Source: Crocosphaera watsonii WH 8501
Lineage (GTDB): Bacteria; Cyanobacteriota; Cyanobacteriia; Cyanobacteriales; Microcystaceae
Assembly (NCBI RefSeq): GCF_000167195.1
Contig: NZ_AADV02000021.1
Coordinates: 1-34,274, forward strand
Length of the DNA: 34,274 nucleotides
Direction: 5' to 3'
Positions 1 to 34,274 of the stretch are shown piece after piece. Made by a program: the position numbers and the translations under genes. A model generated the notes under the pieces. It was not told where the DNA came from. It did not search any database and saw nothing but the letters and a program-made list of their open reading frames with translations. Every line of letters begins with the position of its first letter. Positions within the stretch are counted from its first letter, which is position 1.

Positions 1-448
1 TTTCTTGGAGACAATCCTTTTTTTTTACTTCTTTATCACTCTTGTCTATTTCTCTTTTTACTATTTTTTTATTGATTTTGTTTATCAATTCTCCATCAAT
101 TCTTTTCCTAAAATGAACTAGCATTGAAGATTCCAGTGGTGGCTCTTGTTGATAACAATTTAAACCTATAAAGTATTGTAGATAAGGATTTTCTCTAATC
201 TGTTCTATAGTTTCTCTATCACTTGTTCCTAATTTTTCCTTAATAATTAATGTCCCTAATGCCATTCTAAATAGTTTGGCTGGCGCACCTTTTTCTGCTG
301 AAAAAAGTTTAGCATATTCTTCCTCAAAATCATCCCAAGGTATCAACTCTGCCATGATTACCCAACGATTATTGGGGGACAATTTGCCCTCGAAAGGTAA
401 TTCAAATTTTTCTGGGGGCGGTAAAGGTTGCTCCTCTTTTCGATACAT
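1..448 (-). CDS. IS5-like transposase, N-terminal part (copy A)
   Basis: N-terminal 149 codons of the transposase encoded in full at 22891-24417. It starts at the ATG at 448 with MYRKEEQPLPPPEKF. The visible part is the DUF772/InsH-type N-terminal region, with the family-like stretch AKLFRMALGTLIIKEKLG. No lesion is seen before the window edge, and the T tract that is expanded in copy C is normal here. The catalytic DDE residues lie outside the window, so activity cannot be judged. Confidence 0.88.
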   Translation of the reverse strand, partial: MYRKEEQPLPPPEKFELPFEGKLSPNNRWVIMAELIPWDDFEEEYAKLFSAEKGAPAKLFRMALGTLIIKEKLGTSDRETIEQIRENPYLQYFIGLNCYQQEPPLESSMLVHFRKRIDGELINKINKKIVKREIDKSDKEVKKKDCLQE

Positions 449-585
449 TTGTTCTTGACCAACAACTGGGAGGTGTTTCTACCAATTATAGCGGTTTGTA
501 GCCGACAAAGCTGATCTTTTTTGCGATCGCGAATATGGGTGTAACCTTTTAAAGAATAGGGTTTTGCTTTTATTCAGCAAACCCT
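1..585 (-). mobile_element. IS5-like element, copy A (cut by window edge)
   Basis: The 5' terminal part of an insertion sequence on the minus strand. It is nearly identical to 22754-23339 (copy B) and 33594-34180 (copy C). Its outer end at 585 has the terminal sequence AGGGTTTGCTGAATAAAAGC, which folds back on AAGCAAAACCCT to form a hairpin. The element runs off the left window edge. It interrupts the gene whose remnant begins at 586. Confidence 0.93.
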
Positions 586-928
586 AAATAGAATAATACC
601 TGAGCTTTCTCCCTTAACTAATACTCTAAGCGAAACCCTCTTAACATTGGCAAATGTAACTTTTAACCCTACTTCAAATCTGTTATTACCTAATCCTAAT
701 ATTAATCTTCAAAGATAGCAAAGTAGCTTAAATGAAATGAGAGAAAATGGAGAAACTCAATCTTTTAATTTAATTAGCCGTCTCAATGTAGCATTAATTG
801 AATATAGTTTACAAGGTTTAGTTAAAACCCTCTCTGAAAGTATCGCCTTAGTAGAAGAATCTTCTACTGAAGTTATGATTAATCAGTCCCTTGATAACCA
901 AAACCTTCAACAATTAAGTAATAACTAA
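586..928 (+). pseudogene. C-terminal remnant of a FUSC-related protein
   Basis: One frame reads through from just inside the IS end: IPELSPLTNTLSETLLTLAN, then PNPNINLQR, an in-frame TAG near 717, then QSSLNEMRENGETQSFN and onward to the stop at 928. The 63-residue open part alone (737-928) would look like a small gene. The coding-like sequence upstream of the TAG shows it is the tail of a longer protein whose 5' part was lost to IS copy A. The tail (NLISRLNVALIEYSLQGL) resembles in style the C-terminus of the FUSC protein 8 bp downstream, so a tandem paralogue or partner is likely. The assignment is inference. The remnant carries two lesions, the IS insertion and the nonsense codon. Confidence 0.6.
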
Positions 929-935
929 AATAATT

Positions 936-1979
936 ATGAATAGTAATATATATATTATAAAACTTGCCCTTGGTGCAGCCCTTGCTTTTGCCATTGGTAA
1001 TGCAGTTCACACCAGAAATATGAACTATGTTCTCTATGGTTCTATTCTCTGTATTCATCCTATTGCAGGAGATACAATCAGTTATGTATTAGATAAACTT
1101 AAATCTGCTTTATTAGGTACATCATTTGGGATGATTGTTACTGTTGCTTTCCAAGGTAATTCTATTATTAGTTTACCCATGGGAGTTATTACCTTAGTTA
1201 CAGCAGGATATTGGTTTAATTTACCCAAGCGTTTATTATCTTTTGCGGTTATTGTTACTATAATAGCCTTAAGCGGTTCTTACAGTAATGAACCCTTTGA
1301 ATATATTGGCTTAAGATTTTGGAACATTTTCCTTGGTTCTATGGTAGGAATTATTGTTTATATTGCTTTCTGGCCAAATCGAGATGTAGAAAAGATCGAT
1401 CCTGCTATGAGCAAAATTATAGCAAGCATTGGGCAACTATATCAGCAAATTATCGATGATTATAAACAAGGAAAGTTGATAGAAAATACTCAAGAGCGTA
1501 GGCAATCAATTAATGATATAACCAAGGAAATAAATGACATTGAATCTTTAATAGGAAATGCTGGAAGTGAAATTTTATTACCTTTTGTTGATGAAGCATT
1601 ATATCAGCGTCGAAAAAGTCTAATTATTCATATTAAATCTCTTTTTCGTTTGGTATTAAATTTAGGACTTAATTTAGAAGGAGGAGACAACGATAATCTT
1701 CATTGGCGCATACAAACAGAACTAGATAATTTAATTACAGCGACTAATGTTACTTTTGAAACTGTGAGCAAAACCATCACACCTTCATCTTCTTTCCTGT
1801 TAGAAACTCCTCTAGATAACTTATCAGAATTAAATCAAGCTATCAGTAACCGCTTAACAGAAATTTCTGAGGAAGATATTGCCTCATCTACTATTAATCC
1901 TAGTGAGATTAAACGAATGTCTGCTGCTATTTATGGACTGAGGGCGATCGCATCAGAGTTACAAGAATTGACTCTTTGA
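936..1979 (+). CDS. FUSC/aromatic-acid-exporter-like membrane protein
   Basis: A 347-residue inner-membrane protein. The first 150 residues hold about five to six hydrophobic segments (for example LALGAALAFAIGNAV and FWNIFLGSMVGIIVYIAFW). A hydrophilic, mostly helical cytoplasmic region follows to the C-terminus. This layout fits the FUSC/ArAE superfamily, whose members include fusaric-acid and p-hydroxybenzoate efflux proteins; the substrate here is unknown. Bacterial FUSC proteins usually have two membrane halves, so this one-half form probably works as an oligomer (inference). It starts 8 bp after the decayed upstream reading frame, which suggests the two were co-transcribed. A HIP1 octamer lies near the 3' end. 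The stop is one base from the convergent small gene. Confidence 0.75.
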   Translation: MNSNIYIIKLALGAALAFAIGNAVHTRNMNYVLYGSILCIHPIAGDTISYVLDKLKSALLGTSFGMIVTVAFQGNSIISLPMGVITLVTAGYWFNLPKRLLSFAVIVTIIALSGSYSNEPFEYIGLRFWNIFLGSMVGIIVYIAFWPNRDVEKIDPAMSKIIASIGQLYQQIIDDYKQGKLIENTQERRQSINDITKEINDIESLIGNAGSEILLPFVDEALYQRRKSLIIHIKSLFRLVLNLGLNLEGGDNDNLHWRIQTELDNLITATNVTFETVSKTITPSSSFLLETPLDNLSELNQAISNRLTEISEEDIASSTINPSEIKRMSAAIYGLRAIASELQELTL

Positions 1980-1980
1980 T

Positions 1981-2139
1981 TTATTTATCTTCATTAATAG
2001 CTCTCTCAAAACCATAAATAATTAAAGCTGCTAAAATAGCTAACCAAAACCATAACCGAGGAGGTTCACTTAAAACTGTGATTCCTAAAACAACGAATCC
2101 TGCGATTGTCCACCACTTAAACCACCATTTGATTCCCAT
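1981..2139 (-). CDS. Small membrane protein, 52 aa
   Basis: A 52-residue ORF, MGIKWWFKWWTIAGFVVLGI then TVLSEPPRLWFWLAILAALI then IYGFERAINEDK. A good Shine-Dalgarno (AAAGGAG) lies 5 bases before the ATG. Two hydrophobic segments (about residues 11-23 and 30-41) are separated by a short SEPPR turn, with a tryptophan- and lysine-rich N-terminus and an acidic tail. This predicts a two-helix hairpin in the membrane. I recognise no family. It is convergent with the FUSC gene, with one base between the stops. The Shine-Dalgarno and clean composition argue for a real gene; conservation was not tested. Confidence 0.6.
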   Translation of the reverse strand: MGIKWWFKWWTIAGFVVLGITVLSEPPRLWFWLAILAALIIYGFERAINEDK

Positions 2140-2305
2140 TTTTCTCCTTTTATTAAAAATAAATTAATCAGATATTGTAGTTCATCTTACCATCCCTACT
2201 AATTTATCATAGTTAACCTATAAGAACTAATTTTTTTATGATATACTCAGGGGTATCAATTAATTTAGCACGACAAAAATTATTATTCTTGAGCAAAATC
2301 CGCAA

Positions 2306-2389
2306 ATGTTTAAAAGTTTAAACTTATTAACCGTTACCAGTTTAATTGCTGTTATGGTTTGTCATTTAACAGGAGAATTTTCAAAATGA
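2306..2389 (+). CDS. Possible 27-aa leader ORF overlapping the NADH dehydrogenase start
   Basis: The frame MFKSLNLLTVTSLIAVMVCH LTGEFSK ends at a TGA that overlaps the ATG of the next gene as ATGA. The peptide is hydrophobic and resembles a signal peptide or a single membrane helix. Its last codons contain the AGGAG Shine-Dalgarno of the downstream gene, so translating it could control access to that start (coupling). The ORF's own ribosome site is weak. It could be chance; the evidence is the overlap geometry and the hydrophobic pattern only. Confidence 0.35.
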   Translation: MFKSLNLLTVTSLIAVMVCHLTGEFSK

Positions 2390-3624
2390 CTAGAACAATC
2401 GTTGTTGGTGGTGGTTTTGTCGGACTTTTTACCGTTTTACATCTTTACCATCACAAATATCCCCAATCCCTGTTTTTCATAGATAATAAAGATCATTTTG
2501 TCTTTAACCCTTTGTTATTTGAACTAATGACAGGAGAAATGACACCTGATCAAGTTTGTCCCCTGTATCGGGAACTATTAAAAGGAAGTCCCATTACTTT
2601 TTTAGAAGATCAAGTGACTCAGATCGATTTACTAGAAAAAAAAGTTTATCTAGCTTCTGATATCCACTACGATTATGATAATTTAGTTCTCGCACTAGGA
2701 AGAAAAGCCGGATTTTTTCGGGTTGAAGGCGCACAGGAATATGCTTTTCCTTTTAAAACAAAAGAAGATGCTGAAACTTTACGTCAACATTTACAGCAAT
2801 GTTTAAAAAAAGCAAGTCAAACGGAGGATGAAACCACCCGTAAAACTTTATTAACTTTTGCTATTGTGGGAGGGGTACCCACTGGAATTGAAATGGCCGG
2901 AACGTTAGGAGATTTATTGGCAAATTGGTATCAAAAACTAGATCAATCTGCTCAAGAAATCCGTATTTTAATTATTAATCGTCCCCAGGAATTGTTACAA
3001 GGAGATATTAATGTTCATTTACGAGAAGCGGTTAGTCAAGCTTTTGCTAAATCTTCTATTTCTATCGAATTAATTTTAGGGGCATCTGTCACTAAAGTTA
3101 CCCCTGATAGCGTAACCTATGAACAGAATGGGCAGACTTTAACCATTGAGACTAACACTACCATTTGGTCTGCTGGAACCGCTACTAACCCTCTGATTGA
3201 AAACTTGGCTATCTCTCCTGAAAACCGCACCAAAAATGGCTCATTAAAGGTCTTACCTACCTTACAATTACCCGAATTTCCTGAAGTGTTTGCAGCCGGG
3301 GATTGTACTATGTTATCTTCAGATCCCCTCCCTGCTACGGCTCAAGTAGCCTATCAACAGGGAAAAGCGATCGCCCATAATCTCAACGCTATGATCAAAG
3401 GACATTCTCTCACCCCTGCTCAAGTAAAATTGCGGGGATCTATGATGAAATTGGGCATTGAGAAAAGTGTTGCTAATATATTTGATCGCTTTGAAGTCAC
3501 AGGACATTCAGGACACCTGATTAGAGAGGGAACTTATTTACAATTACTTCCCACCCCCATCCATGATTTTAAGGTGACAACTAATTGGATTGTTGACGAA
3601 ATTTTTCATCGTCACAGTCAATAG
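2386..3624 (+). CDS. Type II NAD(P)H dehydrogenase (Ndb-like flavoprotein)
   Basis: A 412-residue FAD/NAD(P)-dependent oxidoreductase, expected to be a single-subunit, non-proton-pumping NAD(P)H:quinone reductase bound to the thylakoid or plasma membrane. The N-terminal dinucleotide fold reads TIVVGGGFVGLFTVLHLYHH. The second, NAD(P)-binding fold is around FAIVGGVPTGIEMAGTL. The conserved FAD-binding motif near the C-terminal third is VFAAGDCTML. The start at 2386 is preferred over an in-frame start at 2359, because AGGAG lies 10 bases upstream and the Rossmann strand begins immediately. Cyanobacteria carry several paralogues (NdbA, NdbB, NdbC); NdbB acts in phylloquinone maturation. Length is near the NdbB type, but I cannot assign the paralogue by eye. 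A 27-codon ORF overlaps the start. The antiporter gene follows 47 bp downstream on the same strand. Confidence 0.85.
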   Translation: MTRTIVVGGGFVGLFTVLHLYHHKYPQSLFFIDNKDHFVFNPLLFELMTGEMTPDQVCPLYRELLKGSPITFLEDQVTQIDLLEKKVYLASDIHYDYDNLVLALGRKAGFFRVEGAQEYAFPFKTKEDAETLRQHLQQCLKKASQTEDETTRKTLLTFAIVGGVPTGIEMAGTLGDLLANWYQKLDQSAQEIRILIINRPQELLQGDINVHLREAVSQAFAKSSISIELILGASVTKVTPDSVTYEQNGQTLTIETNTTIWSAGTATNPLIENLAISPENRTKNGSLKVLPTLQLPEFPEVFAAGDCTMLSSDPLPATAQVAYQQGKAIAHNLNAMIKGHSLTPAQVKLRGSMMKLGIEKSVANIFDRFEVTGHSGHLIREGTYLQLLPTPIHDFKVTTNWIVDEIFHRHSQ

Positions 3625-3671
3625 AATTTTTGCACAAAAAAGCCAATTTTTTTTATCTAAAACAGTAATAT

Positions 3672-4862
3672 ATGGAAAATTTATATCAAATATTAGCAAT
3701 AATTGCAGCCTTTACCTTTATTTACAGTATCTTTGCAGGAGTGTTAGAATCCATTTCTATTTCCGATGCAATGGTATATGTAGTATTTGGGTTTTTATCG
3801 GGACAAAATGGGCTAAACATCTTACCATTAGATATTGAATCCGAGGGAGTTCGCTTACTGGCTGAATTAACCCTTGCTTTAGTCCTTTTTTCAGATGCTT
3901 CTGGTGCTGACTTAAAGATACTTAAAAGTAGCCTGAGTTTACCATCTCGCTTACTGTTAATCGGACTTCCTATTACCATTATTTTTGGGGTAGGTGTGGG
4001 TAAATTATTATTTCCTAATGTAAGTTGGCTGGAAGTAGGAATTTTAGCTACTATGTTAGCCCCGACAGATGCGGCCTTAGGAAAAGCGGTAGTTAGTAAT
4101 CCGAAAGTTCCTGCTCAAATTCGGCAAGTTTTAAACGTAGAAAGTGGCTTAAACGATGGTATTTGTGTGCCTATCTTATTCGTTTTATTAGCTATTGTAA
4201 TTCCTGGAAATATGGAAGGTAGTATATCCGACCTTGTGGTGCATTTATTTGTGGAAGAAATTGGTATTGGTGCTTTAGTAGGGGCAAGTATTGCAGTTTT
4301 AGGCGCACAATTAGGCAGTTTTGCTGTGAGAAAAAATTGGGTTACAAAAACATGGCGACAAATTTCTCTTCCTGCCATCGCATTTACTTGTTTTGCCACG
4401 GCACAAAGTTTAGGGGGAAGTGGTTTCATTGCTTCCTTTGTTGGTGGACTTTTCTTTGGCAGTATTATTAAAGTTTACAAAGATGAAATGATAGAAGTTT
4501 CTGAGGGAATTGGTAATGCGATGTCTTTAATAACTTGGGTAATTTTTGGAGTAACTGTTGTGGGGAAATATATGGGACAACTTACTTTGCCAATTATCTT
4601 GTATTCCATTTTAAGTTTAACAATAGTGCGTATTTTACCTGTCTTCTTATGTCTTTTCGGTGTTACTTTAGACCTTGAAAGTAAACTGTTTATGGGTTGG
4701 TTTGGTCCACGGGGACTGGCAAGTATTGTCTTTGCTGTTATTGTCCTTAATAGTAATTTACCCAGTGGTGATATCTTAACAACCACAGTTACTTGTACTG
4801 TTCTTTTAAGCATTATCGCCCATGGACTAACGGCCAATCCTTGGGCAAATCGTTATGGTTAG
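3672..4862 (+). CDS. Cation/proton antiporter, CPA1 family
   Basis: A 396-residue polytopic inner-membrane protein with about 11-12 hydrophobic segments and only short loops. It is expected to exchange Na+ or K+ for H+. The diagnostic stretch is ATMLAPTDAALGKAVV, then NVESGLNDGICVP: the aspartates of the PTD and ESGLND motifs are the usual ion-binding residues of CPA1 exchangers. There is no long C-terminal cytoplasmic (TrkA/RCK) domain, so it is a compact member of the family. No clear Shine-Dalgarno is visible before the ATG. It lies 47 bp after the NADH dehydrogenase and may share its transcript. A strong hairpin terminator follows, shared with the convergent transporter gene. Confidence 0.85.
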   Translation: MENLYQILAIIAAFTFIYSIFAGVLESISISDAMVYVVFGFLSGQNGLNILPLDIESEGVRLLAELTLALVLFSDASGADLKILKSSLSLPSRLLLIGLPITIIFGVGVGKLLFPNVSWLEVGILATMLAPTDAALGKAVVSNPKVPAQIRQVLNVESGLNDGICVPILFVLLAIVIPGNMEGSISDLVVHLFVEEIGIGALVGASIAVLGAQLGSFAVRKNWVTKTWRQISLPAIAFTCFATAQSLGGSGFIASFVGGLFFGSIIKVYKDEMIEVSEGIGNAMSLITWVIFGVTVVGKYMGQLTLPIILYSILSLTIVRILPVFLCLFGVTLDLESKLFMGWFGPRGLASIVFAVIVLNSNLPSGDILTTTVTCTVLLSIIAHGLTANPWANRYG

Positions 4863-4893
4863 TAAAAAAATACTTATTGATTTTTCTCAATTT

Positions 4894-4919
4894 AAACCCC
4901 GTTTTTAGGGACGGGGTTT
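4894..4919. terminator. Bidirectional hairpin between convergent genes
   Basis: AAACCCCGT (4894-4902) pairs perfectly with ACGGGGTTT (4911-4919) across an 8-base loop. It is placed 31 bp after the antiporter stop and 9 bp after the NatB-like stop, as expected for a shared intrinsic terminator. Confidence 0.75.
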
Positions 4920-4928
4920 GCTGGAAAA

Positions 4929-6251
4929 CTATTCCCCCGGACTCACTTTATCAATAACTTCTGTAGTGCCATCTGCTTTCACTGTCCAAACATCGTAACT
5001 ACCGACAACGTCTCCATTTTCGTCAATATCAACGTTACCACTAACCCCTTGATAGTTGATGTCTTCCCCATTTCTAATTAAGGCGATCGCTTCACAGGGA
5101 TCACTTACTTCTGTTCCTGGGGCGTTGGCCACTTCTCTGATTTTACTTTGTATACCTTCCCCAGTATTGGCTTTAGCAGCTTCAGCAGCCAACATTAACA
5201 ATACTGTTGCGTCCCAACTATGGGGAACAAAAGCGGTGACATCCTTACCTGTCTTCTCGTTCCATTTGCTGGTAAAAGCTTCTAACGCTTCACCATCAGC
5301 ACCCGGAACCGTTCCTAATGCTCCTTCTAAGATAAACGTACCATCGGGAGTTTTGCCCACCTGTTCCACAAAGTCCTGAGAATAAACCCCATCGGTCAAT
5401 AAAACCGTAACTCCTTCGCTTAAACCTTGTTTATAGGCTGCTTGTAATAAAATACTTCCTGTTTCTGGGTAAAGAACCCCTGCCACTGCATCGGGTTTAT
5501 CGGCAAACGCTGCGGCTGCTTCACTATCGAGGGTAGCAGCTTTGGGATCGTAACGGACGGGTTTATCTTTAGAGAGAATTTTGCCCCCTGACTTCTCAAA
5601 CGCCCCCACAAACTGCTGCTCAAAGGCTACCCCATAGTCATTATTAATAGCAACGGTGGAAACATTGTTAAAGCCTTGTTTTTTGGCCAATGCTGCTAAT
5701 GCTTGGGCCTGATAGGTATCTGGAGGGGCGGTTCTCGCCCAATAGCCGTTAAAATCACCATTTTTAGCCTGATCGGTGAATACAGGGCTGGTGCTTCCTG
5801 GAGAGATTAACATAACTTTGTTTTGCGCTGCAATGCCCACAGCAGCCCCAGAAACGCTACTACCAAAGGCCCCCACTACACCAGCAACACGGTCAACTTC
5901 TGCTAGTTTGGTCATAGCTGCACCACCAGCAGCCGGATCGGTTTGACTATCTTCGGTAACTAGGGTAACAGGTTCACCGTTCACTCCCTCACAAGCATTA
6001 ATCTCTTCTACGGCTAGTTTAACGGCTTCTGGCATATTTGCACCGATGGACGCTAGATCCCCTGTAACCGGTAGTAAAGCCCCTATTTTTAGCCCATTTC
6101 CACTGGCTGTGGGTGCGTTCCCGTCGGGGGTAGTTCCGGTGTCGGTGGGGGTTGTATTATTACAACCGGCTAAGAGACTACTACTAAAGGCAAGGGCTAA
6201 ACCCCAAGCTAGGGGGGACTTGAGACGATATTTGTTTAAAAATGAGTTCAT
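4929..6251 (-). CDS. ABC transporter amino-acid-binding lipoprotein, NatB/LivJ type
   Basis: A 440-residue substrate-binding protein of a hydrophobic/neutral amino-acid (HAAT) ABC importer. The N-terminus is a lipoprotein signal: a basic start, a hydrophobic run, and lipobox LLAGC with the lipidated Cys near residue 29. A Thr/Gly/Pro-rich linker follows. The mature part opens with KIGALLPVTGDLASIGANM and contains the type I periplasmic-binding fold motifs VAGVVGAFGSSVSGAAVGIA and NKVMLISPGSTSP. The closest match I recall is cyanobacterial NatB, the binding protein of the N-I neutral amino-acid permease; the substrate remains inference. No permease or ATPase genes lie next to it, so they are encoded elsewhere. 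A HIP1 site lies at the start of its 5' region. Confidence 0.85.
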   Translation of the reverse strand: MNSFLNKYRLKSPLAWGLALAFSSSLLAGCNNTTPTDTGTTPDGNAPTASGNGLKIGALLPVTGDLASIGANMPEAVKLAVEEINACEGVNGEPVTLVTEDSQTDPAAGGAAMTKLAEVDRVAGVVGAFGSSVSGAAVGIAAQNKVMLISPGSTSPVFTDQAKNGDFNGYWARTAPPDTYQAQALAALAKKQGFNNVSTVAINNDYGVAFEQQFVGAFEKSGGKILSKDKPVRYDPKAATLDSEAAAAFADKPDAVAGVLYPETGSILLQAAYKQGLSEGVTVLLTDGVYSQDFVEQVGKTPDGTFILEGALGTVPGADGEALEAFTSKWNEKTGKDVTAFVPHSWDATVLLMLAAEAAKANTGEGIQSKIREVANAPGTEVSDPCEAIALIRNGEDINYQGVSGNVDIDENGDVVGSYDVWTVKADGTTEVIDKVSPGE

Positions 6252-6330
6252 ATTCTGCGATCGCTAGATAATTGATCATCTTAAATTGACCTTAATTTTA
6301 ACCGAATGTTGCCAGTTTTCAATTGAGTGA

Positions 6331-6357
6331 GTGTGGGGAGTGTGGGGAGTGTGGGAA
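6331..6357. repeat. Three tandem 9-bp repeats (GTGTGGGGA)
   Basis: Two exact units at 6331-6339 and 6340-6348 and one variant (GTGTGGGAA) at 6349-6357. Read in the plus frame they encode repeated Ser-Val-Gly, but the surrounding frame is a decayed gene, so they are best treated as a small minisatellite. Confidence 0.7.
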
Positions 6358-6368
6358 GTATTGACATT

Positions 6369-6431
6369 TCCAACTGTTGCGCAATAGAAACAAAGTCAAA
6401 CATCTTCTTCTTCATCTCCAACTGTTGCGCA
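6369..6431. repeat. Direct repeat of TCCAACTGTTGCGCA, 48 bp apart
   Basis: Exact 15-base copies start at 6369 and 6417. Each contains the near-palindrome TTGCGCA. A pyrimidine-rich CTTCTTCTTCAT stretch lies between them. Confidence 0.6.
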
Positions 6432-6595
6432 GACGTAGATAGTTCAACCCTTGTTTATTCTGCTGCTACTACTTCTACCCCTGAACCTACTACGGTTTTC
6501 GGGTTATTATTAATGGGTGGAGTCGGTTTATTATCCAAACGCCAAAAGCAAGGCAAATAAATCGTCAATAATGAGAAGATAATAATATTTTGTAG

Positions 6596-6616
6596 GGGTT
6601 TAACACTGTTAAACCC
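6596..6616. terminator. Perfect hairpin after the PEP-CTERM remnant
   Basis: GGGTTTAACA (6596-6605) and TGTTAAACCC (6607-6616) are fully complementary around one base, so the real loop will open by a few pairs. It lies 36 bp after the remnant's stop and about 12 bp from the 3' end of the group II intron fragment, which is on the opposite strand. Confidence 0.6.
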
Positions 6617-6670
6617 TTATCTTATTTGGTTGAGTCGAGGGAAGCTATTACGCTTCGCCCCTCTCATTTA

Positions 6671-6704
6671 GATCCGGACGTGCGACTTTCACCGCATCCG
6701 GCTC
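6671..6704 (-). ncRNA. Group II intron domain V
   Basis: A 34-nt hairpin with the catalytic AGC near its 5' end (GAGCCGGATG), a GAAA tetraloop, and CGCACGTCCGGATC closing the stem with its two-base bulge. It lies between the maturase stop and domain VI, where domain V belongs. Confidence 0.88.
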
Positions 6705-6712
6705 CCGACAAA

Positions 6713-8094
6713 CTAGACTTTTTCAGTCTTGCCCATGTGGATGTGCTGGTGACAGCTATGGTGGACTGCCATTAAATTTTTTGGTTTCCAGTTATCGTGG
6801 TTTCCATCTATGTGATGGAGGTGTACCCTCTCATCATCTGTAAACTTCAGTCCACAATATCCACATGAATGGTCTTGTCTTTTCAGACATTTAGAGGTTG
6901 CTCCGTCGTAGAGTTTGCTGTTACGCTTACTCCAGTAAACCGTGTCCCCATCGTATGGAGACTTGTTACTTTTGACGTTGACGTGACGATTCTTACTGTA
7001 AGGTACTGCTGGAAAAGCCTTCTTGATAAGTTCTGTTGCCGTATATCGGTTCAGTTTCTTTTCTTTGTTGAAGACTTTGAATGCTCTGTGTACAGTTCCC
7101 CAAAGGGAGAAGCGAGAGCCGTCCATTTTACAATACCTATGGTAGTTTCGCCATCCTCTGACTAGGGGGGCTAACTTAGTAGCTTTAATCCTAGCCCCAT
7201 AATTCGAGCAGTTGACGATATCCTTAACTTTCTGACGGAATGCTTTGTAATTGTCCTCTGATGGGACGCAACTAAATTTCCCGTTGGTTTGTACTTTAAA
7301 GTGCCAACCTAGAAAATCAAATCCATCTGTCGCTTTGACAAGCTTGGTCTTTCTTTCGCTTACTTTCAGTCCTCTGGTTGCTAAAAATTCCGGTATATCC
7401 TTAAGTATCTTGTTTTCATCGTCTTTTGATTTTAAAATGAGAACCATATCATCCGCATAACGGATGGAGTTATGAAGATTCTCTATACCATCTAGAGCGA
7501 TGTTAGCTAGTAGAGGACTCACCACCCCCCCTTGGGGGGTTCCTTGTTCTGGAAATTCTGGGTTGACACCTGCTTTTAGGCATCTCCATATCCCATTCTT
7601 AATTGTCTGGGGGGCTATTACCCTTTCCATAATTGAGATGTGGTTAATCCTGTCAAAACACTTTTCTATGTCTAACTCAAGTATTCTTTTGTTTACTCCG
7701 TTACATCTGGAGTTTAGGTTGTTAAATAGAATCTTTTGAGCGTCATGTGCCGAGCGTCCAGGTCTAAACCCGTAGCTTCTGGCGTGAAATAGTGCTTCAT
7801 GTGCAGGTTCTAGGGCGTATTTAACGAGGCATTGCCATGCTCTGTCTGCCATAGTTGGAACCTTGAGCATTCGGGTGGTTCCATCTTTCTTGGGGATGGG
7901 GATTTCTCTTAGCTTGGAGTGTTTCCATTCGTTTGCTGTGAGCAACCTTTCTGCCAAGGCGAACCGTTGTTTGAAGTTGAGGGATTTGACTCCATCTATT
8001 CCTGCGGTTTTCTTACCAGTGTTTAGCTGTGATACTTGTCGGACTGCGAGTAGTCTAGCTGCAAAGGACTTCAGAATAAGTTTCTGTAAGTTCC
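6713..8094 (-). pseudogene. Group II intron reverse transcriptase/maturase/HNH endonuclease, N-terminus lost
   Basis: About 460 residues of an intron-encoded protein that is normally near 560-600. In order it shows: the RT0/RT1 region (LNTGKKTAGIDGVKSL, IPIPKKDGTTRMLKVPTMAD); the RT palm with GTPQGGVVSPLLANIAL and the catalytic RYADD; the maturase X domain (LAPLVRGWRNYHRYC); and a C-terminal HNH endonuclease domain with CGYCG, HHIDGNHDNWKPKNL and CHQHIH. This fits chloroplast-like (CL) lineage proteins. The first residues of the open frame (8095-8128) come from the IS630 end, not from the intron. Everything upstream of RNLQKLILKSF is missing. The remaining frame has no stop, so the truncation is recent or the protein could still be made from an IS-supplied start. 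Confidence 0.85.
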
Positions 8095-8096
8095 TA

Positions 8097-9474
8097 GTGC
8101 AGCTTAGCAAAAATAATCTACCAGTCACTTATGATATTTAAAGCCCTTAAATTTCCAAACGAACGGCTTAGCAAAATGTTGATTAAAGTAATCAATAAAA
8201 TTGAGAATTTTTTGGGATAGTTCTTTAGTTGAACGGACAGTAATTCTTTTGAGTAAACGCCGGACTAAGATCGAAAACCAACACTCAATTTGATTAAGCC
8301 ACGATGTATGTTTGGGAATATAAACAAAGCGAATTCGATGAGATTCATCTGATAAAAAATCTGCTCTGCTGTCCATAGATTGCAAAATCCCCTCCTTTCC
8401 TTTTCTCCCCAAATCAATAGTAATTCCACAGCTTTCTGCTACTAATTTGACTAAGCTTTCCGATTTATGAGTGTTGAGTTGATCTACAATAAAAATCCAT
8501 TCTGCTTTTTCATCAATCTTAATCGTTCTCTGGATATGTTCAGAAAAATCTTGTTCTGTTCTTGTCGGTCCAATAGAGGGACTAACAACTTTTCCTCTTG
8601 CCACATCCCAGTTCGCAATCAAGCTTAAAGTTCCGTGTCTTTCATATTCAAATTCGATTTTTTCTACTTGTTTAGGCTTGATTCTTTTGTTCGGAAATAA
8701 TCTCTCAAGAGCTTGAATCCCTGTCATTTCATCTGTACTAATTAAATGAATTCCTTGTTCTAACAAAGTTTTAGCTTCTTGATGAAGTTCACAGATATAT
8801 TTGACTTGCTTTTTAAATTTTAAGGGATCATCAATTTTGGCATTTAACCAGTAACGAACGAGATGTGGTTGTAATGTCGCTTCTTTTTAAAAAACGCCCC
8901 ACACTACGGGGGGAAATCTTTTCGACAATTCCTCTTTTTATGGCTTCATCCGCCAACTCTGAAGGTGTCCAATGGCTCACTGGTCTGTCTGATTTTTCAC
9001 ATTCTTCACAAGCGATCGCTACAATCTGGACTACTTGTTCGACCGTAAAGGATTTTGTTGTTCCAGGTCTTGGGCGATCGCTTAAAATTCCTTTGATCAA
9101 GACCATTAATGCTTTCTCCGTTACCTGTTGTTCTTCGGCGGCACTCAGTTTTTCTCTCTCCTCAAACCATCGCGATCGCCACTGACGCACTTGTACTCGG
9201 TCTAATTCTAATCTTCGACTAATCGAACTATTGCTCTCTCCTGATGCTGCGGCTAAGATTAGCTTGGCTCGTCTAACAAGGCGATAGGGGTTTGTTGTCC
9301 CTCTCACTATTTGTTGGAGTACTGTTTTCTGTAGGTTGGAGAGGTTAATTGGCAATGCTTTTATCATGGACATCAACTTCGAGATTCTTCCGTTAGTTTC
9401 ATTGAAACACATTGTCGTGGCTAGTCACGAAAGTTTCTGTAAAAATCTGGTGGATTACTTTCGCTAAGCTGCAC
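8097..9474 (-). mobile_element. IS630-family element with TA target duplication
   Basis: A 1378-bp element with 28-bp terminal inverted repeats that begin GTGCAGCTTAGC and differ at three positions (8097-8124 against 9447-9474). TA dinucleotides at 8095-8096 and 9475-9476 flank it, as IS630/Tc1 elements require. The left flank is group II intron RT sequence and the right flank is pfl sequence, so the two flanks do not come from one target gene. Confidence 0.9.
8125..9412 (-). pseudogene. IS630 transposase, frameshifted
   Basis: The N-terminal half (8831-9412) holds the helix-turn-helix region (NSSISRRLELDRVQVRQWRS). It reads through SPRSVGRFLKRSDI and then loses frame. One extra base at about 8872 explains this: skipping it gives QPHLVRYWLNAKIDDPLKF in the next frame. 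That frame runs to the catalytic domain (8125-8766) with the DDE residues in STDEMTG, VDQLNTH and SWLNQIECW. The shift needed is +1, and I see no slippery heptamer of the -1 type, so a mutational insertion is likelier than programmed frameshifting. The element probably needs a transposase from another copy to move. Confidence 0.85.
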
Positions 9475-10329
9475 TAGGGACATAGCAGCCCCATTTTGTT
9501 CTTTCACCGCAGCTAAATAACCGAAATAAGTCCACTGGATCGCTTGTTGACTATTGACGGCCGGGTTGCCTAAGTCAAACCCATAACTTGCACCCATGCT
9601 TTTCAGTTTTTTCAGGGCTTTGATTTGTTCTGAGATTTCTTCTCGTAAGCGGATCAAGTCCTCATCCATCACATCGTATTCCAGGGAAGATAACTGTTTT
9701 TGTTTATCTTTGATGAGAAAATCCACACCGTACAAAGCTATACGACGATAATCCCCAATAATCCGGCCTCGTCCATAAGCATCGGGTAAACCGGTAATAA
9801 TCCCAGAGTGGCGGGCTTTACGCATTTCGCTGGTATAAGCATCAAAAACACCGTCATTGTGGGTTTTCCGATATTCGGTAAATGTTGTATGGGTTTGGGG
9901 ATCGATAGTATATCCGTAAGCTTCTAATGATTTTTCGACAACCCGAATGCCACCAAAGGGCATAATTGCACGTTTGAAGGGTTGATCGGTTTGCAGGCCG
10001 ACAATTTTTTCTAAGTCTTGATTAATATAACCGGCACCATAGGCGGTAATACTAGAAGGAATTTTAGTTTCTGCGTCTAATACCCCTTTTTCTCTTTCTT
10101 GTACCATTAAGGATTTTACTTCATTCCAAAGGGTATCCGTTGCCGGGGTTACTGTTTCTAGAAATGATTCATCTCCTTGATAGGGGGTGTAATTTTTTTG
10201 AATAAAGTCTCTAACGTTAACTTCTTTAACCCATTCTCCCTGTTTAAATCCTTGCCATGCTTCTTGTGTTGAGGTGAGTTGACTTTTTAATGTAGAAACG
10301 TTTCTTTGCAGATCAAGATTACTAACCAT
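9475..10329 (-). pseudogene. pflB: Pyruvate formate-lyase, N-terminal fragment
   Basis: 285 codons that closely match the N-terminal third of PflB, the glycyl-radical enzyme that splits pyruvate and CoA into formate and acetyl-CoA during fermentation. Landmarks are VNVRDFIQKNYTPYQGDESF, QDLEKIVGLQ, GLPDAYGRGRIIGDYRR and QAIQWTYFGYLAAVKEQNG. The match stops at AAMSL, where the IS630 begins; the open frame runs 54 bp into the IS. The catalytic cysteine pair (Cys418/419 in E. coli) and the glycyl-radical site near the C-terminus are absent, so the product is inactive. The 3' part of the gene is not in this window. The start at 10329 has only a weak GGTGAT ribosome site. The fragment itself has no stop, so the break is recent. 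Confidence 0.88.
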
Positions 10330-10678
10330 ATATATATCACCAAGTGTTGTCCGTTGCTTTACACTTGCCTCCTTAACTCTATTTTATCCCGTTTAATTAA
10401 GATTTTTGTCTGCTTAACTTATCTTTAATATACCGCATCAATAACTTTCTTGCGAAGGTCATAACTATTGCAAAAACAGGCGATCCCCGTTAACATACAT
10501 TAAGTACATAATCACTGTACCCTAATTCATAAATTCTAAAGAATCATTTAAAAACTTTTTACCACAAAATAATTAGAATATGTTTGAATTAAAGCTGGTT
10601 TAAAAATTGACTACCAATGGCAACTCAGTAAAGATAAATATATATTTATTTATTGTGACCACAAGAAACAAAATTTAA
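10330..10678. other. Intergenic region upstream of the pfl fragment
   Basis: 349 bp, very AT-rich, between the pfl fragment and the stop of the next minus-strand gene. It should hold the pfl promoter. I see one imperfect palindrome, GTAC-N9-GTAC around 10503-10519, and no ORF or RNA gene that I can support. Confidence 0.4.
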
Positions 10679-11149
10679 TTAATATTGAATTAACCAAAAT
10701 GCTTCATCTCTAATATATAAAGGGTTACTATTAGCAGGAGGTGCAATCATTTTAACTTCTTTCATTAAAGAATTATGTTCAACTTTCCAATTCTGATAAT
10801 CAGCAGATTCGTCCTTTTCTTGTTCAGGACAACTATAAGTTACTTTTTTAATTTGTTGATCATCAATTTCAAAAAAACGTCCACAATCTTGTGGTAAAAT
10901 CATGATGACTAGCAAACGATTTTCTTGTTTAGGATATAATGTAACTGTACTCGGTTGTTTAACTCCATTTGCTACTCTTCCCCAAAATTGAGCCGTTGCT
11001 GCATAGCTTTTTTGTCTAGGTTGTGGATTAACAATTGCTATTGTATTTGAGGGGAAAAATTTATTTTTAACTTTTGATAATTCAGAAGTATTAAATAATA
11101 GTAATAAACTCATTAATAAATTTATATTTGTATTCATAGTATTAATCAA
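10679..11149 (-). CDS. Secreted hypothetical protein, 156 aa
   Basis: Not a recognised family. The first 20 residues (MINTMNTNINLLMSLLLLFN) form a short polar start plus a hydrophobic stretch typical of a signal peptide. The mature part is soluble and mixed, with two cysteines (LPQDCGRFFEI and VTYSCPEQEKDES) that could form a disulfide in the periplasm. A second ATG four codons downstream could also serve as the start. It is a single gene, 237 bp from the divergent enolase-superfamily gene. Confidence 0.55.
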   Translation of the reverse strand: MINTMNTNINLLMSLLLLFNTSELSKVKNKFFPSNTIAIVNPQPRQKSYAATAQFWGRVANGVKQPSTVTLYPKQENRLLVIMILPQDCGRFFEIDDQQIKKVTYSCPEQEKDESADYQNWKVEHNSLMKEVKMIAPPANSNPLYIRDEAFWLIQY

Positions 11150-11386
11150 ATTAGGCTTTTTAGTATCTTTAGGGTAGCTAATGTTAACTAAAAGTGGTAA
11201 TTTTTAGCTAATAACCTATTATAAACATTTTACCCCAAAAATTTTGTAACCTTCAGCTTATTGGATCTTAGTTCCGACAATAAATTTTAATTTTAGTGAA
11301 GATTTATCATCAATCACACAAAAATATGTTAACCTAACCTTAGAAAACATCAAAGATATATTATCAATAAACTAAATTAATTATTC

Positions 11387-12487
11387 ATGATAATCGAGAA
11401 TGTAGAGCTTTTTTTATTTGAATTACCCTTCATCAAAAGTTATCAAACCAGCTATGGTGAAATGAATCAAAAAAGAAGTATTATAGTTAAACTATCTACT
11501 TCTGATTTATCGGGTTATGGTGAAGCATCAACCTTACCATTTCCTTTCTATTTACCCGAATATACTGATGCTTCCTATATTGTCTTAAAAGATTTAATTA
11601 TACCTAAAATTATTGGTAAAACCATCAATCATCCCAGTGAAATTTATAAATTTTTAGATCATATAAAAGGTTATAAATTTGCCAAAACTTCAGTAGAAAC
11701 AGCAGCATGGGATTTATATTCACAACAGATTAAAACACCTATTTTGCAACTCTTAGGAGGTAAAAATAAAGAGATTGAAATAGGTGGAGCAGTGGGTATT
11801 ACTCAAGATAAAAATAAACTCTTAGAAGAAATTAGTTTAAAAATTGAACAAGGTTATAAAAGAATTAAACTAAAAATTAAACCAGGGTGGGACATTAAAC
11901 CCTTAGAAATAATTAGAAATAACTTTCCTGATGTTCCTTTACTCGCTGATGCAAACTCTGCTTATACTTTACAAGATATAGACTTATTAAAAGCCTTAGA
12001 CAATGTAAATTTAATGATGATAGAACAGCCTTTAGGTTGGGATGACATTATTGATCATGGAGAACTTCAAAAGCAAATTAAAACCCCTATTTGTCTCGAT
12101 GAAAGTATTTTATCCTTAGAAGATACTCGCAAAGCGATTAAACTAAATGCTTGTAAAATTATTAATCTTAAACCTGGAAGAGTTGGAGGACTAACAGAAG
12201 CAAAAAAAATACACGATTTGTGTCAAAAACATAATATTGGAGTGTGGTGTGGAGGAATGTTAGAATGTTCCATAGGGGCATTTTTTACCCTTTCTCTTGC
12301 TACTTTAGACAACTTTATTTATCCCGCTGCCTTAAATACTAATGACTATATTGATGACATTGTTACTTATAAATGTCTTGCAGAAAATGGAAAAGTAAAC
12401 GCTCCTAATTTTTTAAGTGACTTTGGGGTAAATGAAGATAAATTGAGACACTATACAATTTTATCAAAGACAATGACAATGAGATAG
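11387..12487 (+). CDS. Enolase-superfamily enzyme (OSBS/N-acylamino acid racemase or dipeptide epimerase type)
   Basis: A 366-residue member of the muconate-lactonizing subgroup. The N-terminal capping domain covers about residues 1-120. The barrel carries the catalytic signature: the KxK lysines in KRIKLKIKPGW, metal ligands in LADANSAY, MIEQPLGWDD and ICLDESI, and the second catalytic lysine in INLKPGRVGGLTEA. The C-terminal VWCGGMLECSIG matches the GGM-E pattern of o-succinylbenzoate synthase/N-acylamino acid racemases. Cyanobacteria need an OSBS (MenC) for phylloquinone, so this could be that enzyme or a racemase; sequence alone does not separate them. It stands alone on the plus strand. 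Codon use is very AT-rich, like its neighbours. Confidence 0.8.
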   Translation: MIIENVELFLFELPFIKSYQTSYGEMNQKRSIIVKLSTSDLSGYGEASTLPFPFYLPEYTDASYIVLKDLIIPKIIGKTINHPSEIYKFLDHIKGYKFAKTSVETAAWDLYSQQIKTPILQLLGGKNKEIEIGGAVGITQDKNKLLEEISLKIEQGYKRIKLKIKPGWDIKPLEIIRNNFPDVPLLADANSAYTLQDIDLLKALDNVNLMMIEQPLGWDDIIDHGELQKQIKTPICLDESILSLEDTRKAIKLNACKIINLKPGRVGGLTEAKKIHDLCQKHNIGVWCGGMLECSIGAFFTLSLATLDNFIYPAALNTNDYIDDIVTYKCLAENGKVNAPNFLSDFGVNEDKLRHYTILSKTMTMR

Positions 12488-12544
12488 TCTCAGTAACTCA
12501 TAAATTAAATATAGCAATCACCGAATGATTTATGAGAAACTCAA

Positions 12545-12600
12545 GATCCCCCCTTTAGTTCCCCCCTTACAAAGGGGGGTTGGGGGGTAGTGGGGGGATC
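12545..12600. repeat. GATCCCCCC inverted repeat (dispersed cyanobacterial type)
   Basis: A 56-bp unit bounded by GATCCCCCC and GGGGGGATC. The inside is again C-rich then G-rich (TTCCCCCCTTACAAAGGGGGG), so it folds into a long imperfect hairpin. Similar G/C-run palindromes are dispersed in intergenic DNA of many cyanobacteria. It may also act as a terminator for the flanking convergent genes. Confidence 0.7.
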
Positions 12601-12662
12601 AGTTTCAACATTAATTCTCACAACTGATAACTGGTTAGTATATAAAAATTGGATACTCCTAT

Positions 12663-13289
12663 TTATTCCCTGACTTCTAGTACATAAATAACCTGTTTAA
12701 ACAAAAACAAAAATGAATAACTTTCCGTATAAATTAACTTAAGTTTTAGACGTTCAAAAAGATTTTGCCATTCTTCATCAGTTCGATTATTATGAGGATG
12801 TTCTGAGAATTCAAAATTGACCAAACTATCAACAGCATAAGTTAAATATTGTTAGAGCTTATTGTCGTAAATATCCTCGATGATCATAATTTTGTGACCG
12901 ACTTTTTTAGCTTCGCAGATAACAGAAACCACATCTACGGTATGATGGAGAACTGTAAGCAGTAAAACACTAGAGAAAGCTTTATCTTCAAAGGGAATTT
13001 TTTGACCATCATAAACAATGGGTTTAACCTTAGAAAAGAGACTAAAATTTTGGATATCCAGGGGAACAATAGTAAATCCTTGTTGCTGAAAATAATCAGT
13101 AATTGTTCCTAAACCACTACCTAACTCTAAGATTAAATCTTGATGGTTTAACCAAGATTCTAATCGCTTAAATTTCTGACGAGTATCCCATTGCCAAAGC
13201 GGAAGCATTAACCGAGCTAACCAAGGGGATTGTTTAATAATTTCTAGTCCCATTTTCTCCGATAAATGAAAATTAAGAACCATGACCAC
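12663..13289 (-). pseudogene. SAM-dependent methyltransferase with an internal stop
   Basis: A class I methyltransferase of 208 codons with a single in-frame TAA at 12852-12854. Residues 1-145 hold the SAM motif LILELGSGLGTITDYF, the acidic residue after strand 2 (IVPLDIQNF) and the strand-4 region FSSVLLLTVLHHTVDVVSVI. After the TAA the same frame continues QYLTYAVDSLVNFEFSEHPH NNRTDEEWQNLFERL to a normal stop at 12663, and that continuation is protein-like. The loss is therefore one nonsense change (or a sequencing error). The substrate is unknown. It is divergent from acsF, 113 bp away. Confidence 0.75.
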
Positions 13290-13402
13290 TCGTTACTAAA
13301 AATATCATAACCTTGATCTGCTCAGATAATCTAAAGTTTTGCGAACAACCATAGACAAAATTACCTCAGTATCAGATGATATAACTATCCAGTTATATAG
13401 CA

Positions 13403-14482
13403 ATGGTTATGGTTAAGACTCCTGTTAAACCCGATCAACTGAAACCAGGAAAGAAAGCACCTGATAAAGAAACTCTCCTCACTCCTCGTTTTTACATAAC
13501 AGACTTTGAAGCTGCGGCCAACCTATCTTTAACAGAGCAGGAAACCGAGTTAAATGCGATGTTGACGGAAATGCGTAACGACTACAACCGTCATCATTTT
13601 ATGCGGGATGAAGAGTTTAAAACCGGTAACTGGGATCATTTAGATGAAACCACAAGAGAGGGATTCATTGAGTATTTAGAAAGGTCTTGTATTTCTGAAT
13701 TTTCTGGCTTTTTACTCTTCAAAGAATTGTCTAGAAAACTCAAAGGCCGTAACCCTATTTTATCTGAAATGTTCCAGTTAATGGCCAGAGATGAAGCTCG
13801 TCATGCAGGGTTTTTAAACAAGGCGATGGCTGACTTTAACCTATCTTTGGACTTAGGAAGAGTTACGAAAACTCGTACTTATACCTTTTTCCCTTTAGAA
13901 TGGGTTATTTACACCGTTTATCTTTCTGAAAAAATTGGTTACTGGCGTTATATCATCATCTTTCATCACTTAGAGAAACATCCAGAAAAACAGTTTTATC
14001 CCATTTTCAAAAAATTTGAAAACTGGTGTCAAGATGAGAACCGTCACGGTGATATTTTTACGGCTTTATTGCGTTCTCAACCCAAACTTTGGGACACTTG
14101 GAAAGCTCGTCTATGGAGTCGCTTTTTCCTCTTATCTGTCTTTGCAACCCATACTTTAACTGTTCATGAAAGAGCTAGTTTTTATGAGTCTTTAGGGTTA
14201 AATGCAACGGAATTTGATAAAGAAGTCATCAAGAAAACCAATGAAACCTCAGCTAGAACCTTTCCTAGTGTCTTAGATGTGGATCACCCTGACTTTTATC
14301 CTGGTTTACAACGGTGTTCTCAACGTAATTTGAAGATGAAAGAAATTGGAGAAACTAAAGCACCTAAATTCTGGAAAACTTTGCGTAAAATACCTTTAAT
14401 TGCTGGTATTGTAGTAGAGTTATTCCGTATCTATTTAATCAAACCCATTGATGCTGAAGCTCTAAGGGGAATGGTTAAATAG
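13403..14482 (+). CDS. acsF: Magnesium-protoporphyrin IX monomethyl ester (oxidative) cyclase
   Basis: A 359-residue aerobic cyclase that forms the isocyclic (fifth) ring of chlorophyll, turning Mg-protoporphyrin monomethyl ester into protochlorophyllide with O2 at the membrane. The diiron ligands are visible in YLERSCISEF, ARDEARHAGFLNKAM and CQDENRHGDIFTALL. Length and the C-terminus (KPIDAEALRGMVK) are normal for cyanobacterial AcsF/CycI. The frame is intact. There is a choice of two N-terminal Met codons (MVMVKTP); no strong Shine-Dalgarno decides between them. A strong intrinsic terminator follows, so it is probably monocistronic. Confidence 0.96.
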   Translation: MVMVKTPVKPDQLKPGKKAPDKETLLTPRFYITDFEAAANLSLTEQETELNAMLTEMRNDYNRHHFMRDEEFKTGNWDHLDETTREGFIEYLERSCISEFSGFLLFKELSRKLKGRNPILSEMFQLMARDEARHAGFLNKAMADFNLSLDLGRVTKTRTYTFFPLEWVIYTVYLSEKIGYWRYIIIFHHLEKHPEKQFYPIFKKFENWCQDENRHGDIFTALLRSQPKLWDTWKARLWSRFFLLSVFATHTLTVHERASFYESLGLNATEFDKEVIKKTNETSARTFPSVLDVDHPDFYPGLQRCSQRNLKMKEIGETKAPKFWKTLRKIPLIAGIVVELFRIYLIKPIDAEALRGMVK

Positions 14483-14513
14483 ACTTAACTCTATGGTGAC
14501 CTAAAAAAGTCTT

Positions 14514-14547
14514 GAAAGCTTGTGATGTGCAAGCTTTCTTTTTTTTT
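14514..14547 (+). terminator. Intrinsic terminator of acsF
   Basis: GAAAGCTTG (14514-14522) pairs with CAAGCTTTC (14530-14538) across a 7-base loop and is followed directly by nine T residues. It begins 32 bp after the acsF stop. Confidence 0.9.
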
Positions 14548-14770
14548 GCTATATTAGTGGGTATAAGCTCCAATATTCTGTTTGTTCCCTGTTCCCTAAC
14601 CTTTTGGACTGCTCAGGAAAGATACAACTTGAAAAATTAAGTCAGATTAAATCTGGGCGGTTTTTAGAGCGTAAATTTTCTTCTTACCGATTTATTCCCT
14701 ACTAAGATAATAATGTTAACCTAAAAGTGTTTATATTCACTTCATATTATTTTATGTTGAAAAACTGGCT

Positions 14771-15409
14771 TTGACCGTAACTGGTGCAACTTTAATGACC
14801 ACGTTTGTTGATGTTAATTCTGTTCAAAGGATGAATTTAATTCGCAATGGTAGTTTTGAATCATCCAGTCTAAATCCGGGTAGGGGTTTTATTAGTTTAG
14901 GTACTGGATCAACTGCAATTAATAACTGGACTACAACAGGCCCCATTGACTATATTGGTGGATTATGGCAAGCTTCTGATGGTGGCCGTAGTTTAGATTT
15001 AAACTCATCCTCAACGGGTGGAATTTCACAAACCTTTGACACGATTGTTGGTCAAAACTATACAGTCACCTTTGATTTAGCAGCACATCCAGATCGAAGG
15101 GGTTCTATTAACAAATCAATGAGAGTATCAGCAGCAGGAGACTCAGAGGTTTTTACTTTTAATAGAACTGGTAAATCTACCTTAAACATGGGATGGGAAA
15201 CTAACACCTGGATGTTTAGCGCAACAGGTTCAAGCACTACACTTTCATTTATCAGTAATATTGGTGGTCCTTATGGCCCAACGTTAGATAATGTTTCTGT
15301 AACTACTGTTCCCGAACCTTTAACAATTTTAGGGGCCGGAATGGCAGTGGCTTTTGGAACAGGATTCAAAAAAACATTGAGTAAAATTAAGAAAAAATCC
15401 GACCTATAA
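14771..15409 (+). CDS. PEP-CTERM protein, choice-of-anchor C type, with damaged start
   Basis: A secreted protein with a jelly-roll-like domain: NLIRNGSFESSSLNPGRGF, INNWTTTGPIDYIGGLW and RSLDLNSSSTGGISQTF match the choice-of-anchor C/DUF642-like pattern. It ends with a PEP-CTERM signal (VPEPLTILGAGMAVAFGTGF plus a lysine-rich tail), so exosortase-linked export to the cell surface is expected. The open frame has only a TTG start at 14771, inside the signal peptide. An ATG at 14754 would give MLKKLALTVTGATLMTTFV, a perfect signal peptide, if the A5 run at 14760-14764 had six As. So either a one-base contraction disabled the gene, or the base is a sequencing error. The rest of the frame is intact. 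Confidence 0.7.
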   Translation: MTVTGATLMTTFVDVNSVQRMNLIRNGSFESSSLNPGRGFISLGTGSTAINNWTTTGPIDYIGGLWQASDGGRSLDLNSSSTGGISQTFDTIVGQNYTVTFDLAAHPDRRGSINKSMRVSAAGDSEVFTFNRTGKSTLNMGWETNTWMFSATGSSTTLSFISNIGGPYGPTLDNVSVTTVPEPLTILGAGMAVAFGTGFKKTLSKIKKKSDL

Positions 15410-15441
15410 ATACTCACACAAACCATTTATTATAATCACAG

Positions 15442-15461
15442 GGGTTAACTATAGTTAACCC
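15442..15461. terminator. Perfect 20-bp palindrome after the PEP-CTERM gene
   Basis: GGGTTAACTA joined to TAGTTAACCC. It lies between convergent genes, 32 bp after one stop and 30 bp before the other, and is followed by a short T-rich run on the plus strand. It most likely acts as a bidirectional terminator. Confidence 0.6.
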
Positions 15462-15491
15462 TTTAACTTTGATTCCGAGGGACTCCAAATC

Positions 15492-17138
15492 TCACCAACT
15501 TACTTTTCCTTCTAACTTTTTCATCTTACTTTCTCCAATTCCTTTTACTCTTGTTAAGTCTTCTAAAGAGGAAAATGGTTGAGCCTCACGAGCCTCAATA
15601 ATTCTTTCTGCCAGGGATTCCCCAATTCCTGGTAATGTTTCTAGTTCTCCTAAACTAGCTGTATTTAGATTAATAATTTTTATGACATTTTCTTCTGTTT
15701 TTAGGGTTGATAAGCTAGGACATTTTTTAATATTTTCTTGAATTTTGTTATTAATATATTCAGGAATTCCTAAAGTAGAATTATTATATAATCTCTCAAA
15801 TTCTTGCTGATAATGCCTTGTAATAAGAGGATTTTTGATTACTAATAAAGTTTCATCATTTTGATGATTAGCCGAAGCTGACCAATTATGAGAACCTGTA
15901 ATAATAATATTATCATCAATAACAGCAAATTTATGATGTAATTTATCTCCTTGAGGAAGGTTCGCAACTCCAACCGTCTTAATATTTTCTTTCCAGGGTT
16001 TATTCTCTCTTTCATACTGACAATTATTACTCAAAGCAATACCTAACATATCTAAACCTTCACTGTAATAACGAAAAATAAAGTCTGGATCGATTAATGT
16101 TTTAATACTTATATTTTGATTATTTTTCTTTTCTAAAGTGTTAGCTATTTTTTGATCACTAAAAACAAACAAAGCTAAGTTAATCGAAGTTTGAGCTTTA
16201 TTTAATATGCTACCAATAAATCCATTAGTGCTTAGTTGCCAATCTTCTTTTGGGGAATTAGGAGAAAATTTAACCGTAACTTCTGATTCTCCTATTCTTA
16301 GAGTTTTTGGCCATCTCTTTAACTTATTAATCCCAAATAGACTATCTTTTTTCCCACCTTTACCATCTCCCCACATCAAATTAAATTCTTCAGTAAAAAG
16401 TTGAGCTAATTCTGATCATTCAATTTTTAATAAATTATTAGCATTTCCTCTGGTTTCCTCATTATTAAAATCTCCATGAATCCCACTTAAAGTAAAATTA
16501 GCTGAACTGACAATAATAAATTTTTTGTCAATAACAATAAATTTATGGTGCATCAAACCTGTTCCTTTTGAACCATCTTCTGTATCATCAATAAGAGAAA
16601 TATTGTCTTTATTTAAAATAGTTAAAATATCTCTTTCTTCAAGTTCTTTCTTACTCAATATCTGGTCATTATTGAGATCAATAAAATTAATATACTGCTC
16701 ATATCTCTGTCTTTCTCTGGGTTCTATATTACTAATTATTTGGGAAGAAACATTAGTAAGAGTACGGTTATAAGTATTTTCTAAAATAATTCTAACTTCA
16801 ATGCCTTTTTCTGCTTGTTTAACCAAAGCTTTAGCAATATTAGGAAGGCGAAACTCTTGCACAGCAATATCAATAGTTGATTGAGCAGAATTTATGCTAT
16901 TAATAATAATATTTTCTAAATTGTCTCCAGGACGATCAATATTACGATAAGGATCACTATAATCAGCACCTTTAGCTTGATTTAGGTTAAAATATACTTT
17001 AATTAAAGGATCTTGAGGAAGAGGGGGCGAGCGCTGGATTTCGGGACTATGATCACAAGCCACTAATCCCCAAAATATCCATAACAATAAGCCAACAAAT
17101 TGCCAACCCTTCTGATAAAATTTTTCCATAAGAGACAA
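15492..17138 (-). pseudogene. Lipoprotein with two PLD/HKD domains, EF-hand loop and HhH tail; internal TGA
   Basis: One frame of 549 codons interrupted by a TGA at 16416-16418. Order of parts: a lipoprotein signal (hydrophobic run then LVAC, Cys28); the first PLD half, which contains an EF-hand-like loop at residues 154-165 (DLNNDQILSKKE, with D1, N3, D5 and E12) ahead of the first HKD motif HHKFIVID (His197, Lys199, Asp204) and SSANFT; the in-frame TGA; the second PLD half with HHKFAVIDDN and TGSHNWS; and a ComEA-like helix-hairpin-helix tail (NTASLGELETLPGIGESLAE, then SLEDLTRVKGIGESK). HKD proteins cut phosphodiesters and HhH motifs bind DNA, so a calcium-responsive surface nuclease is plausible (inference). 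Read as two ORFs it would be mistaken for two genes; both sides of the TGA share one frame. Confidence 0.75.
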
Positions 17139-17276
17139 TTTTCCTTACTAGGTTTAAAACCAAAACTGTTAAACTAATTATATGAATAAAGAAGTTGTCT
17201 GTCTCTTATGGGATAATAAAATTAACACTAACTGAAAAACTGAGAACTCAAGCCAAAACTGAATTAATTATCAACT

Positions 17277-18152
17277 ATGGATTTATTGCGATCGCTACCC
17301 ATCGGACTCTATTTAGAAAACCCCTTTACTTGGTTACACAGACTCGATCCCAGAGTTAAATTAGCCTGGTTATTATCCTTTCTATTAGCCCCGATTTTAT
17401 CCACCCCAGAATGGCGATTAGTTTTGGTAGGATTATTAATGATTCTCACCTTAATTTCCCAAATTCCTTTAAGGGTTTGGAAACAACAAACGGGTTGGTT
17501 ATTAATTCTCACCCTCTTGATACTTATTATTACTACCTTATCCCCTGATGGGTTAGCGGTTTCTTCTCAACCGAGACTACCTGAAAGTGATTTATCCTTG
17601 CCTCAGCCTGGGGATTATAGCTATGTTTTAGTAGATAAGGGTAGATTATTTATTACCCGTCGTTCTCTCGAATTGGGTATAAGGATTAGTACGTTAATTT
17701 TTATTTTAATTTATAGCATTAATTTATATTTATTAACCACTGCACCGGAAGAAATTACAGCAGGTTTAGATGAGTTATTCTCTCCTTTACGTCGCTTCAA
17801 AATCCCTATCACAGAAATTTTATTAACCTTAACCTTATCTTTGCGCTTTATTGCATTAGTGCTAGAAGAAATCCAAAATTTAATGAGATCCATTCGGACT
17901 CGGGCAATTAATTGGAAAAAATTAGGCATAAAAAAAAGCTTACAAGTTTGGTTAGTGGTGGTAGAAAAACTATTTGAAAATCTACTAATGAGGGCCGAAG
18001 AAATTGCGATCGCTATGGAAGTTAGGGGCTTTATTAGTCCTAACAAACACCAAGTAGAATGGCATCAATTACGTTTAATAAGAGGAGATTGGTTAGCATT
18101 AGGACTATTGATAGTTTTTTGGTATGGACGATTAATGTGGGGAAATAGTTGA
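17277..18152 (+). CDS. EcfT/CbiQ-family transporter membrane protein
   Basis: A 291-residue transmembrane T component of energy-coupling factor (ECF) type ABC importers. Five to six hydrophobic segments are visible, starting with the conserved opening PRVKLAWLLSFLLAPIL. The cytoplasmic coupling region includes a helix ending in the signature Ala-x-x-x-Arg-Gly (EEIAIAMEVRGF), which docks onto the ATPase subunits. No S component or ATPases are adjacent, so it must work with subunits encoded elsewhere. The substrate is unknown; related cyanobacterial and plastid proteins have been linked to vitamin or metal uptake. HIP1-type sites occur within the gene. It lies 145 bp upstream of hemB, but a promoter-like palindrome separates the two. 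Confidence 0.8.
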   Translation: MDLLRSLPIGLYLENPFTWLHRLDPRVKLAWLLSFLLAPILSTPEWRLVLVGLLMILTLISQIPLRVWKQQTGWLLILTLLILIITTLSPDGLAVSSQPRLPESDLSLPQPGDYSYVLVDKGRLFITRRSLELGIRISTLIFILIYSINLYLLTTAPEEITAGLDELFSPLRRFKIPITEILLTLTLSLRFIALVLEEIQNLMRSIRTRAINWKKLGIKKSLQVWLVVVEKLFENLLMRAEEIAIAMEVRGFISPNKHQVEWHQLRLIRGDWLALGLLIVFWYGRLMWGNS

Positions 18153-18243
18153 CAATCCGTCCGCATCCATTACATTATGAATTCTAAGAAGTGGTCAGAA
18201 AATCGGCTTAATAATCGCTTAATAATCAAAAGAACAATCATTT

Positions 18244-18257
18244 TCATTATATAATGA
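18244..18257. promoter_or_regulatory. 14-bp palindrome upstream of hemB
   Basis: TCATTAT directly followed by ATAATGA, then GATTATTAT. It lies about 40-53 bp before the hemB ATG. The TATAAT inside could serve as a -10 box, and ATAATGATGATTATTAT partly resembles a Fur box. Regulation by iron is a guess. Confidence 0.35.
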
Positions 18258-18260
18258 TGA

Positions 18261-19292
<1,032 letters not shown>

Positions 19293-19373
19293 TTAAATTG
19301 AATCAATCAAAGGTGATTAGATGAGATTTTTATTATACTTTATAGAACAGAGTAACTATCAAAAATTTTATCA

Positions 19374-20540
19374 ATGTCTACTTTGATTGAAAGTTTACTT
19401 CACCAGAATGAAGGCACTGCACTTGATTTCAAAAAGGAGCAATATCCTTTTCAAAGAGCAACAGATGAACAAAAATCCGAACTTCTCAAAGATATTCTAG
19501 CTTTTGCTAATTCATGGCGACAAGATGACGCTTATATTGTTATAGGTGTAGAAGAAGTTGTCGGGGGTCGACATATTCCTGTAGGTACAGAAGATCATTT
19601 GACTGATTCTCGACTTCAACAATTTATAAATGGCAAAACTAATCGTGAGGTAAAATTAGCTTATGAAGTTCATACTTTTGAAGATAAGAAAATTGGCGTA
19701 ATTCGCATTCCCAAACAAGAACGTCCTATTTACGCTACTAGAGACTATGGTAAAGTCAGAAAAAGGGCTGTCTACTATCGTCTAGAAAGTTCTACAAAAA
19801 TTGCCAATCCTGATGATATTGCACGCATGGGTAGAGATTTTATACAAAACACTGTGACTCCCGTAATTGATTTACAGTTTGCCGATCTACAAAATCGTCA
19901 GCATTTGGGAAATTGTATTGAAATATCGTCTATTTATTATGATAAGCCACAATTTTCTCTTGAAGATTACACACAGAAAGAAATAGTTAATATTGGTGGT
20001 CACTCTATCAAAAAATCAACAACACAACCAGTTAATTATCGTTATTGGCGAGAGAAGGAAGAATATATTAGACTAACCAATTTATTCAAACCAGTAGCAT
20101 TTGTTGTTCATAACCAAAGTAATATTCTTGCAGAAAATGTAAGAATTGAGTTAATTAATAATTTTGCTGATACCATTAGTATTTTAGATGTATTACCATC
20201 AAAACCATCAACTTCTTGGATTGAGAACCTTGTGGATTCTGAACTTATTGATCTTAAATTTATTAGGCAACAAAAATCACCTATAGATATTACATATCAT
20301 GGTAACGATTGGACACTAAATGTGAACTTTGGCAATATACAACCAAAATCATGTGTCTGGTTAAGTGAACATTTTTTCTTGGGTTCGATGGAACTAGAAA
20401 AGTTTGAAACCGAAATTTACATATACGCAGATAATCTTTCCGAACCACAGAAAGTAAATATGAGTATCGATTTTACTGTAGAGAATAGACCTACTCTTAC
20501 TATTGACGATTTAGATAATATGCCACCATTTGATGATTAA
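19374..20540 (+). CDS. AlbA_2/Schlafen-type ATP-binding domain protein
   Basis: 388 residues. The N-terminal 150 match the AlbA_2 (Schlafen-like) domain: EGTALDFKKEQYPF, KDILAFANSWRQDDAYIVIG VEE, and KKIGVIRIPKQERPIYATRD with a following KVRKRAVYYRLESSTKIANP. The rest (about 170-388) is a beta-rich region I do not recognise. AlbA_2 proteins bind nucleic acid or nucleotides and are common in regulators and in some defence loci. No partner defence gene is visible, and the nearest neighbour is an orphan antitoxin on the other strand. It is single, 82 bp after hemB. Confidence 0.75.
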   Translation: MSTLIESLLHQNEGTALDFKKEQYPFQRATDEQKSELLKDILAFANSWRQDDAYIVIGVEEVVGGRHIPVGTEDHLTDSRLQQFINGKTNREVKLAYEVHTFEDKKIGVIRIPKQERPIYATRDYGKVRKRAVYYRLESSTKIANPDDIARMGRDFIQNTVTPVIDLQFADLQNRQHLGNCIEISSIYYDKPQFSLEDYTQKEIVNIGGHSIKKSTTQPVNYRYWREKEEYIRLTNLFKPVAFVVHNQSNILAENVRIELINNFADTISILDVLPSKPSTSWIENLVDSELIDLKFIRQQKSPIDITYHGNDWTLNVNFGNIQPKSCVWLSEHFFLGSMELEKFETEIYIYADNLSEPQKVNMSIDFTVENRPTLTIDDLDNMPPFDD

Positions 20541-20633
20541 TGTAATATGAAAATAAATAATAGAGGGAGGTTTTTACTCAAAGAATTATCAATTTATGTT
20601 TGGTCTAAATTTTTAATAGTGATAAAAACTGGC

Positions 20634-20870
20634 TTACTTAACTTGATGTTCAGAACGAAGTTCCTCGATCGCATCATTTAACCTGTCTGCATTATTTTTA
20701 CTAGATAATAGATGGAAAGTTGCTTCGTAAGCTTTAAAATCATCTAAGCTCATTACTACTACCGAGGGTGCATTTTGCCTAGTAACGATTAACGGAGCGC
20801 GATCTACTTCAATTTTGTCGAGATATCCAGCCAGCTTTTGCCTAAATTCTGTATAAGTAACAGTATCCAT
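20634..20870 (-). CDS. Phd/YefM-family antitoxin without a toxin
   Basis: A 78-residue protein starting MDTVTYTEFRQKLAGYLDKI. The N-terminal half matches the Phd/YefM DNA-binding fold (TRQNAPSVVVMSLDDFKAYE), followed by a charged helical toxin-binding tail (RLNDAIEELRSEH). I chose the ATG at 20870, because the longer frame (from 20900) adds ten residues unlike the family. In a YefM/YoeB or Phd/Doc operon the toxin would follow immediately after the stop at 20634, but the next 90 bp hold only the end of the convergent gene. It is an orphan here, perhaps an anti-addiction module or the relic of a pair. Confidence 0.75.
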   Translation of the reverse strand: MDTVTYTEFRQKLAGYLDKIEVDRAPLIVTRQNAPSVVVMSLDDFKAYEATFHLLSSKNNADRLNDAIEELRSEHQVK

Positions 20871-20990
20871 AGTTGAGTAGTTGCTGTGTGTACATATCAT
20901 TGTAGATATAGTGAACTGGATTTAGCAATAGAAGGTAATGGACGATCGCTTTAGTTTAAATTCTCCAACAATACTCTTCTGATTTTTAGA

Positions 20991-21010
20991 TATAATGATA
21001 ATCGTTATCA
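20991..21010 (+). promoter_or_regulatory. Zur/Fur-type operator overlapping a -10 box
   Basis: TGATAA-TCG-TTATCA (20996-21010) is a palindrome with perfect 6-bp arms, close to the cyanobacterial Zur consensus (TGATAATNATTATCA). Its first base is the last base of TATAAT (20991-20996), which fits a -10 element, so a bound repressor would block RNA polymerase. It lies 13 bp before the start codon of the operon's first gene. A Fur protein could also bind; the spacing favours Zur. Confidence 0.7.
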
Positions 21011-21022
21011 AAAATTCTCGTT

Positions 21023-21769
21023 ATGATTATTGCTGTTGCTAGTCCCCCAGGTGCGGGCAAAACTCACTGGATTCATCAACAAATAGCCCAAAAAAATGAA
21101 CCTGTAGGCTATTTCAGCCCCCAAACCGATTCTATACCTATTGATGCAATTTATCTCCAAAGTGAATACCCTCAATTGAAGCTTTATCAGACAGGAGAAG
21201 AAGCAGCATCAACTGATACTATCACTTATATTGAAATTCCCTGGTATTTGGATTTAGCAGGAATTGAACCTTTACTACAAACTGTTAATTCTCATCGAGT
21301 GGCTATCATTCCAGATGATACAGACAGTACAGAATTAAAGAGTTGGGCAGATGAAATTATTCCCACAACTAACATCACTAACCCAACCACAGCTTTACAG
21401 ATTCATCGGGGGGTTTTGACAGGAGAAATCTTAGATTTTGATAGTTTAGCTACTTTTTGGCTGGAACTTACCCAAGGTGCTTATGGTGAGGTAGTTCGGG
21501 CCAAGGGAATTTTTGATTTAGCAGACGGACAAAGTTATTATGGTGACTTTACATCGGGGAAACCGGAAATAGAATTGAAACCCTTAAATTTACCCCGTTG
21601 GTTAGATGGTAGGCCAGATCGTTTTAGTGGTTTTGAAATAGTGGGTAGTAATTTAGATAAAGCTGAAATTGTTCAGACTGTGCGAGATTGCTGCATTCCC
21701 GAAGACGCTATTAATTATTATCAACAACAAGTAAAAGAATCTTTAGCAAGTCAATTAGAGGCAGTATGA
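21023..21769 (+). CDS. CobW-like P-loop GTPase (metal homeostasis)
   Basis: 248 residues. A Walker A motif opens the protein (VASPPGAGKTHW). The C-terminal half resembles the CobW C-terminal domain (LTQGAYGEVVRAKGIFDLAD GQSYYGDF). Proteins of this class (COG0523/G3E-related) bind nucleotide and divalent metal and deliver metals or act in zinc shortage. The classic CxCC motif is missing; only a CC pair is present in VRDCCIPEDA. The Zur-type operator overlapping its promoter supports a zinc role (inference). It overlaps the next gene by 4 bp (ATGA), so the pair is translationally coupled. Confidence 0.7.
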   Translation: MIIAVASPPGAGKTHWIHQQIAQKNEPVGYFSPQTDSIPIDAIYLQSEYPQLKLYQTGEEAASTDTITYIEIPWYLDLAGIEPLLQTVNSHRVAIIPDDTDSTELKSWADEIIPTTNITNPTTALQIHRGVLTGEILDFDSLATFWLELTQGAYGEVVRAKGIFDLADGQSYYGDFTSGKPEIELKPLNLPRWLDGRPDRFSGFEIVGSNLDKAEIVQTVRDCCIPEDAINYYQQQVKESLASQLEAV

Positions 21770-22581
21770 AAATAGCAGTAATATCCGATATTCATGGTAA
21801 CTATGAAGCTTTAGATGCAGTGTTACTAGATATTGACCAACAAAAAGCGGAAAAGATTTATTGTCTTGGGGATTTAGTGGGTTATGGTCCTTTTCCCAAT
21901 GCTGTTACCGCACAAATTCGTTCGTTAGATATTCCCACTGTACAGGGTTGTTGGGATGAAGATATTGTCGAAGGACTCACCTCCTGTGAATGTAGTTATC
22001 CTTCTCTGTTAGCAGAAAAAAGAGGTGTCATCGCCCACGAATGGACAAATAAGCACGTCCATCCAGAAGTTCTGGAATATTTAGCCCAACTCCCCCATAC
22101 TTATAAGGAAGGTAATCTCTGTTTCGCACATGGTAGTCCTCATAGCAACCACGAATATTTGTTACCGGAAATGGACGCTTTTACTGCTTTAGAAAGAGTC
22201 CTTGCTAGTGATGCAGAGATATTATTTTGCGGACATACCCATGTTCCCTATGTTCGCACCCTAGATGCTGGACAATTACAGGTAAGCGTTCATCAACCTA
22301 ATAAAAAGGAACAACCTACTGTTAGTTTTAATACTCCCCTGAAACGTATTATCAATGTTGGTTCGGTTGGGGAACCCCGTCATGGCCGTCCTAATGCTAC
22401 CTATGTTATCTATGATACGGAGACACAAGGGGTAGACTTACGAGAAGTGGAGTATGATTATCAAATAACCTGCAAAGCTATTTTAGATGCTGGTTTGCCC
22501 CCGATTTTTGCTTGGCGTTTGGCTAGAGGTTTAGAATTTGCCGAAAAAGCTGACGATCCAACTCATGTTTGTGAACGTTAA
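21766..22581 (+). CDS. Metallophosphoesterase, YfcE/calcineurin-like
   Basis: A 271-residue calcineurin-like phosphoesterase. The metal ligands of the family appear in order: ISDIHGNYEAL (DxH), CLGDLVGYGPFP (GD), CFAHGSPH and FCGHTHVPYV (GHTH). Expected to bind two divalent metals; the substrate is unknown. It starts within the stop codon of the CobW-like gene, so the two form one operon under the Zur/Fur-type operator. A metal-dependent enzyme in a zinc-starvation operon may be a replacement or a scavenging enzyme (inference). The frame ends three bases before the left end of mobile element L, so the insertion just missed the gene. Confidence 0.8.
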   Translation: MKIAVISDIHGNYEALDAVLLDIDQQKAEKIYCLGDLVGYGPFPNAVTAQIRSLDIPTVQGCWDEDIVEGLTSCECSYPSLLAEKRGVIAHEWTNKHVHPEVLEYLAQLPHTYKEGNLCFAHGSPHSNHEYLLPEMDAFTALERVLASDAEILFCGHTHVPYVRTLDAGQLQVSVHQPNKKEQPTVSFNTPLKRIINVGSVGEPRHGRPNATYVIYDTETQGVDLREVEYDYQITCKAILDAGLPPIFAWRLARGLEFAEKADDPTHVCER

Positions 22582-22609
22582 TAATTGGACTTTGGATAAA
22601 AAACAATTG

Positions 22610-22630
22610 TTAGCGTAATTTTTACGCTAA
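22610..22630. promoter_or_regulatory. TTAGCG-N9-CGCTAA palindrome, left end of element L
   Basis: A 21-bp palindrome 26 bp inside the element end. The same 21-bp layout recurs at 24846, 26029, 27595 and 28134. Here the arms extend to TTAGCGTAA/TTACGCTAA apart from one base. Confidence 0.85.
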
Positions 22631-22749
22631 ACATATCTCCAGAGCTAAAATAGAGAATTAAGGTGATTTTAAAAACTCTCTTTCCATCTTTTTAGGGGAT
22701 TTTAAATATTAAATAGCTTCATTCAGTTTCGGTTCCAATATAGATATCT

Positions 22750-24450
22750 AAGTAGGGTTTGCTGAATAAAAGCAAAACCCTATTCTTTAAAAGGTTACAC
22801 CCATATTCGCGATCGCAAAAAAGATCAGCTTTGTCGGCTACAAACCGCTATAATTGGTAGAAACACCTCCCAGTTGTTGGTCAAGAACAAATGTATCGAA
22901 AAGAGGAGCAACCTTTACCGCCCCCAGAAAAATTTGAATTACCTTTCGAGGGCAAATTGTCCCCCAATAATCGTTGGGTAATCATGGCAGAGTTGATACC
23001 TTGGGATGATTTTGAGGAAGAATATGCTAAACTTTTTTCAGCAGAAAAAGGTGCGCCAGCCAAACTATTTAGAATGGCATTAGGGACATTAATTATTAAG
23101 GAAAAATTAGGAACAAGTGATAGAGAAACTATAGAACAGATTAGAGAAAATCCCTATTTACAATACTTTATAGGTTTAAATTGTTATCAACAAGAGCCAC
23201 CACTGGAATCTTCAATGCTAGTTCATTTTAGGAAAAGAATTGATGGAGAATTGATAAACAAAATCAATAAAAAAATAGTAAAAAGAGAAATAGACAAGAG
23301 TGATAAAGAAGTAAAAAAAAAGGATTGTCTCCAAGAAAAAGGAGAAAAAATAAAAAATAAAGGTAAACTAATTTTAGATGCGACTTGTGCGCCAGCAGAC
23401 ATCAAATACCCAACGGATTTAGGCATATTAAATCAAGCCAGAATTGAGACAGAAAGAATAATAGATAATCTTTATAAACCATTAAGAGTAAAATTGGGAA
23501 AAAAGCCGAGAACTTCTAGGAAAATTGCTAGAAAGGAATACTTAAAAGTAGCTAAAAAACGAAAATTATCTTATCAAGAAAGAAGAAAAGCTATCGGGAA
23601 ACAGTTAAAATACCTTAAGAAAAATTTAGGAAATATAGAAGACTTAATTCAAGCTGGGGCTTCCCTGGAAAATCTGAGTAAAAGACAGAAAAATTGTCTA
23701 GAGACTATCAAAAAAGTTTATGAACAACAACAGTCAATGTGGGAGAATAAGACCCAGAGTGTTCCTCAAAGAATTGTAAGTTTAACTCAACCGCGTATTC
23801 GTCCAATAGTGAGGAGAAAAGCAGGAAAACCAATAGAGTTTGGAGCTAAACTCTCAGTAAGCTGTGTAGATAACTATGTGTTTCTAGACAAAATAAGTTG
23901 GGAAAACTTCAATGAATCTTGTCATTTAAAAGAACAAGTAGAAAAGTATAAAGAAACGTTTGGCTATTATCCCGAATCCGTCCATGTAGATAAAATTTAT
24001 CGAACTAGGGAAAACAGAAATTGGTGTAAGGAAAGAGGGATAAGAATCAGTGGTCCGAAGTTAGGAAGACCTCCAAAAAATGTCAGTGAAGAAGAAAAGA
24101 AACAAGCCCACTCCGATGAATGCTTCCGTAATGCTATTGAGGGAAAGTTGGGACAAGCTAAACGAAGATTTAGCCTAAATCTCGTGATGACAAAACTCCC
24201 TGAAACCTCCATTACATCTATTGCTATTACATTTTTAGTTGTCAATCTTTCTAAACTTCTGAGGCAGTTTTTGTCGCTTTTTTTGTCCTTATTTACTAAT
24301 GATAGAACAGGGGAACTCATCAAGCCGCCTTTCATTAATTTTGATTATACTTTAAACAATTTTTATGTACTAAAACTTATTGATTTGTCAGAAAATTCTT
24401 GGTCAAAAGTGGCATAAATTTTGGAGAAACTTTTTCAGCAAACCCTAAGT
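22750..24450 (+). mobile_element. IS5-like element, copy B, complete, with AAGT duplications
   Basis: The IS itself is 22754-24446 (1693 bp). It starts AGGGTTTGCTGAATAAAAGC and ends TTTTTCAGCAAACCCT, so the ends are inverted repeats (AGGGTTTGCTGAA). The 4-bp target AAGT is duplicated at 22750-22753 and 24447-24450. The uninterrupted target is preserved at 28008-28020 in element R, which proves the insertion point. It splits the accessory gene of element L. Confidence 0.95.
22891..24417 (+). CDS. IS5-like transposase (copy B, intact)
   Basis: A 508-residue DDE transposase of the IS4/IS5 superfamily. The N-terminal DUF772/InsH-like part (about 1-130) is followed by the catalytic domain, split by a long basic, coiled-coil-like insert (about 190-300). 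Candidate catalytic residues are Asp in LILDATCAPADIKYPTD, Asp in VHVDKIYRTREN and Glu in RNAIEGKLGQAKRRF. The frame has none of the lesions of copy C, so this copy is the likely active source. The last codons run almost to the right terminal repeat. It recombined or transposed to at least three sites in this window. Confidence 0.92.
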   Translation: MYRKEEQPLPPPEKFELPFEGKLSPNNRWVIMAELIPWDDFEEEYAKLFSAEKGAPAKLFRMALGTLIIKEKLGTSDRETIEQIRENPYLQYFIGLNCYQQEPPLESSMLVHFRKRIDGELINKINKKIVKREIDKSDKEVKKKDCLQEKGEKIKNKGKLILDATCAPADIKYPTDLGILNQARIETERIIDNLYKPLRVKLGKKPRTSRKIARKEYLKVAKKRKLSYQERRKAIGKQLKYLKKNLGNIEDLIQAGASLENLSKRQKNCLETIKKVYEQQQSMWENKTQSVPQRIVSLTQPRIRPIVRRKAGKPIEFGAKLSVSCVDNYVFLDKISWENFNESCHLKEQVEKYKETFGYYPESVHVDKIYRTRENRNWCKERGIRISGPKLGRPPKNVSEEEKKQAHSDECFRNAIEGKLGQAKRRFSLNLVMTKLPETSITSIAITFLVVNLSKLLRQFLSLFLSLFTNDRTGELIKPPFINFDYTLNNFYVLKLIDLSENSWSKVA

Positions 24451-24829
24451 AGCTTTCAGTTAGAGATTGAATGACTCGTTCTAATTCATCAATGAGATTT
24501 CTTCTAGTGAGTTTTTCTACAGCATCAATATGAGCAGAACTTCCGGCTCGTCCTAAATATTTATATTTGGTTTTTTTCTCATTATTAGTGGCCATAGGAA
24601 AAATTGATTCAGCAGCCTGTAGTTTATAATACCAGTAGATTGTTCCCTTTCCATTAACCTGATAACGAATAATATGACAATTAGCTGGTGCTACTTCCCC
24701 TTCCCGTTCAATTTTCTTTATTTTCTGTTTAAGAGAGCGAATTAGACTCTTAATTTGTTTGGCTCTCAGGTGGACATCTTGACTGGTCTTAAGTTCGGAA
24801 TGTGATGACATTAGCCTTAACTGTAACAA
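24451..24829 (-). pseudogene. Accessory gene of element L, 3' end displaced by IS copy B
   Basis: Identical over its length to the intact accessory gene at 27632-28045 up to LTESYL, then runs into IS copy B. The open frame continues into the IS (to 24377) with foreign residues (GFAEKVSPKFM). The last codons of the original gene (DIYIGTETE) lie on the far side of the IS at about 22721-22753. It is interrupted but not otherwise mutated, so the IS insertion is recent. Confidence 0.85.
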
Positions 24830-24845
24830 ACAACCTCTTTTGATG

Positions 24846-24866
24846 TTAGCGTATATATTCCGCTAA
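24846..24866. promoter_or_regulatory. TTAGCG-N9-CGCTAA palindrome between the divergent genes of element L
   Basis: A 21-bp palindrome in the 61-bp gap between the accessory and transposase genes. It has the same arms and spacing as the end palindromes, placed where it could control both promoters. Confidence 0.85.
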
Positions 24867-24890
24867 TTTATAAGGTAATAAATTTTAAAA

Positions 24891-26002
24891 ATGACCAAAA
24901 ATGAAACGGCTACGTCTGTCGAGGAATTCCTGGTGTGGAGGTCTAACCTCTTCCAAGGACTAAAAGCTAGAAAAGAAACTATTATAGAATTACTCGATGC
25001 CCTCTCCAGTAACCAACAAGCTCACTCAGTCGTTGAATTGTCTCTCAATCCTTTATTTAGAAGAGATTATAACAGTTTATATAGAGGAATTCAATAGTTT
25101 TTACCCACTCAAACTGACCCTAATTATGAACAGAGAATTGAGACTTTATTTTCAGCGGTATCGAGAACAATTCCTCCCACTTCAAAACATTATAACTTAT
25201 TTGGTATTGACACAACTCCCTGTCCACGACCATTTGCCGAAACGTTAGCGGATAAAACCTTTATTCATTACCCCAATCCAATTAAGGGAAATAAACCCAT
25301 TAATATTGGACATTGTTATTCCGTTGTCTGCGCTTTACCTGACCAAATAGACACAGAAAAAGTCCCTTGGGCTGTCCCCTTATCAGGAGAGCGAGTCCCC
25401 TCTAAACATAAAGGAGTAAATCAAGGCAATCAACAACTAAAAAAAATCTGGCAAAGTTCTTTATTTTCTGATAAATTATCTGTCTTAGTGGCTGATAGTG
25501 ACTACAGCCAAAAGGATTTTATTGGGGAACAAGTTAAGCATGAAGACGTAGTTACTATTACAAGAGTTAGAAGTGACCGAGTTTTTTATCGTCAATTTAT
25601 TCGGGACCCAAATCAAGCCAAAACTTCGGGACATCCCCGTTGGTATGGGGATAAATTTGACCTTAAAGATGACCAAACTTGGACTGAACCTGATGAAGTT
25701 CATCATGTTCCCTTTACAACGAAAAAAGGTCGTCAATTAACAGTGACTATTTCGGGATGGAAACAGATGTTAATGAGAGGAACTAAAAACTATAAAATGA
25801 AAAATCACCCCTTTACTTTACTCCAGATTGTTGTCAGAGATCAAGAAAGAAATAGTATTTGGAAACCTATGTGGCTTATTGTTATTGGTTCTCGGCGCGA
25901 TGAGTTAAGTTTAGTTGATTATTATCAGTGTTATCGACAACGTTATGACATGGAAAATCTTTTTCGATTTGGTAAACAAAGATTATTGATGACATCTTAT
26001 TT
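24891..26002 (+). pseudogene. Transposase of element L: internal TAG and truncated 3' end
   Basis: It matches the element R transposase from MTKNETATSVEEFLVWRSNL onward. An in-frame TAG at 25095-25097 replaces the GAG of copy R (RGIQ-stop-FLPTQT). The frame then continues correctly through IDTTPCPRPFAETLADKTF, VLVADSDYSQKDFIG and RQRYDMENLFRFGKQRLLM, and is cut at TSYL by the end of element R. It keeps the five-A run that copy R has lost, so it supplies the correct frame for reconstruction. The last 24 codons of the apparent ORF (to 26054) are terminal-repeat sequence of R. Confidence 0.85.
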
Positions 26003-26028
26003 ATTGGACTTTGGACAAAAAAAGTTTG

Positions 26029-26049
26029 TTAGCGTATATTTTACGCTAA
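26029..26049. promoter_or_regulatory. TTAGCG-N9-CGCTAA palindrome, left end of element R
   Basis: A 21-bp palindrome with 8-bp arms (TTAGCGTA/TACGCTAA), 26 bp inside the left end. Its offset from the tip is the same as at the right end of R and the left end of L. Confidence 0.85.
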
Positions 26050-26131
26050 ACTAAAATCCCAAAATATCGGCTCTGTATCAGTCAATAAAATTGGCTGACA
26101 AATAGGGCTAATCTATAGATTCTGAGGAAAA

Positions 26132-27570
26132 CTAAGGAGCTTTTAAGTTTTCAGTTGATTTTTTGCTCCCTTTCTTGATAACATCATGACGAGTTCGTGG
26201 GGCTTTTTTGTAACCTTTAATACGTCCGGAAGAAAAACCTCGACGTTTGGGAAATTTGGCGAAAGTCCCCAAGGTCGTAATTATTCTTGAAAAGTCTCTT
26301 TGAACTAGACTAGGGGTGATTTTGATGGATTTATTAGTCTTCAAATACTGTTCCCAATCACGGGGTAAAACCACAGCTAATTTTCTGGCAGCCCACAAAT
26401 TTACATAAGAAAGAAGTGTTAGTTTAAACCAATTTTCTTCATGATGTACATCGGGAGTTAAATAAGATGTCATCAATAATCTTTGTTTACCAAATCGAAA
26501 AAGATGTTCCATGTCATAACGTTGTCGATAACACTGATAACAATCAACTAAACTTAACTCATCGCGCCGAGAACCAATAACAATAAGCCACATAGGTTTC
26601 CAAATACTATTTCTTTCTTGATCTCTGACAACAATCTGGAGTAAAGTAAAGGGGTGATTGTTCATTTTATAGTTTTTAGTTCCTCTCATTAACATCTGTT
26701 TCCATCCCGAAATAGTCACTGTTAATTGACGACCTTTTTTCGTTGTAAAGGGAACATAATGAACTTCATCAGGTTCAGTCCAAGTTTGGTCATCTTTAAG
26801 GTCAAATTTATCCCCATACCAACGGGGATGTCCCGAAGTTTTGGCTTGATTTGGGTCCCGAATAAATTGACGATAAAAAACTCGGTCACTTCTAACTCTT
26901 GTAATAGTAACTACGTCTTCATGCTTAACTTGTTCCCCAATAAAATCCTTTTGGCTGTAGTCACTATCAGCCACTAAGACAGATAATTTATCAGAAAATA
27001 AAGAACTTTGCCAGATTTTTTTTAGTTGTTGATTGCCTTGATTTACTCCTTTATGTTTAGAGGGGACTCGCTCTCATGATAAGGGGACAGCCCAAGGGAC
27101 TTTTCTGTGTCTATTTGGTCAGGTAAAGCGCAGACAACGGAATAACAATGTCCAATATTAATGGGTTTATTTCCCTTAATTGGATTGGGGTAATGAATAA
27201 AGGTTTTATCCGCTAACGTTTCGGCAAACGGTCGTGGACAGGGAGTTGTGTCAATACCAAATAAGTTATAATGTTTTGAAGTGGGAGGAATTGTTCTCGA
27301 TACCGCTGAAAATAAAGTCTCAATTCTCTGTTCATAATTAGAGTCAGTTTGAGTGGGTAAAAACTCTTGAATTCCTCTATATAAACTGTTATAATCTCTT
27401 CTAAATAAAGGATTGAGAGACAATTCAACGACTGAGTGAGCTTGTTGGTTACTGGAGAGGGCATCGAGTAATTCTATAATAGTTTCTTTTCTAGCTTTTA
27501 GTCCTTGGAAGAGGTTAGACCTCCACACCAGGAATTCCTCGACAGACGTAGCCGTTTCATTTTTGGTCAT
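26132..27570 (-). pseudogene. DDE-type transposase of element R, one-base deletion
   Basis: Restoring one A in the A4 run at 27101-27104 (A5 in element L) gives a single 479-residue protein that starts MTKNETATSVEEF and ends STENLKAP. The frame is otherwise open. Candidate catalytic residues, by position and context, are Asp in FGIDTTPCPRPFAE, Asp in VLVADSDYSQKDF and Glu in RQRYDMEHLFRFGKQRL, the last typical of the YxxEHxFRFxK block of IS701/DDE_5-like enzymes. The C-terminus is basic (RRGFSSGRIKGYKKAPRTR) and probably binds DNA. Neither copy in this window is functional. The 61-bp gap to the accessory gene holds the shared palindrome. Confidence 0.8.
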
Positions 27571-27594
27571 TTTTAAAATTTATTACCTTATAAA

Positions 27595-27615
27595 TTAGCG
27601 GAATATATACGCTAA
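27595..27615. promoter_or_regulatory. TTAGCG-N9-CGCTAA palindrome between the divergent genes of element R
   Basis: Arms TTAGCG and CGCTAA flank GAATATATA. Exactly 21 bp, like the terminal copies. It is centred between the transposase ATG at 27570 and the accessory start at 27632 or 27650. Confidence 0.85.
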
Positions 27616-27631
27616 CATCAAAAGAGGTTGT

Positions 27632-28045
27632 TTGTTACAGTTAAGGCTAATGTCATCACATTCCGAACTTAAGACCAGTCAAGATGTCCACCTGAGAGCC
27701 AAACAAATTAAGAGTCTAATTCGCTCTCTTAAACAGAAAATAAAGAAAATTGAACGGGAAGGGGAAGTAGCACCAGCTAATTGTCATATTATTCGTTATC
27801 AGGTTAATGGAAAGGGAACAATCTACTGGTATTATAAACTACAGGCTGCTGAATCAATTTTTCCTATGGCCACTAATAATGAGAAAAAAACCAAATATAA
27901 ATATTTAGGACGAGCCGGAAGTTCTGCTCATATTGATGCTGTAGAAAAACTCACTAGAAGAAATCTCATTGATGAATTAGAACGAGTCATTCAATCTCTA
28001 ACTGAAAGCTACTTAGATATCTATATTGGAACCGAAACTGAATGA
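27632..28045 (+). CDS. Element-encoded accessory protein, 131-137 aa
   Basis: An intact small protein transcribed away from the transposase. It starts at TTG 27632 (behind GAGG at 27624-27627) or at ATG 27650 (MSSHSELKTSQDVHLRAKQI). Layout: a basic helical N-terminus (KSLIRSLKQKIKKIERE), a beta-rich centre (HIIRYQVNGKGTIYWYYKLQ and KKTKYKYLGRAGSSAH), and a helical C-terminus (RRNLIDELERVIQSLTESY). The centre recalls small proteins with a G-x-IYxYYx...YLGR pattern (DUF6788-like) found near transposons, but I cannot confirm the family. A high Lys/Arg content and the divergent operator suggest a DNA-binding regulator or transposition helper. That role is inference. It is the only undamaged gene of the L/R pair. 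Confidence 0.7.
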   Translation: MLQLRLMSSHSELKTSQDVHLRAKQIKSLIRSLKQKIKKIEREGEVAPANCHIIRYQVNGKGTIYWYYKLQAAESIFPMATNNEKKTKYKYLGRAGSSAHIDAVEKLTRRNLIDELERVIQSLTESYLDIYIGTETE

Positions 28046-28133
28046 AGCTACTTAATATTTAAAATCCCCTAAAAAGATGGAAAGAGAGTTTTTAAAATCA
28101 CCTTAATTCTCTATTTTAGCTCTGGAGATATGT

Positions 28134-28154
28134 TTAGCGTAAAAATTACGCTAA
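28134..28154. promoter_or_regulatory. TTAGCG-N9-CGCTAA palindrome, right end of element R
   Basis: A perfect palindrome, TTAGCGTAA-AAA-TTACGCTAA, 26 bp inside the right end. It is the most symmetrical of the five copies. Confidence 0.88.
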
Positions 28155-28180
28155 CAATTGTTTTTTATCCAAAGTCCAAT

Positions 28181-28931
28181 CCCGAACTTGTTTGCCTTTA
28201 TAGCCAAAAACCTGATATTTATCCCCCGTCATGGTACATTTCATCAGATAGGATAAAAAGCCATGAAGCTTGGTTCCTGAATGGCTCGGACCAGTTAAAC
28301 AACCACCACGAAAACAGGCAGTTTTCATGTCAAAGTAACGCCCATATTCCTGAACTAAAACATCAGCCGCTACTTTAGAAACCCCAAACAAGGAATGTTT
28401 ACATTGATCAATACTCATGGATTCATCAATTCCTGGACAGTAACCATGATTAGCATCTATTTCCCAACGAAATTCTTGTTCTACTAGGGGTAAATAATTG
28501 GGGGTATCTCCATAGACTTTATTAGTAGAACAGAAAATGAAGACAGCTTCTGGACATATTTGACGGGTATGTTCTAATAATACTAGGGTTCCGTTAGCGT
28601 TGATAGTAAAATCCATGTGGGGATCTTTCGCTGCCCAGTCATGGGATGGTTGGGCTGCTGTATGAATAATCAACTTAATATCTGTGCCGTAAGTTTTGAA
28701 AATTTCTGCGATCGCTTCATTTTCACGAATATCAGCCCCATAATGGATATAGCGATCGCCGTATTCTTCCGTTAGACGAATGCGGTTCCATTCAGTTGAA
28801 GCATCTTCTCCAAAAAAGACACGACGCATATCATTATCAATGCCTACCACTGTATAGCCTTTATTGCAGAAAAACTTTACTGATTCTGAACCAATCAGTC
28901 CTGCCGATCCGGTTACTAAAACGATTTTCAT
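28181..28931 (-). pseudogene. NAD-dependent nucleotide-sugar epimerase (CDP-paratose 2-epimerase-like), 3'-truncated
   Basis: About 250 N-terminal residues of an extended SDR enzyme for surface-sugar synthesis. It has the Rossmann motif [15 protein letters not shown], the family-like [24 protein letters not shown]-type strand [19 protein letters not shown] and the active-site helix [20 protein letters not shown]. The usual catalytic Tyr of YxxxK is Phe here (F-G-V-S-K), which I believe is natural in this subgroup. The gene stops at YKGKQVRD, where element R begins; the remaining open codons ([10 protein letters not shown]) are element sequence. I chose the ATG at 28931, directly before the Rossmann strand. 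About 100 C-terminal residues are lost. Confidence 0.82.
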
Positions 28932-29059
28932 TGTTAATTTAAAATTGGGAAAACAGTTGATTAGCAGTGTAGGTGACATCCGCCAAAATAACAATAATTA
29001 AAAACCCTCACCTTTTATCTGGGGTCAGGGTAAATTAGAATGATTTTCTGGTCATTAAC

Positions 29060-30052
29060 TTAACGAAACATACTACTCACAGAAGTATCCTCATGAATAC
29101 GCCAAATGGCCTCACCTAAAAGATTAGCCACAGACAAAACTGTTAACTGAGGAAAATGAGCTTCTTCTGGGATAGGAATCGTATTGGTAACAATGACCTC
29201 TTCTAATACCCCACTGGATAGACGCTCAATGGCAGGACCAGAGAAAACCGCATGGGTAGCACAAGCATAAACCTGCCTAGCCCCTTCTTCACGGAGTAAT
29301 TTAGCTCCTTCGGTGATGGTTCCGGCGGTATCAATCATGTCATCCACTAAAACGGCGGTTTTGCCTTTAACATCCCCAATGACATTCATCACCTCGGCCA
29401 CATTATGGGACTGACGACGTTTATCAATAATCGCTAGGGGGGCATCATCTAACTTTTTAGCAAAAGCTCTCGCCCTAGCTACCCCACCCACATCGGGGGA
29501 AACAATGACGATATCAGAGAGATCCTTGGTGGCAAAATAATCTAGTAAAACTGGTGTACTGTAAATATGATCAAAAGGAATATCAAAATAACCTTGTATT
29601 TGTGCCGAATGTAAATCCATTGCTAAAACCCGATTGGCTCCAGCTTCGACAATTAAATTGGCCACTAATTTAGCAGTAATCGATTCACGGCCGGCCGTTT
29701 TGCGATCGGCCCTAGCGTAACCATAATAAGGAATTACGGCAGTAATTTGCCTAGCTGATGCCCTGCGACAAGCATCAATCATGATCAACAATTCCATAAA
29801 ATGGTCATTGACCGGATTACAACAGGGTTGGATTAAATAAACATCGCACCCTCGAATTGATTCTTGAATTTGAATATATAGTTCGCCATCAGCAAACCGT
29901 TTACGAATCAATGGCCCAATGTCCATACCTAAATAACGGGCGACTTCTTGGGCTAAAGGAATATTAGACGATCCAGAAAACAGACTGAGACGGTTATTAT
30001 CTGACAAGGAGGACATCGCCAGATTTGGCATTAATATAGGAGTATGACTCAC
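29060..30052 (-). CDS. prs: Ribose-phosphate pyrophosphokinase
   Basis: A 330-residue PRPP synthase. It transfers pyrophosphate from ATP to ribose 5-phosphate to make PRPP for nucleotides, His, Trp and NAD. Motifs: FADGELYIQIQESIRGCDVY, the ATP-binding flexible loop region YYGYARADRKTAGRE, the metal site MDLHSAQIQGYFD and the PRPP loop VLVDDMIDTAGTITEGAKLL. The longest frame starts at a GTG (30052). ATG codons at 30031 and 30016 are also possible, and the conserved part (NRLSLFSGSSN) begins after all three. The frame is intact and normal for cyanobacteria. It is monocistronic as far as I can see. Confidence 0.96.
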   Translation of the reverse strand: MSHTPILMPNLAMSSLSDNNRLSLFSGSSNIPLAQEVARYLGMDIGPLIRKRFADGELYIQIQESIRGCDVYLIQPCCNPVNDHFMELLIMIDACRRASARQITAVIPYYGYARADRKTAGRESITAKLVANLIVEAGANRVLAMDLHSAQIQGYFDIPFDHIYSTPVLLDYFATKDLSDIVIVSPDVGGVARARAFAKKLDDAPLAIIDKRRQSHNVAEVMNVIGDVKGKTAVLVDDMIDTAGTITEGAKLLREEGARQVYACATHAVFSGPAIERLSSGVLEEVIVTNTIPIPEEAHFPQLTVLSVANLLGEAIWRIHEDTSVSSMFR

Positions 30053-30300
30053 AGCAGACTCTTGACCCTTAACTCATGCAATTCTATCATGAACAACGAC
30101 CCCCTTTCGGGGGCGTAAAATGTGTAACTATATCCATTCAGATTTATCACTATTTTAATCATACAGAGAGTTAGATGAAAGCAGCGAAATTACAGAGAAA
30201 TTTAGGCTTTCCTAGAAAAGAGGCAATAATCTTGATATTCTTAACTGAAACTTAATTATTAACTATACTCTAGAGAATCGTGTTATTGTAAGTAGTGTGT
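30053..30300. other. Intergenic region between prs and the tRNA
   Basis: 248 bp without a supported gene. It contains a G/C hairpin, CCCCC-TTTC-GGGGG (30100-30113), within 60 bp of the prs start, which could be part of the prs leader. No T tract follows it on either strand. It should also hold the tRNA promoter. Confidence 0.4.
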
Positions 30301-30373
30301 GGACACGTAGCTCAGTGGATAGAGCACCAGGTTCCGGTCCTGGGTGTCGGGGGTTCAAATCCCTCCGTGTTCG
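30301..30373 (+). tRNA. tRNA-Arg (anticodon CCG)
   Basis: A 73-nt cloverleaf. Acceptor GGACACG pairs with CGTGTTC (one G-T). The D arm is GCTCAGTGGATAGAGC, the anticodon arm is CCAGG-TTCCGGT-CCTGG with anticodon CCG reading CGG, and the variable loop is GTGTC. The T arm is GGGGG-TTCAAAT-CCCTC, with discriminator G. CCA is not encoded. No integrated element is visible at its 3' end. Confidence 0.96.
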
Positions 30374-30391
30374 TATAGTCTGAAAATCAAC

Positions 30392-30994
30392 TCAAGGCCA
30401 AACTCGCTTCAGACTCAGGCTAAACCCGGGTAACACTGTTTCCCCAGATAAATGACTGGGATTTTCTAGCACCTCTACTGCTTGCCCTGGACGGTATATC
30501 TCTACTCGTTTATTTTTTGGGTCAATGAGCCAACCCAACTTAGCCCCATTCTCCCTATATTCTTCCATCTTGGCTCGCAAGTCTTTGAGGGTATCGTTCT
30601 TGGAACGCAGTTCTACTACAAAGTCGGGACACAAAGGGATGAAGCTATCCTGTTGCTCTGGGGTGAGTCCATCCCAACGAGCTTGACTCACCCATGCTGC
30701 ATCAGGAGAACGGTTGGCTCCATTGGGCAACTCGAAGCCAGTGGATGAGTCAAAGGCTATGCCTTGGGTATCATTGGCTTCAAACCAAACACTAAGTTGA
30801 CCTGTGATGCTGAGATTACGATGGCCGGTATTTCCGCCTGTGGGTGGGTTCACAATAAGTTCTCCTGTTGCAGTGCGTTCAAGGCGTAACTCACGGTTCG
30901 CTGCTGCTAAAACCGCAAACTGTTCTCGGGTTACACGCAGAGCAAGCTCATGGGGAAGTTGAAGGGATAAGGTTTTGGGAGTAGTTTGAACCAT
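30392..30994 (-). CDS. Uma2-family (DUF820) putative endonuclease
   Basis: A 200-residue member of the Uma2/DUF820 family, very abundant in cyanobacteria. The fold is PD-(D/E)XK-like; matching residues are in RSPDAAWVSQARWDGL, CPDFVVELRSKNDTLKDLRA KMEEYRENGAKLGWLIDP. The D...ExxSK-type pattern has ELRSK. The biological role is unknown; members are often linked to mobile DNA. Base composition is richer in G+C than its neighbours. It is tail-to-tail with the tRNA gene (18 bp). Confidence 0.82.
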   Translation of the reverse strand: MVQTTPKTLSLQLPHELALRVTREQFAVLAAANRELRLERTATGELIVNPPTGGNTGHRNLSITGQLSVWFEANDTQGIAFDSSTGFELPNGANRSPDAAWVSQARWDGLTPEQQDSFIPLCPDFVVELRSKNDTLKDLRAKMEEYRENGAKLGWLIDPKNKRVEIYRPGQAVEVLENPSHLSGETVLPGFSLSLKRVWP

Positions 30995-31112
30995 AGTTCA
31001 CCTCATGCTGTAAGATAACATTACTATTGTACAAAGAGGAGAATTGCCACAAACTGAAGAAAAACTTTCCTGCCTCCTGCCTTCCGAGGCAAAAGCCCTC
31101 TATCAAAAAATA

Positions 31113-31137
31113 ACCCTATCTCACAGATGGATAGGGT
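31113..31137. terminator. Hairpin between the Uma2 and PEP-CTERM genes
   Basis: ACCCTATC (31113-31120) pairs with GATAGGGT (31130-31137) over a 9-base loop. It lies 110 bp after the stop of the minus-strand PEP-CTERM gene and is plausible as its terminator. The rest of 30995-31246 shows no gene. Confidence 0.45.
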
Positions 31138-31246
31138 GGTGGGGCAACATTAAAACAAACTAATTGAATAAAAAACATGAATTTATTAAGCTAATGGCGT
31201 ATAAAAAACCATTAAAAATAGTTGCCTATATTAGTTTTTGTTATTC

Positions 31247-31990
31247 TTATTTAGAATCTTTGCGACGACGGCTGACTAAAGCACCAGCACCTACAGCTAC
31301 TAAACCGATAATTGTTCCAGGCTCAGGGGTAGATTGAGATGGTGGGGGAATAAACGCAGGAGGAATGCCAAAAGTATAGTTAGCACTTCCAGCATTAGGA
31401 CCCGAAGAGGAAATAGATAAACTTACAGAAGCGTCTCCAGACAAAAAGTCACCGTTACTATCTACAAACTGCCCTAAAATCTGTATATTAAGTCCACTAT
31501 TAGTTTGAGAGGTAAGTCTTGCTACTTGTCCACTAAAGGAATAACGATTACTAGGAGTGGTATTGCCTCCCCAGTTTAAAAAGCCAGGAAGGGCGAAAGG
31601 CACAAAATTGGGATCTCCTAGAACCAATGTGCTGAAATCTATAGTAGCAATATTATTAGTGACAGTTGTTAAAAAGGGTGTGAACTCGTCTCCAGTGATA
31701 CCGTTCATTGTGGCAGCATTGAAGTCATTAGGCAAAGTGGGCGCAGGTGGCGCAGGGGGAGGCGGACCGGCAGGGGTATAGTCCAGGGGGACTGCGTCTA
31801 CCAGACCCATCATACCATCAAAGTTAAATTCAGTGATGCCCCCTAAATTTCCGTCAAAGTTAACACCACCTAAAGTGGCTCCATAGTTCGCGTTAGCGGC
31901 CATTTGGGCTTGAGCAGTCCCTGTCAATAAAACAGTGGATGCTACTGAACCAAAAGCAACTAAAGCCAATCCTTTAAAGTCTAATGGCAT
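31247..31990 (-). CDS. PEP-CTERM exported protein
   Basis: 247 residues from MPLDFKGLALVAFGSVASTV, chosen because GAGGAG lies 7 bases upstream and a signal peptide with cleavage near AQAQ follows at once. The mature part has a proline-rich linker (GPPPPAPPAPT), then a beta-rich region without a family I recognise (FLNWGGNTTPSNRYSFSGQV). It ends with the sorting signal TPEPGTIIGLVAVGAGALVS plus RRRKDSK. Exosortase processing and surface anchoring are expected. The IS200/IS605-type element ends just upstream, within about 60-80 bp of the start, so its promoter may have been altered. Confidence 0.8.
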   Translation of the reverse strand: MPLDFKGLALVAFGSVASTVLLTGTAQAQMAANANYGATLGGVNFDGNLGGITEFNFDGMMGLVDAVPLDYTPAGPPPPAPPAPTLPNDFNAATMNGITGDEFTPFLTTVTNNIATIDFSTLVLGDPNFVPFALPGFLNWGGNTTPSNRYSFSGQVARLTSQTNSGLNIQILGQFVDSNGDFLSGDASVSLSISSSGPNAGSANYTFGIPPAFIPPPSQSTPEPGTIIGLVAVGAGALVSRRRKDSK

Positions 31991-32071
31991 TTTGTGACTC
32001 CTCGTTAAAGCTTGTGTAGTTTTATGTATAATCATGTCGGTGTGATTACACATTACATACAAGCGCAACTT

Positions 32072-33235
32072 TTAAAAATTGAGGAGGTTAGTTCCTAACC
32101 CCCGTGCATAATTGAGCATCACGGTTGCGGCCGCCGCGTCGCGATCCATAGAACATCCGCACTCACAGCTATGCACCCTTTCAGACAACTCTTTTTTCTT
32201 TTTCTTACCACAATTAGGGCAAGTTTGCGAAGGAGCTATTTTGATAGGAACTTCAACAAAAACACCTCCGGACTCTTTCACTTTATACTTGATGAGCTTG
32301 GTTATATTACTTATACCTACATCAAGTAAATTGCGATTGAGTCCGGTTTTTTGCTTCTTGCGCTTACTTCCTTTCTTAGCCTTGCGAGTCATCGCTTTTA
32401 TATTTAGCTTTTCGGTAGCTACCAAGCTATTACTGCTTACAATTTGTGTAGATACCTTATGTTGCCAATCTTGTCTCTGATTGGCAACTTTATTTTGTAG
32501 TTTACTAACTTTTTTACGAGCTTTCTTCCACCGCTTAGATGCTCTAATTCGCTTCTTCCTGTTAGGGGAACGTTTGCGTCTTAATTGACGAGACGCTTTA
32601 GTTATCTTGTCTTTAGATTTAGCTAAAAACCGAGGATTCTCAATACCTGTTGAATCGTCAAAGGTTAACGCTCTTAACGTCCCAAAATCGACACCACAAG
32701 CACCTGTTCCCGTCTCTCTAGATACCTCGCATTTAATCGTGATAGAACAGTACCATTTGTGGTTTTTCCAGACAATCGTACAAGTGGTAGGTTGACCCCA
32801 AGTTCGAGCCTTTCCTCGCATTCGGATTTGACCTAAGTTTGACAACTCCAAAGCCCCGTGAACTCCTGTTGTATGGGCTTTCCATCCTGATTTAGCAGGG
32901 TATGTCCACCCTCGGTATCTTTGGAAACTTTTGAATCTTGGAAACTTAGCTAGTCCTTGGAAAAACCTTTGGAAAGCATAGTCAACCCTTTTGCAAGTTG
33001 CTTGCAGTGCTTGAGAACCCAATTGTTTATATTCAGTCCAGCACTCCTTGAATTCAGGAAGACAGTTTTGTTGGTCGAAATAACTGATGCTTTTACCAAA
33101 ATGTCGATATTCAGTTATCCGATGGGACAAACAGGCGTTGTACAAGTATTGGTGTAATTTACGCCAATCATGCAATGTCCTTTCCTGCTTTTTTGTCGGA
33201 TATAACCTGAATGTCACTCTTCTGGTGGTTAGCAT
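32072..33235 (-). CDS. tnpB: TnpB, RNA-guided nuclease of IS200/IS605
   Basis: 387 residues from the ATG at 33235 (MLTTRRVTFRLYPTKKQERT); a TTG four codons upstream is possible. The N-terminal HTH/OrfB part is followed by a RuvC-like core with catalytic Asp in GACGVDFGTLRALTF, Glu in VATEKLNIKAM and Asp in SMDRDAAAATVMLNYARG. A zinc ribbon has CPNCG and CECGC. TnpB proteins cut DNA matching the guide in the omega-RNA from the element's right end and promote retention of the transposon. The frame is intact and the full catalytic set is present, although its partner transposase is destroyed. Confidence 0.92.
   Translation of the reverse strand: MLTTRRVTFRLYPTKKQERTLHDWRKLHQYLYNACLSHRITEYRHFGKSISYFDQQNCLPEFKECWTEYKQLGSQALQATCKRVDYAFQRFFQGLAKFPRFKSFQRYRGWTYPAKSGWKAHTTGVHGALELSNLGQIRMRGKARTWGQPTTCTIVWKNHKWYCSITIKCEVSRETGTGACGVDFGTLRALTFDDSTGIENPRFLAKSKDKITKASRQLRRKRSPNRKKRIRASKRWKKARKKVSKLQNKVANQRQDWQHKVSTQIVSSNSLVATEKLNIKAMTRKAKKGSKRKKQKTGLNRNLLDVGISNITKLIKYKVKESGGVFVEVPIKIAPSQTCPNCGKKKKKELSERVHSCECGCSMDRDAAAATVMLNYARGLGTNLLNF
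32086..32100 (-). ncRNA. Right-end hairpin / candidate omega-RNA 3' structure
   Basis: GGTTAG-TTC-CTAACC overlaps the last tnpB codons. In IS200/IS605 elements the right-end hairpin is bound by TnpA, and the transcript covering the tnpB 3' end forms the omega-RNA guide scaffold of TnpB. The structure is seen; its RNA role is inferred from the family. Confidence 0.5.
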
Positions 33236-33284
33236 TTTTCGACCCAATCAACTATGATAATCAGTGTAAGTCACCTAATGCAAG

Positions 33285-33593
33285 ATGTCAACCTCACTAA
33301 ACAAGAGTTCTCACTGCGCTTATGCTATTCACCTTCATATTATATTTATTACTAAGTATAGACGAAAAGTATTGACCGCAGAGATGATAAAACAACTTGA
33401 AGAATATTTTAAGGTTTCCTGTGAAAAACAGAAGTGTGAGTTATTGGAATTTGGAGCCGAAAGCGATCATTGTCACTTATTGGTATCCTTCCATCCCAAT
33501 AATAATATTTCTATTTTTGTCAAAAATATAAAATCTTCCTCAAGTCGTCTTCTTCGTAAGGAATTTAAGATAGAGTTATCAAAGTTCTATTAT
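33285..33593 (+). pseudogene. tnpA: TnpA (Y1 transposase, IS200-like), 3'-truncated
   Basis: 103 codons of a roughly 135-residue Y1 transposase. YAIHLHIIFITKYRRKVLTA and the HUH motif DHCHLLVSFHPN are present. The C-terminal helix that carries the catalytic tyrosine is missing, because IS copy C begins after KIELSKFYY. The protein cannot form the covalent DNA intermediate, so the element cannot move by itself. Confidence 0.85.
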
Positions 33594-34274
33594 AGGGTTT
33601 GCTGAATAAAAGCAAAACCCTATTCTTTAAAAGGTTACACCCATATTCGCGATCGCAAAAAAGATCAGCTTTGTCGGCTACAAACCGCTATAATTGGTAG
33701 AAACACCTCCCAGTTGTTGGTCAAGAACAAATGTATCGAAAAGAGGAGCAACCTTTACCGCCCCCAGAAAAATTTGAATTACCTTTCGAGGGCAAATTGT
33801 CCCCCAATAATCGTTGGGTAATCATGGCAGAGTTGATACCTTGGGATGATTTTGAGGAAGAATATGCTAAACTTTTTTTCAGCAGAAAAAGGTGCGCCAG
33901 CCAAACTATTTAGAATGGCATTAGGGACATTAATTATTAAGGAAAAATTAGGAACAAGTGATAGAGAAACTATAGAACAGATTAGAGAAAATCCCTATCT
34001 ACAATACTTTATAGGTTTAAATTGTTATCAACAAGAGCCACCACTGGAATCTTCAATGCTAGTTCATTTTAGGAAAAGAATTGATGGAGAATTGATAAAC
34101 AAAATCAATAAAAAAATAGTAAAAAGAGAAATAGACAAGAGTGATAAAGAAGTAAAAAAAAAGGATTGTCTCCAATAAAAAGGAGAAAAAATAAAAAATA
34201 AAGGTAAACTAATTTTAGATGCGACTTGTGCGCCAGCAGACATCAAATACCCAACGGATTTAGGCATACTAAAT
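33594..34274 (+). mobile_element. IS5-like element, copy C (cut by window edge)
   Basis: It begins AGGGTTTGCTGAATAAAAGC at 33594 and follows copy B closely to the window edge. It inserted into tnpA. It faces copy A at the other end of the window in inverted orientation. Confidence 0.93.
33731..34274 (+). pseudogene. IS5-like transposase, copy C, two lesions
   Basis: Same start as copy B (MYRKEEQPLPPPEKF). The T6 run of copies A and B (before CAGCAG) is T7 here at about 33872-33878, which shifts the frame after EEYAKLFF. Further on, a G-to-T change turns the CAAGAA context into CAATAA and adds a stop at 34176-34178. Both changes are absent from copies A and B, so this copy is dead and is the oldest or least constrained of the three. 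Confidence 0.88.

Follow-up and report, generated by a model that had tools for sequence, protein, structure and literature searches.

Two copies of an insertion sequence (IS), R and L, lie side by side in the window, that is, the whole stretch of 34,274 nt of DNA that was analysed, and both carry a 21-bp palindrome, TTAGCG-N9-CGCTAA, just inside their tips as well as between their two divergent genes. This raises the question of which protein recognises the palindrome, and to what effect it does so at the ends and at the promoter of the same element. The first-pass annotation had reported five such sites, and all five are indeed exact and lie where it had placed them (22610, 24846, 26029, 27595 and 28134). 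Allowing up to two mismatches, the total for the window stays at five, a number reached in 0 of 100 shuffles of the window (mean 0.78 sites at the same tolerance), while base composition predicts 0.0013 exact matches per window. The features of the two copies are the following:

26004..28179, unstranded: IS copy R, 2176 bp, with ends TTGGACTTTGG...CCAAAGTCCAA
26004..26024, unstranded: terminal inverted repeat, left end of R
26029..26049, unstranded: terminal palindrome of R at the transposase end, TTAGCG-N9-CGCTAA
26132..27570, minus strand: transposase gene of R, NF041680 family / DDE_5, its frame broken into ORFs 27043-27570 and 26132-26974
27595..27615, unstranded: central palindrome of R, between the divergent genes, exact TTAGCG-N9-CGCTAA
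27650..28045, plus strand: accessory gene of R, 131 aa when read from its ATG, with TTG at 27632 as a possible alternative start; its product is proposed to bind the palindrome
28134..28154, unstranded: terminal palindrome of R at the accessory end, exact TTAGCG-N9-CGCTAA
28159..28179, unstranded: terminal inverted repeat, right end of R
22585..26003, unstranded: IS copy L, in the orientation opposite to R
22610..22630, unstranded: terminal palindrome of L, exact TTAGCG-N9-CGCTAA
22891..24417, plus strand: IS5-family transposase inserted in L, outside the palindrome system
24377..24829, minus strand: accessory ORF of L, its 3' end replaced via the IS5-family insertion
24846..24866, unstranded: central palindrome of L, exact TTAGCG-N9-CGCTAA
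24891..26003, plus strand: transposase remains of L, with no single open frame, cut by copy R

Copy L is thus split by the IS5-family element and its transposase end is cut off by copy R, which leaves three complete ends in the window. In all three the palindrome does start at base 26, as the annotation had it, but the gap between tip and palindrome is 25 bp and not 26. Likewise, the intergenic distance of 61 bp given there is correct if translation begins at the TTG at 27632. Comparison with relatives speaks for the ATG at 27650, with which the gap widens to 79 bp; the central palindrome of R is then separated from the two start codons by 24 bp on the transposase side and by 34 bp on the accessory side.

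The host genome contains 298 TTAGCG-N9-CGCTAA sites and 0 matches to a reversed control pattern, together with at least 31 full-length copies of the IS when 40 of 219 candidates are scored. Thirty host-genome copies were examined as loci (L016-L045), and full length is 2177 bp in 23 of them, R being one base shorter than most; a transposase frame of at least 430 aa is present in 17 of the 30 and is broken in R. All 30 keep the three sites, the central one included, with at most one arm mismatch each (16 have all three exact). A target duplication of 6-7 bp was found in 5 of the 30 copies, compared with 1% of random pairings, and one of 3 bp in 2, with none in the remaining 23; recombination between copies or misassembly of the draft could be the cause in the 25 copies lacking 6-7 bp. 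On one side R terminates within an ORF (28146-28994) that by eye resembles an NAD-dependent epimerase, and on the other it abuts copy L, which suggests a rearrangement there.

The transposase was assigned through the NCBIfam model NF041680 (cut-off 440), against which the close relative L065 scores 521 bits, above the cut-off, and the broken R transposase matches as two pieces of 151 and 327 bits. Transposases of this family also match the IS701 and IS4 models, in which they resemble both families, but the scores remain below cut-off for IS701 (cut-off 170; L065 74 bits, window piece 49 bits) as well as for IS4 (cut-off 115; L065 20.8 bits, window piece 19.5 bits). A further likeness to IS4 is that IS4-type transposases carry the same accessory gene and palindromes. 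In contrast to both families, the window IS has an extra gene with its own sites inside the element. It also departs from the dimensions given for IS701, being about 2177 bp long instead of 1400-1550 bp and having, where found, a target duplication of 6-7 bp instead of 4 bp (PMC2266710).

The product of the extra gene has no match above cut-off in Pfam or NCBIfam and no clear PHROG match, and the same search found no Pfam family for ten near and distant relatives and no PHROG match for five. No serine or tyrosine recombinase domain matches the accessory protein above cut-off, and L065 has a sub-threshold match to Arm-DNA-bind_1 (E 0.34). Relatives were detected in 22 of 386 genomes sampled from the phylum and in 73 of 388 sampled from the order. 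Named genomes yielded 185 confirmed accessory places, and among the best 80 of these, which were kept, 79 are cyanobacterial by title and one is a Gracilibacteria bin (L228). With the relative L147 as query, 40 plasmid records and no phage record matched; among the 20 plasmid matches listed the gene is annotated as a hypothetical protein or not at all, and two adjoin a tetratricopeptide-repeat label. In the host genome, 96 places match the accessory gene when fragments are counted. Five distant relatives (L159, L169, L172, L174, L384), of about 136-238 aa from stop to stop, had no palindrome found beside them.

The neighbours of the accessory genes are transposases of IS4, IS4/Tn5, ISKra4, IS1182 and NF041680 (NCBIfam), to which an IS701-like type below cut-off and a DUF6399 group are added. 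When each of 96 accessory loci is labelled by its best tblastn match within the flank, the counts are IS4 24, ISKra4 16, IS701-like 13, IS4/Tn5 9, NF041680 8, DUF6399 8, IS1182 2 and none 16, the labels of L192, L236 and L243 looking wrong because of nested or neighbouring ISs. The loci were scanned with the pattern TTMKCK-N9-MGMKAA, which was fixed after inspecting the sites in part of them, and a 6-9-6 palindrome turned up immediately upstream of the accessory gene in 73 loci, immediately downstream of it in 82 and at a greater distance in 55. For the two near places, which the spacer control covers, 14 other spacers in the same pattern gave 0-6 loci. Counted over 91 distinct accessory proteins, the upstream site is present in 68, the downstream site in 81, both in 63, all three in 36 and none in 3. 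Loci without TTAGCG mostly carry TTCGCG, TTCTCG or TTCTCT arms around a 9-bp spacer in the same places, and the layout is alike in divergent and same-strand gene orders, marking the outer limits and the accessory start. Judged from sequence, the three-site layout is not specific to the window IS and belongs to a module common to several transposase families.

Palindromes at the ends of an element could chiefly be RNA hairpins, acting as intrinsic terminators that halt outbound transcription at both ends. Indeed, both terminal palindromes of R resemble terminators in the outward direction by score (28134..28154 combines a hairpin with a T run), and they are the only 2 found, with 1.4 expected. 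Throughout the loci, T runs lie outward at 58 of 81 downstream sites (inward at 22) and at 32 of 50 far sites (inward at 4), and at the site upstream of the accessory gene they lie towards that gene in 30 of 68 cases and away from it in 11; furthermore, where an IS has no accessory gene next to it, the site is 3' of the transposase in the cases inspected. A terminator, however, needs neither fixed arm letters nor a 9-bp spacer across unrelated ISs, and the accessory-upstream site is wrongly placed for one. At the far end, T runs are outward in 10 of 20 cases and inward in 0 of 20 where the transposase mostly runs inward (at least one row, L223, being divergent), and the arms follow the accessory protein, as described below. 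We therefore regard a mainly terminating function as unlikely; the terminal palindromes may have a terminator role in addition.

As the two outer sites lie just inside the inverted repeats, the transposase might itself bind the palindrome, both at the ends and at its own promoter. The comparison of arm sequences with the two proteins argues strongly against this. Placed on a tree built from 83 accessory proteins, the arm classes can be explained by 11 changes, where shuffled classes require 32.2. Mantel tests were made on 67 of the 96 loci, after rows that were short, repeated, or lacking a label or a site had been set aside. Controlling for transposase family, arm distance correlates with accessory distance (partial r 0.34, 0 of 2000 permutations); controlling for accessory distance, it shows no relation to transposase family (partial r −0.01, 1222 of 2000 permutations). 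The same palindrome type accompanies unrelated families and, conversely, a single family can accompany different palindromes: NF041680 transposases pair with two accessory lineages, a single clade being rejected (p-AU 8e-6, 6 rows), one lineage with TTAGCG as in the window and the other with TTCGCG (L201 and L242, the L242 match being short). Binding by the transposase is thus, in our estimate, highly improbable. The annotation had favoured the accessory protein, with the transposase as alternative, and these correlations, along with a basic three-stranded-sheet model of the protein, agree with its preference. Its wider claim, that one protein serves the ends and the promoter, is strengthened insofar as the arms track the accessory protein across unrelated transposases and a residue-base pair can be discerned. 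On these sequence comparisons the accessory protein very probably recognises the palindrome at both ends and at its own promoter.

The residue-base correspondence was counted in 93 of the 96 loci, with near copies kept. Residue 85 of the accessory protein is His with C at arm base 3 in 83 rows and Tyr with A in 9, so that all 92 covering rows agree; the tenth row with A at this base has a gap at residue 85. Residue 63 is Lys with G at arm base 6 in 83 of 93 rows, Glu with G in 1 and Gln with T in 9. The window accessory protein has Lys at 63 and Tyr at 85. The tree tempers these numbers, in that Gln63 with arm base T occurs in one clade only and the switch at residue 85 amounts to two events, too few pairs for a sign test. 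A held-out set of 67 loci contributed 31 rows, counted for being below 95% identity to earlier rows, and with the strict scan residue 85 gave His/C in 19, Tyr/A in 3, Tyr/T in 1 and no site in 8, where one His/C row (L376) rests on a poor match and the Tyr/T row on a non-palindromic one. At residue 63 the same 31 rows gave Lys/G in 19, Gln/T in 1, Lys/A in 2 (both resting on poor matches), gap/T in 1 and no site in 8. A looser scan, adopted post hoc, recovered TTA sites in 3 of 5 Tyr rows negative under the strict scan (L341, L345, L352) and no TTA site in L361 and L364; L363 has one good arm only. A tree with 101 of 101 rows in agreement at residue 85 includes 20 of the 31 held-out rows that were added for having a site, and its count is biased accordingly; the one-clade test for the TTA rows gives p-AU 0.099 without the added held-out rows and 0.015 with them. 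We propose that residues 63 and 85 are candidate base readers of the palindrome arms.

The predicted structure of the accessory protein is compatible with such a role. An AlphaFold model built with 62 rows (pLDDT 90.7, pTM 0.78) has a long helix, three strands (45-53, 58-66 and 83-87) and a second long helix, and places residue 63 in strand two and residue 85 in strand three. The protein is basic, with a pI of 9.4 that rises to 9.7 for the core. A sequence search detected no relative of solved structure, and fold comparison with VIA-align returned weak, mainly helical matches. Folds that bind DNA through a three-stranded sheet are known, either arm-binding or AP2-like, and a sheet inserted in the major groove, with the helices pairing two copies of the protein, would fit a 21-bp palindrome whose arms lie 15 bp apart.

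Palindromes also occur apart from accessory genes. In genomes of the same genus they are found 3' of IS4- and IS1634-family transposases, with no adjacent accessory gene where looked at; one exact palindrome is 3' of the transposase at L130:3431, L134:3403, L073:1824 and L136:1986, the family being named by profile match for L130 and L136, while L134 and L073 resemble L130 by eye. An IS66-family element (L125-L127, L085-L094 in the host genome, L141 and L080) has a pair of palindromes, at distances of about 86 and 210-215 bp from an end whose 18-bp sequence is present 61 times in the host genome; no accessory gene was found in the loci L125-L127. A multi-copy element of the host genome (L280:518, L281:3035), whose transposase we take to resemble ISAzo13, carries TTCGCG-N9-CGCGAA 3' of its genes, again with no accessory gene next to it in the cases inspected, and the host genome has 54 TTCGCG sites. 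Such palindrome-only ISs either use accessory proteins from elsewhere, or their site has a second reader or role.

These elements are what would be expected had many ISs adopted the site of a host DNA-binding protein, and the same-genus genomes G004 (93% complete) and G008 (91%), which have sites and no accessory match, also speak for a host factor. Against it, G002 and G007 of the same genus (98 and 99% complete) have no exact TTAGCG site, and two palindrome versions exist in one host, each with the matching accessory type. Indeed, at L383:2090-3817 the host genome has a second accessory gene beside an ISKra4 transposase, by eye of the His type, with three TTCGCG-type sites, one of them with an arm mismatch. 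Since TTAGCG and TTCGCG systems share a cell, a single host factor would not explain them, and we consider this origin of the palindrome improbable.

We thus return to the accessory protein, which we consider probable, from the sequence patterns, to be a DNA-binding protein acting at both ends and at the promoter, coupling autoregulation to transposition, in a module found across unrelated transposases. From the computed site layout, geometry, palindrome-accessory link and single-chain fold we infer binding, dimer formation, repression and an effect on transposition along the following lines. The IS would consist of a transposase gene and a divergent gene for a small DNA-binding protein that has cis sites of its own. 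This protein would act as a dimer held by its paired long helices, with two basic three-stranded sheets each reading one TT[A/C][G/T]C[G/T] arm, 15 bp from arm to arm. Since 24 bp separate the central site from the transposase start and 34 bp from the accessory start, a dimer bound there would be expected to lower the transcripts of both the accessory and the transposase gene. Similarly, each terminal site is set 25 bp in from its tip, next to the inverted repeat, and there a dimer would be expected to hinder or assist the transposase, altering its access or the pairing of the ends. The accessory gene and its palindromes together would be the module that has been joined to unrelated transposases.

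The protein could instead primarily assist transposition, bending or pairing the ends, with the promoter site being secondary. The position of sites just inside both tips of the window IS and near the outer limits elsewhere is consistent with this, as are the T runs that adjoin the far sites also in groups whose transposase mostly points inward. On the other hand, the accessory-start site is kept in 73 of 96 loci, pointing to expression control as well. Such a primarily assisting function is possible, though we think it rather less than probable; it is inseparable by sequence from joint control of expression and transposition. We favour autoregulation combined with transposition control, hindrance and help being indistinguishable in the sequences.

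Regulators that are encoded by an IS and bind both its ends and its promoter have precedents. IS1 encodes InsA, a small DNA-binding protein that attaches to the ends and represses the promoter of the element; InsA, however, belongs to the reading frame of the transposase and has the inverted repeats as its target, whereas the window accessory protein is separate, has its own palindromes, to which its binding is predicted, and is common to several IS families. In Tn3-type elements TnpR has sites in the gap between the divergent tnpA and tnpR genes and autoregulates. The divergent genes and the candidate regulator site in the gap are alike here, but the accessory protein has no recombinase match above cut-off and its sites are also at both ends. 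Phage Mu has a repressor and a transposase, with related sites at operator and ends that link regulation to transposition; the window IS shares this placement of related sites, although the Mu system is much larger and the searches made detected no relation between the proteins. To our knowledge, known IS regulators each belong to a single IS family. We found no description in the literature of a regulator with its own sites common to at least six transposase families, and as far as we could see it is new.

We give about even odds to the fuller proposal of a self-contained control module, made of a protein family and its palindromes, exchanged among at least six unrelated transposase families in cyanobacteria. 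Such a module would follow a simple code between residues and bases, and the palindrome-only ISs might draw on it in trans. If a control protein does move with its own DNA sites among unrelated transposases, IS regulation would be separable and swappable, and the module would offer a natural recognition code open to experiment. It may also bear on how the host genome coexists with its many accessory-gene matches.

A last observation concerns genome G058, where palindrome pairs about 150 bp apart occur at L066:1073-1243 and L067:492-670, most of the accessory gene seemingly missing between them.
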